NCBI RefSeq assembly: GCF_023008545.1
Contig: NZ_CP095397.1
Span: 1,922,001 to 1,986,000, forward strand
Length of the DNA stretch: 64,000 bases
DNA from: Natribaculum luteum
GTDB taxonomy: Archaea > Halobacteriota > Halobacteria > Halobacteriales > Natrialbaceae
Direction of reading: 5' to 3'
Numbering within the stretch: position 1 is the first letter of the stretch; every line of letters begins with the position of its first letter. The notes under the pieces were generated by a model that did not search any database, was not told the origin of the DNA, and worked only from the letters and a program-made list of their open reading frames with translations. Below, in pieces: positions 1-64,000 of this stretch. The position numbers were made by a program, and so were the translations under genes.

Positions 1-87
1 CGTCGCACCTGTGAGCGTCGCGCTGCCTGACAGGACGACGAGTGTGGCGACGAGAACGACACCGATTTTCTGCAGTCGTGAATCCAT
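1..87 (-). CDS. N-terminus of an exported or membrane protein (partial)
   Basis: The first 29 codons of a minus-strand gene run off the left edge of the window. The ATG at 87 opens MDSRLQKIGVVLVATLVVLS, a short charged start followed by a long hydrophobic stretch and then small residues, which is the pattern of a signal peptide or signal anchor. The gene is divergent from tgtA. Function cannot be judged from this fragment; only the start and the export or membrane character are supported. Confidence 0.6.
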   Translation of the reverse strand, partial: MDSRLQKIGVVLVATLVVLSGSATLTGAT

Positions 88-341
88 GCGCCGGTAGATA
101 CGGCTATTCCCGGGCTAAAACGACCCGACTGTTACGCGATTGTTTCTCGAAAAGTCACTGTTCTGGGCGTTGAAATGACCGATAATGACGCTTTCACGGT
201 TATCGTTTCGTGAGACTCTCGTTTCCCGACTCGACGCCGGATTTTCGCTGCCGAATGCAGCCGTCGCTTGCAATCGCCAGCGCGTTATCCGTGATCGTCT
301 CGAACGGAACGTTTACCGCCACGCTCGCGAACACGCAGACG

Positions 342-1820
342 ATGCGCGACTGCTTCGAACTTCGGGACACCGACGCCGGCGGCCGAATTGGCGAGTTACG
401 CGTGCCGCGTGCCGACGTGACCGTCGAGACGCCCGCCCTCCTGCCGGTTATTAATCCGAATTTGCAGACAATCTCGCCACGCCGGCTCGCCGACGAGTTC
501 GGCGCCGAGATGCTCATTACGAACTCCTACATCATTCACAACACGGACAGTCTCCGCGAGCGAGCACTCGAGGAGGGGCTCCACGACATGCTGGATTTCC
601 CCGGTGCGATCATGACCGACTCTGGGTCGTTTCAGCTCTCGGAGTACGGCGAGATCACCGTCACGACCGAAGAGATTCTCGAGTTCCAGTACGAGATCGG
701 CTCCGACGTCGGGACGCCGGTCGACATCCCAACGCCGCCGGACGTCTCCCGCGAGCGCGCCGCGTCGGAACTCGAGACCACGAAAGAGCGACTCGAGGTC
801 GCCGAAGGCGTCGACGTCGGCGACATGCTCGTCAACGCGCCCGTGCAGGGATCGACCTATCCCGACCTCCGGGAGGACGCCGCCCGCCACGCCGACGCGA
901 CCGTCCTCGACGTCTTCCCGGTCGGTGCAGTCGTCCCGCTGATGAACGACTACCGCTACGCCGACATGGTCGACGTGGTTGCCGCCGCCAAGCGCGGGCT
1001 GGGTGCCGACGCGCCGGTCCACCTCTTCGGTGCCGGCCACCCGATGATGTTTGCGCTCGCCGTCGCCATGGGCTGTGATCTGTTCGACTCCGCTGCCTAC
1101 GCGCTCTACGCCCGCGACGATCGCTACCTCACCGTCCGCGGCACTCGCCACCTCGACGACCTCGACTATCTCCCGTGTTCGTGTCCCGTCTGTACCGCCC
1201 ACGATCCCGACGACCTCCGATCGATCCCGGACGAGGACCGCGAGGAGGCACTCGCCGCCCACAACCTCCACGTCACCTTCGAGGAGATCCGCCGGATCAA
1301 ACAGGCGATTCGCGCGGGGAACTTGCTCGAGCTCGTCGAACAGCGCGCCCGCGCCCATCCGGCGATGCTCGACGGCTATCGCGCCTTACTCGACCACGCC
1401 GAGCAACTCGAGCGAACCGACCCCGTCTCGAAGGGCTCGTTTTTCTACACGTCCCACGAGAGCGCCCGCCGACCCGAAGTGATCCGCCACCACGAGCGAC
1501 TCGCGCGTCTTGAGGTGCCCGACGCGGTCTTTCTCACCGAGGGCGACCCCTCGAGCGCCGGCGAGTACGACGACTCGTGGCGCGTCGAACCCCCCTTCGG
1601 TCCGTTCCCGCGGGCGCTCTCGAAAAGCTATCCGCTCACGGCCGAGGTGCCCGACCGGACCGACCGGGCCGCACTCGAGGCCGCCGCCCGTGGCGTCGCC
1701 CGCCTCGTCGAGGCAAACCCCGACAGCGAGTTCACGCTCGGCCACCGGGGGTGGCCCGAGGGGGTGCTCGAGGCGCTTCCCGACGGCGTCGAGACGATCG
1801 ACCTGACGCGCGATCGATGA
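342..1820 (+). CDS. tgtA: tRNA-guanine(15) transglycosylase (archaeosine)
   Basis: Archaeal TGT exchanges guanine 15 in the D-loop of tRNAs for preQ0, the first step of archaeosine formation. The 492-residue protein has the TGT nucleophile region [13 protein letters not shown] (Asp93 by position), the preceding substrate-binding segment [12 protein letters not shown], and a zinc-ligand cluster PCSCPVC (Cys279, Cys281, Cys284). The frame stays open upstream to 210, but the family-typical N-terminus ([19 protein letters not shown]) begins at the ATG at 342, so that start was chosen. The stop overlaps the next ATG by four bases, and arcS follows, so substrate exchange and base maturation are encoded together. 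Identity is very secure; only the start is an inference. Confidence 0.95.
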
Positions 1821-2179
1821 TCGGGGCCGCATCGCTGGCGTTCGGTGCGGTCGTCGCCGTCGTCTTCGGGACGTGGCTCTTTCGACGAGTTCGAGGCGGC
1901 CGACCTGCGGACGAACGGGAATCGTTCGAGCGCCACCGCGAGGCCCAGGCGCGCGAGCCGCCGGTCGAACTCGGCGACGTCCACGAGGCGGGCGTCGTCG
2001 ACTTCTCTCGGCACCACACGGGTGAACGCCACGCCGTCTGCAAGGTCGAGGGCTTCGTCGTCTTCGTCGAGGACGTCCCCGCCGACCTCGAGGTCGCGGA
2101 CGTGGTCCGGTTCAAACTGCTCTCGTTCAACCGGGGCCACACCTCTGCGACGGCCACGTATCTCGAGATCGTTAGCTGA
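1817..2179 (+). CDS. TRAM-domain protein with N-terminal membrane anchor
   Basis: A 120-residue protein with a hydrophobic N-terminal helix (about residues 2-20, [17 protein letters not shown]) followed by an Arg-rich boundary, a charged linker and a C-terminal TRAM-like beta-barrel. The pattern [12 protein letters not shown] ... [18 protein letters not shown] matches the single-domain TRAM proteins of archaea, which bind RNA. The ATG overlaps the tgtA stop (ATGA), so the two are almost certainly co-transcribed and translationally coupled. Inference: a membrane-tethered RNA-binding protein connected with tRNA modification. No catalytic residues are visible. TRAM assignment is by pattern only; a generic OB-like fold is the alternative. 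Confidence 0.8.
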
Positions 2180-2343
2180 TACTACTGGACGAACCGATTC
2201 ACACGTCGATCGCACTCGAACGGCCGTCGCCAGCGGCGACGGGCCGTGAGACGCGACCGAGTGTTCACTGACTGTCGTCCGGCAGTATGACCTCGTCGGC
2301 CGGCTTTCGACAGCCTCTTTCGCGCTCCCCGATCACATCTGGT

Positions 2344-4095
2344 ATGACCGACTACTTCGAGGTCCACGAGCGCGACGGGGCCGCGCACCTGGGCGAACTT
2401 CGCCTCTCGTCGCCCCGGACGACGCCGGCGCTCGTCGACGACGTCGTCGAAGACGCCGGCTCTCTCTGGTCGGCCGACCGCGAACTGCCCGAGGGTGACG
2501 ACGCACACCTGACGGTGCTCCCGCACCGGGCGTTCCCCGGCGGCACCGCCCCCGAGGTCCAGGACTCGTTCGCCGTCGACAACCCCGACGTCGACTACCC
2601 GAGCGCCGCCGTCGTCTCGAGTGAGCACGTCTCCGATCAGGGCACCGATGCCTACGTCCTCTCGGACGTCCAGTCCGTCGTCGGCCACGGCGCGGCACTC
2701 GTCGAGGCCGTGGTGAACGTCCGCGAGGCCGTCCCCGAGGACACCGCACTGTACTTCTCGGGGGTCGCCACGCCCCGGAACGTCGCGACGCTCGCCTACG
2801 CCGGCGTCGACCTGTTCGACGCCTCGCGAGCTACGGTCAAGGGAACGCAGGGGAAGTACCTCACGAGCGAGGGCGAGTACTTCCTCGAGGACCTCGAGGA
2901 GCTTCCCTGCTCGTGTCCCGCCTGCCGAACCCCGCGCGAGGAGTTCACCCGCGAGGACTGCGCCGAGCACAACCGAAACGCACTCGAGGCGGAACTCGCC
3001 GTCGTCCGCCGGCGGATCCGTGACGGTCGCCTGCGGGATTACCTCGAGGGACAGGCCCGCCACGACCAGTGGCTCACCGCTGCGATGCGCGAACTCGACT
3101 CCCAGTGGGAGTACCTCGAGGAGCGCACGCCGATCCTCCGTGACGCCGAGATTTCCGCGGCGACCGAGGACACGCTCCGCCGGGTCGAGATCCAGCGCTA
3201 CGCCGACCGCGTGACGACGCGCTACCGGAATCGCTTCTCCGCACCGCTCGTCCTCGTCCCCTGTTCGGCTCGCAAGCCCTACAGCGAATCCCAGAGTCAC
3301 CGACAGTTCCACGACGCCATCCAGTGGCGCGCCCATCTCGTCTCGATGACGAGTCCGATCGGCGTCGTCCCACAGGAACTCGAGACGACCTACCCCGCCC
3401 AGCACTACGACACCGTCGTCACGGGGCGGTGGTCCGAAGACGAGAAGCAGTTCGTCAGCGAGGTGCTCCGACGCTACCTCGAGCGCAACGACTACCCCGA
3501 GATCGTCGCTCACGTTCCCGACGAGGGCTACCGCGACATCGTCTCCCGCGTCGAGGACGAACTCGACCTCGAGGTCACCTACACCGTCGCAGACCACCCG
3601 ACGGACGACGAGTCACTCGCGAACCTCAGGGACGCGCTCGCCGGACGGCCCGCGTACCGGAAACGCGAACGCGAACACAACACCGTCCGTGCCATCGCCG
3701 ACTACCTGCTCGGCGACGGAGCCGGCGACGACCTCTTCGAGGACATCACGACGACGAGTCGCTACCCGCGAATCCAGGTTCGCGACGCCGAGGAGACGCA
3801 GCTGGCGACGATGGTCCCCCAGTACGGGACGCTCTCGTTCACGCTCGAGGGAGCGCGGCGGTGGGTCGACAGCGACGCGCCGACGAAACGCGTCGAGATC
3901 GACGGCTTCGTGCCACACGGCAGCGTCCTCGCGCCGGGCGTCGTCGACGCCGACGAGGACATCCGCGTCGGCGACGAGGTCGTCGTCGAGGGGCCGAAGG
4001 CCTTCGGCGTCGGCCGCGCGGAGATGTTCGGTCGCGAAATGGTCGAAAGTACGCGCGGAATCGCCTGCGAGATCCGCCACGTCGAGGAGAAATAG
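2344..4095 (+). CDS. arcS: Archaeosine synthase alpha subunit (ArcS)
   Basis: ArcS acts on preQ0 already placed at position 15 of tRNA and completes archaeosine. The 583-residue protein is a TGT-like paralogue: the N-terminal half keeps the fold and a Cys cluster LPCSCPAC (Cys189, Cys191, Cys194) but lacks the TGT nucleophile motif seen in tgtA. The central ArcS core has VPCSARKPYSESQSH around Cys307, and a PUA RNA-binding domain sits at about residues 515-580 (HGSVLAPGVVDADEDIRVGD and downstream). The ATG at 2344 was chosen because the alternative at 2287 adds a non-conserved basic leader. It follows tgtA and the TRAM gene on the same strand after a 164-bp gap that shows no other gene. Confidence 0.92.
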   Translation: MTDYFEVHERDGAAHLGELRLSSPRTTPALVDDVVEDAGSLWSADRELPEGDDAHLTVLPHRAFPGGTAPEVQDSFAVDNPDVDYPSAAVVSSEHVSDQGTDAYVLSDVQSVVGHGAALVEAVVNVREAVPEDTALYFSGVATPRNVATLAYAGVDLFDASRATVKGTQGKYLTSEGEYFLEDLEELPCSCPACRTPREEFTREDCAEHNRNALEAELAVVRRRIRDGRLRDYLEGQARHDQWLTAAMRELDSQWEYLEERTPILRDAEISAATEDTLRRVEIQRYADRVTTRYRNRFSAPLVLVPCSARKPYSESQSHRQFHDAIQWRAHLVSMTSPIGVVPQELETTYPAQHYDTVVTGRWSEDEKQFVSEVLRRYLERNDYPEIVAHVPDEGYRDIVSRVEDELDLEVTYTVADHPTDDESLANLRDALAGRPAYRKREREHNTVRAIADYLLGDGAGDDLFEDITTTSRYPRIQVRDAEETQLATMVPQYGTLSFTLEGARRWVDSDAPTKRVEIDGFVPHGSVLAPGVVDADEDIRVGDEVVVEGPKAFGVGRAEMFGREMVESTRGIACEIRHVEEK

Positions 4096-4124
4096 CAACG
4101 TCGCCCCCGCGGACGCGGCGTCTG

Positions 4125-4232
4125 TCACTCGCCGGGGCACTCCTTGAGCAGGTGCTCGTGGTAGATGGCCGCGGGGACTCGGTGCCCGCACTGCTCGCAG
4201 TCGACGTACTCTTCGTCGCTGTCGTCGGTCAC
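4125..4232 (-). CDS. Small zinc-binding protein, 35 aa
   Basis: Starting at GTG 4232 the product is acidic and carries CEQCGH ... HEHLLKEC, a C-x2-C ... H-x-H-x4-C arrangement typical of one small zinc finger. An AT-rich TATA-like stretch AATTAT lies at 4257-4262, 25-30 bp upstream of the GTG, which fits a leaderless transcript. The frame continues upstream to an ATG at 4394, but that part is basic and low-complexity, so the short version is preferred. Function unknown; regulatory or RNA/DNA-binding roles are common for such mini-proteins. Confidence 0.5.
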   Translation of the reverse strand: MTDDSDEEYVDCEQCGHRVPAAIYHEHLLKECPGE

Positions 4233-4337
4233 GGTCGTAATCGTCTGTGAACCCGGATAATTGCCGCGCCTCGTGCCGTGACTTCCCCGTCGACGGACCT
4301 GTCTGTTCTCTGGATTAAATGTAAGCCCATAAATATG

Positions 4338-4346
4338 TTTTATATA
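4338..4346 (+). promoter_or_regulatory. TATA box of the HdeD-like gene
   Basis: TTTATATAC stands in an AT-rich island about 33 bp before the GTG at 4370 and 41 bp before the ATG at 4379. By the usual archaeal TATA-to-start distance transcription should begin near 4368, giving a leaderless or nearly leaderless mRNA. Confidence 0.65.
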
Positions 4347-4378
4347 CTCACACGTCGTATTCATAACTGGTGAGTAAA

Positions 4379-4978
4379 ATGAACTCAATGACAACTGACG
4401 AGGAGTACGCGGCGTACTCGCTACAGAAGGGATGGCGCACGCTCGCGATCGCTGGCGGAGTCATCGCACTGATCGGCGTTCTCGCGATCGCGTTCCCGTT
4501 CGTGACGGGCATCTCGATGACGTACCTCCTCGGTGCGCTACTGCTAGTCGGCGGGATCGTCCACGGCGTCCACGCCTTCTCCGCCCGCGGGTGGAAAGGC
4601 TCGCTCTGGCAGGTTACGCTCGGCGTCGTCTCGGTACTCGCCGGGCTCCTCCTGCTCGCGAACCCGGTTCTCGGGCTGGCCAGTCTGACGCTGCTGGTCA
4701 TCGCCTACCTGCTCGTCGACGGCATCGCCGAACTCGGACTGAGCCTGCGGATGGGTGCGCAGAAGGGACGCGGCTGGATCGCCGCGAGCGGTGCGATCTC
4801 GCTCGTCCTGGCCGGCCTCCTCTGGCTCGGCTTCCCCGCGGACGCGATGTGGGCCGTCGGCCTGCTGGTCGGCGTGAGCCTGCTCGCGACCGGCATCTCG
4901 ATGGTCTTCGTCGCCGCCGCCGGTCGCGGCGTCGAAGAGGAAGACGTGGCGTCGGCGACCGAACCCCGCGGCGCATAA
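4379..4978 (+). CDS. HdeD family (DUF308) membrane protein
   Basis: A roughly 200-residue integral membrane protein built from six hydrophobic helices in three similar hairpins (for example LAIAGGVIALIGVLAIAFPF, MTYLLGALLLVGGIVHGVHA, LLWLGFPADAMWAVGLLVGV), the layout of DUF308/HdeD proteins known from acid-stress and other envelope-stress contexts. It ends in a short acidic cytosolic tail. Possible starts are GTG 4370, ATG 4379 and ATG 4388; the middle one is given here because the predicted transcription start near 4368 leaves it as the first ATG. It stands alone with its own promoter. Role in the haloarchaeon is unknown; the family assignment is confident. Confidence 0.8.
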   Translation: MNSMTTDEEYAAYSLQKGWRTLAIAGGVIALIGVLAIAFPFVTGISMTYLLGALLLVGGIVHGVHAFSARGWKGSLWQVTLGVVSVLAGLLLLANPVLGLASLTLLVIAYLLVDGIAELGLSLRMGAQKGRGWIAASGAISLVLAGLLWLGFPADAMWAVGLLVGVSLLATGISMVFVAAAGRGVEEEDVASATEPRGA

Positions 4979-4984
4979 TCACGC

Positions 4985-4990
4985 TTTTTT
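4985..4990 (+). terminator. Oligo-T terminator after the HdeD-like gene
   Basis: Six consecutive T residues lie seven bases after the stop codon, in an otherwise GC-rich region. Runs of this type end transcription in archaea without needing a hairpin. Confidence 0.5.
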
Positions 4991-6431
4991 CGCTACCTCC
5001 TCGAGCGCTCGTCTGTCGACGACCGTCGGCCGCTCGAGCCCACGACGGCCGATCACCGTTACACGTCGTCTTCACCGTTTTTCGGGTATCGATTCGTTCG
5101 GGCGGAGGTATCGACCATCGCAAATTTGATATCGCGACATAGAATTTATCGGCTGTGTCAGGCGACCCGTCGGCGACGGAAGCGAATCGATCCTCGTCGC
5201 TCTATCTCGGCGGAAAGCGCAGCGAACGAGCGTCGTGCTATCCTTCTCGACGATCTTTCTCGAGTCGCAAACGCGCGCGACGCCCCTCTGGCGCCCGTCG
5301 GTTCTTTCGGGTCGCTATCGACGAACGGCTGACCGACTCGAGTTGCGTCGTTGATGACACAGCCCGTCCACACTCCCCGCCGTGTCTCCGCATGCAGGCG
5401 GCGAGTCACGACGGGGACTAGGGACGATCGGACCGGCGTCATCGTCTCGAGCCCGGGGAAACCGACGTTCGCCCGTTCGAAGCGCGAGTTGCGGTCGGAT
5501 CGGTACTGAACCGGGCCCGATCGCACACCTGTACTGACAGCTCGTCGAGTCCAGCCGACAGCGTTCGCGAACCTACTGGTCGCGACACCGTCCCGTACCG
5601 GAGGGGTCCCGACGGTGGCCGATCGTGACGGGTACCGACGCTCGAGGCGTTCCGTAATCTCCCGTGTCGGCAGGGACGTCCGGGACGATACTGTCGCTGT
5701 GGCTCGAGCGATGGGACCAGTCTCGAGTCGCCAGCTGTCGCCGCACCTGGTCGTGTTCAGATACGCGCGCGAGCGAGTACTGGTAGCGCGATAGCCAGGA
5801 ATGCCCTCGTCGTTCGTACTGACGGCGGTGTGTCGGTGTCGATCACCCGCGTCGTGCGGATGCGTCGGAACGCGGCGACAGCCGGCAGTACCGCCCCGGG
5901 ACGTTCCGCCGGTCATCGCGTCGCTGAGCGTCCCCGCTGTCGTGTCACTGTCGACGGACCGGTGTCTTCGCGTGCACGTGGACGCGACGAAACGAGAACG
6001 CGGGATTCGGATCTCGCGTCGGCCGACCGAAGGCGACCCGTCGCCTGAACGGAGACGGACCAACTCGGTGTGTCGGGTGGGTCGCTCTTCCGGTCATCCA
6101 CGATCACGACCGATGCTGTCCTCGAGTAGTCCTTCTGCCGGGGCATTAATATGATAAACTGTATGTCGGGATACGAAATCGGCCGCAGCCGATAGGCGCT
6201 TCTGTCGTCTCGAGAGATGCGCCGACGAGCGACAGTCCGGATCCGTTCGGTGCCGAGTCCGTCACTTCCCCACCACAGACGACGCCGGCGTCGGTGCAGC
6301 ATAATAGACGATTTCCCGTGCTCGAAACGATCCCGGGCCGTCCTGGCAGTCACGCGCTTCCTCGAGTCGGCTCGATCGCCGGCCAGCGGTACGCGCAGCA
6401 TAATAATAGCGCTCGTCGTCGGGGGTGGGGT
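4991..6431. other. 1.4-kb stretch without a convincing gene
   Basis: Open frames exist on both strands, the longest being 301 codons on the minus strand (5158-6063), but their translations are rich in Arg, Ser and Thr and poor in Asp and Glu, the reverse of the acidic composition of every recognised gene here, and no motif is recognisable. AT-rich patches occur near 5125-5150, 6145-6170 and 6395-6410. The stretch may be a decayed gene, a long untranslated leader of the GNAT gene, or a source of non-coding RNA. No tRNA, rRNA or insertion-sequence end was recognised. Confidence 0.5.
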
Positions 6432-7265
6432 ATGAGCGTTCATCCGACGCTGTCGTTCGAGGACGAGGCGCAGCGGACGATCTACGAGTACGTCGAGTGC
6501 CACGGCGCAGTTTCACCCGACGAACTCGCACGGTCGATTCGGATCGACAAGGGGCCGGCCCAGTCGAAGCCTGCTCGATCGGGGACGTACTCCGAGGCGG
6601 TTCCGCTCTCTCCGGACGAGCTTCGGGCGTCCGTCGGGGAGCTGAAAGACGCCGGCTACCTCGTCGAAACCGACGGCAAACTCCGGATCGCCCTCTCGGC
6701 GGCACCGGCCGAGCACGAACTCGCGGACGGGACGGTGACGATCCGTCCCGCTCGCGAAGAAGACCGGGAGGGATTGATCGAGGTCATGCAGTCGGTCGGA
6801 AGCGAGGGTACCTACGTCGTCGCCGAGAACGTCGTCGAGCAGCTCGAGCGCGAGCCGGCGCTCGTCCGCGCCAACGACGAACGCTCGAGGGTGTTTTTCG
6901 TCGCAGTGTTCGAGCCCGAATCGGACGAGGAAGGCGAGGAAGAGTCGACTGCGGCGGACGAGGAACTCGTCGGCTGGCTTCACGTCGACGCGCCCGAACT
7001 CCCCTCGCTGTGTCACACGGCCGAACTCACCGTCGGCGTCGCCACGGACCACCGCCGGGAGGGGATCGGATCGGCGCTGCTCGAGTACGGCCTCGAGTGG
7101 GCCGGCGACGGCTACCGGAAGGTCTACCAGAGCGTTCCCGCAACGAACGAGCAGGCGATCGAGTTCCTCGAGGCCAACGGCTGGAAACGGGAGGGCGAAC
7201 GCGAGGAGCACTACCGGATCGACGAGGAGTTCGTCGACGAGGTGCTGTTCGCGATCTGGCCCTGA
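6432..7265 (+). CDS. GNAT acetyltransferase with N-terminal winged-helix-like region
   Basis: A 277-residue two-part protein. Residues about 1-92 look like a winged helix-turn-helix (DEAQRTIYEYVECHGAVSPDELA, then LSPDELRASVGELKDAGYLV and a beta wing). Residues about 97-277 form a GNAT fold starting VTIRPAREEDREGLIEVM, with the acetyl-CoA motif VATDHRREGIGSALLEYG (R-x-x-G-I-G) and the C-terminal AIEFLEANGWKREGER. An acidic loop (ESDEEGEEESTAADEEL) is inserted before the motif A strand. The ATG at 6432 is chosen because the upstream extension is basic and non-family. GNATs move acetyl groups to amines; the substrate is unknown. The HTH part could make it a DNA-binding or N-terminal-domain-sensing enzyme. 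Confidence 0.85.
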   Translation: MSVHPTLSFEDEAQRTIYEYVECHGAVSPDELARSIRIDKGPAQSKPARSGTYSEAVPLSPDELRASVGELKDAGYLVETDGKLRIALSAAPAEHELADGTVTIRPAREEDREGLIEVMQSVGSEGTYVVAENVVEQLEREPALVRANDERSRVFFVAVFEPESDEEGEEESTAADEELVGWLHVDAPELPSLCHTAELTVGVATDHRREGIGSALLEYGLEWAGDGYRKVYQSVPATNEQAIEFLEANGWKREGEREEHYRIDEEFVDEVLFAIWP

Positions 7266-7384
7266 TACCGTCGGTCGTCCGTCGGTGCCGGCGCAGCCGC
7301 GGCCGTCGTGGGGTATACCGTGATGCGGGGACGCCGACAGTACGAGCGGGTGGTTTCTTGACGCCGCCGCCCCTACTGCGGCGT

Positions 7385-7771
7385 ATGGACGACATCTCGC
7401 TCGGCGTTCCGAAACCGCTTCTCGAACGACTCCCCGACGACGGCACCGACGCAGCGGCGGACATGCAACAGGCGGTCGCAGGCTGGGAACAGCGGCTCAA
7501 CCGCGCGATCGAGGGGGCCGACGACGATCGCGAGGCCGCGGGGTACGTCCTCGACGCGATCGATCGGTTCGAGGATCGATTCGAGACCTACGACGACCTG
7601 GTGCCGGAACTGCGAGCCTGGGGTCAGTCGCCGATCTATGCGATCGCCTGGCGCAACCTCTACGCCGACGTGATCGCCCAACTGCACGAACACGACGATC
7701 TCGCGGAACACCTCGATCGCGAGCGGAACGCCCGACTGGTCGAGGACGGCATCCGACTCCAGGATCTGTAG
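7385..7771 (+). CDS. Conserved hypothetical protein, 128 aa
   Basis: An acidic, soluble, mostly helical 128-residue protein (GVPKPLLERLPDDGTDAAAD ... DAIDRFEDRFETYDDLVPEL ... NLYADVIAQLHEHDDLAEHL). It shows no signal peptide, membrane segment, Cys pair or catalytic motif. The composition and third-position GC match neighbouring real genes. It lies between the GNAT gene and another conserved hypothetical gene on the same strand, with about 120 bp upstream, so it may have its own promoter. I recognise it only as a haloarchaeal-type unknown and offer no function. Confidence 0.75.
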   Translation: MDDISLGVPKPLLERLPDDGTDAAADMQQAVAGWEQRLNRAIEGADDDREAAGYVLDAIDRFEDRFETYDDLVPELRAWGQSPIYAIAWRNLYADVIAQLHEHDDLAEHLDRERNARLVEDGIRLQDL

Positions 7772-7848
7772 CTATACCTGATTTTCACGTCCTCGTGGCG
7801 TCGAACACACTCGCAACGACTTTGACGTCGCGCTCGCTACGGGCTTAC

Positions 7849-8325
7849 GTGGCGACGAACGACAGCGACGCTCTCCACGCGAACGTCGACTGGATGACCC
7901 GCATGCGACGTCGCGTCCTCCCGACCGTCCACCGGATCAAGGAACCGTTCGGTGGCTTCGCACAGTGTACGATGGACCCCTCGGAGTACGTCGGAACCGT
8001 CGGACGCGAACTCTCCGAGTTCCGCGCCGATCTCCAGGCGATGGAGTTTGCTCCGGAGCCGATCGCGTCGCTGAAGGTCCACGGCGACGGCCGACTGTCG
8101 GCGGGTAGCTGGGTGCGTCGGCCGTCTCCACTCGCAAAGTGGCAACTGCACGTCACGATCTTCCAGGACGGCCACGACGCGATCGACGTGTTCGCCCACC
8201 GCGAATACTCGTGGCTTCGACATCCGTACAAACACTACACCTCCGAGGGCTGGGATACGACGAGCGGCGTCGAGCGAATGCGCTCGCTGCTTTCCGACCA
8301 CGGTGTGGCCTTCCGGATCGACTGA
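7849..8325 (+). CDS. Conserved hypothetical protein, 158 aa
   Basis: A soluble alpha/beta protein with an N-terminal helical part (NVDWMTRMRRRVLPTVHRI) and a beta-rich second half containing SWVRRPSPLAKWQLHVTIFQ and YSWLRHPYKHYTSEGWD. Conserved-looking aromatic and His residues (H152-region and WLRHPYKHY) suggest a folded domain, but no known active site is visible. GTG at 7849 is the preferred start because it gives an acidic N-terminus; an ATG at 7795 would add 18 less typical residues. Neighbours give no functional clue. Confidence 0.72.
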   Translation: MATNDSDALHANVDWMTRMRRRVLPTVHRIKEPFGGFAQCTMDPSEYVGTVGRELSEFRADLQAMEFAPEPIASLKVHGDGRLSAGSWVRRPSPLAKWQLHVTIFQDGHDAIDVFAHREYSWLRHPYKHYTSEGWDTTSGVERMRSLLSDHGVAFRID

Positions 8326-8394
8326 CTGCGGGCCTGAATCACGAACTGTCGATCTGCGGAACGTATTCCTTCCGCGACATCGAACATCGCCTCG

Positions 8395-9522
8395 ATGGCG
8401 CAAGTCGACACCGTCGCCGCGTTCACCGACCTCTACTTGCCGACGGTAAACGGCGTCACCTATACGGTTCGGCTCTGGCGCGAGCGCTGGACTCGCGACC
8501 GCGGCGAGATGTCGACCGTCTACCCAGAGATGGCGGGCTACGAGCCGGGCGAGGGCGAGTACCCCGTCTGGAGCCTCCCTGCGCCGCTGTACCCGCGATA
8601 CCGTCTCGGACTGCCTGCGATCCCGGACGACCTCGAGACGCCCGACCTCGTCCACGTCCACACGCCATTTACGGTCGGCTACGCCGGCGTCCGGTTCGCT
8701 CGCAAACGTGACGTGCCCGTCGTCGCGTCGTACCACACGCTGCTTGGCGATCGCGCGGACCAGCACGTCCCCGAGAACGTCGTCGAGGCGCTCGAACTCA
8801 CCTGTCACGTCTACGAGCGCTCGTTCTTCGAGCGCGTCGACCACGTCATCGCGCCGACGTCGTTCGCCCGCAGACACCTCCTCGAGCACGTCGGCGCAGA
8901 CGTCGACGTCACCGTCGTCTCGAACGGGATCGACACCGACTTCTTCCGGCCCGTCGACCCGATCGACTTTCGTCGTCGTCACGACTTCCCGGAGGACCGT
9001 CCCGTCGTCGGCTACACCGGTCGCCACGGCCTCGAGAAGAACCTCGAGGAGGCGGTCGCGGCCGTCGACGGCACCGATGTAACGCTCGTCTTCGGCGGCG
9101 ACGGCCCCGCCCGCGACGACCTCGAAGAACTGGCTCGCGACGCCGACGCGGACGTGCGATTTCTCGGCTTTCTCGACCGGGAGGAACTCCCCGCGTTCTA
9201 CGCCGCGCTCGACGCCTTCGTCTTCCCGAGCCCTGTCGAGACCCAGGGACTGGTCGCACTCGAGGCGACCGCCTGTGGCACTCCCGTCGTCGCCGTCGAC
9301 GAAGGAGCGCTTTCCGAGTCCGTCATCGAGGGCGAGACCGGCTACCGCTACCAGCGCGGCGACCTCGAGGAGTTCCGGTACGCGATCTGGCGAACCCTCG
9401 AGGAGAACGACCGGCTCTCTGACCTCTGTCTGCGCAGACGCCGGATGCTCTCGGTCGACCACTCTCTCGAGCAGGTAGCGGGAATCTACGACCGGCTGGC
9501 GTCGGCCGACGTCGTCCAGTGA
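8395..9522 (+). CDS. GT4-family glycosyltransferase
   Basis: A 375-residue retaining glycosyltransferase of the GT-B fold. The N-terminal acceptor domain starts VAAFTDLYLPTVNGVTYTV, the usual GT4 pattern, and contains DLVHVHTPFTVGYAGV. The C-terminal nucleotide-sugar domain has VVSNGIDTDFFRP, VVGYTGRHGLEKNLEEAV, LVFGGDGPARDDL and the E-x7-E motif region VFPSPVETQGLVALEATACG. Such enzymes in haloarchaea make glycolipids or add sugars to surface glycans; the N-terminus resembles diglycosyl-lipid synthases, so a membrane glycolipid acceptor is a reasonable guess. It stands alone, so donor and acceptor cannot be set from context. Confidence 0.88.
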   Translation: MAQVDTVAAFTDLYLPTVNGVTYTVRLWRERWTRDRGEMSTVYPEMAGYEPGEGEYPVWSLPAPLYPRYRLGLPAIPDDLETPDLVHVHTPFTVGYAGVRFARKRDVPVVASYHTLLGDRADQHVPENVVEALELTCHVYERSFFERVDHVIAPTSFARRHLLEHVGADVDVTVVSNGIDTDFFRPVDPIDFRRRHDFPEDRPVVGYTGRHGLEKNLEEAVAAVDGTDVTLVFGGDGPARDDLEELARDADADVRFLGFLDREELPAFYAALDAFVFPSPVETQGLVALEATACGTPVVAVDEGALSESVIEGETGYRYQRGDLEEFRYAIWRTLEENDRLSDLCLRRRRMLSVDHSLEQVAGIYDRLASADVVQ

Positions 9523-9577
9523 TCGTCCCGTATACTCCGTCTTCGGACCCAGTTCGACCCCGCCGTTCGCCAGTCTC

Positions 9578-9661
9578 ATAATGATTGCTGTGACTGGTTG
9601 CCGACGCAACCGCAAGACGGATCGCGGTTGCGTCGGGAACGACTCACAGCTATCGTTATCA
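9578..9661. repeat. Dispersed palindrome, family A copy 1
   Basis: An imperfect 84-bp palindrome in the gap before the next gene. The left arm reads ATGATTGCTGTGACTGGTTG and CCGACGCAACCGC, the right arm GCGGTTGCGTCGGGAACGA and CTCACAGCTATCGTTATC. Copies 2 and 3 lie at 46332-46416 and 55716-55800 (copy 3 in the opposite orientation). Any transcript crossing it would fold into a long hairpin. Confidence 0.85.
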
Positions 9662-9734
9662 GACGGAGAGGAGCGTGACCCGGATGCACAACGCAACCCA
9701 AGGGTTCAAACCTCCACGATGGGTACCAATCCGC

Positions 9735-10085
9735 ATGGAATACGCGGTCTCCCGCAGCGGAACGACGCTTGTAACCCTCCACGAGGGAACCGACACGACG
9801 GCCCGCGACGAGGCGATCGACCAACTCGCCGCGAGCCTCGAGTCGGTCGGTGCGTCTGGCCCGATCACCGACTGGGCGATCAGCGACGCCGACGTGTACG
9901 AACACCCGACGGCACCGTTCGAACCGTACACGATCACGGTCACGTTTACCGTCTCCGTAGCCGTCGAGGCCGACGACGCGGCGACCGCCGAGAGTCTCGG
10001 TGCGAGCGCGATCGACCGGGCGCTGGAATCGGCGGGCGTCGACTCGGTCTCGTACACCACTCCGCCGGCTGCGTCGCTCTCCTGA
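9735..10085 (+). CDS. Conserved hypothetical protein, 116 aa
   Basis: A small acidic alpha/beta protein: a beta hairpin (MEYAVSRSGTTLVTLHEG), a helix (ARDEAIDQLAASLESVG), two more strands (PYTITVTFTVSVAVEADD) and a final helix and strand. The order resembles a ferredoxin-like or dodecin-like fold without ligand residues. The ATG at 9735 is preferred because the upstream in-frame codons run into the palindromic repeat. SAMP1 follows 54 bp downstream on the same strand with its own TATA box. No function can be named. Confidence 0.7.
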   Translation: MEYAVSRSGTTLVTLHEGTDTTARDEAIDQLAASLESVGASGPITDWAISDADVYEHPTAPFEPYTITVTFTVSVAVEADDAATAESLGASAIDRALESAGVDSVSYTTPPAASLS

Positions 10086-10105
10086 CGTCCGCCGACGGCC
10101 AGACT

Positions 10106-10113
10106 CATACTTA
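10106..10113 (+). promoter_or_regulatory. TATA-like box of the SAMP1 gene
   Basis: The AT-rich string CATACTTATGG is centred about 30 bp upstream of the ATG at 10140, the spacing expected for a leaderless haloarchaeal mRNA. Confidence 0.45.
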
Positions 10114-10139
10114 TGGTCTCACACCGCCACAGTTCGGGT

Positions 10140-10421
10140 ATGGAGATCGACCTGCGCTTTTTCGCGACCTTTCGCGAGGCCGTCGGCCAGCGAGACGTCA
10201 CCCACGAGTACGACGACGACGCGACCGTCGGTGACGTCCTCGAGGCGCTCGAGGCGAAGTACGGGGATCTCGACGGACAGCTAATCGAAGACGGTTCGGT
10301 CCGCCCACAGCTAAACGTCCTGAAGAACGGCCGGAACGTCGTCCACATGGACGACCTCGAGACCGGACTCGAGGACGGCGACCGGATCTCGGTGTTTCCG
10401 CCGGTAGCTGGCGGTGCGTGA
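10140..10421 (+). CDS. samp1: Ubiquitin-like small archaeal modifier protein 1 (SAMP1)
   Basis: A 93-residue beta-grasp protein of the MoaD/SAMP1 type, starting MEIDLRFFATFREAVGQRDV and ending DGDRISVFPPVAGGA. SAMP1 is activated by the E1-like UbaA at its C-terminal diglycine and then either joins target proteins through an isopeptide bond or carries sulfur to molybdopterin. Here the Gly-Gly is followed by one extra Ala, so the mature end would need trimming before activation. The molybdenum hydroxylase operon and moeA in this window fit a need for molybdopterin. ATG 10140 is the only start that gives the family N-terminus. Identity is secure; the sampylation versus MoaD role cannot be separated by sequence. 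Confidence 0.92.
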   Translation: MEIDLRFFATFREAVGQRDVTHEYDDDATVGDVLEALEAKYGDLDGQLIEDGSVRPQLNVLKNGRNVVHMDDLETGLEDGDRISVFPPVAGGA

Positions 10422-10510
10422 TCGGCGGCGTCGTCAGTTCGTCGTTCGCGTGAGACGCCAACGGCCGGGCTGCGAGAACGCTTATCCTTCCTGACCACGA
10501 CCGAAACGGT

Positions 10511-11137
10511 ATGCCGACGGAGATACTCGAGAACGTCTACGATATCACCTGTCAAACAGAAGAGAGCGGCAAGCGGTTCCGGGTGTTCTTCTTTGCTGAC
10601 GGAACGCCAACGCTCGTCGACGCTGGCCTCGCGGGCACCACCGACCGAGTGATCGAGGGCATCTCGTCGATCGGCGTCGAACCCGAACGGCTCGTCGTCA
10701 CGCACGGTGACGGCGATCACATCGGCGGCTTCGACGCCCTCGTCGACCACTACGGACTCGAGACGTGGGTCCCCGAACAGACGACGGCCGAGACGGCAAC
10801 TGACCCGGACCACCGCTACGGCGACGGGGACCGGATCGGGCGATTCACCGCGGTACACGTCCCGGGCCACGAACCCGACAATCACGCGCTCGTCGACGAA
10901 GCCGCTGGCGTCGCCGTCATGGGCGACGCCGTCTCCGGGGCCGACCAGCGCGGGCTCCCCGCCGGTTACTTTCACCTCCCGCCTGCGGTCTACTCGCAGA
11001 ACCTGAACCGCGCCGAGGAAAGCCTCGAGCGCCTCCTCGAGTACGAGTTCGATGCCGGCCTCGTCTATCACGGCTCGTCGGTCACGGAGGACGCACGCGA
11101 GAAACTCGAGCGATACGTCAACCCTCCCGGGGCTTGA
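10511..11137 (+). CDS. Metallo-beta-lactamase-fold hydrolase
   Basis: A 208-residue MBL-fold protein with the expected order of metal ligands: THGDGDHIGGFD (His-x-Asp-x-Asp-His, with Asp in place of the usual second His), a later His in VHVPGHEPDNHALV, the bridging Asp in GVAVMGDAVSG and a last His in GLVYHGSS. The family includes thioesterases, sulfur dioxygenases and lactonases; none can be chosen here. The H-to-D change may alter the metal at site 1. A 90-bp gap precedes the gene, with no shared operon evident. The broad fold assignment is firm, the substrate unknown. Confidence 0.85.
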   Translation: MPTEILENVYDITCQTEESGKRFRVFFFADGTPTLVDAGLAGTTDRVIEGISSIGVEPERLVVTHGDGDHIGGFDALVDHYGLETWVPEQTTAETATDPDHRYGDGDRIGRFTAVHVPGHEPDNHALVDEAAGVAVMGDAVSGADQRGLPAGYFHLPPAVYSQNLNRAEESLERLLEYEFDAGLVYHGSSVTEDAREKLERYVNPPGA

Positions 11138-11165
11138 CCCCGATGCTTGTCAGTGGACTCCCGTT

Positions 11166-11649
11166 CTAACCCAACTGGGCAGGCGTGTAGTCGCCGTTCA
11201 CGTTAAACGCCCCTGACTTGAGGGCCAGTTGACTGGTGGCCCATCCACCGCGAGATTTCTGCCCGCGATGGGCATACCCGCCCCGCAGTGTCGGTTGGCA
11301 ATGTTCTTTGCGGCGTTGTAATCGCTATGCAACTCTTTACCGCCCTTTAGGAACTCAAACTTATCGCCATCCCGATTGTCCCGATGAGTGAATCCACACC
11401 CCGAGTGACTGCACCACTGACTCGTGTATTGTGGTGCAACGTCGTCCACCTCGATACCGTATCGTCCACCTCGATACCGTATTCTTCGGCCTTGTATTCG
11501 ACGTGCCGTTGGAGTTCGCGGAACGCCCACTGCTGGAACTTTGAAGCGTTCGAGTTTCGGGTTCTCGAACGCAATCGCCGTGCAATCGTTCCCCACGGCC
11601 TCACGGATGATGGCCTTCGAGACACGGTGGAGATAGTCTGCGGGCAAAG
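11166..11649 (-). pseudogene. tnpB: Decayed TnpB (IS200/IS605-type) remnant
   Basis: The C-terminal half of a TnpB-like protein read on the minus strand: ADYLHRVSKAIIREAV, TAIAFENPKLERF, then in another frame SKFQQWAFRELQRHVEY and AEEYGIEVDD, then QYTSQWCSHSGCGFTHRDNR (zinc-finger half) and SDYNAAKNIANRH (the RuvC-III aspartate region), and in a third frame GWATSQLALKSG and VNGDYTPAQLG before TAG at 11168-11166. At least three frame changes are needed. One is caused by a tandem duplication of 20 bp (11441-11460 and 11461-11480, one mismatch). The N-terminal half and both element ends are absent. It is unrelated in position to the intact TnpB at 52690. Confidence 0.85.
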
Positions 11650-11726
11650 CACAAAAGGGGACGCCTGCGCGCGAATCGTGAGGACGGTGGGTCGGCAGCG
11701 ACGACGGTGAACGGTGCCGTGACTGC

Positions 11727-12461
11727 TCACTCCTCGCTCGAGTCGTCGGCCTCCCGGCCGGTCAGGCTCGGCAGATTCGGGTCGCGGTTGGGGTTGCGGC
11801 CGTACGCCGGCAGTGCATCGTCGTCCAGTTGCTCTTGTAGCACCCGGCGGAGCCGGTTGAGGTTCGTGATGTCGAGGCCGTGCTGAGCGGCGAGGTGCTT
11901 GAACGTGCTCTCGTCGGTAACGTCGTGTGCCTTGTACTCTGCGAACAGTTCGTCCATCCGGTCGGGCGACAGCGCGCTTACGTCGACGTCGTCCAGCCCG
12001 AAGTACGCGCGCCGGTCGACGTCGACGACGTGGCGGATCACCACCAGCGCGACCTTGGGGATCGCCCGCTGGCTGCCGAAGGCAGTGAGGTCGATCTCGT
12101 CCATGATCCCCAGCGCGAGGTCTCGCTGCCACGGCGTCAGGTCCAGGGCGTTACACAGCGCCTGGGTCGTTCGCAGCCGATCGAGGTGGTGGGCTCGCGC
12201 GCTGTGGCCGGCGGTCGCCGTGTGCTGTTCGTCGTGGAGGCGACGGACGCTCTCCGAGAGGTCCGCCTCGGGCGACTCCGCGCGGCCGATGACCGTCGCG
12301 CTGGGCGTGACGACGCCCCACCGGCGAACCGTCGCGTCGCGCTGGGCCGCCGCTCGCGAGATCGAACCTGCACCGGGGCGGGTCTCGAGTCGTCGTTCAC
12401 CGTCGTCGGTCGGTACTCGCCGTCCGAGCGTCGCCCCCGACGAAACGCCGTCACCACTCAT
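11727..12461 (-). CDS. DNA-directed RNA polymerase subunit epsilon (haloarchaeal type)
   Basis: A 244-residue protein matching the haloarchaeal family annotated as RNA polymerase subunit epsilon: RRWGVVTPSATVIGRAESP, SVRRLHDEQHTATAGHSARA, LCNALDLTPWQRDLALGIMD and FGSQRAIPKVALVVIRHVV. The helical core resembles a TFB cyclin repeat. It is believed to be an accessory subunit of the transcription apparatus; direct function is poorly characterised. The first about 45 residues are variable, and no internal ATG offers a better start. The ATG is 92 bp from the first 45-bp repeat, and the gene is divergent from the array. Name confidence is high, mechanistic confidence low. Confidence 0.85.
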   Translation of the reverse strand: MSGDGVSSGATLGRRVPTDDGERRLETRPGAGSISRAAAQRDATVRRWGVVTPSATVIGRAESPEADLSESVRRLHDEQHTATAGHSARAHHLDRLRTTQALCNALDLTPWQRDLALGIMDEIDLTAFGSQRAIPKVALVVIRHVVDVDRRAYFGLDDVDVSALSPDRMDELFAEYKAHDVTDESTFKHLAAQHGLDITNLNRLRRVLQEQLDDDALPAYGRNPNRDPNLPSLTGREADDSSEE

Positions 12462-12552
12462 ACAAGTGGTGGCTCACACGTAGAGACGGATAAACCCATC
12501 CCACGGAGCTGCGATGCGATAGCACGGCTCTCGAGTCGAGAACGAGCGCGGC

Positions 12553-12597
12553 GAAAATCCCTTCGTAGCTCTACCTTGTCACCAGAACCACTTAAAG
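12553..12597 (+). repeat. 45-bp array repeat, copy 1
   Basis: Begins GAAAATCCCTTCGTAGCT and ends CACCAGAACCACTTAAAG. First of six same-strand copies. The 102-bp segment that follows is unrelated to the other inter-repeat segments. The end CACTTAAAG resembles a haloarchaeal TATA element. Confidence 0.95.
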
Positions 12598-12699
12598 CCG
12601 ACAAGACAGGTCGTGGATACCACACTGGACGCCGAAGTGGGATCAGCTGCTCGAGGGAAGTCCGGAAAGCGACACGCTCGGTGAAAAACTACTCGGTGA

Positions 12700-12744
12700 G
12701 AAACCCCGTCTATAGCACTACCTTGTGACCAGAACCACTTAAAG
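12700..12744 (+). repeat. 45-bp array repeat, copy 2 (most divergent)
   Basis: Same length and phase as copy 1, but with several substitutions in the first 20 bases and one G in ACCTTGTGACC. The last 16 bases, CCAGAACCACTTAAAG, are identical to the other copies, so the 3' part is the more constrained half. The 86-bp segment after it opens with a short hairpin, GTCGGA ... TCCGAC. Confidence 0.93.
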
Positions 12745-12830
12745 AAAGTCGGATCCAGGCGGTCCGACGCGAAGCCGCCGTCGACCGCGCGACCCGGAGA
12801 AAGCACGGGCTCGCAGACGAGATCGCCGTC

Positions 12831-12875
12831 GAAAATCCCTTCGTAGCTTCACCTTGTCACCAGAACCACTTAAAG
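12831..12875 (+). repeat. 45-bp array repeat, copy 3
   Basis: Differs from copy 1 only at the two variable bases before ACCTTGTCACC (TC instead of CT). Followed by a 79-bp unique segment. Confidence 0.95.
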
Positions 12876-12954
12876 CGATGAGCGACGGACTGACCCCGTG
12901 GTCGACTGCTCGACTAACGGTCGTCGCGTCGCCACCCCGAAGCCAGTCCCGTGC

Positions 12955-12999
12955 GAAAATCCCTTCGTAGCTCCACCTTGTCACCAGAACCACTTAAAG
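12955..12999 (+). repeat. 45-bp array repeat, copy 4
   Basis: Differs from copy 1 only at the two variable bases before ACCTTGTCACC (CC). The sequence after it opens with a perfect hairpin GCCGAC ATC GTCGGC and then leads, after 126 bp, to the Tat-lipoprotein gene. Confidence 0.95.
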
Positions 13000-13125
13000 A
13001 AGGCCGACATCGTCGGCTGGCACACCGACGCCGGTTCGGCCAGCGCGTCCGTCACTGAGCGAGCCACTAGGTGACTGCACATATACATACCGTCACTCAT
13101 TGGACCGACGGCGACACGCGTAGCC

Positions 13126-13950
13126 ATGAGCGATCGATCGCCGCACGGACGCAGACTGGCACCGACCCGACGGACACTGCTCGCCGGCGCGAGTCTCACG
13201 CTGGCCGCGCTGGCGGGCTGTCTCGGGGACGACAAAGGAGACGCCACGCCGAACGACCGCGACGACGAGGAAAACGTCACCCAGGAGAACGACGAGGACT
13301 GTACACTCGAGACTCGGACCGAGACGGAACTCGTCGTCGACGGCGAGGCGCTTCTCGAGGGTGGTGACGAGGTAACCCGAGAGTTCACCGCAGAGGATGG
13401 TGACACCGTCCACGTCGACGTCTCGGCATCCGACCGTCAGAAGATCCGCCTCGAGATCGACGCGCCGGACGGCGAGACCGTCTACAGTGACGAAGGCGGG
13501 TCGTTCGAGACGCGACAGACGTTCGAGACTGGCGGGTCCGGGACGGTTCGCGTTACGAACCTCGGAGAGCGCACGGAGCCCGAACGCGACGAACTGGCGA
13601 ACGATCGGATGACCGTCCCCGCCGGGAAAATGCTCGCCCCTCAGTTCGACCTCGAGGCGGGCGAAACCCTCGAGTATCGCGTCCGGACGGTCGACGGTGC
13701 ACGACCCACGCTCCGGATCGAATCCGCCGACGGTGCCGTCCTCCGGGATCACGCCGTCGCCTCGGTCATCGACGACGCGTTCACTGCCGAAGAGGGCGGC
13801 CAGTACTACGTTTACGTCGAGAACACCGCGTCGATCACGTCGGGAGTGTGGGACTATACCTTTGCGCGGGTTATCGACGTCCCGCTCCCGACGACGGCGT
13901 CGCTGACCGCCGAACGCGAGTACGAGACCGAAGTCGAAGTCTGCGAGTGA
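13126..13950 (+). CDS. Tat-exported lipoprotein of unknown function
   Basis: A 274-residue secreted protein. The N-terminus has a twin-arginine signal PTRRTLLAGASLTLAALAGC with Arg15-Arg16 and a lipobox LAGC giving lipid attachment at Cys32, the standard haloarchaeal Tat lipoprotein arrangement. It is followed by an acidic linker (DDKGDATPNDRDDEENVTQE) and a beta-rich body with two similar halves, each with E-x-R/V-type strands (VHVDVSASDRQKIRLEIDAP and LEYRVRTVDGARPTLRIESA), suggesting duplicated carbohydrate-binding-like or pre-peptidase C-terminal-like sandwiches. It lies between repeat copies 4 and 5 of the 45-bp array, with a TATA-like CATATACATA at 13078-13087. Function unknown. Confidence 0.82.
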   Translation: MSDRSPHGRRLAPTRRTLLAGASLTLAALAGCLGDDKGDATPNDRDDEENVTQENDEDCTLETRTETELVVDGEALLEGGDEVTREFTAEDGDTVHVDVSASDRQKIRLEIDAPDGETVYSDEGGSFETRQTFETGGSGTVRVTNLGERTEPERDELANDRMTVPAGKMLAPQFDLEAGETLEYRVRTVDGARPTLRIESADGAVLRDHAVASVIDDAFTAEEGGQYYVYVENTASITSGVWDYTFARVIDVPLPTTASLTAEREYETEVEVCE

Positions 13951-13989
13951 GCGCCGGACGGATCGAAACCTCTTCGTTCGAACTGCCGC

Positions 13990-14034
13990 GAAAATCCCTT
14001 CGTAGCTTCACCTTGTCACCAGAACCACTTAAAG
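13990..14034 (+). repeat. 45-bp array repeat, copy 5
   Basis: Starts 39 bp after the stop codon of the lipoprotein gene and is identical to copy 3 throughout the 45 bases. Followed by an 86-bp unique segment. Confidence 0.95.
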
Positions 14035-14120
14035 GACGAGCGGGCAAGTCGGCGTCGACGAAACGACGAGAGAGACGGACCAACGGCGACAGAGTAGCCA
14101 CTACGACGAGCAGACCCGAC

Positions 14121-14166
14121 GAAAATTCCCTTCGTAGCTTTACCTTGTCACCAGAACCACTTAAAG
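14121..14166 (+). repeat. 45-bp array repeat, copy 6
   Basis: One extra T near its start (GAAAATTCCC) makes this copy 46 bp; otherwise it is like copy 5 (TT at the variable dinucleotide). It is the last copy, 184 bp before the mptA start. Confidence 0.95.
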
Positions 14167-14350
14167 AGCGAGACGGGGGAGATTCGATCGCGTCCCCGCT
14201 GGTCCACTCCGTGAACCCGGCAGGATCGACAGCGAGTGCGGGTGACACGGCCGGTGGAGACGCCTCTCGAGTCGGTCGATTCGACGATCACGCCAGACAA
14301 AACGTCGGCTTCCGAAAGCCCTAATCGCGCGCTACTCCGAGTACGTGGCA

Positions 14351-15289
14351 ATGAGTAAGCAACTGCCGGACGTGCAGGCGACTGCACCCGACGTGACCGT
14401 CGGACTGAGCCAGGTCGGCGTCACTGGCGTCGAAAAGCTCGTCAAAATCGCCCGTGAGGGCAAGCGACCGATCGTCCTGATGGCCGAGTTCGAGGTGTTC
14501 GTCGACCTTCCCTCCTGGCGGAAAGGCGCGGACATGAGCCGGAACATGGAGGTCATCGACGAGATTCTCGAGGAAGCCACCCGAGAGGAGGCCTACCGCG
14601 TCGAGGACGTCTGTGGCGACGCCGCCGAACGGCTACTCGAGAAACACGACTACACGACGCGCGCTGAAGTGTCGATGGAAGCCGAGTTCGTCCGACGCGA
14701 GGAGACGCCCGCGACTGACCGAGAGACCCAGTACAGCGTCGACCTCATCGCCTCGGCGACGGCGACCGACGAGGGGACCCGCGAGGAGATCGGTGCCCGC
14801 GTCGTCGGCATGACCGTCTGCCCGTGCTCGCAGGGGATGTCTGCCGCCCGTGCGAAACAGAAACTCGAGGATCTCGAGGTCGACGAGGAGACGATCACCG
14901 AGTTTTTAGACGAGGTTCCCCAGCCCGGCCACTCCCAGCGCGGTCACGCGACGCTCACCGTGGAGGCAAACGGTGATCCCGAGGTCGACCTGAACGACGT
15001 GATCGACGTCGCCCGCGACGCCATGAGCGCGCGGATCTACAACCTCGCGAAGCGCCCCGACGAGGACCACATGACCTTCGAGGCCCACAGCGACGCGAAG
15101 TTCGTCGAAGACTGCGTCCGGTCGATGGCGGAAGGCGTCGTCGAGCAGTTCGACGAACTGCCGGACGACGCCGTGATCACGATGAAACAGTCCAACGACG
15201 AGTCGATCCACCAGCACAACGCCCACGCCGAGCGCGTCGTCGAGATGGGGACGCTGCGCGAGGAGGTCAACGGCGACCTCGAGGCGTAG
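14351..15289 (+). CDS. mptA: GTP cyclohydrolase IV (MptA)
   Basis: MptA is the Fe(II)-dependent archaeal GTP cyclohydrolase that opens the pterin pathway toward folate-type or methanopterin-type cofactors and can also supply the precursor of preQ0 for archaeosine. The 312-residue protein shows the family signature [17 protein letters not shown] (Cys157, Cys159), then [13 protein letters not shown] with His194 and His199, and [16 protein letters not shown] near the C-terminus. GTG 14345 is a possible start two codons upstream; ATG 14351 is chosen. Transcription is toward a convergent membrane-protein gene whose end overlaps mptA by 23 bp. Placed in the same window as tgtA and arcS, it could feed archaeosine synthesis. 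Confidence 0.94.
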
Positions 15290-15701
15290 TCTTCCGAGGT
15301 AAGAGACGCACGACGTACCAGAGACCGCTCGTCGCGACGAGAGCCGTGAGGACCGTGAGGGCCCACCGGTGGTACAGGAACTCGTCGACCGTCGGAAGTT
15401 CCATGACGAGGTGCGTCGGGACCGTCCAGACCCATATCGTCGTGTTGAGGAACATGGTCGCCCCGACAATGACGAGAAAGCCGGCGAGCGTCGGCGAAGT
15501 GATGACGTCCGAAAACCACACGAGGAGAGCGACTAGCGCGATCGCCGCGAGGAGTCCGACGACTTCCATCCTCACGGGCGCAAAATCGTAGTAGGTCGCC
15601 ACGGCTGGCCGGCTCACGAGTACGTACGGCAGGAGGATCCCGACGATAACTGCCAGGCATGCCGCGATCCCGAGCTGACGGGGGAGCCGTTCGCTACTCA
15701 C
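15267..15701 (-). CDS. Four-helix membrane protein, 144 aa
   Basis: A small integral membrane protein with four hydrophobic spans (about residues 10-29, 45-66, 70-92 and 113-132) joined by short loops and ending in a basic tail [13 protein letters not shown]. No enzymatic motif or signal-peptide cleavage site is present. The gene converges on mptA and shares 23 bp with its 3' end, so the two mRNAs are complementary there. Membrane topology is clear; function is unknown. The ATG at 15701 is the first in frame and is followed directly by the first hydrophobic span, which supports it. Confidence 0.75.
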
Positions 15702-15877
15702 ATTCGAGCCACATCGTCACCAGCTAGAAAAATGTGGACCTTACTTGTGCGTGATAGAGCCACGAGTCGAAACCAGTCGACGAGGGTCCGAATCGGTTCA
15801 CCTGGGAGAACGGACCTCACGTCTCCGGTCGAGCGGCCAACCGTCACCCCGACCCCGATCCAGCCAGACGGTTCCAG

Positions 15878-16681
15878 TCAGAACGAAAGCGGCGTCGCGT
15901 CCTCCCAGCGTGGCAGGAACTCGTCGTGGACGTCGGCAGCGAACTCGGGGTCTTTGAGGTCGATCATCCCGAACGCCTCGCCGGAGGAGAGCGGGTTCGG
16001 CACCTGGATGCAGACCTCGACGTTGTCGATGATGTTGAACGTCCCCGTCACGTCGTCGCTCGTCCGCACGTCGAAATCGGCTCGAGACTGGAGGGCCTGT
16101 CGATACCGGCGGCCGACCGTCGACGGGAGCGCGTCGACGAGATCCCGGCTCATTAGCACGTCGACGCTCACGCCGCGCTCGAGGGCGTCCTCGAGGTGTG
16201 CCAGTGCGTCCTTGCCGACCGTCCGGATGTCGACTTGCGGAGACGGATCGGCTGCGACCATGATGATCTCGTCGTCGGCAGCCGTGAGCCGCTCTAACAG
16301 GAGGTCGATCGTCTCGTCGGGGCCGACGGCGGCGGTCCAGAACTGTTCTTCGACAGGACCGGCCGCGTCGAGTTCCTCCGAGAGATCGTCGACGATCTCC
16401 TCGTACTGATCTGCCTTCTCCTCGAGTTCGCGTTTCTTGTCCTCGAGGAGCCGGTCGAGGGCGGTCGCGGGTTCGACGGCGACGTACTTCTTCGGACGAC
16501 TCGCAGTCTGGCTGCGGACCAGATTGTACTGCTCGATGCTGTTGAGCACGTCGTAGATCCGACCCATCGGGACATCGCTCGCACGCGACAACTCCTTTGC
16601 CGTTGTGGGACCGGTGTTCAGTAGCGCGCGGTACGCTCGCGCTTCGTACTCGGAGAGACCGAGATCCCTGAGACTGGCCAT
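15878..16681 (-). CDS. TrmB-family transcriptional regulator
   Basis: A 267-residue regulator with an N-terminal winged HTH (MASLRDLGLSEYEARAYRAL, then GPTTAKELSRASDVPMGRIY and DVLNSIEQYNLVR), a coiled-coil linker rich in Glu and Lys (LLEDKKRELEEKADQYEEIV) and a C-terminal phospholipase D-like sensor domain (EEQFWTAAVGPDETIDLLLE onward). TrmB proteins repress or activate sugar uptake and central metabolic genes and bind a small ligand through the C-terminal part. ATG at 16681 is preferred over the one eight codons upstream because it gives the standard MASLRDLGLSEYEARAY start. It lies 71 bp downstream of the DUF255 gene; the target is not evident from context. Confidence 0.88.
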   Translation of the reverse strand: MASLRDLGLSEYEARAYRALLNTGPTTAKELSRASDVPMGRIYDVLNSIEQYNLVRSQTASRPKKYVAVEPATALDRLLEDKKRELEEKADQYEEIVDDLSEELDAAGPVEEQFWTAAVGPDETIDLLLERLTAADDEIIMVAADPSPQVDIRTVGKDALAHLEDALERGVSVDVLMSRDLVDALPSTVGRRYRQALQSRADFDVRTSDDVTGTFNIIDNVEVCIQVPNPLSSGEAFGMIDLKDPEFAADVHDEFLPRWEDATPLSF

Positions 16682-16752
16682 ATCGTGAGGGAACCGACCC
16701 CACAACCATAAACACTGCGGTAGTTTGATAGTGGCGCTAGACGATCAGGTCG

Positions 16753-18393
16753 TCACTCGAGGACCGAACGCACCTGTTCGACCAACTCGTCGGGAGTTTC
16801 GACGACGTCGGAGACCTGCTCGCCGCGTTCGACGCAGGCGGTCCCCGACTCGAGGTCCTCTCCCATTGCGTCGGGGACGACCACCTTCTCGTGGTCGGCG
16901 ACGCGGAGAGCCCCGCGGTGGAGGTCCGACCCCGGAGCGTCGGCGACGCGAACGACGAGCGGTCCCTCGAGCAGGCGGGACACGACCGACGCGTACTGCG
17001 CGACCTGCACACCAAAACGGCTGCTCGCCCCGGCGAAGTCCTCGAGCGTCTCGCGGGCGATCGTCCGGAAGCGACGCTCGCCCGAGAGCACGGCGAGATC
17101 GAGCAACGCGTCGGCGAGTTCGACGTTGCCGTCGAGCGGACGGAGGGGTCGGTCGAGCAAGCCGACGCCAGTCGCCGGGGCGTCCACGAAGGAATCGCCA
17201 TCGCGGAGCCGGTCGACGGTCGTATCCGCGACAGTGCGGGCGTCCGCCAGCGTGTCGGCTCCGAGGACGCTCCGGGCGCTCGTCAGTGCCGAGAGCACGC
17301 GCGCCTGGTTCGCGAGGAGACAGCGATCGCCGTCCGTCTCGTCGTCGCGATAGTGAACGACGACGCCGTCCTCGAGCAGATCCTCGCGCAGGTACTCGAG
17401 GGCGCGTTCGGCGTACCGCCTGGCGCGCTCGTCGTCGGTGTAGGCGTAGTAGGCGAGCAAGGCGTCGATCGCCAGTGCGTTCGCACCTGCGTAGACGGTG
17501 TCGTCGACCGGTGGCTCGTCACCGGTCTCGCGGTCGCTGGGCTCGAGCGTGTAGCTCTCGGCGTCGCCGGGTGCCTGGCTCCCGGCGAACGCACCCGCCG
17601 CGTCGTTCCACAGCGTCGTCGTCAGGTAGTCGATCGTCCGATCCGCCGGCTTCCGGTACTCCTCGCGGCCGGTGTAACAGTACGCGTTCGCGAACGCGCG
17701 CACGAGCGCGGCGTTCGAGTCGAGCAGTTTCTCGTGCTGGATGCCAGACCAGTCCCGTTCGGTCGCAAACCGGTAGAAGCCGCCTTCGTACTCGTCGAAC
17801 AGGTTCGCGCTGACGGCGTCGAACGACCGCAGCGCCATCTCCCGGTCGCGCTTGAGTGCGAACTCGATGGCGTCCGGCAGCGGGAACTTCGGCCCATCGC
17901 CCCAGCCGCCGACCACGTCGTCGTAGGTCTCGGTCAGCCGGCCGAGCATGGCTGCCTCGACGTCGTCGGTGAGTTCGCCAGACGGTGGTTCGTCCTCACG
18001 CAGTGCGCGTGGAATGCGGCCGGCGTCGGCTCCTTTCGTCTCCCACATCGTGCGGACGCGCTGGATGACCTGTCGCATCCCGTCCTGACCCAGATAGCCC
18101 GCACCGGTCAACAGCGAGCCGTCGGGCGAGAGAAAGACCGTCGAGGGAAAACCACCCATATTGTACCGATCGCGAACGCGGGGATGGCGGTCTACGTCGA
18201 CGCGAACGGGAACGAAGTCGTCGTTGACGTTCGCCGCGATCGTCGGGACGGCGTAGGTCTCTGCGTCCATCTCGTGACAGTGATCGCACCACGTCGCAGT
18301 CAGCGAGAGCAAGACGGGGACGTCCTCGGCTCGCGCCTCCTCGAAGGCGTCCCGTCCCCACTCGCGCCACTCGACCCGCGTGACGTCTTCCAT
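16753..18393 (-). CDS. DUF255 / YyaL-type thioredoxin-fold protein
   Basis: A 546-residue protein with an N-terminal thioredoxin-fold domain (residues about 1-140) carrying the redox pair TATWCDHCHEM (Cys36 and Cys39), followed by an (alpha/alpha)6-like glycosidase-type barrel of repeated helices (residues about 150-546). Family members (YyaL, human SPATA20) are usually 650-750 residues, so this copy is somewhat short, though it includes the expected C-terminal end. Its substrate is unknown. The order Trx fold then helical barrel, together with VGGWGDGPKFPLPDAIEFAL, is diagnostic. It precedes the TrmB gene on the same strand. Confidence 0.85.
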   Translation of the reverse strand: MEDVTRVEWREWGRDAFEEARAEDVPVLLSLTATWCDHCHEMDAETYAVPTIAANVNDDFVPVRVDVDRHPRVRDRYNMGGFPSTVFLSPDGSLLTGAGYLGQDGMRQVIQRVRTMWETKGADAGRIPRALREDEPPSGELTDDVEAAMLGRLTETYDDVVGGWGDGPKFPLPDAIEFALKRDREMALRSFDAVSANLFDEYEGGFYRFATERDWSGIQHEKLLDSNAALVRAFANAYCYTGREEYRKPADRTIDYLTTTLWNDAAGAFAGSQAPGDAESYTLEPSDRETGDEPPVDDTVYAGANALAIDALLAYYAYTDDERARRYAERALEYLREDLLEDGVVVHYRDDETDGDRCLLANQARVLSALTSARSVLGADTLADARTVADTTVDRLRDGDSFVDAPATGVGLLDRPLRPLDGNVELADALLDLAVLSGERRFRTIARETLEDFAGASSRFGVQVAQYASVVSRLLEGPLVVRVADAPGSDLHRGALRVADHEKVVVPDAMGEDLESGTACVERGEQVSDVVETPDELVEQVRSVLE

Positions 18394-18523
18394 AGCTACG
18401 ACGAGGGACGTGGCAGGCGTAAGACCTTCGTTCGACCGTCACCTCGATTCCGAGATCGATCCGTCGAGTGTTCTGCTGGCGGGAGAGTAAAGGGTTTTCA
18501 CCCTTCGGCAGCTACGTGAGAGC

Positions 18524-19138
18524 ATGCTCCGGTGGCTCCTGGCGCTGTTGCTCATCCCCTTCCTGGACGCGGTACTCCTGGCGATTATCGTCAGCCAGAC
18601 TCCCTGGTTCAGCTGGGTCGCGATGGTCTTGCTCGTCGTCCTGACGGGTCTCGTCGGGATGTTGCTGGTCCGCGCCGAGGGTCGCCGGACGATTCGAAAA
18701 ATCCAGCGCTCGCTAGAACGGGGCGAGCCGCCGACGAACCAGCTGCTCGACGGCGCGCTGTTGATCGCCGCTGGCGCGTTCCTGCTCACTCCCGGCCTCG
18801 TGACGGATCTCATCGGATTCCTGCTCGTCCTGCCGCCGACCCGCATCCCGATCCGGGCCGGAATCAAGCGGTTCGTCGTCGTCCCGTACGTCGACAAGAA
18901 GACCGGTGGCTTCGCCAGCGGCACCGTCTGGACGTTCGGCTTCCCCGACGACGCCGCTCGAGGATCGGCCGAATCGACGGACGGCGGCGCTCGAGGGAAC
19001 GCATCGACGTACGACCTCTCCGAGGACGACTACACCGTCGAGTCGGACGACGACGAGGACAGTTACCGGATCGAGTTCGGCGACGACTCGTCGCCTCGAG
19101 ACGAGGACGACGAACCGGGCGAAGGCCACGCTCGGTAG
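18524..19138 (+). CDS. FxsA-family membrane protein
   Basis: A 204-residue protein whose first about 115 residues match FxsA: LLALLLIPFLDAVLLAIIVS, WVAMVLLVVLTGLVGMLLVR, a cytosolic loop with RTIRKIQRSLERGEPPTNQL, and the hallmark LLTPGLVTDLIGFLLVLPPT. Then comes a long acidic C-terminal tail, typical of haloarchaeal versions. FxsA in E. coli is known as a suppressor of phage T7 exclusion; in archaea the function is unknown. The ATG at 18524 begins the first hydrophobic span directly, so the start is well supported. tRNA-Ile follows 67 bp downstream. Confidence 0.88.
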   Translation: MLRWLLALLLIPFLDAVLLAIIVSQTPWFSWVAMVLLVVLTGLVGMLLVRAEGRRTIRKIQRSLERGEPPTNQLLDGALLIAAGAFLLTPGLVTDLIGFLLVLPPTRIPIRAGIKRFVVVPYVDKKTGGFASGTVWTFGFPDDAARGSAESTDGGARGNASTYDLSEDDYTVESDDDEDSYRIEFGDDSSPRDEDDEPGEGHAR

Positions 19139-19205
19139 CGAATCTCACGGCTCTGTGAGAAAGAAACGTTTAAACGTATCACCCGGCAACTGTGAGATGC
19201 GAAGC

Positions 19206-19279
19206 GGGCCAATAGCTCAATCAGGTTGAGCGCCACTCTGATAAGGTGGAGGCTCTCGGTTCAAATCCGAGTTGGCCCA
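19206..19279 (+). tRNA. tRNA-Ile (anticodon GAU)
   Basis: The 74-nt sequence folds into a standard tRNA. The acceptor stem GGGCCAA pairs with TTGGCCC, and the discriminator is A at 19279. The anticodon arm CCACT-CTGATAA-GGTGG gives GAU. The T arm is CTCGG-TTCAAAT-CCGAG. No intron is present and CCA is not encoded. Confidence 0.96.
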
Positions 19280-19318
19280 TATTCTCGTGACGAACAACAT
19301 CGTGAGTCACGAATATTG
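19279..19318 (+). terminator. Hairpin following tRNA-Ile
   Basis: Inverted repeats TCGTGAC (19285-19291) and GTCACGA (19306-19312) flank a 14-base loop, and the pairing extends outward through the AT-rich flanks. It may end or stabilise the tRNA transcript. Confidence 0.4.
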
Positions 19319-19319
19319 G

Positions 19320-19902
19320 ATCGTAGGCGGATTTGCATTCTCGTCCCCTGGTCATTTCGATGCCTTCTGATCGATTGCTGGTCGACCAGAGCCTGTGATT
19401 TGACGTCCTCCAGACGACTAACGTTGCGGGATTTTCCGAATGGAAGATCATACTGCCGGACAGCGCGGTCCGTACACCGATCGCACGCGAGACGCTATCG
19501 CCAGCGGTGCAGATGTCGAGACGTGATCGAGTATGTACTGACATCTGGGTGTGCGTTTCCCGAAGTCACGAATACGCGTTCGCGTCGGCCGTCGACGGTC
19601 GTCGGCCAGTTGTGACCGAGGGCGTGTGTTTCAGCGTGAGAGAATGCAATCAGTTCGATTTTCGGAACTACCGCCGTACCGACATTGGCGCCTCTATCGT
19701 CAGCAGTGGCGTCGAATCGTCAGGATGGAGTAACGTCAGAGCCCCATTAGCACGCCGTTCCGCAGGGAGCGATGGCGCGGTCGGAATTCCGTAGTCAGCG
19801 GGCGTCCGGAAGTTTGCGGCAATGACCCAGGTCCGGGCGAGCATCTGTCCCGCGTTCTGGTTCGAATCCGTAGTGTCGTCGGGTTCGTCGGTTCGATCCA
19901 TC
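19320..19902. other. Gene-poor stretch after tRNA-Ile
   Basis: No frame shows a family motif. A fragment at about 19449-19471 (CATACTGCCGGAC ... GGTCCGTAC) resembles parts of the palindromes at 63.1-63.3 kb. The only possible gene is the 77-codon frame at 19668-19901. The lower GC and lack of genes next to a tRNA would fit the remains of an integrated element. Confidence 0.4.
19668..19901 (-). CDS. Possible small protein after xdhC, 77 aa
   Basis: The ATG lies one base after the stop codon of the xdhC-like gene, so it would be the last gene of the molybdenum hydroxylase operon. The translation begins acidic (MDRTDEPDDTTDSNQNAGQM) but later becomes neutral, with no recognised motif. The position supports a gene; the composition is equivocal. 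It may be the remnant of a longer protein. Confidence 0.35.
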   Translation of the reverse strand: MDRTDEPDDTTDSNQNAGQMLARTWVIAANFRTPADYGIPTAPSLPAERRANGALTLLHPDDSTPLLTIEAPMSVRR

Positions 19903-21036
19903 TCAGTCGGTTCCGACGTTCACGCGGTCGTGGATCGGTCCCTCTCGCCGGCCGAGGTGCTGTGGCGTCCGACCGTGGGCGACCGCGAGTAGTTCCGCGA
20001 CGATACTGAAGGCGATCTGATAGGGCGTGTCGCCACCGAGGTTCACCCCGATCGGTGTGTAGATTCGCTCGAGTTCGGCGTCGGTGAACGATCGACCCTC
20101 GTCGGCGAACTCCTCGCGCATCTCGTCGAAGCGCTTCTGGGGCCCCATCAGTCCGACGTACGGGACCGGCGTCTCCAACAGTTGCTCGAGCGTGAGCCGA
20201 TCGTCGAGGAAGTTGTGACTCATCACCACCGCGTACGTATCCGAATCCCACTCTCGGAGGGACGACACTTCCCGCGGCGACGCCGAGACGACGGTATCCG
20301 CCCGCGGGAACCGGTTCTCGTCGGCTTGCCCGCCGCGGAACGAGACCACCGTCGTATGAAAGTCGACGAGCCGCGCCAACTCGACGACGGGGCCGGCGTC
20401 GTGTCCGGAGCCGAAGACGACGAGTTCGGGTGGCGGGCGCACACCGTCGACGAACACGTCGACAGTCCCCGCGTCCGTGTCGACGGTCAACGTCTCGCTT
20501 TTCCCGGCTGCCACGAGCGTCTTTGCCGATTCCGCAAGAGAGTCACGTATCGGTTCGGGGAGGTCGTCCGTGAACCCCTCGCTCGGCACGTAGTATGCGC
20601 GATCGCCGACAGTCGCGTCAGTCTCGCTGCCGACGACGGTCGCGACCCCGATCGCCTCGCCTGCCTGTCGGGCCTCGACCACTTCCTGATACGACTCGTC
20701 GAGCGGTTCGAGCAGAACCGTGATAACGCCGTTACAGCCGATACCAAGACCCCACGTGTCGTCGTCGCCCGTCAGATCCCACGTCTCGACACGGGGCGCA
20801 CCGTCGTCCAGGACGTCGGTGGCAAGCGCGCGAACCTCGTCTTCCAGACAGCCAGCGGTAATGCTGCCTGCACCACCGCCGTCGGGCTGGATGAGCATCT
20901 TTGCACCTGGCCGGCGGTACGCGCTGCCGTCGACTGCGATCACCGTCGCCAGGATGGCCGCGTCGTCGTTCTCGAGTGTCGTTCGTATCCGCTCGAATAC
21001 GTCCGTTTCCGGGAGGCTCCAGTCGCTCGTACTCAT
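19903..21036 (-). CDS. XdhC/CoxF-like molybdenum hydroxylase maturation protein
   Basis: A 377-residue XdhC-family protein. These proteins bind the molybdenum cofactor, protect it and help its sulfuration and insertion into xanthine-oxidase-family enzymes. The N-terminal domain has ILATVIAVDGSAYRRPGAKM and GSITAGCLEDEVRALA; the C-terminal Rossmann domain has LVVFGSGHDAGPVVELARLV and ends with the family motif IYTPIGVNLGGDTPYQIAFS. The start overlaps the coxE stop by four bases (ATGA type), so it belongs to the same operon. It acts in the cytoplasm on the CoxL partner. Confidence 0.9.
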   Translation of the reverse strand: MSTSDWSLPETDVFERIRTTLENDDAAILATVIAVDGSAYRRPGAKMLIQPDGGGAGSITAGCLEDEVRALATDVLDDGAPRVETWDLTGDDDTWGLGIGCNGVITVLLEPLDESYQEVVEARQAGEAIGVATVVGSETDATVGDRAYYVPSEGFTDDLPEPIRDSLAESAKTLVAAGKSETLTVDTDAGTVDVFVDGVRPPPELVVFGSGHDAGPVVELARLVDFHTTVVSFRGGQADENRFPRADTVVSASPREVSSLREWDSDTYAVVMSHNFLDDRLTLEQLLETPVPYVGLMGPQKRFDEMREEFADEGRSFTDAELERIYTPIGVNLGGDTPYQIAFSIVAELLAVAHGRTPQHLGRREGPIHDRVNVGTD

Positions 21037-22340
21037 GTATTAGTCACCGTTCGAGTGGTCGTCTGTCGGTTCTCTCGAGTGTCGAATTCGTAGCCGATTC
21101 GCCCGCCCACACCTTGCTGGCGGAGCTGTCGTGCCAGTTCGACGACGTCGCTCGGGTCGGCGAACGCGAACAGGCCGTCTATATACGGGAGAGCAGCGGC
21201 CATGCCACGAGCGGCAGGCTCGTAGGAGGCAGTCGCTGCCAGCGGGTTCAACCAGAGCACCCGTTTTGCCCTCCGGGCGATCCACGACAGTTCGCGTTCG
21301 AGGACGCCGACGTCGCCTCGGTCGAGTCCGTCACTGATGACGAACACGACCGTCCGCCGATCGATGGCGTCGGGTGCGCGTTCACGGAGACCTTCGAGGG
21401 AGCCGCCAATTTGCGTCCCGCCACCCCAGGCGGTTTCCGCGGCCTCGAGTGCGGCGATCGCCGCTTGCGATGACGGTGCGTCGACGGCCTCGGTCACTTC
21501 CCGCAGCTCCTCGTCGAAGAAGAACACGCGCGTGTCCCGCCAGTGGCGGCGGGCCTGCCGGAGAACGTCGATCAGGAAGCCCCGGTCGACGGCGTCGATG
21601 ACGGACTGGCTGACGTCGACCACGACCAGCGCACGGACGTCCGTGCGCTGGCGTTCTCGCTTCGGCAACGAGAGGACAGTACCACCGGTACTCACGCTCG
21701 TCCGGAGCGCCCGACGGATCGCAGCGCGGTCGGAACCGGGCTCGAAGCGCCGCCCTTGGAGGCCGGCAAGCGCGCGTGTCAGTTCGCGAAACGCCGTCGA
21801 GAGGTCGCCGGCGTCAGTGAGAGCGCGTCCGTCGACCGTGCTGGCGACGCCCGACGGACTGTACAGCGCCGCCGTCGCCTCGGTATCGTCGGAGTCAGCG
21901 TCGGTGTCTGCTGGGGCTGCCGTTGCAAACGATTCGGCGAGCGACCGGCCGGTGGCTCGACCGGCGTGGTCGGAATCGGTACTCTCTCCGGGCGCGTTTT
22001 CGTCGACAGCCGGCTCGCCGAGTGGTGCGAGCCCGTCCGACTCGGCGGCGAGCGACGACAGCGATCGCTCGTCCTCGAGTCCCGCCGTGAGTCGCCGCCA
22101 GAACGCCTCGAACAGCCGATCGAACGTCTCGAAGTCGGCACTGTCCGTGAGGAGACTGGCCCGCAACGCCGTCCGGACGCGGCGGCGATTCTCGAGGCCG
22201 ACCGCGGCGAGTGCTCGAGCGGCGGTCGGTGCGGCGTTGGCCGGGACGGCTGCGCCGTCGCGGCGGAGCGCCCGAACGAATTGGATGAGCTCCGTCCGGA
22301 CGTGTTCGCCGACGTCGTCGCTGTCCGAGCGCTCGCTCAT
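21033..22340 (-). CDS. coxE: CoxE-like von Willebrand A domain protein
   Basis: A 435-residue VWA protein. The C-terminal half holds the MIDAS metal site (LVVVDVSQSVIDAV, then a Thr/Gly loop AWGGGTQIGGSL and VFVISDGLDRGDV). The N-terminal half is a helical region split by an acidic low-complexity linker (ADTDADSDDTEA). In carboxydotrophic bacteria CoxE works with the CoxD AAA ATPase to mature the metal centre of the hydroxylase. It overlaps coxD upstream and xdhC downstream by four bases each, strong evidence of one transcript and coupled translation. The linker is longer than in many bacterial relatives. Confidence 0.9.
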   Translation of the reverse strand: MSERSDSDDVGEHVRTELIQFVRALRRDGAAVPANAAPTAARALAAVGLENRRRVRTALRASLLTDSADFETFDRLFEAFWRRLTAGLEDERSLSSLAAESDGLAPLGEPAVDENAPGESTDSDHAGRATGRSLAESFATAAPADTDADSDDTEATAALYSPSGVASTVDGRALTDAGDLSTAFRELTRALAGLQGRRFEPGSDRAAIRRALRTSVSTGGTVLSLPKRERQRTDVRALVVVDVSQSVIDAVDRGFLIDVLRQARRHWRDTRVFFFDEELREVTEAVDAPSSQAAIAALEAAETAWGGGTQIGGSLEGLRERAPDAIDRRTVVFVISDGLDRGDVGVLERELSWIARRAKRVLWLNPLAATASYEPAARGMAAALPYIDGLFAFADPSDVVELARQLRQQGVGGRIGYEFDTRENRQTTTRTVTNT

Positions 22341-23251
22341 GGGTCTGCCCTCGCCTGCTCGGCGGCGTCGAGCAGGTCCGTCAGGAGGTCGTCGTCGACT
22401 CGCTCGACGTCCTCGACCTCTTTCAGCAGACAGCCGAGCGTATTTTGAAGTGTCTCGCGGGAGAGTGTTCCGTCTCCGTCGTCGCGCATCGTCGCGATCG
22501 CTCGCGCCCAGTCGATGGTTTCAGCCGCGCCGGGCGGTTTTCGCAGCGGCTCTTCGCGGAGTCGCGCAGCCATTGCACAGAGCTCCGTTGCGACGACGCC
22601 GTCCAGCTGGGGTACTTTCCGGCAGAGAATAGCCGTCTCCTTCTCGACGGACGGCGGTTCAACGTGCAGGTAGAGACAGCGTCGCTTGAGCGCGTCGCTC
22701 AACGCCCTCGTTCGGTTGGACGTGACGATGACGATCGGTGGCCGTTCGGCCGAGACAGTGCCGAGTTCTGGAACCGACACCTGAAAGTCCGAAAGTACCT
22801 CCAGCAGCAGCGCCTCGAATTCGTCGTCAGCGCGATCAATCTCGTCGATGAGCAGGACCGGCGGAAAGTCGCCGTCGTGACGGAGGGCCCGTAACAGCGG
22901 CCGCTCGAGCAAGTAGTCTTCGGAGAACACTGACGCCTCGGGATCCGCTCCGCTTTGCACGGCGAGTAATTGCTTCGTGTAATTCCACTCGTACAGGGCG
23001 TGCTCGGCGGTCAGTCCCTCGTAGCACTGCAACCGTATCAGTTCGTCTCCGAGACTCGACGCCAGTACTTTGGCGAGTTCCGTTTTGCCAGCGCCCGGTT
23101 CTCCTTCGACCAGCAGCGGCTTTCCCAAACGCAACGCTAGCAGTACCGTCGTGACGATCTCATCTTCGGCGACGTAGTCTTGCTCCTCGAATGCGGTATG
23201 GACATCCCGTTCGGTCACGTCCGCAAACGCCGTGGTCGGTTCGTCTTCCAT
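22337..23251 (-). CDS. coxD: CoxD-like MoxR AAA+ ATPase
   Basis: A 304-residue AAA+ ATPase of the MoxR/CoxD group. It has Walker A VEGEPGAGKTELAKVL, Walker B VLLIDEIDRADDEFEALLLE, sensor 1 IVIVTSNRTRALSDALKRRC, and a sensor 2 Arg region in the C-terminal lid. CoxD is a chaperone needed to build the molybdenum-copper or molybdenum active site of CO dehydrogenase-like enzymes. It lies between coxM (11-bp gap) and coxE (4-bp overlap). The pairing of MoxR ATPase with a VWA protein is the standard context. All nucleotide-binding motifs are intact. Confidence 0.92.
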   Translation of the reverse strand: MEDEPTTAFADVTERDVHTAFEEQDYVAEDEIVTTVLLALRLGKPLLVEGEPGAGKTELAKVLASSLGDELIRLQCYEGLTAEHALYEWNYTKQLLAVQSGADPEASVFSEDYLLERPLLRALRHDGDFPPVLLIDEIDRADDEFEALLLEVLSDFQVSVPELGTVSAERPPIVIVTSNRTRALSDALKRRCLYLHVEPPSVEKETAILCRKVPQLDGVVATELCAMAARLREEPLRKPPGAAETIDWARAIATMRDDGDGTLSRETLQNTLGCLLKEVEDVERVDDDLLTDLLDAAEQARADP

Positions 23252-23262
23252 GATCCGCTGAT

Positions 23263-24153
23263 TCAGTCCGCGGCTGCGGGTGTAGACATCTGATCGACCG
23301 CCTTCTCGAGCGCTCGCTCGGTATAGACCTCCAGCAGCTGGGCGCGGAAGTCACCCGACGCCTGCAGGTCGTCCATCAGTAGTGCCGTCTCGAGGTCGTC
23401 GGTCGCGTGGCTGGCTGCCGTGGCGATCGTCTCCTCGTCGAGCGTCTCGCCGGTCAGGGCGTCCTCGACCGGCTCGAGGCGCACCCCGTGGTCCATCGCG
23501 CCGTTCGCGCCGATCCGGGCCGAGGTGACGGTCCCGTCGTCGACTCTCACCAGGGCTGCGACGCCGACCATCGCATATCCCGACGACGGGCTCGGTTTCT
23601 TCGCGTAGGTGCCGACGGCGTCGACCGCCGAGGGCACCTCGATCCGCGTGAGGATCTCGGCGGGTCCGAGATCGGTGGCATACATCCCGTAGTAGAACTC
23701 CGCTGCGGGAATCGTCCGCTCGCCGTCCGGCCCCTGGACGACCAGCGTCGCGTCCGAGACCAGCGCAGCGCCGGGGAGATCCGACGCCGGATCTGCGTGT
23801 GCGAGATTCCCGCCGACCGTCCCCCGGTTGCGGACCTGTCGGTCGCCCACCTGTTCGACCGCCGCGGTCAGCGCCGGGGCGTGTTCGTGGGCGTCCTCGG
23901 AGCCGAGCACGTCGCTGTAGCGGCTCATCGCGCCGATCGAGAGCGTGTCGCCGTCGACGGTGACGCCGTGGAGTTCGTCGACGTCGCCGATGTCGATAAG
24001 GACGTCCGGGCTCGAGAGTCCGGTCTTCATCGCCGGGAGTAAGCTGTGCCCGCCCGCCAGCAGTTCCGTCTCTTCCATCGCGTGCTCGTCGAGGAGTTCG
24101 ATCGCGTCTTCGACCGTCTCCGCCTCGTGGTAGTCGAATTCGTCGGGGTACAT
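23263..24153 (-). CDS. coxM: FAD-binding medium subunit of a molybdenum hydroxylase
   Basis: A 296-residue medium subunit that carries FAD and passes electrons from the iron-sulfur subunit to the acceptor. The two FAD-binding signatures are LLAGGHSLLPAMKTGL near residue 33 and RGTVGGNLAHADPASDLPGA near residue 112, followed by the CO-dehydrogenase flavoprotein C-terminal domain (YAKKPSPSSGYAMVGVAALV). ATG at 24153 is chosen; it overlaps the coxL stop by one base. A GTG one codon upstream is also possible. It sits directly after coxL in the operon, the order seen in cox and xdh clusters. Confidence 0.93.
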   Translation of the reverse strand: MYPDEFDYHEAETVEDAIELLDEHAMEETELLAGGHSLLPAMKTGLSSPDVLIDIGDVDELHGVTVDGDTLSIGAMSRYSDVLGSEDAHEHAPALTAAVEQVGDRQVRNRGTVGGNLAHADPASDLPGAALVSDATLVVQGPDGERTIPAAEFYYGMYATDLGPAEILTRIEVPSAVDAVGTYAKKPSPSSGYAMVGVAALVRVDDGTVTSARIGANGAMDHGVRLEPVEDALTGETLDEETIATAASHATDDLETALLMDDLQASGDFRAQLLEVYTERALEKAVDQMSTPAAAD

Positions 24154-26597
24154 CACTGCTCACCTCCGTCGTCGGCAGCGGTCTCGTCGGTTCCGCCGTC
24201 GGTCGTCGCCTGCTCGCCGGCGGCGGTCCAGACGCGCTCGGCCGTCATCGGCATCTCGACGTGATCGACGCCGAACGGCTCGAGTGCGTCCGTGACGGCG
24301 TTGACGACGGCCTGCGGTGCGGCGATCGTGCCGGCCTCGCCGACGCCTTTCACGCCGAGGGGATTGTGCGGGCTCTCGGTGACGGTCGACCCGGTTTCCA
24401 TATCGGGGATGTGCATCGCCTTCGGGACGGCGTAGTCCTGCATCGATCCCGTCACGAGCTGTGCGTTTTCGTCGTACTCCGCGCCCTCGTAGAGCGCCTG
24501 TCCGATACCCTGGGCGACGCCGCCGTGGATCTGTCCCTCGACGATCTTGGGGTTGATCTGGTTGCCCACGTCGTCGACGGCGACGTACTGCTCGAAGTCG
24601 ATCTCTCCCGACTCCGGATCGACCTCCACGACCGCGACGTGGGTCCCGAACGGGAACACGAAGTTCTCGGGGTCGTAGAACGACGTGGCTTCCAGCCCGG
24701 GTTCCATGTCGTCGGGGATGTCGTGGGCGAGATAGGACTGCTGGGCGACCGCCTTGATGCCGATCGATCGGTCGGGCGCACCCGCGACGTGGAACTCGCC
24801 GCCCTCGAACTCGATGTCCGCGGGATCGGCCTCCAGCTGGTGGGCCGCGATCTCGCGGGCTTTCTCGACGAGTTTCTCGGAACTTTTGACCAGCGAACTC
24901 CCGCCGACTGCCGCCGACCGGGACCCGTACGTCCCCATTCCCTGCGGGATTTCGTCGGTATCTCCCTCGACGACCTCGACGTCGTCGTAGGGGATCCCGA
25001 GTTCGTTCGCGACGATCTGTGCGTACGTCGTCGCGTGTCCCTGTCCGTGGCCAGACGTGCCACAGTATGCTGTGACCGTCCCGGAGGGATGGAACCGGAC
25101 GAGACTCGACTCCCAGAGTCCGGCCTGTGCGCCGAGCTGGCCGGCGAGTTCTGAGGGGGCCAGCCCGCACGCTTCGATGTAACACGAGAAACCGATGCCG
25201 AGATATCGACCGTCTGCGCGGGCCTGCTCCTGGCGCTCGCGGAACGAGTCGTAGTCGACCATCTCGAGTGCCCTGTCGAGCGCCTTCTCGTAATCGCCGC
25301 TGTCGTAGACGACGGCGACCTGCGTCTCGTATGGGAACCCGTCCTCGGGGACGAAGTTCTGCCGCCGGAACTCGGCCGGGTCCATCCCCATCTCCTCGGC
25401 ACCGAGTTTCGCCAGTCGCTCGATCACGAACGACGCCTCCGGTCGGCCGGCACCTCGGTAGGCATCCACTGGCGGCACGTTCGTGAACGCACCCGTCACC
25501 GAACAGTGGATGGCCGGGATGTCGTACTGTCCCGAGAGCAACGTCCCGTACAGGTACGTCGGAACTGCGGGCGCGAACGTCGAGAGGTACGCCCCCAGGT
25601 TCGCCTCCGTGTCGACGCGCAGTCCGACGATGGTGCCGTCCTCGTCCATCGCGAGGGCGGCCGTCGTGACGTGACCACGACCTTGCGCGTCAGTCTTGTA
25701 CGTCTCCGTCCGGGTGGCGGTCCACTTGACCGGTCGCTCGAGGTCCTTCGCAACCCACGCCACCAGCGCCTCGTCGGCGTAGTGGTGGATCTTGCTCCCG
25801 AAGCCGCCGCCGACCTCGGGAGCCTTGATCCGCAGTTTGTGCTCCGGATGCCCGATGACTCCCGACATGAGCAGACGATGCAGGTGGGGGTTCTGGGAGG
25901 TCATGAACACGTCGAGCTCGTTCGTCCCGGGGCTGTAGTCGGCGACCGCGGCACGCGGCTCCATCGCGTTCGGGATCAGAAGCTGGTTCTCGAGTTCGAT
26001 GCTCGCAGTGTGTGCGGCCGATTCGAACGCCTGATCGGTGCGCTCGGCGTCGCCGATCTCCCAGTCGAAGGCGACGTTTCCGTCGGCATCGTCGTGGAGC
26101 TGCGGGGCGTCGTCGCCGATCGCGTCGGCTGGATCGGTCACGGCGTCGAGTCGCTCGTAGTCCACGTCGATGGCGTCGACCGCGTCGTGAGCGACGTATC
26201 GATCTTCGGCGACGACGACGGCGATCGCGTCTCCCTGATACCGAACGCGGTCATCGGCCAGTATCGGGTGGTCGACCTGCCGCAGGCTGTCGAGTAGCCA
26301 TCCGACCGGAAGCGAGTACGAGCCCCCACTCGGCGTGTCGTCACGGTGGAGGTCGTCGTGGGTGTAGACGGCGACGACGCCGTCCATCGTCTCCGCGTCG
26401 CTCGTATCGATATCCTCGATCCGCGCGTGCCCGTACTGACTGCGGAGGATCGCCATGTGGGCCATCTCCTGCAGTTGAATGTCGTCTGTGTACTCGGCGT
26501 CACCGGTAACGAGCGCGGGGTCTTCCCGGCGCTCGATGGCCGAGCCGAGAATGTCGGCGGCGTCGACCTCGTCCGGATCGACCGATTCGATGCTCAT
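24153..26597 (-). CDS. coxL: Molybdopterin-binding large subunit, form II CoxL type
   Basis: An 814-residue large subunit of the xanthine-oxidase family. It has the FGSKI glycine loop in APEVGGGFGSKIHHYADEAL, the active-site loop VDAYRGAGRPEA (residues 379-385 AYRGAGR), CGTSGHGQGHATTYAQIVAN near 512 and the catalytic Glu754 in GVKGVGEAGTIA. True aerobic CO dehydrogenases (form I) have AYxCSFR with a copper-binding Cys; AYRGAGR is the form II signature, so the substrate is probably an aldehyde, purine or other heterocycle or carbonyl. The C-terminus ends in a Thr/Asp-rich tail. It overlaps coxS by four bases and coxM by one. Confidence 0.93.
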   Translation of the reverse strand: MSIESVDPDEVDAADILGSAIERREDPALVTGDAEYTDDIQLQEMAHMAILRSQYGHARIEDIDTSDAETMDGVVAVYTHDDLHRDDTPSGGSYSLPVGWLLDSLRQVDHPILADDRVRYQGDAIAVVVAEDRYVAHDAVDAIDVDYERLDAVTDPADAIGDDAPQLHDDADGNVAFDWEIGDAERTDQAFESAAHTASIELENQLLIPNAMEPRAAVADYSPGTNELDVFMTSQNPHLHRLLMSGVIGHPEHKLRIKAPEVGGGFGSKIHHYADEALVAWVAKDLERPVKWTATRTETYKTDAQGRGHVTTAALAMDEDGTIVGLRVDTEANLGAYLSTFAPAVPTYLYGTLLSGQYDIPAIHCSVTGAFTNVPPVDAYRGAGRPEASFVIERLAKLGAEEMGMDPAEFRRQNFVPEDGFPYETQVAVVYDSGDYEKALDRALEMVDYDSFRERQEQARADGRYLGIGFSCYIEACGLAPSELAGQLGAQAGLWESSLVRFHPSGTVTAYCGTSGHGQGHATTYAQIVANELGIPYDDVEVVEGDTDEIPQGMGTYGSRSAAVGGSSLVKSSEKLVEKAREIAAHQLEADPADIEFEGGEFHVAGAPDRSIGIKAVAQQSYLAHDIPDDMEPGLEATSFYDPENFVFPFGTHVAVVEVDPESGEIDFEQYVAVDDVGNQINPKIVEGQIHGGVAQGIGQALYEGAEYDENAQLVTGSMQDYAVPKAMHIPDMETGSTVTESPHNPLGVKGVGEAGTIAAPQAVVNAVTDALEPFGVDHVEMPMTAERVWTAAGEQATTDGGTDETAADDGGEQ

Positions 26598-27172
26598 TCC
26601 GCGTCACCTCCGTCGCCTGGCCAGCGCACCTCGTCCTCGCCGGAGCCACAGCACGAGCCAGCGGAACCGTCGGCCGTGCACCCGCCGTCAGCGACGGCAC
26701 CGGACCCCATCGTCTCGGCCGCGTTCTCGACCGCGTTGACGATGTTCTGGTAGCCCGTACACCGACAGAGGTTCCCCTCGAGTCCCTCGCGAATCTCTTC
26801 ACGACTCGGGTCGGGATTCTCCTCGAGGAGATCGGTCGCCGCCATCATCATTCCGGGAGTACAGTAGCCACACTGGAGCCCGTGTTCCGCCTGGAATCCG
26901 TCCTGGATGGGATGGAACTGGCCGTCCTCTGCCAGCCCCTCGACCGTCTCGATCGTCGAACCGTCGGCCTGCACCGCCAGCACCGTACAGGATTTGACCG
27001 CGTCGTCGTCGAGGTGGACTGTACACGCGCCACACAGACTGCTCTCGCAGCCGACGTTCGTTCCAGTGTACCCGAGTTCGTCTCGGAGCGCGTGGACCAG
27101 GAGCGTCCGCGGTTCAACCGTGAGTTCGTGGTCTGTGCCGTTGACCGTCAGTGTAATATCGTGTTCTGTCAT
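26594..27172 (-). CDS. coxS: 2Fe-2S small subunit of a molybdenum hydroxylase
   Basis: A 192-residue small subunit with both expected clusters: plant-type 2Fe-2S in GCESSLCGACTVHL (Cys42, Cys47, Cys50, plus Cys62) and the helical-domain 2Fe-2S with CGYCTPGM (Cys101, Cys104) and LCRCTGYQNIV (Cys136, Cys138). Family members usually end near residue 160. Here about 30 further residues follow, including three cysteines (GGCTADGSAGSCCGSGED). It passes electrons from the molybdenum centre to FAD. It is the second gene of the operon, 4 bp after coxG, and overlaps coxL. Confidence 0.94.
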   Translation of the reverse strand: MTEHDITLTVNGTDHELTVEPRTLLVHALRDELGYTGTNVGCESSLCGACTVHLDDDAVKSCTVLAVQADGSTIETVEGLAEDGQFHPIQDGFQAEHGLQCGYCTPGMMMAATDLLEENPDPSREEIREGLEGNLCRCTGYQNIVNAVENAAETMGSGAVADGGCTADGSAGSCCGSGEDEVRWPGDGGDAE

Positions 27173-27176
27173 CTCG

Positions 27177-27830
27177 TTATGAGTCGTTTGTCTCGCTTCC
27201 AGAGCGGCCGAGTACCCTGTCGACGAGCCCTCGTCCGCTCTCGGTTGCCTCCTCGTCAGCAGACGCGCTCGTCTCGGCGTCCGCGAGCTGTCGTTCGTGG
27301 AGTTGCTCCTGTACCGACGAGAAAAAGCGTTTGACCACCCGATTCGCGACCGGGTTGACGACGCGTTGGCCCATCTGCGCGACCTTCCCGAACACGTCGG
27401 CTTCGGTCTCCCACTCGACGGCGACGCTGTCCTCGGTTTCCGAGAGGCTCATCCCCGAGGCCATCTCGAACGAACTGTTGCTCGAGGACCCCTCACCGAC
27501 GGCGGACATCTCCGGATAGTCGCGGTGATCGATCGTCACTACCGTCTCGAACGTCGGGTTGACTGGCCCGACGCTGATCTGCATCAGTGCCGCGTAGTGG
27601 CCCCCCTCCTCGAACGCACGGCCCGCGATGACGTCTGGATCGGCGGTCGGTTCGATCTCTCGATCGGCCGCTTCGTCGCGCAACTCGTCGAAGTCGACGT
27701 CGGTATCGTCGACCTCGACGAGAAACTGACACCCCGGGAGCGACTCCTCGATCAACGCTGGATCCGAGAGAGCCAGCCACACTTCGTCGACGGTCGTCTC
27801 CTCGAGTTCGAACGTCCCACTGAATTCCAT
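27177..27830 (-). CDS. coxG: CoxG-like SRPBCC protein
   Basis: A 217-residue protein of the CoxG (carbon monoxide dehydrogenase subunit G) family. The START-like SRPBCC domain covers about residues 1-150, beginning MEFSGTFELEETTVDEVWLA and including LSDPALIEESLPGC and VEWETEADVFGKVAQMGQRV; a charged C-terminal tail follows (about 165-217, ETSASADEEATESGRGLVDR). CoxG is thought to anchor the enzyme to the membrane. ATG 27830 is chosen because it yields the family N-terminus; upstream in-frame codons overlap the promoter. As first gene of the operon it follows the divergent promoter region shared with moeA. Confidence 0.88.
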   Translation of the reverse strand: MEFSGTFELEETTVDEVWLALSDPALIEESLPGCQFLVEVDDTDVDFDELRDEAADREIEPTADPDVIAGRAFEEGGHYAALMQISVGPVNPTFETVVTIDHRDYPEMSAVGEGSSSNSSFEMASGMSLSETEDSVAVEWETEADVFGKVAQMGQRVVNPVANRVVKRFFSSVQEQLHERQLADAETSASADEEATESGRGLVDRVLGRSGSETNDS

Positions 27831-27879
27831 ATTGGTATCTGCTGGCGTGTGACAGACTGTGACGAGGTGACACAACGTA

Positions 27880-27942
27880 TATAACCATAATACTTTGCAT
27901 AACAGCGATTCAACCAGGATTTTGAAACCAAATATGGTTATA
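27880..27942. promoter_or_regulatory. Divergent coxG / moeA promoter with inverted repeat
   Basis: TATAACCATA (27880-27889) and its exact reverse complement TATGGTTATA (27933-27942) are 53 bp apart centre to centre, about five helical turns. The first overlaps the TATA-like element about 50 bp before coxG; the second lies on the moeA side, 70 bp before its ATG. The pair could be operator halves for one regulator of both transcripts, or duplicated core promoter elements. Confidence 0.5.
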
Positions 27943-28012
27943 CACACTCGAGAAAGTAACTACGGGTATATGGACTGACAAGAAATTTGTACGTGATCGG
28001 CGTACGACAGAT

Positions 28013-29206
28013 ATGACCAGCAGCACGTCAGTAAGTCGCACGGTCGCGGTCGAGCGACTCCTCGATCTCCGCACGTCTCGAGACTACCCGTCGACGGAGA
28101 CGGTCGACCTCGCCCGGATCGCCGGCCGAGTGCTGGCCGAGTCGGTCACCGCACCGACGGACGTCCCACAGCACGACCGGGCGACGATGGACGGGTTCGC
28201 GTTTGCGGCGGGCGACGACTATCCGCTGACGGTCGTCGGCGAGGTCTTCCCCGAAGACCCCCCACCGACGCTCGAGCGAGGCGACGCCGTCGCGGTAGCG
28301 ACCGGTGCCCTGCTCCCGGAGAGAGCCGACGCGGTTCTGATGCAGGAGGCGGCGTCTCTCGAGGACGGACGGCTGTCGTGGCCGTCGCTGTCCCCGGGGA
28401 CGAACGTCTATCCCGCGGGCGCGACTGCCGCCGCCGGCGAACGGCTGTTCACAGGGGGTCAGCGACTCGCCGCTCGACACGCCGCACTCTTGCGAGACGT
28501 CGGACTCGAACGGGTGACCGTTCACCGGCCCCTCGAGGTCGGGATCCTCGCGACAGGAACCGAGATCCACGAGGGTCGCCAGCCGGATCGAGATTCGGAA
28601 CTGCTCTGTAATCTCGTCCGACAGTGGGGACACGGGCCTGTCGTCAGCGACCCCGTTCCCGACGAGGAGGCGGCCGTCCGTGAGGGGATCCGAGCGGCCG
28701 TTCGAGACCACGATATCGTCGTGACGACGGGCGGGACGAGCGTCGGCAGTGCCGACCACGTTATCCGGGTTCTCCGCGATCACGACGTGCTGTTCCGAGG
28801 TGTCGACCTCCGACCCGGCCGGCCGGTCACCGTCGCAACCGTCGACGGAACGCCGGTCTGTGCGCTTCCCGGGAAGCCGGTCGCCGCTCACACGGCGGCG
28901 ACGCTGGTCGTCCGGTCGTTACTCACCGGTCGCAACCGCCTCCCGACCGTTGCTGCCGAGTTCACCGCGCGAGTGACGCTTCCCGACGACGACGTGACGT
29001 TCGCGATTCCAGTCTCCCTCGAGGACGATCGAGCGACGCCGCTGGGGCACGCTACGTCGTCACTCTCGCTGTACGACGAGCGGTTTGCCCCCGGTCGCGT
29101 CGCCTCGAGTACGCGCGTCACTCTCGCCGACGGCGTCGTCCTGACTCGGAACGCGATCGACGCGGGCGAGCAGGTACGAGTCGTCCCCTACGAGGTGGTC
29201 GCGTGA
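28013..29206 (+). CDS. moeA: Molybdopterin molybdotransferase MoeA
   Basis: MoeA inserts molybdate into adenylylated molybdopterin. The 397-residue protein has domain III features HDRATMDGFAFAAGD, AVATGALLPERADAVLMQ, the nucleotide-binding GILATGTEI and VVTTGGTSVGSADHVIRVL, VCALPGKPVAAHTA, and the C-terminal beta domain (LADGVVLTRNAIDAGEQVRV). It is divergent from the molybdenum hydroxylase operon and followed by mocA with a 4-base GTGA overlap, so the two cofactor genes are co-expressed and probably dedicated to, or co-regulated with, the hydroxylase. The first residues before VERLLDLRTSRDYPSTE are variable. Confidence 0.93.
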   Translation: MTSSTSVSRTVAVERLLDLRTSRDYPSTETVDLARIAGRVLAESVTAPTDVPQHDRATMDGFAFAAGDDYPLTVVGEVFPEDPPPTLERGDAVAVATGALLPERADAVLMQEAASLEDGRLSWPSLSPGTNVYPAGATAAAGERLFTGGQRLAARHAALLRDVGLERVTVHRPLEVGILATGTEIHEGRQPDRDSELLCNLVRQWGHGPVVSDPVPDEEAAVREGIRAAVRDHDIVVTTGGTSVGSADHVIRVLRDHDVLFRGVDLRPGRPVTVATVDGTPVCALPGKPVAAHTAATLVVRSLLTGRNRLPTVAAEFTARVTLPDDDVTFAIPVSLEDDRATPLGHATSSLSLYDERFAPGRVASSTRVTLADGVVLTRNAIDAGEQVRVVPYEVVA

Positions 29207-29859
29207 CCACCGACGACCTCCCCTGTTACGGTCCTGACGCGGTCACCGAGGCGTTCGAGGCGGCCGACCCTGCCGATCCGACAGTCGTCGGCGTCGTCCT
29301 CGCTGGTGGGACGAGTTCCCGCTTTGGCGAGGCGAACAAACTGCTCGCCGAACTCGAGGGCGAACCGCTGGTCCGGCACGCGACTCGGACACTTCTCGAC
29401 GCCGGCCTCGCCGAGGTCGTCGTCGTCGTCGGGCACGAAGCCGAGGCCGTCCGCGCTACACTCGCCGGGTTCGACGTGCAGATCGTCCACAATCCCGACT
29501 ACGACGAGGGACTGTCGACGACCGTCGAACGGGGGCTCCGCGCGGCCAGCGACGTCGATCCGAACGCCGTCGTGTTCCTCCCCGGAGACATGCCCGCCGT
29601 CGATCCAGCCACCGTCCGGCAACTCGTCGACGCTTACCGGGCAGGGCTCGGCACGGCACTGGCAGCCGCCTCCGACGGCCGACGTGGGAACCCGGTGCTG
29701 TTCGACCAGCGCCACTTCGACGCGCTTCTCGCCGTCGACGGCGACGTCGGTGGTCGCCCCGTCCTGATCGAGAGCGACGATAGTGCCTGTATTACGACCG
29801 ACGATCCGGGTGTCCTCCAGGACGTCGATACGCTCGAGGATTTGCAACGCCAGCGCTGA
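29203..29859 (+). CDS. mocA: MocA-like molybdenum cofactor nucleotidyltransferase
   Basis: A 218-residue nucleotidyltransferase of the MobA/MocA type. It has the N-terminal signature VVGVVLAGGTSSRFGEANKL (GTSSRFG in place of the more usual GxSxRMG), VVVVVGHEAEAVRATLAGFD, the metal-binding FLPGDMPAVDPATVRQLVDA and the nearby GRRGNPVLFDQRHFDALLAV. MocA adds CMP to molybdenum cofactor, giving the cytosine dinucleotide form used by xanthine-oxidase-family enzymes such as the CoxL neighbour. The start is a GTG overlapping the moeA TGA stop. Identity from motif plus context is convincing; nucleotide specificity (CTP) is inferred. Confidence 0.87.
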   Translation: MTTDDLPCYGPDAVTEAFEAADPADPTVVGVVLAGGTSSRFGEANKLLAELEGEPLVRHATRTLLDAGLAEVVVVVGHEAEAVRATLAGFDVQIVHNPDYDEGLSTTVERGLRAASDVDPNAVVFLPGDMPAVDPATVRQLVDAYRAGLGTALAAASDGRRGNPVLFDQRHFDALLAVDGDVGGRPVLIESDDSACITTDDPGVLQDVDTLEDLQRQR

Positions 29860-29917
29860 CGGCGAGCGGACGCTGCGAGCCGAGAAGCGACGGTCGCGAG
29901 ACGCGAGTCCGGAAGCG

Positions 29918-30439
29918 TCAGAACGACGTCCCGCCGACGAGACCGTACAGAACCAGGATCCAGAGGTAACCGAGCATCCCTGCGACGAAGGGAGTGCGAG
30001 TGAGCGCGCGGACGGGGACGGCCAGCGCGTAGCCGACCGGGCGCGTCCGGGGTGGAAGCGACCGGGCGTGGCCGACCAGGTCGGCCGTGTCCGACGGACT
30101 GGGAAACGCCGTCAACGCGAAACAGGCCCCGAGCCAGACGCCGGCGAGGTTCCACGGTGGCGCGAGCGCCGACGCTGCGAGCGCGAACGCACCGATGCCG
30201 AGGACGGAGTTCCCAACCAGCGGCGCGAGCGCGATGGCGAAGTCGGCGCGAAATGAGTCGACGGGAGCGTGGTCGACGTACGCGTCGTCGCCGAACGGGT
30301 TCAACGCGGGCGTGGCGTGGACGTCGATCGAGCAGAGTCGACAGGCGAGCACGTGGGCGTACTCGTGGCTCAGGATGCCCGGAGCGAGTGCTGCAGTGAC
30401 GAGCGCGTTCCAGGCAGAGCGAAGGCGGCCGGGGAACAC
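29918..30439 (-). CDS. Membrane zinc metalloprotease-like protein (HEYAH)
   Basis: A 173-residue integral membrane protein with the zinc motif GILSHEYAHVLACRL (HExxH; His25, Glu26, His29) in its first hydrophobic segment and a later LTAFPSPSDTADLVGHARSL with an Asp that could be the third ligand, as in small M50 site-2-protease-like or DUF3267-like proteins. Around five hydrophobic spans are visible (including IALAPLVGNSVLGIGAFALAAS). It may cleave or simply bind within the membrane. The gene converges on mocA. It could be a non-peptidase relative; the substrate is unknown. Confidence 0.72.
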   Translation of the reverse strand: MFPGRLRSAWNALVTAALAPGILSHEYAHVLACRLCSIDVHATPALNPFGDDAYVDHAPVDSFRADFAIALAPLVGNSVLGIGAFALAASALAPPWNLAGVWLGACFALTAFPSPSDTADLVGHARSLPPRTRPVGYALAVPVRALTRTPFVAGMLGYLWILVLYGLVGGTSF

Positions 30440-30631
30440 GACCGACCTTTACTGGCCCATCCTATTCTGTATATCGACCGCTCGTCGACGGAGTACAGAT
30501 GACCTTCCGTTTGGCCGCGGTTAACGGTCTCGACGGTGTGAACGTCTGTTTTCGTCACCAAAATACATTTTCGTGCTATGCGCTATGCTCTAGCAGGGAC
30601 GGCGATTCGAGCCCTCCAGGGAGGCGATCGA

Positions 30632-32317
30632 ATGAGTGAAACCCCACAGCGAGAACCCGACCGAATCGATCCCGAGTTCGACCACCGTCGCGAAGCCGTC
30701 GTCGACGAGCGCGAACTCGAGGAGGTACTCGCGGAGTACGCGATCGGTCGAGACGATCACAAGAACGCACCGGCGTTCGTGATCCGGCCGGACGACGTCC
30801 AGGAGGTGCTATCGACGTTACGCGAGGCGGAGGGATTCGACCACCTCTCGTGTATCACCGCAGAGGAGTACGAGGATCGCTACGAGTCGATCGTCCACCT
30901 GACGAAGTTCGATCAGCGAACGCACGAGGTGTCGCTCGTCGTCCCGCTGCCGAAAGACGAACCGGTGTGTCAGAGCGCTGAACCGGTCTTCCGTACCGCC
31001 GAGTGGCACGAACGCGAGGCCTACGATCTCGTGGGCATCGAGTACGACGGGAATCCAGACCTCCGGCGCATCCTGCTGCCGGAGTCGTGGCAGGGCCACC
31101 CCCTCAGCCTCGACTACGACCAGGACAAACCACAGGTCGTCAGGTACGGCGAACACGCGAATCCGATTCAACCCGACCGGAGGGACTTCGAGTCGGAGAC
31201 GATGTTCATCAACATCGGGCCCCACCACCCGGCGACCCACGGTGTCCTCCACCTGAAAGTGGCCCTGGACGGCGAGACGGTCCTCGACGTCGACCCCGAC
31301 ATCGGCTACTTGCACCGGTGTGAAGAGCAGATGTGCCAGCAGGGCACGTACCGGTATCAGCTCATTCCCTACTCGAACCGGTGGGACTACACGGCGAACC
31401 TCCCCAACGAGTGGGCGGTCGCCCGTGCGGTCGAGGATCTGGCCGACCTCGAGGTGCCCGAGTACGCCCAGGTGTTGCGGACGATGGCCGTCGAGTTCGG
31501 CCGAATGCTCGGGCACTTCCTGGCGCTTGGCACGTTCGGTCTCGACGTCTTCGGCGACTTCACGGCGATCTTCCAGTACACGTTCCGCGATCGCGAGGTC
31601 GTCCAGAACATCCTGGAGGACCTCACCGGCCAGCGGATGATGTTCTACTACTTCCGGCTGGGCGGTGTCGCGTGGGACCTGCCCGAACCCCGTGAGGAGT
31701 TCTTCGAGAAGGTCAGAGACTTCCTCAACGGGTTGCCGGCGAAGATGGACGAGTACCACGACCTGATCGTCACCAACGAGATCTTCCAGCTTCGGTGCGT
31801 CGACACCGGGGTCCTGGAACCCGAGGTAGCGAAAGAGTACGGCTGTACCGGCCCCGTCGCCCGCGGTTCCGGGATCGACTACGACCTGCGCCGGGACGAT
31901 CCCTACGGCTACTACCCGAACCTCGAGTGGAACGTCGTCACCGAGGACGGCTGTGACAACTACAGCCGCGTCCTCGTGCGCATTCAGGAGGTCGAGGAGT
32001 CCGCGAAGATCATCGAGCAGTGTATCGACTTGCTCGAGGAGTGGCCCGAGGACGACCGGCCGGTCCAGAGCAACGTTCCCCGGACGCTCAAGCCGGACGC
32101 CGACACCGAGACCTATCGCACTGTCGAGTCGGCGAAGGGCGAACTCGGCGTCTACATTCGATCCGACGGCACGAACTCGCCGGGTCGGTTCAAGATCCGC
32201 AGTCCGTGTTTCCACAACCTCTCGGCGCTGCCGGAGATGTCGGAAGGAGAGTATATCGCAGACCTGATCGCCTCTCTGGGCAGCCTCGACATCGTGCTGG
32301 GAAGCGTCGACCGCTGA
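30632..32317 (+). CDS. nuoCD: NADH-quinone oxidoreductase-like NuoCD fusion
   Basis: A 561-residue fusion of the complex I subunits C and D. Residues about 1-180 match NuoC (VFRTAEWHEREAYDLVGIEY, DLRRILLPESWQGHPLSLDY). Residues about 185-561 match the 49-kDa NuoD subunit (MFINIGPHHPATHGVLHLKV, GYLHRCEEQMCQQGTYRYQL, MAVEFGRMLGHFLALGTFGL, GQRMMFYYFRLGGVAWDLP, TGPVARGSGIDYDLR). In haloarchaea NuoCD normally lies inside a nuoABCDHIJKLMN cluster; here the neighbours are a protease and an aldo/keto reductase, so it is a second or relocated copy. The ATG at 30632 fits the acidic N-terminus. Confidence 0.9.
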   Translation: MSETPQREPDRIDPEFDHRREAVVDERELEEVLAEYAIGRDDHKNAPAFVIRPDDVQEVLSTLREAEGFDHLSCITAEEYEDRYESIVHLTKFDQRTHEVSLVVPLPKDEPVCQSAEPVFRTAEWHEREAYDLVGIEYDGNPDLRRILLPESWQGHPLSLDYDQDKPQVVRYGEHANPIQPDRRDFESETMFINIGPHHPATHGVLHLKVALDGETVLDVDPDIGYLHRCEEQMCQQGTYRYQLIPYSNRWDYTANLPNEWAVARAVEDLADLEVPEYAQVLRTMAVEFGRMLGHFLALGTFGLDVFGDFTAIFQYTFRDREVVQNILEDLTGQRMMFYYFRLGGVAWDLPEPREEFFEKVRDFLNGLPAKMDEYHDLIVTNEIFQLRCVDTGVLEPEVAKEYGCTGPVARGSGIDYDLRRDDPYGYYPNLEWNVVTEDGCDNYSRVLVRIQEVEESAKIIEQCIDLLEEWPEDDRPVQSNVPRTLKPDADTETYRTVESAKGELGVYIRSDGTNSPGRFKIRSPCFHNLSALPEMSEGEYIADLIASLGSLDIVLGSVDR

Positions 32318-32427
32318 TACTGCCTGCTGTACCTGTTTCGGCGTCCGTCACTGTTCGTTCGTCCCGGCCGTCGTTTCTTTGCCGGTTCCCCGGAACTCGA
32401 GTGATCGGTGGTCGTAGCAGCGTCACG

Positions 32428-33225
32428 ATGACTGACTCCATCCCGGAGCCCGGATTCGGAACCTCCGGGCACGAGGGCGAGACGTGTATCGAGAGCGTCG
32501 TCGCGGCGCTCGAGGCGGGCTATCGCCACGTCGACACCGCACAGATGTACGACAACGAGCGGGAGGTCGGGACGGCCCTCGAACGGGCGGACGTCCCCCG
32601 GGAGGACGTCTTTCTTGCAACGAAAGTCCATCCGTCGAACCTCTCGTCCGACGACGTCCTCGAGACGACCGAGGAGAGCCTCGAGCGACTCGGTGTCGAC
32701 TACGTCGACCTGCTGTACGTCCACTGGCCGACCGATGCCTACGATCCCGAGGACACCTTGCCCGCGTTCGACGAGGCTCGCGACCGCGGGTTGACACGCC
32801 ACGTCGGCGTGAGCAACTTCACCGTCGAGCAACTCGAGCAGGCCCGCGAGATCCTCGAGTCGCCGATCCTCGCGAACCAGGTCGAACTCCACCCGTGGCT
32901 GCAACAGGCCGACCTGCTCTCGTACGCGCGCGAACACGACGTCGAGCTCGTCGCCTACTGTCCGCTGATCCAGGGGCGGGTGACCGAAAGCGCGGACCTC
33001 GAGGAGATCGCCGCCGCCTACGACGCGACCCCGGCGCAGGTGACGATGGCCTGGTTCGCCCAGCGCGATGGCGTCGTCGCGATTCCGAAGGCGACGGGCA
33101 CGCACATCGAGGAGAACCTCGAGGGACACGCGATCGACCTCGAGCCGGAAGACGTCGCCCGAATCGACGCGCTCGACCGCGGCGAGCGGCTGATCGATCC
33201 AGACGAGGCCGGCTGGAATCAGTAG
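32428..33225 (+). CDS. Aldo/keto reductase
   Basis: A 265-residue (beta/alpha)8 NADPH-dependent reductase. The catalytic tetrad is present: Asp and Tyr in HVDTAQMYDNEREVG, Lys in FLATKVHPSNL, and His in LLYVHWPTDAYDP. Cofactor-binding elements include RHVGVSNFTVEQLEQA, NQVELHPWLQQADLL, YCPLIQGRVTES and VVAIPKATGTHIEENL. The closest relatives by motif are the 2,5-diketogluconate-reductase-like group, reducing sugar or ketone aldehydes. The first ATG after the upstream intergenic sequence gives a slightly short N-terminus (beta hairpin reduced), as usual in archaea. It converges on the lutBA gene, overlapping its end by 7 bp. Confidence 0.92.
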   Translation: MTDSIPEPGFGTSGHEGETCIESVVAALEAGYRHVDTAQMYDNEREVGTALERADVPREDVFLATKVHPSNLSSDDVLETTEESLERLGVDYVDLLYVHWPTDAYDPEDTLPAFDEARDRGLTRHVGVSNFTVEQLEQAREILESPILANQVELHPWLQQADLLSYAREHDVELVAYCPLIQGRVTESADLEEIAAAYDATPAQVTMAWFAQRDGVVAIPKATGTHIEENLEGHAIDLEPEDVARIDALDRGERLIDPDEAGWNQ

Positions 33226-35462
33226 GTCGGCGTCGCCGGATCGAGCACCTCGAGGGGGTGACGCGAGTCGCGACGCAGCAGGTCGTCGAGCTGGTCGCCA
33301 CAGGAGGTCCCCGTCGCGACGACGAGGCGGTCTTTCGTCTCCGGCGCGGTGAACTGGTCTGCCAGGCGCTCGCCGACGTCCATGCTGAGTTCGTAGTACT
33401 CGGACTTGTAGCCGAAACTCCCGGCCATTCCGCAACACTCGACGTCGCTCTCGACGACGTCGTAGCCGCAGTACTCGAGGACCGACCGCGTGTACGGGGC
33501 GAGTCCGAGTGTCCGCTGCTGGCAGTGGGAGTGGTAGGCGATCTCCTCGCCGCCGGTCCGAAGTGCGTCCGGGTCGGCCCCGTTCTCGAGCAGCCCGTAG
33601 ATGTACTCGAGGGCCTCGTAGCTGTTCTTGCGCAGTCGCTCGCAGGACGCCTCGGGGAGGAATCGCTCGTACTCGCGGTGGAAGATTGCCAGGTCGGAGG
33701 GTTCGATCACGACGACGTCCCGGCCCGCGTCGAGGTGTTCGGCCAGCGCGGCGTAGACGTCGCTGGCGCGCTCGTCGGCGGTCGCGACCATCCCCTGCGA
33801 GAGCGGAGCGCGACCGCTCTCGGGCACGGCGGGGATCCGGACGTGGACGCCGAGTGCCTCGAGGACGCGGACGGCGGCTTTCCCGCGGGCGACGTCGACG
33901 TAGTTCGTGTAGACGTCGGGGTAGAGGACGACCTCTCGGTCGCCTCTCTCTGCTCGCGGCTCCGCCGCTCGCTCTTTCGAGGCGGCGTGGCCGCCTCGCC
34001 TCTCGAACCAGTCCCGGAGCGTCTCACGCTCGAACGACGGCAGCGGTCGGCGGGCGTCGACGCCGACGGCGCGCTCGAGTCCGCGACGAACGGGACCGAG
34101 GGTCGCGAGCCAGTTCGAGAGCGGGGCGGTGGCGCTGCCGAGTTTCGCGAGCGTCTCGACGTTGCCGAACAGCCGCTTCTGGACGTCGACGCCGCCGGGT
34201 TCCTCGTCGGGGACGAGTTCGTCGTAGACGAACTCGAACTGTCCGTCGTCGCCCTCGCGGTTGAGTCGATCGCGGACGACGGTGTTGATCCACGGGATGT
34301 CGATCTTCACCGGACACTGGTTCACGCAGCGCGAGCAGCCGGTACAGAGGTCGTTGAACTCGGCGGCGCTGTCGTACCCGTAGACGCCGGCCTCCCAGCC
34401 GGTGGCGATGCCGCCGGTGTAGGTCTCGCCGCCGAAGGCGTGGCCGCCGACGGACTGGAAGTTCGCACACGAGTTCGCACACGCAGAACAGCGGATGCAG
34501 TACAGCGTCTCCCGGAGGTGCTCGTCCTCGCGCATGGCCAGCCGGCCGTTGTCGATCAACACGAGGTGGAACTCCCGGTCGTCGTCGCGCTCGTCGAACG
34601 GCACGTCCGGGTCGTCGAAGTCGACGACCGGCGACTCGACCGGCGGCGTCAGGAAGGAGACGTACGAGGTGATGTCCTGACCCGTCCCCGACCGGCCGAT
34701 GAGTTCGACGAAGGGCGCGACGTCTTCGACCGAGGGGACGATCTTCTCGACGCCCGCGACCGCGACGTGCGTGTCCGGGACGACCGCCGTCTTGCGCGCG
34801 TTGCCCTCGCTCGTGACCAGCACGATCGTCCCCGAGTCGGCGGTGATGAAGTTCGCTCCCGTCATCCCCACGTCGGCGTCCCGGATGTGCTCGCCCAGCC
34901 ATTCGCGGGCGAACGTCGTCAACTCCTCGGCCGTCTCGAGCGGTTCGTCGGGGTCGAACTGGGCGTTGAAGAGGCGGGCGATCTCCTCGCGAGACTTGTG
35001 GATCGCCGGTGCGATGAGATGGGAGGGTGCCTCCTCGGCGACCTGCAGGACCCACTCGCCGAGGTCGGTCTCGATCACCTCGACGCCGTCGGCCTCGAGG
35101 GCTTCGTTGACCTCGAGTTCCTCGCTGGTCATCGATTTCGATTTCACGAGGCAGTCGGCCTCCTTCTCGGCGGCGACCTCGCGAATGTACCTGTTGGCGT
35201 CTGCCGCGTCGTCGGCGAGGTAGACCGTCCCGCCGTTCGCCTCGACGGTCTCGGTCAGTTCGTCGATCAGTTCCGGCAGGCGCTCGATCGCGTCTTCCTT
35301 GATCGCACGCGCCTCGTCTTTCAGCGCCTCGTACTCCTCGAGTTCGGCGACTGACTCGTACCGGCCCTGGTTGAACCCCTGCGTGTTCTCTGCGACCGCG
35401 TCACCTTCGGTTTCGAGGAGGTGGCGGATGTAGGCGGCTTTCTCCTCGCGGGCTTCACTCAC
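33219..35462 (-). CDS. Fused LutB-LutA type iron-sulfur protein for lactate oxidation
   Basis: A 747-residue fusion. Residues about 60-300 are a LUD domain as in LutB (GANFITADSGTIVLVTSEGN, TYVSFLTPPVESP-type region). Residues 322-332 and 373-383 hold two 4Fe-4S ligand sets (YCIRCSACANSC and LCTGCSRCVNQCP). Residues about 510-747 are the LutA-like part with paired Cys-rich modules (HSHCQQRTLG, VECCGMAGSFGYKSEYYELS). LutABC oxidises L-lactate to pyruvate using iron-sulfur centres; in Bacillus LutA and LutB are separate. The GTG start overlaps the lutC stop by eight bases. Transcribed with lutC, divergent from lctP, so lactate use is well supported. Confidence 0.88.
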   Translation of the reverse strand: MSEAREEKAAYIRHLLETEGDAVAENTQGFNQGRYESVAELEEYEALKDEARAIKEDAIERLPELIDELTETVEANGGTVYLADDAADANRYIREVAAEKEADCLVKSKSMTSEELEVNEALEADGVEVIETDLGEWVLQVAEEAPSHLIAPAIHKSREEIARLFNAQFDPDEPLETAEELTTFAREWLGEHIRDADVGMTGANFITADSGTIVLVTSEGNARKTAVVPDTHVAVAGVEKIVPSVEDVAPFVELIGRSGTGQDITSYVSFLTPPVESPVVDFDDPDVPFDERDDDREFHLVLIDNGRLAMREDEHLRETLYCIRCSACANSCANFQSVGGHAFGGETYTGGIATGWEAGVYGYDSAAEFNDLCTGCSRCVNQCPVKIDIPWINTVVRDRLNREGDDGQFEFVYDELVPDEEPGGVDVQKRLFGNVETLAKLGSATAPLSNWLATLGPVRRGLERAVGVDARRPLPSFERETLRDWFERRGGHAASKERAAEPRAERGDREVVLYPDVYTNYVDVARGKAAVRVLEALGVHVRIPAVPESGRAPLSQGMVATADERASDVYAALAEHLDAGRDVVVIEPSDLAIFHREYERFLPEASCERLRKNSYEALEYIYGLLENGADPDALRTGGEEIAYHSHCQQRTLGLAPYTRSVLEYCGYDVVESDVECCGMAGSFGYKSEYYELSMDVGERLADQFTAPETKDRLVVATGTSCGDQLDDLLRRDSRHPLEVLDPATPTY

Positions 35463-36009
35463 CGTCGCTCACCTCCCCGTCCTCGAGCAGGATCACGTGG
35501 ACTGCCTCGGGGCCGTGGGCACCCCTCACGAGCGCACCCATATCGGCCGTGGCGCTCGGCCCCGTGGCGACGATCGCGCTCTCGCCGTCGCGCAGCCGCG
35601 GTCCGAGTCGGTCTATCGCTGTCGGCATGTCGGCGATCAGGTCCCGCTCGCGGAGGACGGGGACGTGCAGTTCGGGAAAGAGACTCACCTGTTCGGCCCC
35701 CTCGGGCGTCGACGGGAGGACGACGCTGCCGTAGTCTGCGATCCCGAACGACGCGGCCGTGACGCCCGTCGCGGCCGACTCGAGCGTCGCAGGCGTCGGA
35801 CGTGCGTCGACCCACGCCGGGAGCGAGACCGACGCGAACGGCAGCGGCGTCCCGACGGCCGGTTCGCGAACGACCTCCTCGAGGGTCGACTCGAACGCCG
35901 TCGGCCGGGTCCGCGTTACCGCCACGTCCAGTTCGGCGAGTGACGTCTCGAATCGCTCGACGATCGCGCCTGTCTCGACACTCATACGTCGAACTTCGGG
36001 GCTGGCCAT
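35455..36009 (-). CDS. lutC: LutC-like LUD-domain protein
   Basis: A 184-residue LUD/LutC protein: RFETSLAELDVAVTRTRPTA, ATGVTAASFGIADYGSVVLP, LHVPVLRERDLIADMPTAID and SAIVATGPSATADMGALVRG, ending AHGPEAVHVILLEDGEVSD. The region lies directly before lutBA with overlapping ends, so it is the first gene of the lut operon. A TATA-like TTTAATTAA (minus strand, about 36044-36052) lies about 37 bp upstream of ATG 36009, so that start gives a short leader; the ATG at 35985 (MSVETGAIVERFET) is also possible. LutC supports assembly of the LutABC lactate oxidase. Confidence 0.87.
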   Translation of the reverse strand: MASPEVRRMSVETGAIVERFETSLAELDVAVTRTRPTAFESTLEEVVREPAVGTPLPFASVSLPAWVDARPTPATLESAATGVTAASFGIADYGSVVLPSTPEGAEQVSLFPELHVPVLRERDLIADMPTAIDRLGPRLRDGESAIVATGPSATADMGALVRGAHGPEAVHVILLEDGEVSDGE

Positions 36010-36294
36010 TTCACTGTTCTGTTAATCGCGAGGAGAAACAAATTAATTAAACAATGTAACGAATTCAATTCAAATCCCTTCCACACGTCGTACCGTTGCC
36101 GAATCAGGACGATCGTCGGAAAAAGCGGCCGACAGTTACTAACTCTCCAATCGTATCTACTATCCACTGGTTTTATATTATATAATGGATATTATTGTTC
36201 TGTTCCCACACATGGCAGATGATAACACACATACAAAGAGAGACGGGGCGAACCGGCGGCTGCCGAACAGATGGACGAGAGGGGAGGTGAGACG
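36010..36294. promoter_or_regulatory. Divergent lut / lctP regulatory region
   Basis: A 285-bp AT-rich gap between two lactate-use transcripts. Toward lctP there is a strong TATA-like element TTTTATATTATATAATGG (36170-36187), including the palindrome TTATATTATATAA. Toward lutC there is AATTAATTAAAC. A near-perfect Shine-Dalgarno sequence GGAGGTGA (36283-36290) ends four bases before the lctP ATG at 36295, unusual among the largely leaderless genes around it, and decides that start over the ATG at 36271. A common lactate-responsive regulator binding here is plausible. Confidence 0.6.
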
Positions 36295-38049
36295 ATGGCG
36301 ACGACGGTAGAGATCCTGCTCGCCGCGACGCCGCTGTTGCTCGCCGGCATCCTTCTCGTCGGATTCCTGTGGCCGGCGACTCGAGCGATGCCGATCGCGT
36401 GGATCGTCGCGTTGCTTGTCGGCTACGGCGTGTGGAGTATGCCGCCGGAGTGGCTCGCTGCGGCGTCGATCGTCGGCGTCATGACGGCGCTCCAGATTCT
36501 CTGGATCGTCTTTGGGGCGCTCGTCTTGCTGTACACGCTGATGCAGGCGGGCGCGTTCGATCGCATCAACGCCGGGTTCGCGACGATCAGTGACGACCGC
36601 CGGGTACAGGTCGTTCTGATCGCCTTCTTCCTCGCGACGTTCATCGAGGGTGCGGCCGGCTTCGGGACGCCCGCCGCGGTCGTCGCGCCGCTGTTGCTGG
36701 GTCTCGGCTTCCCCGCCCTGGCGGCGGTCATCGCGGGACTGGTCGGCCACATCATCGCGGTCACCTACGGCGCAGTCGGCACGCCGATCATCGTCGGCAT
36801 CGAAACTCCGCTCTCCGACACCGGCTTTACCGAGTCTGCGATCACGAACGCCGGCATGACCGTCCAGGAGTTCTCCGTCGAGGTCGCCGTCTGGGCGGCG
36901 ACGTTTCACGCGCTCGTCGGCTTCGCGATGCCGCTGATCGCGGTCGCGATGGTCGTCTACTTCTTCGGCGAGGAACGGAGTCTCGAGCCGGCCTGGGAGG
37001 TCGCACCGCTGTGTCTGTTCTCGGGGATCGCCTTCGCTATCCCCTACTGGGCGTCGGCCCAGATCAGCGCCGAGTTCCCGGCGCTCGTCGGCTCGATGGT
37101 CGGCGGTGCGATCGTCGTCACCGCGTTGAACAGAGGCTACTTCCTCCCCGACGACGAGTGGGACTTCCCGCCACAGGAACGGTGGCCCGACCACTGGGTC
37201 GGGACGATCGCGCCCGGCGAGTCCAGCGCCCCCGGGACGACTGGCGGCCCGGACGACGCGACGGTCGCCGACGGCGCGGGTGCGAGCCCCAGCATGGCCA
37301 ACGGGATCCCGCTGTGGCGCGCCTGGTCGCCGTACGTCGCCCTCGTCGTCTTGCTCGTCGTCACGCGAGTCGTCGATCCGATCGCGAACTTCCTCCAGCG
37401 GTCGATGTTCGTCACGTCGTGGTCTGACATCCTCGGGACCACCCTCGACGGCAGCATCTCGTGGGTGTACGTCCCCGGGTTCTGGCTGGTCGTCAGCGCC
37501 CTGATCGCGATCCCGCTATTTCGGATGTCGGGCGACCAGGTCACGGCGGCGTGGCGCGAAGCGGCGGAGAAGATCGTCGCACCGCTCGTCGCGCTCGTGT
37601 TCGTCATCGCCATGGTGCAGGTCATGCTCCAGTCGGGTGCCCACCCCGGCGCACCAGACGACGGCAGCATGATCGTCGTCCTCGCACAGACGACGGCGGA
37701 CGTGGCCGGGCCGATCTACCCGTTCATCGCGGCACTCATCGGCGCGCTCGGTGCCGCGATGGCCGGCTCGAACACGGTGAGTAACATCACCTTCGGCGCG
37801 TTCCAGTTCGAGGCCGCCTCGCAACTCGGTCTGCCCCACCAGATCATCGTCGGTGCACAGGCCGTCGGCGGCGCGATCGGGAACCTCGTCGCGATCCACA
37901 ACGTCGTCGCGGCGCTCGCGACCGTCGGTCTCGTCGGTCACGAGGGGCGCGTGATGCGACTGAACCTCATCCCGCTCGTCTACTACAGCCTCTTCGTCGG
38001 CCTCTGGGCGATGCTGTTCGTGTACGTCTTCTTCCCTGACGTCTTCTGA
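36295..38049 (+). CDS. lctP: L-lactate permease, LctP family
   Basis: A 584-residue transporter with 12-14 hydrophobic helices, including the family-typical ILLAATPLLLAGILLVGFLW, FFLATFIEGAAGFGTPAAVV (the LctP FGTP signature), VAPLLLGLGFPALAAVIAGL, and GSNTVSNITFGAFQFEAASQ near the C-terminus. LctP imports lactate, and also glycolate in bacteria, with protons. It heads an operon-like pair with the FAD/Fe-S dehydrogenase, 63 bp downstream, and faces lutCBA across the divergent promoter, giving uptake and oxidation together. The start is fixed by the SD at 36283-36290. A proline-glycine-rich loop at about 300-340 is the only low-complexity part. Confidence 0.94.
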   Translation: MATTVEILLAATPLLLAGILLVGFLWPATRAMPIAWIVALLVGYGVWSMPPEWLAAASIVGVMTALQILWIVFGALVLLYTLMQAGAFDRINAGFATISDDRRVQVVLIAFFLATFIEGAAGFGTPAAVVAPLLLGLGFPALAAVIAGLVGHIIAVTYGAVGTPIIVGIETPLSDTGFTESAITNAGMTVQEFSVEVAVWAATFHALVGFAMPLIAVAMVVYFFGEERSLEPAWEVAPLCLFSGIAFAIPYWASAQISAEFPALVGSMVGGAIVVTALNRGYFLPDDEWDFPPQERWPDHWVGTIAPGESSAPGTTGGPDDATVADGAGASPSMANGIPLWRAWSPYVALVVLLVVTRVVDPIANFLQRSMFVTSWSDILGTTLDGSISWVYVPGFWLVVSALIAIPLFRMSGDQVTAAWREAAEKIVAPLVALVFVIAMVQVMLQSGAHPGAPDDGSMIVVLAQTTADVAGPIYPFIAALIGALGAAMAGSNTVSNITFGAFQFEAASQLGLPHQIIVGAQAVGGAIGNLVAIHNVVAALATVGLVGHEGRVMRLNLIPLVYYSLFVGLWAMLFVYVFFPDVF

Positions 38050-38112
38050 ACAATCGCCGCTCTTTTCTCGGCTCCTTCCCTCGAGTCGAGGTACCTGATC
38101 CCAAATCGCACT

Positions 38113-41100
38113 ATGGCAGTAGACCACAGTGGTTCGAATCCGGCAGCCGACGACCGCGCGGACTACGATTACCGGAGCGACGACGTCGACCGACCCGGCC
38201 TCGTCGACGACCTGGAACGACTCGTCGACGGCGACGTCCGCTTCGACTCCTACTCCCGGCAGCTGTACGCGACCGACGCCAGCATCTACGAAGTGACGCC
38301 GATCGGCGTCGTCTTCCCGACGTCGACGGCGGACGTCGCGGGCGTCGTCGAGTACTGCGCCGAACGCGAGATCCCCGTCTTGCCACGCGGGGGCGGGACG
38401 AGCCTCGCCGGCCAGACGGTCAACGAGGCCGTCGTCCTCGACTTCACGCGCTACATGGACGACGTCCTCGAGATCGATCCCGACGCGCGGCTGGCGACCA
38501 CACAGCCCGGCATCTACCTCGGGACGCTCAACGAGGCGCTCGCCGACCACGACCTCAAGTTCGCGCCCGACCCCGCCTGGGGCGACAAGAGCGCACTCGG
38601 CGGCGCGATCGGGAACAACTCCACCGGCGCACACTCGCTGCAGTACGGCAAGACCGACGCCTACGTCGAGGAAGTCGAGGCGGTCCTCGCCGACGGCACC
38701 GTCACGACCTTCGGCGAGGTCACCCTCGAGGAACTGCGCGAGCGAGCGGGCGACGCGGACCTCGAGTCCCGAATCTACGCCCAGGTCGCCGAGATCGTCG
38801 ACGAGAAGGCAGATCTGATCGAGGAGACCTATCCCGACCTCAAGCGCAACGTCTCCGGCTACAATCTGGACTGGCTGATCCGCGAGGCGCGTGGCGCCTC
38901 GGAACGCGCGAACGGCGAAGCCGGGAGCGAAGACGCCCGCGGGGCCGAACGCGGCGCAGGCGAACCCGACGCACCCGGCGGCACGGTCAACGTCGCGAAA
39001 CTCCTCTGTGGGAGCGAGGGGACGCTCGCGATCGTCACCGAGGCGACGGTCTCGCTCGAGCCCGTCCCCGAGGAAAAGAGCATGGCGTTGCTCGCCTACG
39101 ACACCGTCCTCGACGCGATGGAAGACGTCGCGCCGATCGTCGAACACGACCCGGCGGCACTCGAGGTGATCGACGACGTGTTCATCGACCTCGCACGCGA
39201 GACCGCCGAGTTCGCCGAGGTGACCGAGATCCTGCCGGAGGGGACTGGCGCGGTGTTGATCGTCGAGTTCTACGCCGAGGACGTCGCCGACGGGGAGCGG
39301 AAAGTTGCGAACCTGCTGGCCGACCGCTGTCCCACCGTCGAGCCCGAAGGGGAGCCCGACCCCGCCGAGGAGCGAGTCGACCTCGAGGCCGAGGTACGCG
39401 CGTTCGACGCCCTCCAGGCCTACGACCACGAGAGCCGGGCGCAGATCTGGAAGCTCCGCAAGTCGGGGCTGCCGATCTTGCTCTCGCGGACGACCGACGA
39501 GAAACACGTCGCGTTCGTCGAGGACACGGCGATTCCACCCGAAAACCTGCCGGAGTTCGTCGCGGACTTCCAGGCGATCCTCGAGGACCACGACACCTAC
39601 GCCAGTTTCTACGCCCACGCCGGGCCGGGCGTCCTCCACATTCGGCCGCTCGTGAACACGAAGACCGAGACCGGCCTGGACGACGTGGAGTCGATCACTG
39701 ACGCCGCCACCGACCTCGTCGTCGAGTACGACGGCTCGGTCTCGGGCGAACACGGCGACGGCCGCGCCCGCACCCAGTGGAACCGGAAGCTCTACGGCGA
39801 CGAGGTCTGGGAGACGTTCCAGGAACTCAAGACGGCGTTCGATCCCGACTGGCTGTTGAACCCGGGACAGGTCGTCTTCCGCGACGACGACCCGACGGAC
39901 ATGACCGAGAACCACCGGTTCGGGCCGGACTACGAGTTCCACGCGGGGTTCGAGCCCGAACTGAACTGGGAGAACGACAACGGCATGCAGGGAATGATCG
40001 AGCTCTGTCACGGCTGTGCCGGCTGTCGCGGCGAACAGGCCACGACGGGCGGCGTGATGTGTCCCACGTTCCGCGCGAGCCACGAGGAGATCACGAGCAC
40101 TCGCGGTCGGGCGAACGCGCTCCGCCAGGCGATGAGCGGCAACTTACCGCCGGGTGAGGTGTTCGAAGACGAGTTCGTCGAGGAGGTCATGGACCTCTGT
40201 GTCGGCTGCAAGGGCTGTGCGATCGACTGCCCGAGCGAGGTCGACATGGCCAAGCTCAAAGCCGAGGTGACCCACCAGTACCACGAGCGAAACGGCGCCT
40301 CGCTGCGCGACAGACTGTTCGCCAACGTCCACGACCTCTCGCGACTCGGGAGCACGCTCGCTCCGCTGTCGAACGCCGCGGCGAAAGTCCCCGGCGCGCG
40401 CTGGCTACTCGAGAAGACCGTCGGTATCGACGCGAACCGACCGCTGCCGACGTTCCACGCGACGACGTTTCGCGACTGGTTCGAAACGCGAGGCGGCTCT
40501 CGCGTGCGCGAGGCTGACGCCGACCGCAAAGCCGTCGTCTACCCGGACACGTACACGAACTACAGCAACCCCGACGCCGGGAAAGCCGCCGTCCGCGTCC
40601 TCGAGGCTGCGGGCGTCCACGTGACGGTCCCCGATGACCTCGGCGATACCGGCCGGCCGGCGTTCTCGAAGGGCTTTCTCGAGCAGTCACGCGAGACCGC
40701 CCGCGAGAACGTCGACGCCCTCGTCCCGCTGGTCGAGGACGGGTGGGACGTCGTCGTGATCGAACCCTCCGACGCGGTCATGTTCCAGTCCGACTACCGC
40801 GACCTGCTCGTCGGCGAGGACGTCGAGACCCTCGCCGCGAACGCCTACGGCGTCTGCGAGTACCTCGACGTCTTCCGGCTCGACGAGGACCTCGCGTTCG
40901 ACGTGCCGACCGAGTCGCTCACCTACCACGGCCACTGCCACCAGAAGGCGACGCGGAAAGACCACCACGCCGTCGGCGTCCTCCGGCGTGCGGGCTACGC
41001 GGTCGACCCGCTGGATTCAGGCTGCTGTGGCATGGCCGGGAGTTTCGGGTACGAGGCCGAACACGCCTCGATGAGCGACGCCATCGCCTCAGTCCTCTAC

Positions 41101-41232
41101 GAACAGGTCGACGACAGCGACGGTGAGCGGGTCGTCGCTCCCGGCGCGTCCTGTCGGACGCAACTCGAGGGTCGCCCCGACGGGGCGAAACCGCCGACGC
41201 CGATCGAGGTCGTCGCCGACGCCCTCGAGTGA
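38113..41232 (+). CDS. FAD-linked D-lactate/2-hydroxyacid dehydrogenase fused to Fe-S domain
   Basis: A 1039-residue fused enzyme. Residues about 50-270 form the FAD-binding-4 domain (VLPRGGGTSLAGQTVNEAVV, GGAIGNNSTGAHSLQYGKTD), residues about 270-590 the FAD-oxidase C-terminal domain (GSVSGEHGDGRARTQWNRKL), then an Fe-S part with two cysteine sets (ELCHGCAGCRGEQ and LCVGCKGCAIDCPSEVD), and a C-terminal GlcF/CCG module (YHGHCHQKATRKDHHAVGVL, SGCCGMAGSFGYEAEHASMS). It joins what are GlcD and GlcF in bacteria. D-lactate or glycolate is the likely substrate, with electrons passed to quinone. It follows lctP on the same strand. An alternative is a generic 2-hydroxyacid oxidase. Confidence 0.93.
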   Translation: MAVDHSGSNPAADDRADYDYRSDDVDRPGLVDDLERLVDGDVRFDSYSRQLYATDASIYEVTPIGVVFPTSTADVAGVVEYCAEREIPVLPRGGGTSLAGQTVNEAVVLDFTRYMDDVLEIDPDARLATTQPGIYLGTLNEALADHDLKFAPDPAWGDKSALGGAIGNNSTGAHSLQYGKTDAYVEEVEAVLADGTVTTFGEVTLEELRERAGDADLESRIYAQVAEIVDEKADLIEETYPDLKRNVSGYNLDWLIREARGASERANGEAGSEDARGAERGAGEPDAPGGTVNVAKLLCGSEGTLAIVTEATVSLEPVPEEKSMALLAYDTVLDAMEDVAPIVEHDPAALEVIDDVFIDLARETAEFAEVTEILPEGTGAVLIVEFYAEDVADGERKVANLLADRCPTVEPEGEPDPAEERVDLEAEVRAFDALQAYDHESRAQIWKLRKSGLPILLSRTTDEKHVAFVEDTAIPPENLPEFVADFQAILEDHDTYASFYAHAGPGVLHIRPLVNTKTETGLDDVESITDAATDLVVEYDGSVSGEHGDGRARTQWNRKLYGDEVWETFQELKTAFDPDWLLNPGQVVFRDDDPTDMTENHRFGPDYEFHAGFEPELNWENDNGMQGMIELCHGCAGCRGEQATTGGVMCPTFRASHEEITSTRGRANALRQAMSGNLPPGEVFEDEFVEEVMDLCVGCKGCAIDCPSEVDMAKLKAEVTHQYHERNGASLRDRLFANVHDLSRLGSTLAPLSNAAAKVPGARWLLEKTVGIDANRPLPTFHATTFRDWFETRGGSRVREADADRKAVVYPDTYTNYSNPDAGKAAVRVLEAAGVHVTVPDDLGDTGRPAFSKGFLEQSRETARENVDALVPLVEDGWDVVVIEPSDAVMFQSDYRDLLVGEDVETLAANAYGVCEYLDVFRLDEDLAFDVPTESLTYHGHCHQKATRKDHHAVGVLRRAGYAVDPLDSGCCGMAGSFGYEAEHASMSDAIASVLYEQVDDSDGERVVAPGASCRTQLEGRPDGAKPPTPIEVVADALE

Positions 41233-41283
41233 GGCCGAAAACCGAAGTATTAAAGGCCGAATCGTCGGGAGTATCAGGCAAGA

Positions 41284-41544
41284 ATGATCGAGGTACCTCT
41301 CCAGACGATCGACAACGTGTTACTCAATTTCCACATGGGGCACGTCCTCGTCGCGGTGTTCGTGCTGGCGGTCCTGAGCGCGCTGCCGTTGCGCTCGCGA
41401 CGGGTACTCGGACTCAACATCGTGCTCGCCGGCGCGCTCTTCATGCTGGTTCCGATCAGTATGACGGGCGACTCGGGCGTCTACCGTCTGGCCGGCGTCG
41501 GCCTGCTCATCATCGGGCCGATGATCTACATGGCCGGCGAGTAG
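41284..41544 (+). CDS. Small membrane protein, 86 aa
   Basis: An 86-residue protein with two or three hydrophobic spans (HVLVAVFVLAVLSALPLRSR, VLGLNIVLAGALFMLVPISM, YRLAGVGLLIIGPMIYMAGE). It starts MIEVPLQTIDNVLLNFHMG, with an ATG 51 bp after the FAD/Fe-S dehydrogenase stop; an AAGTATTAAAG tract sits in that gap as a possible promoter. It may be part of the lactate operon or independent. Length and hydrophobicity are typical of haloarchaeal small membrane proteins of unknown function. Confidence 0.72.
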   Translation: MIEVPLQTIDNVLLNFHMGHVLVAVFVLAVLSALPLRSRRVLGLNIVLAGALFMLVPISMTGDSGVYRLAGVGLLIIGPMIYMAGE

Positions 41545-41602
41545 GCCGCGTTTCTCCTCTCCGCTTTTCTTCTCTCTGTGCCGTCGACTGTCGGTTGCGA
41601 GT

Positions 41603-42574
41603 TCACTCCTCGCGAATCAGCGCCACGCTCGCCAGTTTGTCACCGGCCGTCACCGTCGCCTCTTTCGTGAGCGCGTAGAGAATCCCGGTTCGGTCCGTCG
41701 CCGCGTCGTGTACCGTCTCGTACGTCGTCGGGTGATAGACGGTCCCGACGCTCGTCCCCGCCGGAACGAACTGACCGAGCTCGAGTGTCGGCTTCGGGCG
41801 GAACAGCCCCGACGCGCTCGCTGTGACCTGTCCGAGGTGGTTTCGCGCGACGGTCTGATCTCGATCGGGAACCGGCCCCTCGAGCATCCCGAGGTGGCGG
41901 AGGACGTCGAACAGGCCCTCGACTCCGCATTCGACGGCGTCCTCGAGAATCTGTTTGTTGTGAGCGAGTTCGGGCGTGATCGACGGAATTCCCTCGCGAG
42001 CGGCCGCGACGCGGAGTTTGCCGTCGAACCCGCGGCGGTGCCACTCGGTCGACGCCTCGTCGTGGGCCTGCTCGGACAGCAACAGGTCGGTGCCGAAAGC
42101 CGCCGCCAGCGCCCGCGAGTCGGCGTCGCCCTCGAGGTAGACCACGTGCGGGAGCATGTCGGGACTGCCCGTGTGGAGGTCGACGACGGCGTCGGCGCGT
42201 TCGACGTACTCCCAGAGGCGGGCGGCAATCCGCTGGTGGAGACTGCCCGACGGGTCGCCAGGCCAGACGCGGTTCATGTTCGGATTGACGCTGTCGAGCA
42301 CTTCGGGGGTCGTGTAGGAGACGCGATCGAACGTGAGCGGGTCGGCGACGGGGACGGCGATCACCGTCCCCGACAGCGAACCGAGCGAGAGCTGGTCGTG
42401 GAACCGACGCAGTACCTCGGTGCCGTTGACCTCGCGACCGTGCTGGGCCGCCTGGACGTAGAGCGTCGGCCCGTCGCCGCCACCTTCGTAGATGTGCACC
42501 GTCGTCGTGAGGTCGGCACCCGAGGGCAGCGTGGCGAGTGTCACTTCGGCTGCCGTGTGCGACCCGGCGTTCAT
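41603..42574 (-). CDS. Succinylglutamate desuccinylase/aspartoacylase family zinc hydrolase
   Basis: A 323-residue M14-like zinc carboxypeptidase-fold hydrolase. Zinc ligands are found in AAQHGREVNGTEVL (His and Glu) and in DAVVDLHTGSPDML (His). Also conserved are SVNPNMNRVWPGD with the substrate-binding NMNR-type Arg, and a C-terminal beta domain (SGLFRPKPTLELGQFVPAGT). ATG 42574 is preferred because the 47 residues upstream are not of acidic haloarchaeal type. The family removes acyl groups from amino acids such as N-acetyl-aspartate or succinylglutamate, or deacylates ectoine derivatives; the true substrate is unknown. It is divergent from the cyclophilin gene. Confidence 0.85.
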   Translation of the reverse strand: MNAGSHTAAEVTLATLPSGADLTTTVHIYEGGGDGPTLYVQAAQHGREVNGTEVLRRFHDQLSLGSLSGTVIAVPVADPLTFDRVSYTTPEVLDSVNPNMNRVWPGDPSGSLHQRIAARLWEYVERADAVVDLHTGSPDMLPHVVYLEGDADSRALAAAFGTDLLLSEQAHDEASTEWHRRGFDGKLRVAAAREGIPSITPELAHNKQILEDAVECGVEGLFDVLRHLGMLEGPVPDRDQTVARNHLGQVTASASGLFRPKPTLELGQFVPAGTSVGTVYHPTTYETVHDAATDRTGILYALTKEATVTAGDKLASVALIREE

Positions 42575-42671
42575 GGTCGACGATACGACCGCGAGAACTA
42601 TGTACGTCGGGGACTGGACGCCGGCGAGCGAGACCACCATCGTTTTCACCCGTCCCGTCGTCGCTCGAGGT

Positions 42672-43190
42672 ATGAGCAATCCAACGGCGACCCTGCACAC
42701 GAGCAAGGGCGACATCGAGATCGAACTCTACGAAGAACGCGCACCGCGGACGGTCGGGAACTTCGTCGGCCTCGCGACGGGCGACCGGGAGTGGACTGAC
42801 CCCGAGACGGGTGACCGCGTCACCGACGAACCGCTGTACGACGACGTGCTCTTCCACCGGATCATCGACGGCTTCATGATCCAGACCGGCGACCCGACCG
42901 GCACCGGCCGCGGCGGACCCGGCTACCAGTTCGACGACGAGTTCCACGACGAACTCCGCCACGACGATGCCGGCATCCTCTCGATGGCGAACTCGGGGCC
43001 GAACACCAACGGCTCGCAGTTTTTCATCACTCTCGACGCCCAGCCACACCTCGACGGCCGCCACGCCGTCTTCGGGGAAGTCATCGACGGGATGGACGTC
43101 GTCGAAGAGATCGGTTCCGTCGAGACCGGCGCGAACGACCGGCCGAAGGAGGACATCCTGCTCGAGTCGGTCACCGTCCACCGCGACTGA
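42672..43190 (+). CDS. Cyclophilin-type peptidyl-prolyl isomerase
   Basis: A 172-residue single-domain cyclophilin that catalyses cis-trans isomerisation of proline peptide bonds. Core motifs are FHRIIDGFMIQTGDPTGTG (the catalytic Arg and the FMxQGGD-type region), LSMANSGPNTNGSQFFITL and LDGRHAVFGEVIDGMDVVEE. An acidic loop ETGDRVTDEPLYD is inserted after the first helix, as in many haloarchaeal homologues. ATG at 42672 gives the standard MSNPTATLHTSKGDIEIELY. It is likely cytosolic, with no signal. It is monocistronic and precedes tRNA-Leu by 160 bp. Confidence 0.95.
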   Translation: MSNPTATLHTSKGDIEIELYEERAPRTVGNFVGLATGDREWTDPETGDRVTDEPLYDDVLFHRIIDGFMIQTGDPTGTGRGGPGYQFDDEFHDELRHDDAGILSMANSGPNTNGSQFFITLDAQPHLDGRHAVFGEVIDGMDVVEEIGSVETGANDRPKEDILLESVTVHRD

Positions 43191-43350
43191 CGGACAGCAG
43201 ACGGGCGAACGAGCCACCGAACCGCCTTCTTCGACGGATCGACGAGGGCCAGCGGCGTCGCCGAACCGACACGAGCGCTGTGACTCGAGTCGCCGACGGA
43301 CACCGAAACGCACATCCCCCCCAACCGTCAACGGACGATTGCATTCGTTC

Positions 43351-43434
43351 GCGAGGGTAGCCAAGCAGGCCAACGGCGGTGGGCTTAAGACCCGCTCCCG
43401 CAGGGGTCCCTGGGTTCAAATCCCAGCCCTCGCA
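43351..43434 (+). tRNA. tRNA-Leu (anticodon UAA)
   Basis: An 84-nt class II tRNA. The acceptor GCGAGGG pairs with CCCTCGC, with discriminator A at 43434. The anticodon arm is GTGGG-CTTAAGA-CCCGC, giving UAA. A long variable arm (about TCCCGCAGGGGT) precedes the T arm CTGGG-TTCAAAT-CCCAG. No intron is seen and CCA is not encoded. Confidence 0.96.
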
Positions 43435-43528
43435 TACCGACTCGATCGACAGTGAGAGTCGTGTCTGCGAGACGCTGGGTTTGAATCAGACCGAGGTTCT
43501 GCGAACGAAGTGGCAGGTTCTCGGGCGT

Positions 43529-43550
43529 GGTTCAAATCCCAGCCCTCGCA
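43529..43550 (+). repeat. Duplicated 3' end of tRNA-Leu
   Basis: Exact 22-bp repeat of tRNA-Leu positions 43413-43434 (ends TCAAATCCCAGCCCTCGCA), offset 116 bp. Such copies of a tRNA 3' end are the usual attachment sites of tRNA-targeting integrative elements. The 94 bp between the copies contain no gene, so this would be a remnant left after loss of an element. Confidence 0.7.
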
Positions 43551-43688
43551 CTGTGTCACTCGCATCCGCGAGTGACGAGTGCGGAATGCGGGATCTGACG
43601 GAGACGAGTCACAGTGTCGACCGCCGTGAGAGGGCCCGACGACCGTCGACACGACGCGTTTTAAGTAGTCGCGCGTTCCCACTCCGGT

Positions 43689-44078
43689 ATGGCCTCCGGT
43701 CTACTGCCCGCGGAGACGGCCGACCAGCTCGTTACGACCTGTCGAACGGCCGTCGGCGACAGCTGCCGATCCGTCACCTACTTCACTCGAGACGACTTCG
43801 AACAGCTCTACCTGCGCGAGGACCTGGAACGCGACGCCGACCTCGCGACGTTCATCGGTCACGAGTGGCGCGGGTTCAAGACCACCCAGACCGCCTACGA
43901 GGGCTCCGAACTTGGTGCGTACCGGTACACGATTCGCGTCTTCGACAACGGCTTTCTCATCCGCGTCACGTCCGACCGCGAGGGCGTCTTCGTGACGACC
44001 GACGGGCTCACGCTGAAGGACTTCGAAGAACTCGCGACCGCGATCAACTCGGTGCTCGAAGAGCGGGACCTCACCTGA
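43689..44078 (+). CDS. Conserved haloarchaeal protein, 129 aa
   Basis: A 129-residue alpha/beta protein. Helical parts (LPAETADQLVTTCRTAVGD, LKDFEELATAINSVLEERD) flank a beta core (GSELGAYRYTIRVFDNGFLI, RVTSDREGVFVTTDGLTL) containing many conserved-looking acidic and Tyr residues. This looks like the small haloarchaeal DUF7522-like proteins, but no activity is known. It lies between the tRNA-Leu region and a small minus-strand gene. The ATG at 43689 is well placed, with an AT-rich TTTTAAG tract about 30 bp upstream, as expected for a leaderless transcript. Confidence 0.75.
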   Translation: MASGLLPAETADQLVTTCRTAVGDSCRSVTYFTRDDFEQLYLREDLERDADLATFIGHEWRGFKTTQTAYEGSELGAYRYTIRVFDNGFLIRVTSDREGVFVTTDGLTLKDFEELATAINSVLEERDLT

Positions 44079-44099
44079 GCGGCCAGGTGTCGATACTCG

Positions 44100-44240
44100 T
44101 CAGTCGTCGGCGGCGTCGCGTCGGGCAGCCCGTTCGACGGCGTCTTCGGACGGGCCGACCGGGAGACCGATGCCCTCCTCTGTCGTTCCGAGTACTCGTG
44201 CGAACCGTCGTCGTTCGGCGACCTTCCTGTCGATGGTCAT
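44100..44240 (-). CDS. Small basic protein, 46 aa
   Basis: A 46-codon frame from ATG 44240 to TGA at 44102-44100, below the usual length cut-offs. The translation begins MTIDRKVAERRRFARVLGTT, continues EEGIGLPVGPSEDAVERAA and ends RRDAADD, a balanced basic then acidic sequence looking like a helix-rich mini-protein rather than chance. Nothing else occupies the 165-bp strip between its divergent and convergent neighbours. Function unknown. Confidence is limited by its length. Confidence 0.5.
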   Translation of the reverse strand: MTIDRKVAERRRFARVLGTTEEGIGLPVGPSEDAVERAARRDAADD

Positions 44241-44408
44241 GCCATCGAGCAACGGCCGAGGCCGTCGTAGTTATCCATCCCGTTCAGCCACCCAACGGTG
44301 GATTGTCGAGTGAAACTCGGTGAAACGATCGATACGAACGGCGACGGAGACCCTCGGACTGTCTCGCGAACGTAACGCCCTTCTCTCGCAGTCGCCTCTA
44401 GTCGAGTG

Positions 44409-44936
44409 ATGACCGACGATTGTCCTGCACCTGTCGAGCGCGCACTCGAGGCCCACGACGCGTTCGAGGCGACCGACGAGGGGTACGAACTCACGACGAC
44501 CGTCTTCGAGACGGCTGTCACCGCGACCGATGCCGAGGGCAAGCGTGACGGCGAGTTCCACGTCACGATCAGCCTGCCGGCGCTCGACGCCGCCGTCGCC
44601 GGCGAGACGGTCGCCGACGTGGTCGAAGACGGCTGGTTCGAGACACTCGAGCGCCGCCTCGAGGACACGTTCACCGTCGCCACCACGAGCACCCACGAGG
44701 AGCCACGCGTCGAGCGCGAGGGCGACGAGGTTCGGGTGCTCCTCGAGTACGTCGCCTGGAACGCTCGCGAGGGCGTCGAAGACGCGAAGACGCTGATCGA
44801 GTACGTCGAAGGGACCTACGCCCAGGGGATCATCCCCGGCTACGAGTACCAGGGCGAGGCGGCGACGCTGCTCGAGAACGCCCAGACGCGGGGACAGGAG
44901 GCGGCAGACGGCGAGCGCGGCGGGATGCCGCTGTAA
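44409..44936 (+). CDS. Conserved haloarchaeal protein (DUF5813-like), 175 aa
   Basis: An acidic 175-residue protein with a beta-rich first half (GYELTTTVFETAVTATDAEG, DGEFHVTISLPALDAAVAGE), a second part EVRVLLEYVAWNAREGVEDA and a helical tail (LIEYVEGTYAQGIIPGYEYQ). The pattern matches the haloarchaeal DUF5813 type of unknown function. ATG 44409 is chosen; GTG 44406 directly precedes it. It is monocistronic, 23 bp after an AT-poor gap. No membrane, metal or nucleotide motif is visible, so no role is proposed. Confidence 0.75.
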   Translation: MTDDCPAPVERALEAHDAFEATDEGYELTTTVFETAVTATDAEGKRDGEFHVTISLPALDAAVAGETVADVVEDGWFETLERRLEDTFTVATTSTHEEPRVEREGDEVRVLLEYVAWNAREGVEDAKTLIEYVEGTYAQGIIPGYEYQGEAATLLENAQTRGQEAADGERGGMPL

Positions 44937-45032
44937 CCGAGGGGAAAGCCGCCGGTCAGTTCCGTTCTCGCCAGGCGGCGACACACCGGCGGTAGCGACG
45001 CTATCGTCGCCACGCCAAAGAAGTAGCCCGGC

Positions 45033-45263
45033 TCAGTCCATCGCGATGTACGTCTGCGTGTCTTCGACGCCCTCGATACCCTGGATCTGGGTCGCTGCGA
45101 CGTCTTTGACCGCGGCCGGCGTCTCGACGTGCGCTTTCGCGATGATGTCGACGTCGCCGGCGACGATGTGTGCCGACTCGACGCCCTCGATGGCCTCGAT
45201 GCTGTCTCGGAGTCGATCCGCCTCGCCCGTATTCGCTTTGATCATGACGAACGCTGTAACCAT
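45033..45263 (-). CDS. RAM-domain (Lrp/AsnC ligand-binding) protein, 76 aa
   Basis: A free-standing 76-residue RAM domain as found at the C-terminus of Lrp/AsnC regulators: MVTAFVMIKANTGEADRLRD, ESAHIVAGDVDIIAKAHVET and VEDTQTYIAMD. There is no DNA-binding HTH, so it presumably senses an amino acid or other small ligand and oligomerises or partners with another protein. The ATG shares one base with the trkA stop (TGATG), so it is translationally coupled to the TrkA-like protein. A paralogue with the same closing TYIAMD lies on the other side of trkA at 46056, divergent. A role in K+-transport regulation is an inference from linkage. Confidence 0.87.
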   Translation of the reverse strand: MVTAFVMIKANTGEADRLRDSIEAIEGVESAHIVAGDVDIIAKAHVETPAAVKDVAATQIQGIEGVEDTQTYIAMD

Positions 45264-45964
45264 CAGTTGACACCTCCAGAACCGGCGTTTGCAGCCGCGA
45301 CAGCCGGTGACTCGCCGACCAGAATCTGCCGGACGTCGCTCAGGACGTCGAAGTCGGCGAGGACGACGAGTCGATCGCCCGTCTCGAGTGACTCGTCGGC
45401 CGTCGGAATCTCGAGAACGCCATCTCGCTTGCCGAACGCGAGCAGCGTCGCGTTCGCGGGGAGCTCGAGTTCGCTGATCGTGTAGCCCCGGACGGGCGCG
45501 TCGTCGGTGATCGTCAACTCGACGATCTGTAAGCTCTGGGCGATGTCGGCGATCGCGCGAATCGTCCCGCCCAGGAGGGCGTTTTTCGCGCCCATCGCGC
45601 CGAGCCGTTCGGGATAGATCACCTCGTCGACCTCGTCGGCGTACTTGCGGTAGATGTTCTCGCGGTAGTCCTCGTCGATGCGCATGACCGTCCGACAGCC
45701 GTAGTGGTTGGCGATCATACACGCCGCGAAGTTGGCGTTCAGGTCGCCGGTCAGCGCACCGAGGGCGTCCGCCTCGTCGGCGCCGGCGTCCTCGAGGACG
45801 TCCTCCCGGGAGCCGTCGCCGACGACGACCTGAAAGTCCTGATTGCGGGCTCGGCGGACGCGCGGCTCGTCGCGTTCGACCAGCGTCACCTCGTGGCCCT
45901 CGTCGCGCAACACGCGCGCGGTCCGCAGACCGACCCGCCCTGCACCAATGATGACAAACCGCAT
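45263..45964 (-). CDS. trkA: TrkA-family potassium channel/transport regulatory protein
   Basis: A 233-residue cytosolic RCK-type regulator. The N-terminal Rossmann domain (MRFVIIGAGRVGLRTARVLR) has the GxGxxG NAD+-binding loop and the acidic residue that binds ribose (HEVTLVERDEP). Residues about 140-233 form a TrkA-C domain (RGYTISELELPANATLLAFG, ETGDRLVVLADFDVL). TrkA binds NAD(H) or ATP and gates TrkH-type K+ uptake, which is central to salt-in halophiles. No trkH is adjacent. ATG 45964 starts the family N-terminus. It is followed by the RAM protein with overlapping codons. Confidence 0.93.
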   Translation of the reverse strand: MRFVIIGAGRVGLRTARVLRDEGHEVTLVERDEPRVRRARNQDFQVVVGDGSREDVLEDAGADEADALGALTGDLNANFAACMIANHYGCRTVMRIDEDYRENIYRKYADEVDEVIYPERLGAMGAKNALLGGTIRAIADIAQSLQIVELTITDDAPVRGYTISELELPANATLLAFGKRDGVLEIPTADESLETGDRLVVLADFDVLSDVRQILVGESPAVAAANAGSGGVN

Positions 45965-46055
45965 GGGACGGGGTACGCTGGCCCCCGTGAATAAGTTTAC
46001 CCCCACCAGTCGGGCAAAGACTTTAGTCGTGTGATAGAGTACCACACCGCGACAG

Positions 46056-46286
46056 ATGGTTCACGCGTTTATTATGGTGAAGACTGCCGCCGGAAAATCG
46101 GAAGGACTCCTATCCGAGATTCGTTCTCTCGAGCCGGTCGGGAACGCCCACATCGTCGCCGGGAACTACGACATCATCACGGAGGTCGACACCGGAGAGG
46201 TCTACGACGTACTCGACGTCGCCTCCTCGAAGATACAGGGACTCGACGGCGTCAGCGACACGAAGACGTACATCGCGATGGACTAA
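46056..46286 (+). CDS. RAM-domain (Lrp/AsnC ligand-binding) protein, 76 aa
   Basis: A second 76-residue RAM domain: MVHAFIMVKTAAGKSEGLLS, NAHIVAGNYDIITEVDTGEV and VSDTKTYIAMD. It is the same length as the RAM protein at 45033, with about half the residues alike. It is divergently transcribed from trkA across 91 bp, so both RAM proteins flank trkA and may be co-regulated. Like its paralogue it has no HTH. Its ligand is unknown. A family A palindrome lies about 45 bp after the stop and may terminate its transcript. Confidence 0.87.
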   Translation: MVHAFIMVKTAAGKSEGLLSEIRSLEPVGNAHIVAGNYDIITEVDTGEVYDVLDVASSKIQGLDGVSDTKTYIAMD

Positions 46287-46331
46287 TCGGTCAGGGCGGG
46301 GGCGTGCGGGCGACTCGCCACCACCGGATTC

Positions 46332-46416
46332 ATACTGATGGCTGTGACTGGTCGCCGACGCAACCGCACGACGGTTCACGGTTGCGGCGGTACAGACTCA
46401 CAGCTATCGTTATCAG
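46332..46416. repeat. Dispersed palindrome, family A copy 2
   Basis: The same architecture as the copy at 9578: GATGGCTGTGACTGG and GCCGACGCAACCGCACGACG on the left, CACGGTTGCGGCGG and ACTCACAGCTATCGTTATCA on the right, in the same orientation. It separates the convergent ends of the RAM gene and pdhA and reaches the pdhA stop codon. Confidence 0.85.
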
Positions 46417-47459
46417 TACTCGAGTTCGCCGTGGTCGCGTTCGGTGGCGAACTCCTCGAGCCACGCTTGCTGTTCGGCGAGGCGCGGCGGCCGACGCTCG
46501 TAGACGGGTTCGAAGACGTCCTCGAGGTCGGGATGGGGCGTCTCTTCGGCGATCTCGACGGCCCGATCGACCTCGGCAGCGGCGTCCTCGTGGATCGTCT
46601 CGATCAGGTCGTCGTCGAGGACCTCCTGCTCGCGGAGGTACCGCTCGTAGCGCTCGAGTGGATCGGCGGTGCGCCACTCGGGGAGGTCGTCGCGCTCGAA
46701 GCGGTATCGCGATGGGTCGTCGCTCGTCGTGTGTGCACCCTGGCGATAGGTGAGACTCTCGACGAGGACGGGCGTCCCCTCACGCGCTCGCTCGAGGGCG
46801 TCTGCGGCCGTCTCACGAACTGCGAGGGGGTCGTTGCCGTCGACTCGCACGCCCTCGAACCCGTAGGCGTCGGCTTTCACGGCGATGGTGTCACTCGCGG
46901 TCTGTCGCTCGCTGGGCATCGAGATCGCCCAGCCGTTGTTCTCACAGAAGAAGACGACGGGTGCGTCGAAGACACCGGCGAAGTTGAGCCCTTCGTGGAA
47001 GTCTCCCTCCGAGGTCGCACCGTCGCCGAAGTAACAGACGACGGCGTGGTCGGCGTCGGCGTGGGTGGCGGCCATCCCCGCCCCCGCTGCGTGGGGGATC
47101 TGGGTCGCGATCGGGACGGACTGCGGGAAGACGTTCAGGTCGTGATCCGACGCGTACTCGGGGTGGCCACGGCGAAAGCGGAAGATGTCGCTCATCGGAA
47201 CGCCGTAGGCGATCTGCATCGCGTTCGATCGGTAGGTCGGAAAGAGCCAGTCGTCCGCCGACAGCGCGTGGGCGGCACCCACCTGCGAGCCCTCCTGGCC
47301 ACGGAACGGCGGGTAGCCGCTCATCCACCCGCGCCGTTGCAGCGCCAGCGCTCGCTCGTCGAACTGGCGCGTCCTGACGACGTCTCGATAGAGTGCGATC
47401 GCCTCCTCGGCCGAGAACGGAACCGACTCGAGGTCACGCTCTCCGATGACACGATCCAT
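46413..47459 (-). CDS. pdhA: Pyruvate dehydrogenase E1 alpha subunit-like protein
   Basis: A 348-residue thiamine diphosphate enzyme subunit (2-oxoacid dehydrogenase E1 alpha). It has the substrate and phosphorylation-loop region GYPPFRGQEGSQVGAAHALS, the ThDP motif YFGDGATSEGDFHEGLNFAG followed by FFCENNGWAISMPSE, and the loop TYRQGAHTTSDDPSRYR. ATG at 47459 is used; the upstream 106 in-frame codons are basic and belong to the opposite-strand gene. E1 beta, E2 and E3 are not adjacent, so the partner must be elsewhere. Haloarchaea carry several oxoacid dehydrogenase paralogues, some with unknown substrates; branched-chain or pyruvate is uncertain. Confidence 0.9.
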   Translation of the reverse strand: MDRVIGERDLESVPFSAEEAIALYRDVVRTRQFDERALALQRRGWMSGYPPFRGQEGSQVGAAHALSADDWLFPTYRSNAMQIAYGVPMSDIFRFRRGHPEYASDHDLNVFPQSVPIATQIPHAAGAGMAATHADADHAVVCYFGDGATSEGDFHEGLNFAGVFDAPVVFFCENNGWAISMPSERQTASDTIAVKADAYGFEGVRVDGNDPLAVRETAADALERAREGTPVLVESLTYRQGAHTTSDDPSRYRFERDDLPEWRTADPLERYERYLREQEVLDDDLIETIHEDAAAEVDRAVEIAEETPHPDLEDVFEPVYERRPPRLAEQQAWLEEFATERDHGELEY

Positions 47460-47529
47460 GTGATATGGTCGCAGGCAACGCTGAAAGTGATTCCGATACC
47501 GAAAAGAGTGCTCGGACGTTAGCGTCGGT

Positions 47530-47853
47530 ATGGTGTCGTTCGTTTCGGTGGTCGGCCTGCTCCTGATCATCGGCCTGCACACGCTCATCGCCGCCGTCGC
47601 GACCCGTTTCCTCCGCATTCGGCTGGAGACGCAGTGGGGGACCATCCTGTACGTCCTGTTTCTGGTGCCTGTCGTTCTGTTCCTCTCGACGCTCGTGCTC
47701 AGCGGGCCGCTCGGACTCGGCATGGATCTCGGCTCCCAGCAGGCTGTCGTGATGCTCGTCATCGCACTCCCACTCACGCTGGGCTACACCATCGACGTCT
47801 TCTGGATGCCCCACCCGGACGAGATCGAACTTCCCGACACGATCGACGACTGA
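47530..47853 (+). CDS. Three-helix membrane protein, 107 aa
   Basis: A 107-residue membrane protein with three long hydrophobic helices (VSFVSVVGLLLIIGLHTLIA, WGTILYVLFLVPVVLFLSTL, AVVMLVIALPLTLGYTIDVF) and an acidic tail HPDEIELPDTIDD. It is a small haloarchaeal membrane protein of unknown function, divergent from pdhA. The ATG at 47530 follows a low-GC stretch with CCGATACCGAAAAGAG. A palindromic repeat (family B) overlaps its stop codon. Confidence 0.72.
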   Translation: MVSFVSVVGLLLIIGLHTLIAAVATRFLRIRLETQWGTILYVLFLVPVVLFLSTLVLSGPLGLGMDLGSQQAVVMLVIALPLTLGYTIDVFWMPHPDEIELPDTIDD

Positions 47854-47854
47854 G

Positions 47855-47927
47855 ACGGTCTGCTGTACCCGTTTTCCGAAACCCGCCAGACAGTTCGCGG
47901 TTGCGCCGGGAACGGCGGACCGCAGAC
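47855..47927. repeat. Dispersed palindrome, family B copy 1
   Basis: Ends ACGGTCTGCTGTA and GGCGGACCGCAGAC are imperfectly complementary, and the centre AGTTCGCGGTTGCGCCGGGAA resembles the centre of family A. A second copy with ACGGTCTGCTGTAACG ... ACAGCGGTCCGT lies at 63121. It sits between convergent genes and could act as a bidirectional terminator. Confidence 0.65.
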
Positions 47928-47938
47928 GAGACGACCGA

Positions 47939-48523
47939 CTACTCCTCGAGGACGCGCTCGAGGACCTCCTCGACTCGCTCGAGGACCTCCTCCGGTGGCT
48001 GGGTCGCGTCGATGCGGACGAACCGACCGGCGTCACGATCGAGCAGGCGCTCGTAGTTGTCCCGGACGGCAGCAAGGTACTCCGCTCGCTCGAACTTGTT
48101 CGTCACACCGGCGCGGGCGGCCGCAGTTTCGGGGTCGACGTCGAGATACAGCGTGAGGTCGGGGTCGACGGTGAACGCCCGGTGGATGCCGATGACGTAC
48201 TCCATCGGCCGCGTCACCTCACCCTCGAGCGTCGCCCCCTGGTAGGCGTACCGCGAATCCGAGTAGCGATCCGAGATCACGAGGTCGCCCCGCTCGAGGG
48301 CGGGTTCGATCACGCGCGAGAGGTGGTCGGCGTGGTCGGCCGTGTAGAGAAAGAGTTCCGCGAGCGGATCGGCGTCGTCGTCCTCGATCGAGCGATAGAC
48401 GGCGTCGCCGTACCAGGAGTTCGTCGGCTCCCGGGTGAACGTCGCGTCTGGGTAGACGTCATGCAACGCCTCCCAGACCGTCGTCTTGCCGCTGCCGTCC
48501 AGTCCCTCGAGCGTGATGAGCAT
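47939..48523 (-). CDS. tmk: Thymidylate kinase
   Basis: A 194-residue dTMP kinase. It has the P-loop [16 protein letters not shown] (residues 6-15), the DR(Y) motif in [16 protein letters not shown], the LID/TMP-binding part [20 protein letters not shown], and [20 protein letters not shown]. It phosphorylates dTMP to dTDP for DNA synthesis. Its C-terminus carries a run of acidic coiled-coil type residues ([17 protein letters not shown]). The first ATG gives [15 protein letters not shown], the canonical start. Length is normal for archaea. Confidence 0.94.
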
Positions 48524-48654
48524 GCCCGAACCTCGCGGCGAGAACTACTACAATCTGTCGAGAGGAGCCGCCCGATACCGTCGCTGGCCAGCGGGGACCT
48601 GCCCTCGTCTCTCGGGGCTACGACTCGAGGAGAATCTCGAGGGGCAACGAATAT

Positions 48655-48924
48655 GTGAACGCATGGAGAATAGTACCGAAAGCCGTGTCCAGAGTTCACA
48701 TTCCACAACTCGTCTCGACGATCGAGTCGTTTCTCGAGGCTCACCCGATCGTCTACCGGCTCCTCATGGTCGTGGTGCCGGTCGTGATGCTCTCTACGTA
48801 CTGTACCGTCCGCGGCGGGATCGACCTCGACTGTGCGATCGAACTCGGCTCCGTGTTCGGCACAACCTGTGGCGTGGTCTCGGTGACCTGTGACGACTGG
48901 CTCCCTTACTGTGTAGCCGACTAG
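48655..48924 (+). CDS. Possible small Cys-rich membrane protein
   Basis: Starting at GTG 48655 (or GTG 48685), the frame has one hydrophobic span (YRLLMVVVPVVMLSTYCTV) and then about 40 residues with five cysteines: YCTVRGGIDLDCAIELGSVF and TTCGVVSVTCDDWLPYC. The even spacing of cysteines suggests disulfides or metal binding outside the membrane. No start ATG or clear promoter supports it, so it is listed cautiously. It may belong to a family of short haloarchaeal secreted proteins. Confidence 0.45.
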   Translation: MNAWRIVPKAVSRVHIPQLVSTIESFLEAHPIVYRLLMVVVPVVMLSTYCTVRGGIDLDCAIELGSVFGTTCGVVSVTCDDWLPYCVAD

Positions 48925-48955
48925 CTATTTACCACTCCAGAGACGTATCTCGAGT

Positions 48956-49876
48956 ATGAACGTCCTCGTCGCTGGCGGAACCGGCTTCATCGGCACAAAC
49001 CTCTGTGCAGAGCTACACGACCGCGGCCACGAGGTGACGGCGCTCTCGCGCGATCCCAGCGGCGTCGACCTCCCCGCAGGCGTCGAGACGGCGATGGGCG
49101 ACGTCGGCGCGTACGACTCGATCGCCGGAACGGTCGCCGACCACGACGTCGTCGTCAATCTCGTGGCGCTCTCGCCGCTGTTCCAGCCGCCGAGTGGCCT
49201 CTCTCACGAGAGCGTCCACCTCCGGGGCACCGAAAACCTCGTCCGCGCCGCCGAGGAGGGCGACGTCGAGCGGTTCGTCCAGATGAGCGCCCTCGGCGCG
49301 GACCCGAACGGCGACACGGCGTACATCCGCGCCAAAGGTGTGGCCGAGCGAGTCCTCAGAGATTCCGACCTCGGGTGGGTGATCCTCCGCCCGTCGGTGA
49401 TCTTCGGAGACGGCGGCGAGTTCGTCTCCTTCACGAAGAAGTTGACGACGCCGTACGTGACGGGGCTGCCCGGTGGCGGCCGGACGCGGTTTCAGCCGAT
49501 CTGGGTCGGCGACCTCGTCCCGATGCTCGCCGACGCCGTCGACGACGACGAGCACGTCGGCAACACATACGAGATCGGCGGCCCCGAGGTGGTGACGCTG
49601 ACCGAGGTGACGAAACTCGCCTACGAGGCGGACGGCAAGTCCGTCACCGTGCTTCCCGTCCCGATGGGGGTGGCGAAGATCGGCCTCTCCGCCGTCGGTC
49701 CCGTCCCGTTCGTCCCGTTTGGGCCCGACCAGGCGCGCTCGCTGCAGATGGACAACACCGTCGTCGAAAACGACGTCACGGCCTTCGGACGAGACGAGAG
49801 CGACCTGAAGACGCTCCCGGAGTACCTCGGACTCGAGCGCGAGACGGAGTCGGTGACGACCAAACGGACGGCCTGA
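48956..49876 (+). CDS. NDUFA9-like NAD(P)-dependent epimerase
   Basis: A 306-residue Rossmann-fold protein of the atypical SDR (NDUFA9/complex I 39-kDa-like) type. The nucleotide loop is VAGGTGFIGTNLCAELHDRG, followed by ALSRDPSGVDL, then VNLVALSPLFQPPSGLSHES, and a remnant of the active site (QMSALGADPNGDTAYIRAKG), with ILRPSVIFGDGGEF and the C-terminal VTKLAYEADGKSVTVLPVPM. The usual YxxxK pair appears as YIRAK. Related haloarchaeal genes are annotated as complex I NDUFA9 subunit-like; the true substrate may be a sugar, or it may be a structural subunit. It precedes cetZ by 320 bp. Confidence 0.88.
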   Translation: MNVLVAGGTGFIGTNLCAELHDRGHEVTALSRDPSGVDLPAGVETAMGDVGAYDSIAGTVADHDVVVNLVALSPLFQPPSGLSHESVHLRGTENLVRAAEEGDVERFVQMSALGADPNGDTAYIRAKGVAERVLRDSDLGWVILRPSVIFGDGGEFVSFTKKLTTPYVTGLPGGGRTRFQPIWVGDLVPMLADAVDDDEHVGNTYEIGGPEVVTLTEVTKLAYEADGKSVTVLPVPMGVAKIGLSAVGPVPFVPFGPDQARSLQMDNTVVENDVTAFGRDESDLKTLPEYLGLERETESVTTKRTA

Positions 49877-50196
49877 TAACGACGACCGTGCGTCGGTGCC
49901 GATGCGCCCGCGATTCGTCGTGGAGTGCGTCGGAGCACCGTCACTCCGACACGCCGACTCGCTGCCGGCGGTCCGCGTACTTCCGTGTCGACCGCCGCGA
50001 GCTTCGTTCGAAGCTAGTTATAAAAAAACTAACACCCTAGAGACGAACTATAGCATATCACAAGCGATTTGCCGCACAATAGTGGTGCTTTACGCCAATT
50101 TCCGCCGAAACGACAATATTTGTGAAATTCACACCATCACAAGGTTTATGTCCTTTATCGATCTGTTTTCAACGCAACGGAGCCCCCTAATCAACT
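49877..50196 (+). promoter_or_regulatory. 320-bp cetZ upstream region with palindromic operator
   Basis: An AT-rich intergenic stretch. TGTGAAATTCACA (50121-50133) is a perfect 13-bp palindrome that lies ten bases upstream of the TATA-like GGTTTATGT (50143-50151). The predicted transcription start is near 50172, giving a 25-nt leader for cetZ. A second AT-rich run, TTATAAAAAAACTAAC, lies at 50017-50032. The palindrome is well placed for a repressor or activator of cetZ. Confidence 0.55.
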
Positions 50197-51378
50197 ATGA
50201 AGCTGGCGATGATCGGATTTGGACAGGCCGGTGGGAAAATCGTCGATCGATTCCTCGAGTACGACGAACGAACGGGAAGCGGGATCGTCCGTGCGGCGAT
50301 CGCCGTCAACTCGGCGAAAGCCGACCTCATGGGACTCGATCGAATTCCCCAGGAGAATCGCGTCCTCATCGGGCAGGCTCGCGTGAAAGGCCACGGCGTC
50401 GGTGCGGACAACGAGCTCGGCGCGGAAATCGCCGAGGAGGACATCGACGAGGTACAGAACGCGATCGACGCGATCCCGACCCACGAGGTCGACGCGTTCC
50501 TCGTCGTCGCTGGAATGGGCGGCGGGACGGGATCGGGTGGCGCACCCGTCCTCGCGAAACACCTCAAGCGTATCTACACGATTCCCGTCTACGGACTCGG
50601 CGTGCTGCCGGGGACGGACGAGGGTGGTATCTACACGCTAAACGCCGCGCGCTCGTTCCAGACGTTCGTCCGCGAGGTGGACAACCTGATGGTCTTCGAC
50701 AACGACTCCTGGCGAAAGGCCGGCGAGTCGGTCGAGGGCGGCTACGAGCAGATCAACGAGGAGATCGTGCGTCGCTTTGGCGTCCTCTTCGGGGCTGGCG
50801 AGGTCGGCGACGGACAGGAAGTCGCAGAGAGCGTCGTCGACTCCTCGGAGATCATCAACACGCTCTCCGGCGGCGGCGTCTCTACCGTCGGGTTCGCCTC
50901 CGAGGAGGTCGAACTCAACACCGGCGGTGGCCTCCTCTCGCGGTTTACGGGCAACGATGGCGGCGACGCCGATGGACTCGACGCCGCGAACACGACGAAC
51001 CGAATCACGAGCCTCGTTCGCAAGGCCGCGCTCGGCCGGCTCACGCTCCCCTGTGAGATCGACGGCGCAGAGCGCGCCCTGCTCGTTCTCTCCGGCCCGA
51101 GTGAGTACCTGAATCGGAAAGGAATCGAACGCGGCCGCAAGTGGCTCGAGGAGGAGACCGGGAGCATGGAGGTCCGCGGTGGTGACTACCCGCGCAACGA
51201 GCCCGAGGTCTCCGCGGTAATCTTGCTCGCCGGGGTCACGAACGTCCCGCGGATCAAGCGCCTCCAGCAGGTCGCGATCGAAGCCCAGGACAACATCGAG
51301 GACATTCAGTCCGAAAGCGAGGACAACCTCGAGAGTCTCGTCGAAGACGAAGAAGACGAACTCGAGCCGCTGTTCTGA
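50197..51378 (+). CDS. cetZ: Tubulin-like cell-shape protein CetZ
   Basis: A 393-residue tubulin/FtsZ superfamily GTPase of the CetZ group, which controls cell shape and motility in haloarchaea rather than the division ring. It has the N-terminal [20 protein letters not shown] (GxGQAG), the T4 signature [20 protein letters not shown] with GGGTGSG at 108-114, [20 protein letters not shown], the catalytic-loop region GRRxG-like helix [20 protein letters not shown], and an acidic C-terminal tail ([11 protein letters not shown]). FtsZ would have a different N-terminus and C-terminal conserved motif, so CetZ is preferred. A palindromic operator precedes it. Confidence 0.94.
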
Positions 51379-51475
51379 GCCCGTCTTTCGATCACTCCTC
51401 ACCTCTCGTGCGTTCGGCCGTGTCGCAGTCACGTCTCCGACGCGCTTTTGCTCACCTGTCGGCAACGTCCACAAG

Positions 51476-52099
51476 ATGCACGTCGTCGTCCCGTTTGCCG
51501 TCGACTCGCCGAAGACGCGTCTCGCTCCCGTCCTGGACGCAGACGAACGATCGTCGTTCGCTCGAGCGATGCTCGGTGACGTCCTCGAGTCGATCCGCGA
51601 GACTGGCCGCGAGCCGACGGTCCTCGCGACGGGACCCGTCGACGTCGACGCTCGCGTCACCGTCGACGACCGACCGCTGACCGACGCGGTCAACGCCGTC
51701 CTGGCGTCGACGCCCGACGCTGTCGCGGTCGTGATGGCTGATCTTGCGCTGGCGACCCCCGACGCCGTCGAACGGCTGTTCGCGACGTCCGGCGACGTCG
51801 TGCTCGCGCCAGGGCGAGGCGGCGGGACGAACGCGTTCGTCGCTCGCCACGACGACTTCCGCGTCGACTACCACGGCACCTCGTATCTCGACCACCGTGC
51901 GGTCGCCCGCAAGATCGACGCCGACCTCGCGACGGTCGACTCGTTTCGACTCTCGACCGACGTCGACGAACCCGCGGACCTGGTCGAGGTCCTCCTCCAC
52001 GGCGGCGAGCGCTCGCGGGCGTTCCTGGAGGGGGTCAGGTTCGCACTCGAGACGACCGACGGACGGGTGACGGTCGGGCGTAAGTCCGATACTGAGTGA
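51476..52099 (+). CDS. cofC: 2-phospho-L-lactate guanylyltransferase (CofC)
   Basis: A 207-residue nucleotidyltransferase that activates phospholactate or phosphoenolpyruvate with GTP for coenzyme F420. It has [20 protein letters not shown] (KTRLAP-type G/KxxLxP signature), [39 protein letters not shown] and a closing [20 protein letters not shown]. It has no N-terminal extension. It sits between cetZ and an IS-disrupted gene and precedes cofG by 2.5 kb, which with cofH at 58.4-59.7 kb makes three F420 genes in 8 kb. The ATG at 51476 is the first and fits the family start. Confidence 0.92.
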
Positions 52100-52689
52100 C
52101 AGTACAGCCCTCGAAGCGGAGATCAGTATCTCTTTATACCTAAATTAGATCAGAAAAAATGGACGTCTCATGGACGATCAGGACGAACAACTCGGCGAAT
52201 CGATACGAGACGAGGAGACCGCAGCAACCGAGTATCGATGGCACCAGGATCGGTTTCCTGCCTGGGATTCCGAGATTGAGGCGCTTCGAGCGGCGCGGAG
52301 TGACGCTCGAGCATCGCTCGATCAAACGATTCACCTGATTCGAGACATCGACGAGACGGCTATGACGACGCTCAAGATCGATCTGATCGTCGTCGGACTG
52401 ATTTTAACTGCGGTCACGTCGTTCCCCACGACACTTCGACTCGCTAATGTCGTCTCTGTCGCCGGGTTCTGTTTGATCGTTCTCTCGTCCGGACTGGCCC
52501 TCGTCACGAATGTCGGATCGGACTACCCGACTGGCATCAGTAGGGACTATCTTCTTACAGCGAGAGAATCCCGGCGTTTACGCCGGGCGTGAATCGCGTC
52601 ACTCAACTACGCGAACCACCGCTCGACAGCAGACCGGATATTCCACGTTAACCCAAACCATTAAGTAAATTTCTCTACATGGGCTATGT

Positions 52690-53940
52690 ATGGCGATTGA
52701 GGTCACGCGCACCTACGTTGGTTCCATCCAGAACCACCAACAGGTCAGCGATGGTCTCGATTCGCTCGGCGACTCCGCCTCGAAGATCTGGAACGTCGCA
52801 CGCTGGACAGCTGATCGTATCTGGGAGGTAACCGGCGAAATCCCCGATGACGGAACGCTGAAAGCGTACATGAAGAACCAACCCTGCTGGAAAGACCTGA
52901 ACGCACAATCCAGTCAGAAAGTCATCGAAGAACTTTCTGACGCTTTTCAGTCGTGGTTCGACCTGCGACACAAGGACGACGAGGCGAATCCGCCCGGCTA
53001 CCGCAAACATGGCAACACACGCCCCAGGAGTACGGTCACGTTCAAGGCAGACGGGTTCAAACACGATCCAGAGAACAACCGCGTCCGCCTCTCGAAAGGC
53101 TCGAACCTGAAAGAGAACTGGTCGGACTTCATCCTCTGCGAGTACCAGACACGCCCAGACGTTGACCTCACAGAAGTCAACAGCGTGCAGAACGTTCGAG
53201 CCGTCTGGAACGGCGACGAGTGGGAACTGCACTTCGTCTGCAAAGTCGAACTCGAAACCAACGACTCATCAGGAGATGGCGTGGCAGGGATCGACCTCGG
53301 CATCAAGAACATCGCCACGGTCGCGTACCCCGACGAGTACGTCCTGTACCCCGGCAACTCGCTCAAACAGGACAAGCACTACTTCAAACGTGCCGAGTAC
53401 GACACCGAAGGGGAGAACGGCCCCTCGGAGAAGTCGAGGTGGGCACGCCGGAAACTCGCTGACCGAGAGACACACTTCTACCACGTTCTCACGGACACCA
53501 TCATCACGGAGTGTGTCGAACGCGGTGTTGGCACGCTCGCGGTGAGTTGGCCCGAAGACGTGCGAGAGTCCGACTGGGGCAAGACCGGTAACAAGAAGTT
53601 GCACTCGTGGGCGTTTGACCGTATCTACCAGTACCTCGAATACAAGGGCGAGATTCGTGGTGTCGAGGTGCTGAAAGAGAACGAGTGGGAGACGTCGAAG
53701 ACCTGCTCACGGTGTGGAGACGACACGAAATCAAACCGGGTCGAACGTGGGCTGTACGTCTGCTCGTCGTGCGAGTTGGTCGGGAACGCGGATTGTAACG
53801 GGGCGGAGAATATGCGTCAGAAGATAACTCCGAGTCCTCACGGTGAGGATAGGAGTAACGGCTGTGTGGCACAGCCATCGGTACACCTGTTCGACCGCGA
53901 GAGCGGGACGTTCAACACGAGAGAACAGGCCGTATCGTAG
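52690..53940 (+). CDS. tnpB: TnpB RNA-guided endonuclease (IS1341-type)
   Basis: A 416-residue TnpB. It has a basic beta-rich N-terminal WED-like part (TRTYVGSIQNHQQVSDGLDS), a REC-like helical region, and a split RuvC domain: Asp202 in AGIDLGIKNIATVA, a probable Glu289 in LAVSWPEDVRESD, and Asp368 in GNADCNGAENM. A zinc finger sits between (KTCSRCGDDTKS, VCSSCELV; Cys339, Cys342, Cys358, Cys361). TnpB proteins use the element's right-end RNA as guide to cut DNA next to a target-adjacent motif, helping the element persist. All catalytic acidic positions appear intact, though the RuvC-II context is less standard. Confidence 0.92.
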   Translation: MAIEVTRTYVGSIQNHQQVSDGLDSLGDSASKIWNVARWTADRIWEVTGEIPDDGTLKAYMKNQPCWKDLNAQSSQKVIEELSDAFQSWFDLRHKDDEANPPGYRKHGNTRPRSTVTFKADGFKHDPENNRVRLSKGSNLKENWSDFILCEYQTRPDVDLTEVNSVQNVRAVWNGDEWELHFVCKVELETNDSSGDGVAGIDLGIKNIATVAYPDEYVLYPGNSLKQDKHYFKRAEYDTEGENGPSEKSRWARRKLADRETHFYHVLTDTIITECVERGVGTLAVSWPEDVRESDWGKTGNKKLHSWAFDRIYQYLEYKGEIRGVEVLKENEWETSKTCSRCGDDTKSNRVERGLYVCSSCELVGNADCNGAENMRQKITPSPHGEDRSNGCVAQPSVHLFDRESGTFNTREQAVS

Positions 53941-53973
53941 ACCAGCAAATATCCCAACCTGCGGTACGGGAAG

Positions 53974-54040
53974 CCTCGCCGTCGTCGGGCGTAGCCCGAC
54001 TGCCTGAGGGATCTTCGATCCCTCTCCGTTTACGGCGAGG
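53974..54040 (+). ncRNA. Probable right-end guide RNA scaffold (omegaRNA/reRNA) of TnpB
   Basis: Three stems fold together. A closing stem CCTCGCCG (53974-53981) / CGGCGAGG (54033-54040) encloses two hairpins, GTCGGGC-GTA-GCCCGAC (53984-54000) and GAGGGATC-TTC-GATCCCTC (54006-54024). This position, straight after tnpB and next to the right end, is where TnpB guide RNAs are known to come from; the guide would be the flank beyond 54049. The RNA itself is not proven. Confidence 0.65.
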
Positions 54041-54306
54041 AGGATGTCACCTTCGAGATCTCCATCGGGCGTCGTGGACGGAACGCGAGTGGAACGAGTG
54101 GATGCTTCGCGAGTACGAGTCCTGGCTGGCAGACGCAGAAGAGATGGCTGCAGGGGATGCAAAAGCGCTATTTTACACTCAGTTGACCCTCGGCTCTGGC
54201 GTGTTGTTTCTCACTTTGGGAATCCTGCTTTCGGCTGCGGGGGCAGTAGACCCGATCGACACGTTTGCCGAAGCCAGCAACCGATCGGTTACTGCTGCTG
54301 GGATAG

Positions 54307-54314
54307 TTTTTTAA
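54307..54314 (+). promoter_or_regulatory. TATA-like box of the 39-aa gene
   Basis: TTTTTTAA lies 24-31 bp before the ATG at 54338, the spacing expected for a leaderless transcript, although it also overlaps the stop codon of the interrupted gene. Confidence 0.45.
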
Positions 54315-54337
54315 CTCCGTCACTCGTTTCTCGTAAT

Positions 54338-54457
54338 ATGAGCAAGTCGCCGAAAACGGGACGGGAGGTCGAAGAGCAACGCGTCCGCCGCGGTCCCGCG
54401 TTCGTCTCGAACTTCGTTCGATCGCTGGCGAAAGATTCCGACAACGGCGACGAATAA
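54338..54457 (+). CDS. Small protein, 39 aa
   Basis: Starts MSKSPKTGREVEEQRVRRGP and continues AFVSNFVRSLAKDSDNGDE: a basic N-terminal half, a short helix and an acidic end. It starts 24 bp downstream of the interrupted gene with its own TATA-like TTTTTTAA, and ends 103 bp before cofG. No motif is seen. Its size is below most annotation cut-offs, and it may be missed in related genomes. Confidence 0.45.
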   Translation: MSKSPKTGREVEEQRVRRGPAFVSNFVRSLAKDSDNGDE

Positions 54458-54559
54458 CCCGCGAGAAGTTCTCTACAGTTCGAGTGTCGACAAGCAGGTT
54501 CGTTCTCCCTTCTAACCAGAACTGAAAGCTTATACTCGAGGCGACGACACTCCGACGTG

Positions 54560-55702
54560 ATGATTCCCGGGGCAGCCGAGTACGGCGTCGACGTGACGAT
54601 CGAAGACGAGGACCGCGAGCGACTGCTCGAAGTCACGCCGGCCGACGTCACCGCCGCCCCGGAGCTATCGTTTTCCCGGAACGTCTTCGTCCCGCTGACG
54701 ACGGCGTGTCGCTACACCTGCACCTACTGCACCTACTTCGACCCGCCCGGCGAGGCGTCGCTGCTCAGCCTCGAGGAGGTCCGGGAGATCTGTCGGCGGG
54801 GGGCCGACGCGGGCTGTACGGAGGCGCTTTTCACGTTCGGTGACGACCCCGACGACCGCTACACCGCCGTCTACGACCAGCTCGAGGAGTGGGGCCACGA
54901 CTCGATCCACACCTACCTGCGGGAGGCCTGCGAGGTCGCCCTGGAGGAGGGCGTGCTCCCGCACGCCAATCCCGGCGACCAGACGCGCGAGGAGATGGCG
55001 GCGGTCGCGGACGTCAACGCGAGCATGGGCGTGATGCTCGAGACGACCGCCGAGGTGGACGCACACGCGGGCCCACGCCGCAAGGAACCGGGCCAGCGGC
55101 TGCGGACGATCCGGAACGCGGGCGAGCTCGACGTCGCGTTCACGACCGGCATCCTCGTCGGGATCGGCGAGTCCTGGCGCGATCGGGCGGAGAGCCTGCT
55201 CGCGATTCGCGAGTTACACGAGCGATACGACCACGTCCAGGAGGTGATCGTCCAGCCCGTCGTGGACAACGACCGCTGGCGCAGCGGGACGCCCGACCTC
55301 GAGACGATGCGTCGGGTGACGGCGATGGCCCGCCACACCCTCCCCGAGGAGGTGTCCGTGCAGGTGCCGCCGAATCTCGCGCCCGCCCGCGACCTCGTCG
55401 ACTGTGGGATCGACGACCTCGGCGGCGTCTCGCCCGTCACCGACGACCACGTCAACCCCGACTACGCCTGGCCCGCCCTGCGAGAACTCGAGTCGATCGC
55501 CGACGACGCCGGCGTTCCGCTTCACGAACGACTGCCCGTCTACGAGCGGTTCCTGCCGCCAGCGTTGCGCACGGACGGGTTCGACGGCCGTCCGGCCGAC
55601 GCCGACCGCGAGTGGCTCTCGCCGCGGATCCACGAGGCGCTCGCGGCCGACGACGAGGCCGGGAGGCGGTACCGGAACGTCCTCGAGAGCGGCGAGCCCT
55701 GA
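54560..55702 (+). CDS. cofG: FO synthase subunit CofG (radical SAM)
   Basis: CofG and CofH together form 7,8-didemethyl-8-hydroxy-5-deazariboflavin (FO), the chromophore of coenzyme F420. The 380-residue protein has the radical-SAM motif ACRYTCTYCTYFDPP with Cys50, Cys54 and Cys57 binding the 4Fe-4S cluster, GVLPHANPGDQTREEM, TTGILVGIGESWRDRAESLL, and FO-synthase C-terminal elements EVSVQVPPNLAPARDL and GGVSPVTDDHVNPDYAWP. ATG 54560 is chosen (GTG 54557 directly precedes it). A family A palindrome follows the stop by 13 bp and may terminate the transcript. Partner cofH is 2.6 kb downstream on the other strand. Confidence 0.94.
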   Translation: MIPGAAEYGVDVTIEDEDRERLLEVTPADVTAAPELSFSRNVFVPLTTACRYTCTYCTYFDPPGEASLLSLEEVREICRRGADAGCTEALFTFGDDPDDRYTAVYDQLEEWGHDSIHTYLREACEVALEEGVLPHANPGDQTREEMAAVADVNASMGVMLETTAEVDAHAGPRRKEPGQRLRTIRNAGELDVAFTTGILVGIGESWRDRAESLLAIRELHERYDHVQEVIVQPVVDNDRWRSGTPDLETMRRVTAMARHTLPEEVSVQVPPNLAPARDLVDCGIDDLGGVSPVTDDHVNPDYAWPALRELESIADDAGVPLHERLPVYERFLPPALRTDGFDGRPADADREWLSPRIHEALAADDEAGRRYRNVLESGEP

Positions 55703-55715
55703 TACCGGCGGACGT

Positions 55716-55800
55716 GATAACGATAGCTGTGAGTCGTTCCCGATGCAACCGCGAACCGTCTTGCGGTTGCGTCGGTAACCAGTCACAGCCATCATTATGA
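55716..55800. repeat. Dispersed palindrome, family A copy 3 (inverted)
   Basis: Reverse-complement orientation of copies 1 and 2: GATAACGATAGCTGTGAGTC and GTTCCCGATGCAACCGCGAA on the left, CTTGCGGTTGCGTCGGTAAC and CAGTCACAGCCATCATTATG on the right. It follows the cofG stop by 13 bp and separates convergent genes. Confidence 0.85.
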
Positions 55801-55917
55801 GTCGGTGCCGACGAACCCGAAACCTGTCGCAGGGGAGACGTTGGCACACGGTCACAGCCGACAGAACGACGGCTGTGCGCTCGAGTCGTCGAAAAAAGAG
55901 TCGGTTGACCCGTCGGT

Positions 55918-56916
55918 CTATTCGCCCGGCACGCGAGGTGCACTCGATCCCGACTGCGGGACGGTGTCTCTCTCGGTGCTCGGCTCCTCTGGGACGCCGG
56001 CTTCTTTCTCGCCGGTCACGAGGAACTCGAGGACGTTCCCGAGCAGGACGTCGTTGTCCGCGCGGTTGTAGTTCTGGCTGGACATGAAGCCGGGATCGCC
56101 GACTGCGATCGCGTTCCCGCTCCGTGCGACGACGCCGTACTCGCCTGCCTCCCGGGTTTCGGAGTGTTCCGTTCCCTCGAGTGTCGTGAGCAGCGTCTGG
56201 CCGTCTGCGACGACCTGGGTCGGACTATCGAAGACGACGCGATCGACGCCGTCGGTTAACTCGGAGTCGCTCGACGGGGTCGCGTAGATCGACTTGTAGT
56301 TGTTCTCGTACTCCTCCATGTTGTAGAGGTAGCCGGTGTCGTAGGCGATGCCGACGGGCGAGGTGACGGAAGCGAACTCGCCGTTGGTCGGCTGAGCGCC
56401 GATGAGTAGCCCGAGCAGTCCCCCGAGGCCACCCGAGTCTGGCCCGGCAGCGAACAGCACGCGCCCGCCGGCGTCGGCGAACGCGCTCACGCCGGCGGCT
56501 TCCTCGGCGGTGTAGCGCGTTCCGGGATCGACGACGATCAGCGCGTCGGCACCGCGCAGCGTCTCGTTGAGCCGTGCGGCGGGTTCGCTGTCGAAGTCGT
56601 CCGACGACTCGTGGTACTGCACGGTGTGGCCGCCCGCGGTCAGCGCGGAGACGACTGGCTCGAGGTCTTCCTCGGCGACGTCGTTCGAGTGGGCGACGTC
56701 GATCACGACGGTCTTGGACTCGCCGTCGTCGTCGTAGGTGATCGCCCCGCCACGGTCGACGGTCGGCGCGTCGATCGCGCTCGGCTGGAACTGTTGTTGA
56801 TCCACCGTCGGTCGTTCCGTCGCACCTTGCTCGGTGACGAGTCCGGCCACGCCGACGCCGGCGACGGTGACGAGCACGACGGCGGCGAAGACGACGAATC
56901 GAGAGCGAACGCTCAC
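55918..56916 (-). CDS. DUF4350-like exported/membrane-anchored protein
   Basis: A 332-residue protein with an N-terminal hydrophobic segment FVVFAAVVLVTVAGVGVAGL (membrane anchor or uncleaved signal) and a DUF4350-like body (VVIDVAHSNDVAEEDLEPVV, LRGADALIVVDPGTRYTAEE, AGGRVLFAAGPDSGGLGGLL and AIAVGDPGFMSSQNYNRADN). Such domains are GATase-like folds that lack obvious catalysis. It overlaps the sppA stop by four bases, so SppA and this protein form an operon; a membrane partner for the protease or a solute-binding function is possible. The C-terminal tail carries Glu and Pro residues. Confidence 0.72.
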   Translation of the reverse strand: MSVRSRFVVFAAVVLVTVAGVGVAGLVTEQGATERPTVDQQQFQPSAIDAPTVDRGGAITYDDDGESKTVVIDVAHSNDVAEEDLEPVVSALTAGGHTVQYHESSDDFDSEPAARLNETLRGADALIVVDPGTRYTAEEAAGVSAFADAGGRVLFAAGPDSGGLGGLLGLLIGAQPTNGEFASVTSPVGIAYDTGYLYNMEEYENNYKSIYATPSSDSELTDGVDRVVFDSPTQVVADGQTLLTTLEGTEHSETREAGEYGVVARSGNAIAVGDPGFMSSQNYNRADNDVLLGNVLEFLVTGEKEAGVPEEPSTERDTVPQSGSSAPRVPGE

Positions 56917-57878
56917 GGGCGATCACCCCCGGTCTCGTTGGCCACAGAACGCTCGAGCGCAGTCGAGGCGACGACCCGTTCGTCGTCGACCGATCCCCAC
57001 AGCGCGAGGAACGTGGGCGTGTTGACGGCGCCGTACTGGCCGAAGGTCTGTGGGTGAACGCCGGACGCGACCTGCCGGTCGCCGCTCTCACCGCCGATGA
57101 TCACCGAGAGACCCGAGAGCGGTTCGCTTTCCATCTCGACGACGTCGTAGTCCTCGAGGCCGGCCTCGTCTGCGGCGGCACCGACCGCGACCTCGGTGTC
57201 GCCGACGTCGTCTGCGAGTCCGTTCTCGACGCTCTCGATGCCGGTGTAGACTTTCGCGTACGCGAGTTCCGTCTCCGAGAGCGTCAACTCGTCGCCGCGG
57301 TGTTCGGTGACGGTCCCGACGAACGCCTGGCGCATCATCTCGACCTGTGCCTCGTACTCGTCTTCGGTGCCGCCGCCGTTCTTGTCGGGACCGGTCGTGA
57401 TCTCCTGGTCAGTCGGCGGCACGTCGAGGTACGTCGCTCGCACGCCGATGCTCCCGACGATCGAGCCGGGCTTGACGTAAATCTCGTCGCTGGGTGCGAT
57501 CATGTAGTAGGCGCCCGAGGCCGCCGTCGACTCGACGCTCGTGACGACGGGCATCTCCTCGGCGGTGCGCTCGACCGCGAGGTAGAGTCCCTCGCTCGCG
57601 CTGACGCCACCACCGGGGCTGTCGACCTCTAATACGACTGCGTCGATCGAGTCGTTCTGTCGCGCCTCGCGCAGGTCGTCCGTGATCCGCTCGGCGGACG
57701 ATTCGGAGAGTGACGAATCGACTTCGATTACCGCGACTGTTCCGTCCGGGTTGCTCGTCATCCCCCAGACGACCGGTGCCATGCTGGCACCGACGAGGAG
57801 GGCGACGATGACGACCGTCACGTACGACTTCGCGACGGCCCCCAGCAGGTTCCGCAGGGTGGCAAGTGTTGAGCTCAT
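56913..57878 (-). CDS. sppA: Signal peptide peptidase SppA (S49)
   Basis: A 321-residue membrane-anchored S49 protease. It has an N-terminal transmembrane helix (TVVIVALLVGASMAPVVWGM) and a ClpP-like core. VDSPGGGVSASEGLYLAVER and SVESTAASGAYYMIAPSDEI contain the family Gly-rich strand and the catalytic-Ser region, and VKPGSIVGSIGVRATYLDVP follows. SppA cuts leftover signal peptides in the membrane. A downstream four-base overlap links it with the DUF4350-like gene. The 170-bp upstream region contains TATATAATAG. Family assignment is firm; catalytic residue numbers are not asserted. Confidence 0.9.
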   Translation of the reverse strand: MSSTLATLRNLLGAVAKSYVTVVIVALLVGASMAPVVWGMTSNPDGTVAVIEVDSSLSESSAERITDDLREARQNDSIDAVVLEVDSPGGGVSASEGLYLAVERTAEEMPVVTSVESTAASGAYYMIAPSDEIYVKPGSIVGSIGVRATYLDVPPTDQEITTGPDKNGGGTEDEYEAQVEMMRQAFVGTVTEHRGDELTLSETELAYAKVYTGIESVENGLADDVGDTEVAVGAAADEAGLEDYDVVEMESEPLSGLSVIIGGESGDRQVASGVHPQTFGQYGAVNTPTFLALWGSVDDERVVASTALERSVANETGGDRP

Positions 57879-58055
57879 ATCACAACGTCACTGACTTTTT
57901 AAATTCCGGTATATAATAGATTCTGTTTCTATCTAGTGTAGTTGTGTAAGTAAAAGGTTAACAGATACTGTCATCCGAACGCTGTTGGAACGTGTGAAAC
58001 AGCCTCGAGTCGGACCGCCCGTCGATTCGCTCGAGCGGCGGGCAGTCGACGCGAC

Positions 58056-58328
58056 TCACTCGCGAACGATCCGAAACCGGCCTGTGCTGACTCGCTCGAG
58101 TATCGACGGCTCGCGCATCCTGACGACGCGGCCCGTCGGTGTTCGGTCGATCTCGGCGTGAGCGTCGACGGACTCGAGGTCGCCGAGCAGCTGGGCAGAC
58201 GGCGGCTTCTGGGCTGCAGCGCAGTCGTAGATCGTGAGCAGCCCGCGGTCGTCACGTTCGTAGACCACGAGGTGGGCGTGGTTCGGGAGTTGCCAGCGGT
58301 TCTCGGCGGCTGGAACGAGGTGGTTCAT
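58056..58328 (-). CDS. Hypothetical protein, 90 aa
   Basis: A 90-residue protein with mixed alpha/beta pattern (RWQLPNHAHLVVYERDDRGL, LGDLESVDAHAEIDRTPTGR) ending VRMREPSILERVSTGRFRIV. It has several His residues and no metal cluster. It lies 36 bp downstream of cofH on the same strand, so it may be the last gene of a cofH operon. No function is recognised; composition and codon use match neighbouring coding sequence. Confidence 0.7.
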   Translation of the reverse strand: MNHLVPAAENRWQLPNHAHLVVYERDDRGLLTIYDCAAAQKPPSAQLLGDLESVDAHAEIDRTPTGRVVRMREPSILERVSTGRFRIVRE

Positions 58329-58364
58329 ACGCGGATCGACGAGCGACGAGGTGAAAAATCTCGG

Positions 58365-59738
58365 TCAGTCGTCGGCCGGGAGCGGCCGCTCGTCGGACTC
58401 GAGCAGCGGCGTGCCGTCGGCTTTCGGACCGAGCTGTGGGCCAAACGGCGGGTCGTCGGGATCGATCACCCGTCGGGTCTCGTAGTCGGTCGAGCGCTCG
58501 ACCGGAATCCGGCCGATCGAGGTGATCAGTTCGACGTAGTCGGCGAACGACCGAAACTCGCCGTACTCGCCGCCGGCGCGTTTCGTGATCTCCTCGGAGA
58601 GGATCGTCCCCATGAAGTCGTCCGCCCCACACGAGAGCATCTTCAGTCCACCCTCGTCGCCGTACTTCACCCAGGAGGACTGGATGTGGTCGATATTGTC
58701 GAGGAAGAGCCTCGAGACGGCGATCATGAGTTCGTCCTCGTCGCGGGACGCGCCACCGGAGACGACGTCGTGTTCGAAAAGCGGGGTGTTCTGGTGGATA
58801 AAGGAGAGGGGGACGAACTCCGTGATCGCGCCGTCGACGCGCTCCTGGAGGTCGCGAACCCGCTTCAGGTGACGGACGCGGTGGGCCTCGTTCTCGACGT
58901 GGCCGTACATGATCGTCGCCGTCGCGTCGAGGCCGACGGCGGCGGCGGCCTCCATCGCCTCGAGCCACTCGCCCGTGTCGATCTTGCCGGGACAGATCAC
59001 GTCGCGGACCTCGTCGACGAGGATCTCCGCTGCGGTGCCGGGCACGGTGTCGAGACCCGCATCCCGCAGGCGGCGGTAGACGTCCTCGTAGCTCCAGTCG
59101 GTGCCGCGGCGGGCGTGGTCGATCTCCTCGGGCGTCATCGAGTGGACGTGCACGCCGTCGACGCTCATCGCGTCGATCTGCTCGACGTAGGTTCCGGGGT
59201 CGGTCTCGTAGGCCTCGGGCGGGACGTAGTTGATCTCCTTCGGATTCGGGTGAGCCTCGAGTATCTCGCGGTGCTCGTCGTCGAGGGCCAGCGCCGGGTG
59301 CAGTCCGGAGACGGACGTGACCTCGTAGATGCCCCGAGAGACGGCGTCGCGGACGATCTCGCGGGAGTCGGCCGGCGTCTTCGTGAAGCCGGCGGTCTCG
59401 CCGTCGTAGTCGCTCTCGAACGTGTGGGCTGCGTCTTTGAAGTTGCAGAACAGACAGCCCACGTTACACGCGGTCGTGACGTTGTTGTTCAGGTTCGCGA
59501 CGAACGTGACCTCCTCGCCGACGACCTCCCGACGGCGCTGGTCTGCCGCCTCGAGCACCTGCTCTTTGCGCGTCCGGTCGATTCCCTCGACGTCGGTCCC
59601 CGTCGTCAGCAGTTCGATCCCGTCGTCGACGGTGAGTCGGTCGCCGTCTCGTGCCTTCTCGAGGGCGTTCTCGAACGACTGGTCGGTCTCGGGAACGTGT
59701 TCGAACTCGAGGTCCCCCTCCGTTACCGGTTGGTCCAT
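58365..59738 (-). CDS. cofH: FO synthase subunit CofH (radical SAM)
   Basis: The 457-residue partner of CofG joins a tyrosine-derived radical with the ribityl-pyrimidine precursor to form FO. It has the radical-SAM motif TTACNVGCLFCNFK (Cys91, Cys95, Cys98), VTSVSGLHPALALDDEHREI, the substrate-region VHSMTPEEIDHARRGTDWSY, GTAAEILVDEVRDVICPGKI and TATIMYGHVENEAHRVRHLK. It begins at MDQPVTEGDLEFEHV, with the long upstream frame being the opposite strand of purC. Identity is firm. With cofG and cofC here and the rest of the F420 genes elsewhere, the organism makes F420. Confidence 0.94.
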   Translation of the reverse strand: MDQPVTEGDLEFEHVPETDQSFENALEKARDGDRLTVDDGIELLTTGTDVEGIDRTRKEQVLEAADQRRREVVGEEVTFVANLNNNVTTACNVGCLFCNFKDAAHTFESDYDGETAGFTKTPADSREIVRDAVSRGIYEVTSVSGLHPALALDDEHREILEAHPNPKEINYVPPEAYETDPGTYVEQIDAMSVDGVHVHSMTPEEIDHARRGTDWSYEDVYRRLRDAGLDTVPGTAAEILVDEVRDVICPGKIDTGEWLEAMEAAAAVGLDATATIMYGHVENEAHRVRHLKRVRDLQERVDGAITEFVPLSFIHQNTPLFEHDVVSGGASRDEDELMIAVSRLFLDNIDHIQSSWVKYGDEGGLKMLSCGADDFMGTILSEEITKRAGGEYGEFRSFADYVELITSIGRIPVERSTDYETRRVIDPDDPPFGPQLGPKADGTPLLESDERPLPADD

Positions 59739-59990
59739 CGTGCATACGAACCCATCAGAGGAGCAAAAACGTAATGGGTCAGTCCTCCAACCGGTCGCCG
59801 ATCGTCGACGTGTGGTCGTCACTTCGCGTCGAAACGATGACGCGATCGGGCGGCGGTCCGCGGCGTGGTGCGAGTGAGTCCAGGCCGTAGACGGCCGCGA
59901 ACTCTCGACGAATACTGAAACCTTCTTTGCACCACGCACCAGCAGTGCGAGTATGAACCGCGGCGGCGCTATCGGCCGGAGGTGTCTCGA

Positions 59991-61052
59991 ATGACGAGTG
60001 TCAAAGAGTTCCGCATCGAGGAGGAGGCGACGGCGGACTCGCTGGGCCAGGGATCGTTCGTCTTCACCGACGACTACTCGGTGTTCGACTGGGGCAAGAT
60101 GCCCGACCAGATCCCCGACAAGGGCGCGAGTCTCTGTACCATGGGCGCGTTCAACTTCGAACTGCTCGAGGACGCGGGCGTCCCGACCCACTACCGGGGA
60201 GTCGTCGAAGACGGCGAGGTCGTAGCCCTCGATGACGCCACCCGGCCGCCCCAGGAGATGGCGATCGACCTGACGCAGGTGCCGGATCTCCCCCACGAGG
60301 GCCGGGACTACGACTACGAGGCCTACCACGAGTCCGCGGGCAAGAACTACCTCGTCCCCCTCGAGATCGTCTTCCGCAACCGCGTGCCCGTCGGCTCGAG
60401 TCTCCGGCGGCGAACCGAACCCGACGACCACGGCCTCGCGTTCGACGAGTGGCCAGACGAGGCGGTCGACCTCGAGGAGCCGATCGTCGAGTTCTCCACG
60501 AAGTACGAGGAGGGCGACCGCTACCTCGACCGCGAGGAGGCCGATTACATCGCCGGGAAGGCGTCGATCGCCGACCTTGAGGACGTCGCCCGCGAGGTAA
60601 ACCGCGTCGTCACGGAGCAGGCCGACGCGGCGGGGCTGGTCCACGAGGACGGCAAGATCGAGTGTCTCTATTACGATGGGGCGTCCGCTGCCGCCGACGG
60701 TGAGCGGGAGCCCGCGAACGGCGAGATCCGGGTGGCGGACGTCGTCGGGACCTTCGACGAGAACCGCTTCAGTTACGAGGGCACGCAGCTGTCGAAGGAA
60801 GTGCTCCGACAGTACCACAAGCGCACGCAGCCGGCGTGGGTCGACGCGGTGAAAGACGCGAAAGCGGAGGCGAAAGCGAAAGACGTCGCCGACTGGAAGT
60901 CGCTGTGTGAGGTCGAGCCCGAACCGCTCGACGAGGCGGTCGTCGAGACCGCTCGAGACATGTACTGTGCCGGGACGAACGCGTACACCGGCCGCGAGAT
61001 CTTCGACGCGCCGCCGCTCTCGAGTGCGATCGGGTCGGTCCGGGGGCTGTAG
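59991..61052 (+). CDS. purC: SAICAR synthetase (PurC)
   Basis: PurC adds aspartate to CAIR in purine synthesis. The 353-residue protein has [40 protein letters not shown] (substrate loop), a middle region [13 protein letters not shown] and [20 protein letters not shown], and [20 protein letters not shown] near the C-terminus. Haloarchaeal versions are longer than the bacterial 240-residue type, as seen here. ATG 59991 is preferred over 59982. Divergent from cofH across about 250 bp that shows no other gene. Confidence 0.92.
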
Positions 61053-61124
61053 CAACACGCAATTCGCGGTTCACGAACCGCTTGCCGACTGCTCGATTCG
61101 ACGACGGACCGGGTGCGAAACAGA

Positions 61125-61319
61125 TCAGCACCGGTCGAGTAACGGAGGCGGGAGGTAGTCGATCGATACGACCGTGTGGCCCGTCTCCACGAAGTGCTCG
61201 AGAGCGCGCCTCGAGACGTCTTCGACTGTGTCGTCTTCGTCTGGAGTCGCAGACCAGCCACACTCGAGACAGTACTTCTGGGCGGGCCGTTCGTCGCCGT
61301 TCGTGTTGCCACTCCACAT
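61125..61319 (-). CDS. Small zinc-ribbon protein, 64 aa
   Basis: A 64-residue protein with CLECGW (C-x2-C), then a helical acidic part TVEDVSRRALEHFVETGHTV and a final DYLPPPLLDRC. The single CxxC with His residues (EHF, GHT) suggests one zinc site. ATG 61319 was chosen because the upstream in-frame extension is basic and uncharacteristic. Converges on purC. Function unknown; haloarchaea have many such mini zinc proteins. Confidence 0.6.
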   Translation of the reverse strand: MWSGNTNGDERPAQKYCLECGWSATPDEDDTVEDVSRRALEHFVETGHTVVSIDYLPPPLLDRC

Positions 61320-61448
61320 ACGACGGTTGATGTGACCGCTGCGCTTCACGATAATGCATGCGAATGCACATCGGTGTGCAATTTGTTCGACGAGAGGCGA
61401 CGAAACGGACGGCGAGACGTTTTCTATCGCGCCGAGCCAGGTACAGGT

Positions 61449-61706
61449 ATGGAGATCACGGTCTACGGTCCGCTTCGGAGTGCGACCGGCGAGAAGACGG
61501 TCAGTCTCGCGTTCGACGGCGACACCGTCGCCGACGCGGTCGAGGCGTTCGTCGACGCCTACCCACGAGCGAGAGGACACCTCTACGACGGCGACGAGTT
61601 GCGCCCGAGCGTCAGGATCTCGCTCGAGGGCAACCGCGTGGCTCTCGAGACGCCATGTCCCGCGGACGCCTCGCTGACGGTGGTTCCCGCGGTTCAGGGC
61701 GGTTGA
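61449..61706 (+). CDS. Ubiquitin-like SAMP/MoaD protein ending in GG
   Basis: An 85-residue beta-grasp protein starting MEITVYGPLRSATGEKTVSL and ending LTVVPAVQGG with a terminal Gly-Gly, the form needed for activation by the E1-like UbaA. The middle DTVADAVEAFVDAYPRARGH matches MoaD/ThiS helices. It is distinct in sequence from SAMP1 at 10140 and most likely a SAMP3-like or MoaD paralogue. It may function in protein modification or sulfur transfer. The terminal GG is exposed, unlike SAMP1 here. ATG 61449 fits the family start. It converges on the acetamidase gene. Confidence 0.87.
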   Translation: MEITVYGPLRSATGEKTVSLAFDGDTVADAVEAFVDAYPRARGHLYDGDELRPSVRISLEGNRVALETPCPADASLTVVPAVQGG

Positions 61707-61724
61707 TCCCGGACGCAGACGGCG

Positions 61725-63032
61725 CTACAGATCGTACTGGTCGCGTACGAGGTGGGCGATGCCACGCTCCTCGAGGACGGCCATCGGGGCGAGCACGTCG
61801 AGTTGCACGACGCCCGGGAGTCGGCCGACCTGTACGCCGCCGGTGAACGTACACCGCGCCCGGACTTCGCCCTCGCTCATGCCGAGGAGGTCGCCGGCGC
61901 GGTCGAACGCGTTCTGGGTCGCGTCGTTGATCGTCGCGCCGGAGCCGATGACCTGGATCGGCCCCATCTCCTCGACGAGGTCGACACCGTGGTCGGCGGC
62001 GAGATCGCGACCTGTCTCGAGTTCGTCGTCGCTGTACGGTTCGCTGATGTACGGCAGGTCCTCGGCGTTGGGCAGGAGGATCGGGCCGTCGAGCTCGAGC
62101 CCCTCGATGACCTCGACGTCCATCCGAACGGTTCCGCTGACGTCTGTCGTGTGCAAGGAGAGTTCGCCGTCGCCCTGGTTCGCGTGGAGGTCGCCGACGT
62201 AGACGCCCGCGCCGTCGATCTTGACCGGGCAGATTAGCGTCGCACCGGCCCGTACCTCGGAGACGTCCATGTGGCCATCCGTCCGCTGGCCGAGGTCTTC
62301 CTCGCTCTCGAGACCCCAGTCGTGGTCGGCTCCGATGAGATACTGCCCGAAGTCGCCGGCGTTGTGCGAGTCCGGCATCTCGACCGGCGGCGTCGTGCCG
62401 ACGTTCCCGATGAACGGCCGGAGTCGCCCGAGCGTTCCGGGCATCTCCGAGGGCTCGTAGAGGACGATGGGGTGTTGACGGGAGTTCTCGGGGACGTCCA
62501 TCACCTCGTGGGCGTCCTCGGCGAGTTCGTGTGCTGCGTCTTCGTCCATCGTCACGCCGACGGTGTGGTCGTCGTCGAAGGCGACGGTGAAGCCGTACTC
62601 GAAGCCAAAGGAGGAGGCGTTCGCGCCACACTCCGCACAGCGGATCGCGTCCTCGCCGGTTCCCTCGACGACCGTCTCCGGCCATTCCGTGCCACACTCG
62701 GGACAGCGGTGATCGACGAACGGATCGTCGCCGAACGCCTCCTCCCGTTCGGTCATCGAGCCCGTACTCGTCGCGAGGCTCGTCACCTCGACCTCCCTGA
62801 TCGTGAGCGCGACGGCGTCGCCGACCTCGGCGTTCTCGACGCGGATCGGCCGGGTCACCTCGTGGCCGCCGCGGAACTTCGGCGTGATCATCGGTCCCCA
62901 GCACGCCGGCGGCGTGTACGTCTCGATCGTTCCACCGTCCGCGACCGTCCCTGCCCACTCCTGGTCCGGACCGACCAGACCGAGCGTGTACTGGTCGACG
63001 AACAGCTCTTGCTGGACTTCTTGTTGTGCCAT
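61725..63032 (-). CDS. Acetamidase/formamidase family protein with inserted zinc ribbon
   Basis: A 435-residue FmdA/AmdA-type amidohydrolase acting on small amides such as formamide or acetamide. Family motifs include RPIRVENAEVGDAVALTIRE, MDVSEVRAGATLICPVKIDG, GVYVGDLHANQGDGELSLHT and GMSEGEVRARCTFTGGVQVG. Between about residues 108 and 138 there is a zinc-ribbon-like insert with RCPECGTEW (Cys110, Cys113) and RCAECGANA (Cys132, Cys135), not present in the usual bacterial enzyme. Its role may be structural stabilisation. The gene lies next to a SAMP-like gene and purU; no operon is evident. Confidence 0.88.
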   Translation of the reverse strand: MAQQEVQQELFVDQYTLGLVGPDQEWAGTVADGGTIETYTPPACWGPMITPKFRGGHEVTRPIRVENAEVGDAVALTIREVEVTSLATSTGSMTEREEAFGDDPFVDHRCPECGTEWPETVVEGTGEDAIRCAECGANASSFGFEYGFTVAFDDDHTVGVTMDEDAAHELAEDAHEVMDVPENSRQHPIVLYEPSEMPGTLGRLRPFIGNVGTTPPVEMPDSHNAGDFGQYLIGADHDWGLESEEDLGQRTDGHMDVSEVRAGATLICPVKIDGAGVYVGDLHANQGDGELSLHTTDVSGTVRMDVEVIEGLELDGPILLPNAEDLPYISEPYSDDELETGRDLAADHGVDLVEEMGPIQVIGSGATINDATQNAFDRAGDLLGMSEGEVRARCTFTGGVQVGRLPGVVQLDVLAPMAVLEERGIAHLVRDQYDL

Positions 63033-63120
63033 GCCATCACAGGGTAAGGCGGCTGTGAGTATAAAGCGATCAGGTGCCCTCGAGTCGATAGAAATCGTCG
63101 ACGCAAAAACGAGCCGTCAT

Positions 63121-63196
63121 ACGGTCTGCTGTAACGATTTCCCGACACAACCCAGTTAGTTCGTGGTTATGCCGGAACTGACGTACAGCGGTCCGT
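63121..63196. repeat. Dispersed palindrome, family B copy 2
   Basis: Starts ACGGTCTGCTGTAACGATTT and ends ACGTACAGCGGTCCGT, with AGTTCGTGGTTATGCCGG in the middle. It matches the copy at 47855 in overall layout and shares the family A centre. It is immediately followed by the longer palindrome at 63200. Confidence 0.6.
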
Positions 63197-63199
63197 CTC

Positions 63200-63279
63200 A
63201 TACTGCCGGACGTAAGTCGTGAAAGATTCTCGCCGTCCCGGGGTGGCGAGAATCTTCACACAGTTACGTCCGATAGTAT
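63200..63279. repeat. 80-bp near-perfect palindrome after purU
   Basis: The left arm ATACTGCCGGACGTAAGTCG plus AAAGATTCTCGCC and the right arm GGCGAGAATCTTCACACAG plus TTACGTCCGATAGTAT are complementary, with a 10-base loop and a few mismatches. It touches the purU stop codon. It may be a miniature inverted-repeat element or a strong terminator, and an ATACTGCC-type fragment recurs near 19449 and 32320. Confidence 0.8.
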
Positions 63280-64000
63280 CAGTCGTCGTTCGCGACGGCG
63301 CTCCCGATACCGTCGACGGGACGGTCCGGCGTGACCTCGTCGATCTCTCCGGGCAGCCCGAGCTGGTAGTCGTCGCCGTTCTCGCGGACGGTCGTCCGGC
63401 CACGGTGGACCGAGACGTCGCCGTTCAGGTGCAGGCGGACCGCCTCGAGCAGCGCCTCGGCCTCGAGCGGCTGGCCACGGCGTTTGACCTCCGCCAGGTC
63501 GGCGTCGTCGGGGACGTCGAAGGCGCGCTGGGTGATGATCGGCCCCTGATCCAGGTCGGTGGTGACGTAGTGAGCGGTGACGCCGGCGACGCGGACGCCC
63601 TCCTCGATGGCCTGCCGGTAGGCCTCCGCGCCGGGGAACGCGGGCAACAGCGAGGGGTGGACGTTGATGATGCGATCCTCGTAGCGAAAGACCACGTTCG
63701 GGCTGAGGATGCGCATGTACCGCGCGAGGACGATCAGGTCGACGTCGTACTCGGCGAGCAACTCGAGCAGTTTCTCCTCGTCCTGCTGGCCGCCGTCGAT
63801 ACCGATGTCGTGGAACGGGACGTCGTAGTGTTCGGCAAGCGGCTGGAGGTCGTCGTGGTTCCCGATGACGACGCCGATGTCGGCACCGAGGTCGTCGTTG
63901 GCCCAGGCCTCGAACAGCGCCTCGAGGCAGTGGCTCTCTTTCGTGACCAGGACGGCGATCTGCTGGGTCTCGCGGTCCGCGGGGAACCGGACCTGGACGT
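63279..64000 (-). CDS. purU: Formyltetrahydrofolate deformylase PurU (5' part outside window)
   Basis: The frame is open from the right edge to TGA at 63281-63279, 240 codons, and lacks its start. It contains the formyltransferase fold: VVIGNHDDLQPLAEHYDVPF, VDLIVLARYMRILSPNVVFR, IINVHPSLLPAFPGAEAYRQ (the catalytic Asn-His region) and GVTAHYVTTDLDQGPIITQR with the catalytic Asp. The preceding ACT domain would lie to the right. PurU releases formate from 10-formyltetrahydrofolate for purine synthesis or one-carbon balance; phosphoribosylglycinamide formyltransferase is the alternative. The C-terminal extension (GDDYQLGLPGEIDEVTPDRP) is haloarchaeal. Confidence 0.88.
   Translation of the reverse strand, partial: VQVRFPADRETQQIAVLVTKESHCLEALFEAWANDDLGADIGVVIGNHDDLQPLAEHYDVPFHDIGIDGGQQDEEKLLELLAEYDVDLIVLARYMRILSPNVVFRYEDRIINVHPSLLPAFPGAEAYRQAIEEGVRVAGVTAHYVTTDLDQGPIITQRAFDVPDDADLAEVKRRGQPLEAEALLEAVRLHLNGDVSVHRGRTTVRENGDDYQLGLPGEIDEVTPDRPVDGIGSAVANDD

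Follow-up and report, generated by a model that had tools for sequence, protein, structure and literature searches.

The 64,000-bp stretch of Natribaculum luteum DNA analysed here (the window) contains a short sequence that recurs six times on the same strand between 12553 and 14166 (+), and the question is what such an array is for. A sequence search of the window recovered all six copies of the original prediction at their positions on the + strand, separated by 102, 86, 79 and 86 bp and by one gap of 990 bp, which contains a lipoprotein-like gene of 274 aa (Table 1). The common end CCAGAACCACTTAAAG is indeed present in all six copies, and copy 2 diverges mainly in its first half, as had been noted. 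Allowing up to 3 mismatches, a genome-wide search gave six matches only, exactly the array copies, with zero matches on the opposite strand and zero for a reversed control pattern in the same genome; the array is therefore not a product of chance. Direct repeats on one strand with unrelated spacers are reminiscent of CRISPR arrays, but here the spacers are 79-102 bp long, the 990-bp gap holds a gene and each repeat has a TATA-like box at its end. The array is bordered or interrupted by the genes for RNA polymerase subunit epsilon (gene X), the lipoprotein-like protein and MptA, and none of the flanking genes scanned is a cas gene. The earlier dismissal of a standard CRISPR is supported.

Table 1. 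Positions of the repeated element, the DNA between its copies and the neighbouring genes in the window.
Feature	Position	Strand	Remark
Gene X, 244 aa	11727..12461	-	epsilon by RefSeq names of relatives; divergent from the array
Element copy 1	12553..12597	+	nearest the epsilon gene and divergent from it
Inter-element DNA 1	12598..12699	.	unconserved, unstructured; transcribed DNA if copy 1 acts as a promoter
Element copy 2	12700..12744	+	upstream half CGTCTATAGCACT
Inter-element DNA 2	12745..12830	.	
Element copy 3	12831..12875	+	
Inter-element DNA 3	12876..12954	.	absent in the sister species, which has one unit fewer
Element copy 4	12955..12999	+	
Lipoprotein-like gene, 274 aa	13126..13950	+	between copies 4 and 5; weak GOLD/PPC-like matches
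Element copy 5	13990..14034	+	
Inter-element DNA, copies 5-6	14035..14120	.	
Element copy 6	14121..14166	+	one extra base
mptA (GTP cyclohydrolase MptA)	14351..15289	+	closes the array on the right in many relatives

In Natribaculum breve (L003), the closest relative with a name that was found, the array at this locus consists of five copies; it lacks unit 3 of the window, and the remaining locus is collinear. The spelling GTCACCAGAACC occurs in five of the six window copies and in most copies of this sister species. Because it is specific to the genus, against GTGACCAGAAGC in most relatives, the copies within a genome appear to evolve in concert. A remnant resembling TnpB/OrfB of the IS200/IS605 type lies just downstream of the epsilon gene (11198-11647, -), where the motif QWCSHSGCG...DYNAAKNIANR was spotted by eye. 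In many relatives the position of the lipoprotein-like gene is taken by a gene for an RlaP-like nucleotidyltransferase (PF10127, RNA repair), which is encoded within the array on the other strand (for example L040:6737-7666 (-), and also in L042, L045, L046, L053, L058 and L074). It was considered as a functional partner and is treated as a mere neighbour because it is missing from the window array and from several others. Three loci (L044, L047 and L051) show a second array away from epsilon, near genes for a CspA-like small protein and a GNAT-like acetyltransferase.

Sequence comparison places gene X in the family of proteins to which RefSeq gives the name RNA polymerase subunit epsilon. Relatives with 56-62% identity from plasmids of Halorussus, Halococcus and Halocatena are annotated as "DNA-directed RNA polymerase subunit epsilon", and the proteins with this name sit on four haloarchaeal plasmids. 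Gene X gave no Pfam or NCBIfam match above cut-off and no PDB sequence match worth naming, and an AlphaFold model based on an input alignment of two near-identical sequences reached a pLDDT of 44. A relationship to TFB was rejected after comparison with the seven TFBs of the same genome (hhalign probability 0.15%), which is a weak negative in view of the shallow epsilon profile. A distant epsilon-like protein of 29% identity is encoded on the 14.6-kb Halarchaeum plasmid pCBA1220-05 (L105:9701-10762, +), which also bears a P4-type primase; similar distant paralogues are present in genomes that have no element.

Epsilon was described in 1983 as a component that enables the Halobacterium polymerase to transcribe native DNA, and native templates are transcribed efficiently by polymerase that contains epsilon but not by polymerase that lacks it (PMC8305020). 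Hbt. salinarum and a subset of the haloarchaea possess this extra subunit (OE_1279R, rpoeps, in Hbt. salinarum; Leffers 1989 and Madon and Zillig 1983, as cited in PMC8305020), the biological relevance of which was termed enigmatic in a 2021 review (PMC8305020). Gene X is likened to the Hbt. salinarum protein through the RefSeq family name of its relatives. The main text of the review links epsilon to no target, DNA element or class of promoter (PMC8305020).

The original prediction missed both the neighbouring epsilon gene and its near-perfect co-occurrence with the element. For a survey of 253 genomes of the order with at least 90% completeness, gene X was scored at E < 1e-35, leaving out G219 (40% identity), the element was scored as TTRTNRCSAGARNNACTTAAA with at most one mismatch, and the two result tables were compared by reading. 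Gene X was found in 131 of these 253 genomes and the element in 134, namely in all 131 with epsilon and in 3 of the 122 without it; the genomes are not independent, and the splits within genera amount to a few independent contrasts. The element-positive genomes that lack epsilon (G180, G241 and G266) have a single match each and are taken as background, since the reversed control pattern matches 7 of the 253 genomes. Genus g42 is split: G069 and G091 have both gene and element, with 6 and 11 element copies of which few lie beside gene X, and G049, G062, G077 and G084 have neither, without an element copy anywhere in the genome. Genus g12 is divided in the same way, G012 and G257 having both and G143 and G176 neither. 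The flanks of the G012 locus are retained in G176 and G143 without epsilon or elements; in G176 they are about 178 bp apart, compared to about 1759 bp in G012, and gene X and both elements are absent.

Where both occur, they are commonly neighbours. A divergent element was found within 400 bp of the start of gene X at 76 of the 81 loci read (median distance 166 bp). In the window, as in relatives, the array faces away from gene X, and it often ends before mptA. Viral contigs that were searched contain neither epsilon nor the element. The link between element and epsilon is strong.

A search of other haloarchaeal genomes with the repeat, proposed along with the original prediction, showed that it is shared by relatives, with repeats kept while spacers turn over. 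The element was present in 30 of 61 related genomes searched, nearly all of one family. Alignment of 321 distinct sites gave the consensus CCCKTCRTAKCTYYACCTTGTGACCAGARGCACTTAAAG, in which, counting the last A of CTTAAA as 0, information extends over about -42 to +10 and falls to zero from +11. Arrays run in one direction, and the spacing of the copies peaks at 110-150 bp. The part AGARNNACTTAAA is nearly invariant across sites, a constancy that has to be read with its use as the search seed in mind. The end that had been likened to a BRE and TATA box is the most constant part; the description as promoter-like is supported, and a promoter is plausible. As regards the haloarchaeal basal promoter, AGAARNNACTTAAA looks like a BRE adjoining a TATA box, and nothing is conserved past +10. 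The element differs in having 30 extra conserved bases upstream, in a TATA part, CTTAAA, that fits the published haloarchaeal consensus TTWT/CGAAA only partially, and in that its copies are not at gene starts. No account of it was found in a literature search that covered few subscription papers, and it is apparently an undescribed promoter-like DNA of 45-50 bp in salt-loving archaea.

The upstream half of the element exists in two types, one CGTAKCT-like and the other CACTAYGA-like. The CACTA type accounts for 36 of 40 sites in about 12 genomes and for 0 of 329 sites elsewhere. These genomes form one clade of the epsilon tree (support 98/91), which cuts across the GTDB families f1, f4, f7 and f8, while most f1 genomes fall in another part of that tree. 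The types differ at -31 to -23 and are nearly the same from -20 to 0 except at -13, the latter similarity being partly built in because this stretch was the search seed. The TTAAA(G/C) end is nearly invariant in both types, with an AGAA-type BRE-like stretch in the expected position. Part of the covariation could reflect joint inheritance, given the physical linkage of epsilon to its nearest array. Of 15 copies far from epsilon, which lie on a different contig or at a distance of hundreds of kilobases, 14 are also of the CACTA type, and this speaks for recognition in trans in addition to linkage.

At the 321 sites, the region past +10 shows no conservation and no start-site signal in the DNA, with no information at +11 to +70. 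In genus g9 (15 species), aligned inter-copy DNA has 57-62% identity compared to 85% for the element, and rises only where mptA begins. Folding of inter-copy RNA gave no signal compared to shuffles (mean z -0.24; window units -0.31 to +2.2). The hairpins reported at the start of the segments after copies 2 and 4 do exist in the sequence, as GTCGGATCC...GGTCCGAC and GCCGACATCGTCGGC, respectively, but for neither segment is folding more stable than in shuffles (z -0.31 and -0.19). An Rfam search of 12000-14500 returned only a chance match to a human lncRNA. Runs of four or more T are depleted (24 versus 38.6 in shuffles), and discrete small RNAs are doubtful because the spacers lack T-run terminators. 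The idea of a set of small-RNA genes with a product for each copy thus found no footing in downstream conservation, structure, Rfam matches or T-runs.

Solitary copies were compared with random intergenic DNA for the presence of a called start codon 15-200 nt downstream, which was found for 0 of 40 copies as against 13% of random positions (P about 0.003). Solitary copies are not placed before coding sequences and are not ordinary mRNA promoters. The rule is not absolute and some copies may drive mRNAs, because a methyltransferase gene begins 87 nt after one annotated copy on a Halococcus plasmid. Solitary copies seemed to favour convergent gene ends, but the excess is not significant (30 of 40 versus 65% of random intergenic positions, P 0.12). 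Among plasmids of Halomontanus, Halococcus and Haladaptatus (L208-L215, H9-H37), several replicons of a single multi-replicon species bear one or two solitary elements each, and the Haladaptatus copies have a common downstream stretch that resembles the 3' end of a small HalOD1-like gene.

In view of the above, we suggest, as an explanation somewhat more probable than not, that the copies are binding or promoter elements of an epsilon-dependent initiation pathway that fires into non-coding DNA. This reading builds on the element itself, its restriction to epsilon genomes, its adjacency to the epsilon gene, the change of type along with epsilon, and a downstream region in which no product is conserved or structured. 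The 3' half, which is constant (SAGARNNACTTAAA), would act as the BRE/TATA box for TFB and TBP, and the switching upstream half (-31 to -23) could be recognised by epsilon or by a co-inherited factor. Epsilon would thereby steer RNA polymerase to the elements, and each copy, if it is indeed a promoter, would give rise to a short non-coding RNA that begins about 20-25 nt downstream. The simplest view of the array beside the epsilon gene is then that its high-affinity sites serve autoregulation or titration; what would count is transcription or the binding of a factor, and not the sequence of the RNA. A more far-reaching version is tentative, and we consider it rather less probable than its opposite. 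In it, epsilon would be a third, dedicated promoter-specificity factor with its own promoters of 45-50 bp, the arrays would fire fast-changing non-coding transcripts, and throughout the haloarchaea the factor and the upstream box would co-evolve.

The main rival keeps the epsilon link and dispenses with transcription. The elements could be non-promoter sites of epsilon or a co-inherited factor, serving as operators for autoregulation, decoys or nucleoid anchors, with the TATA-like end lying within the site. A divergent element beside nearly every epsilon gene, about 50 bp of contiguous conservation that goes far beyond a BRE plus TATA box, and the tight spacing of 110-150 bp would all suit such sites, as would downstream DNA without a conserved product, start-site signal, terminator or RNA structure. 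However, TTAAA(G/C) is as nearly invariant in both types as a TATA box would be, the AGAA-type BRE-like stretch is well placed, the whole array faces away from epsilon, an orientation that a pure binding site does not need, and epsilon is described as an RNA polymerase subunit (PMC8305020). We regard this explanation as possible but on the unlikely side.

Tandem small-RNA genes with a common promoter and individually functional products would also explain a promoter-like element, window spacers of 79-102 bp and solitary copies that face non-coding DNA. This becomes improbable with spacers that retain about 60% identity within one genus where the elements retain 85%, and with the folding, Rfam and T-run results given above. 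The least probable option, to which we give very little weight, is that of recombination or mobile elements (integron-like cassettes, MITEs or plasmid-maintenance sites) that hitchhike with the epsilon gene. The original prediction had offered a cassette array as its alternative, and it is true that units come and go, that epsilon and array can be present or absent as a single block, that relatives of epsilon occur on plasmids, and that single copies are found on the Halomontanus, Halococcus and Haladaptatus plasmids. But gene maps of about 80 loci, made for the relatives' genomes with a simple reading-frame caller, show no integrase among the genes annotated beside the arrays and no integrase or transposase consistently there, and neither inverted ends that are conserved nor duplicated target sites came to light. 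The strict orientation away from epsilon, an upstream half that follows the epsilon clade even at distant copies, and viral contigs without element or epsilon likewise disagree with mobility.

Alternative promoter specificity is familiar from bacterial sigma factors with their cognate promoters and from the multiple TFB and TBP proteins of haloarchaea. An epsilon-dependent pathway would resemble these systems in that epsilon and the element co-occur and change together and in that copies adjoin the factor's own gene. It would differ in that epsilon shows no relationship to TFB by profile comparison and most of its putative targets are non-coding tandem arrays and not gene promoters. Found in every epsilon genome surveyed and essentially nowhere else, situated beside the gene and changing with it, the element is a concrete candidate target for epsilon and may reveal the purpose of a subunit that has been an orphan for 40 years. 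If this is true, archaea would possess, besides TBP and TFB, a further factor that sets the specificity of transcription initiation.
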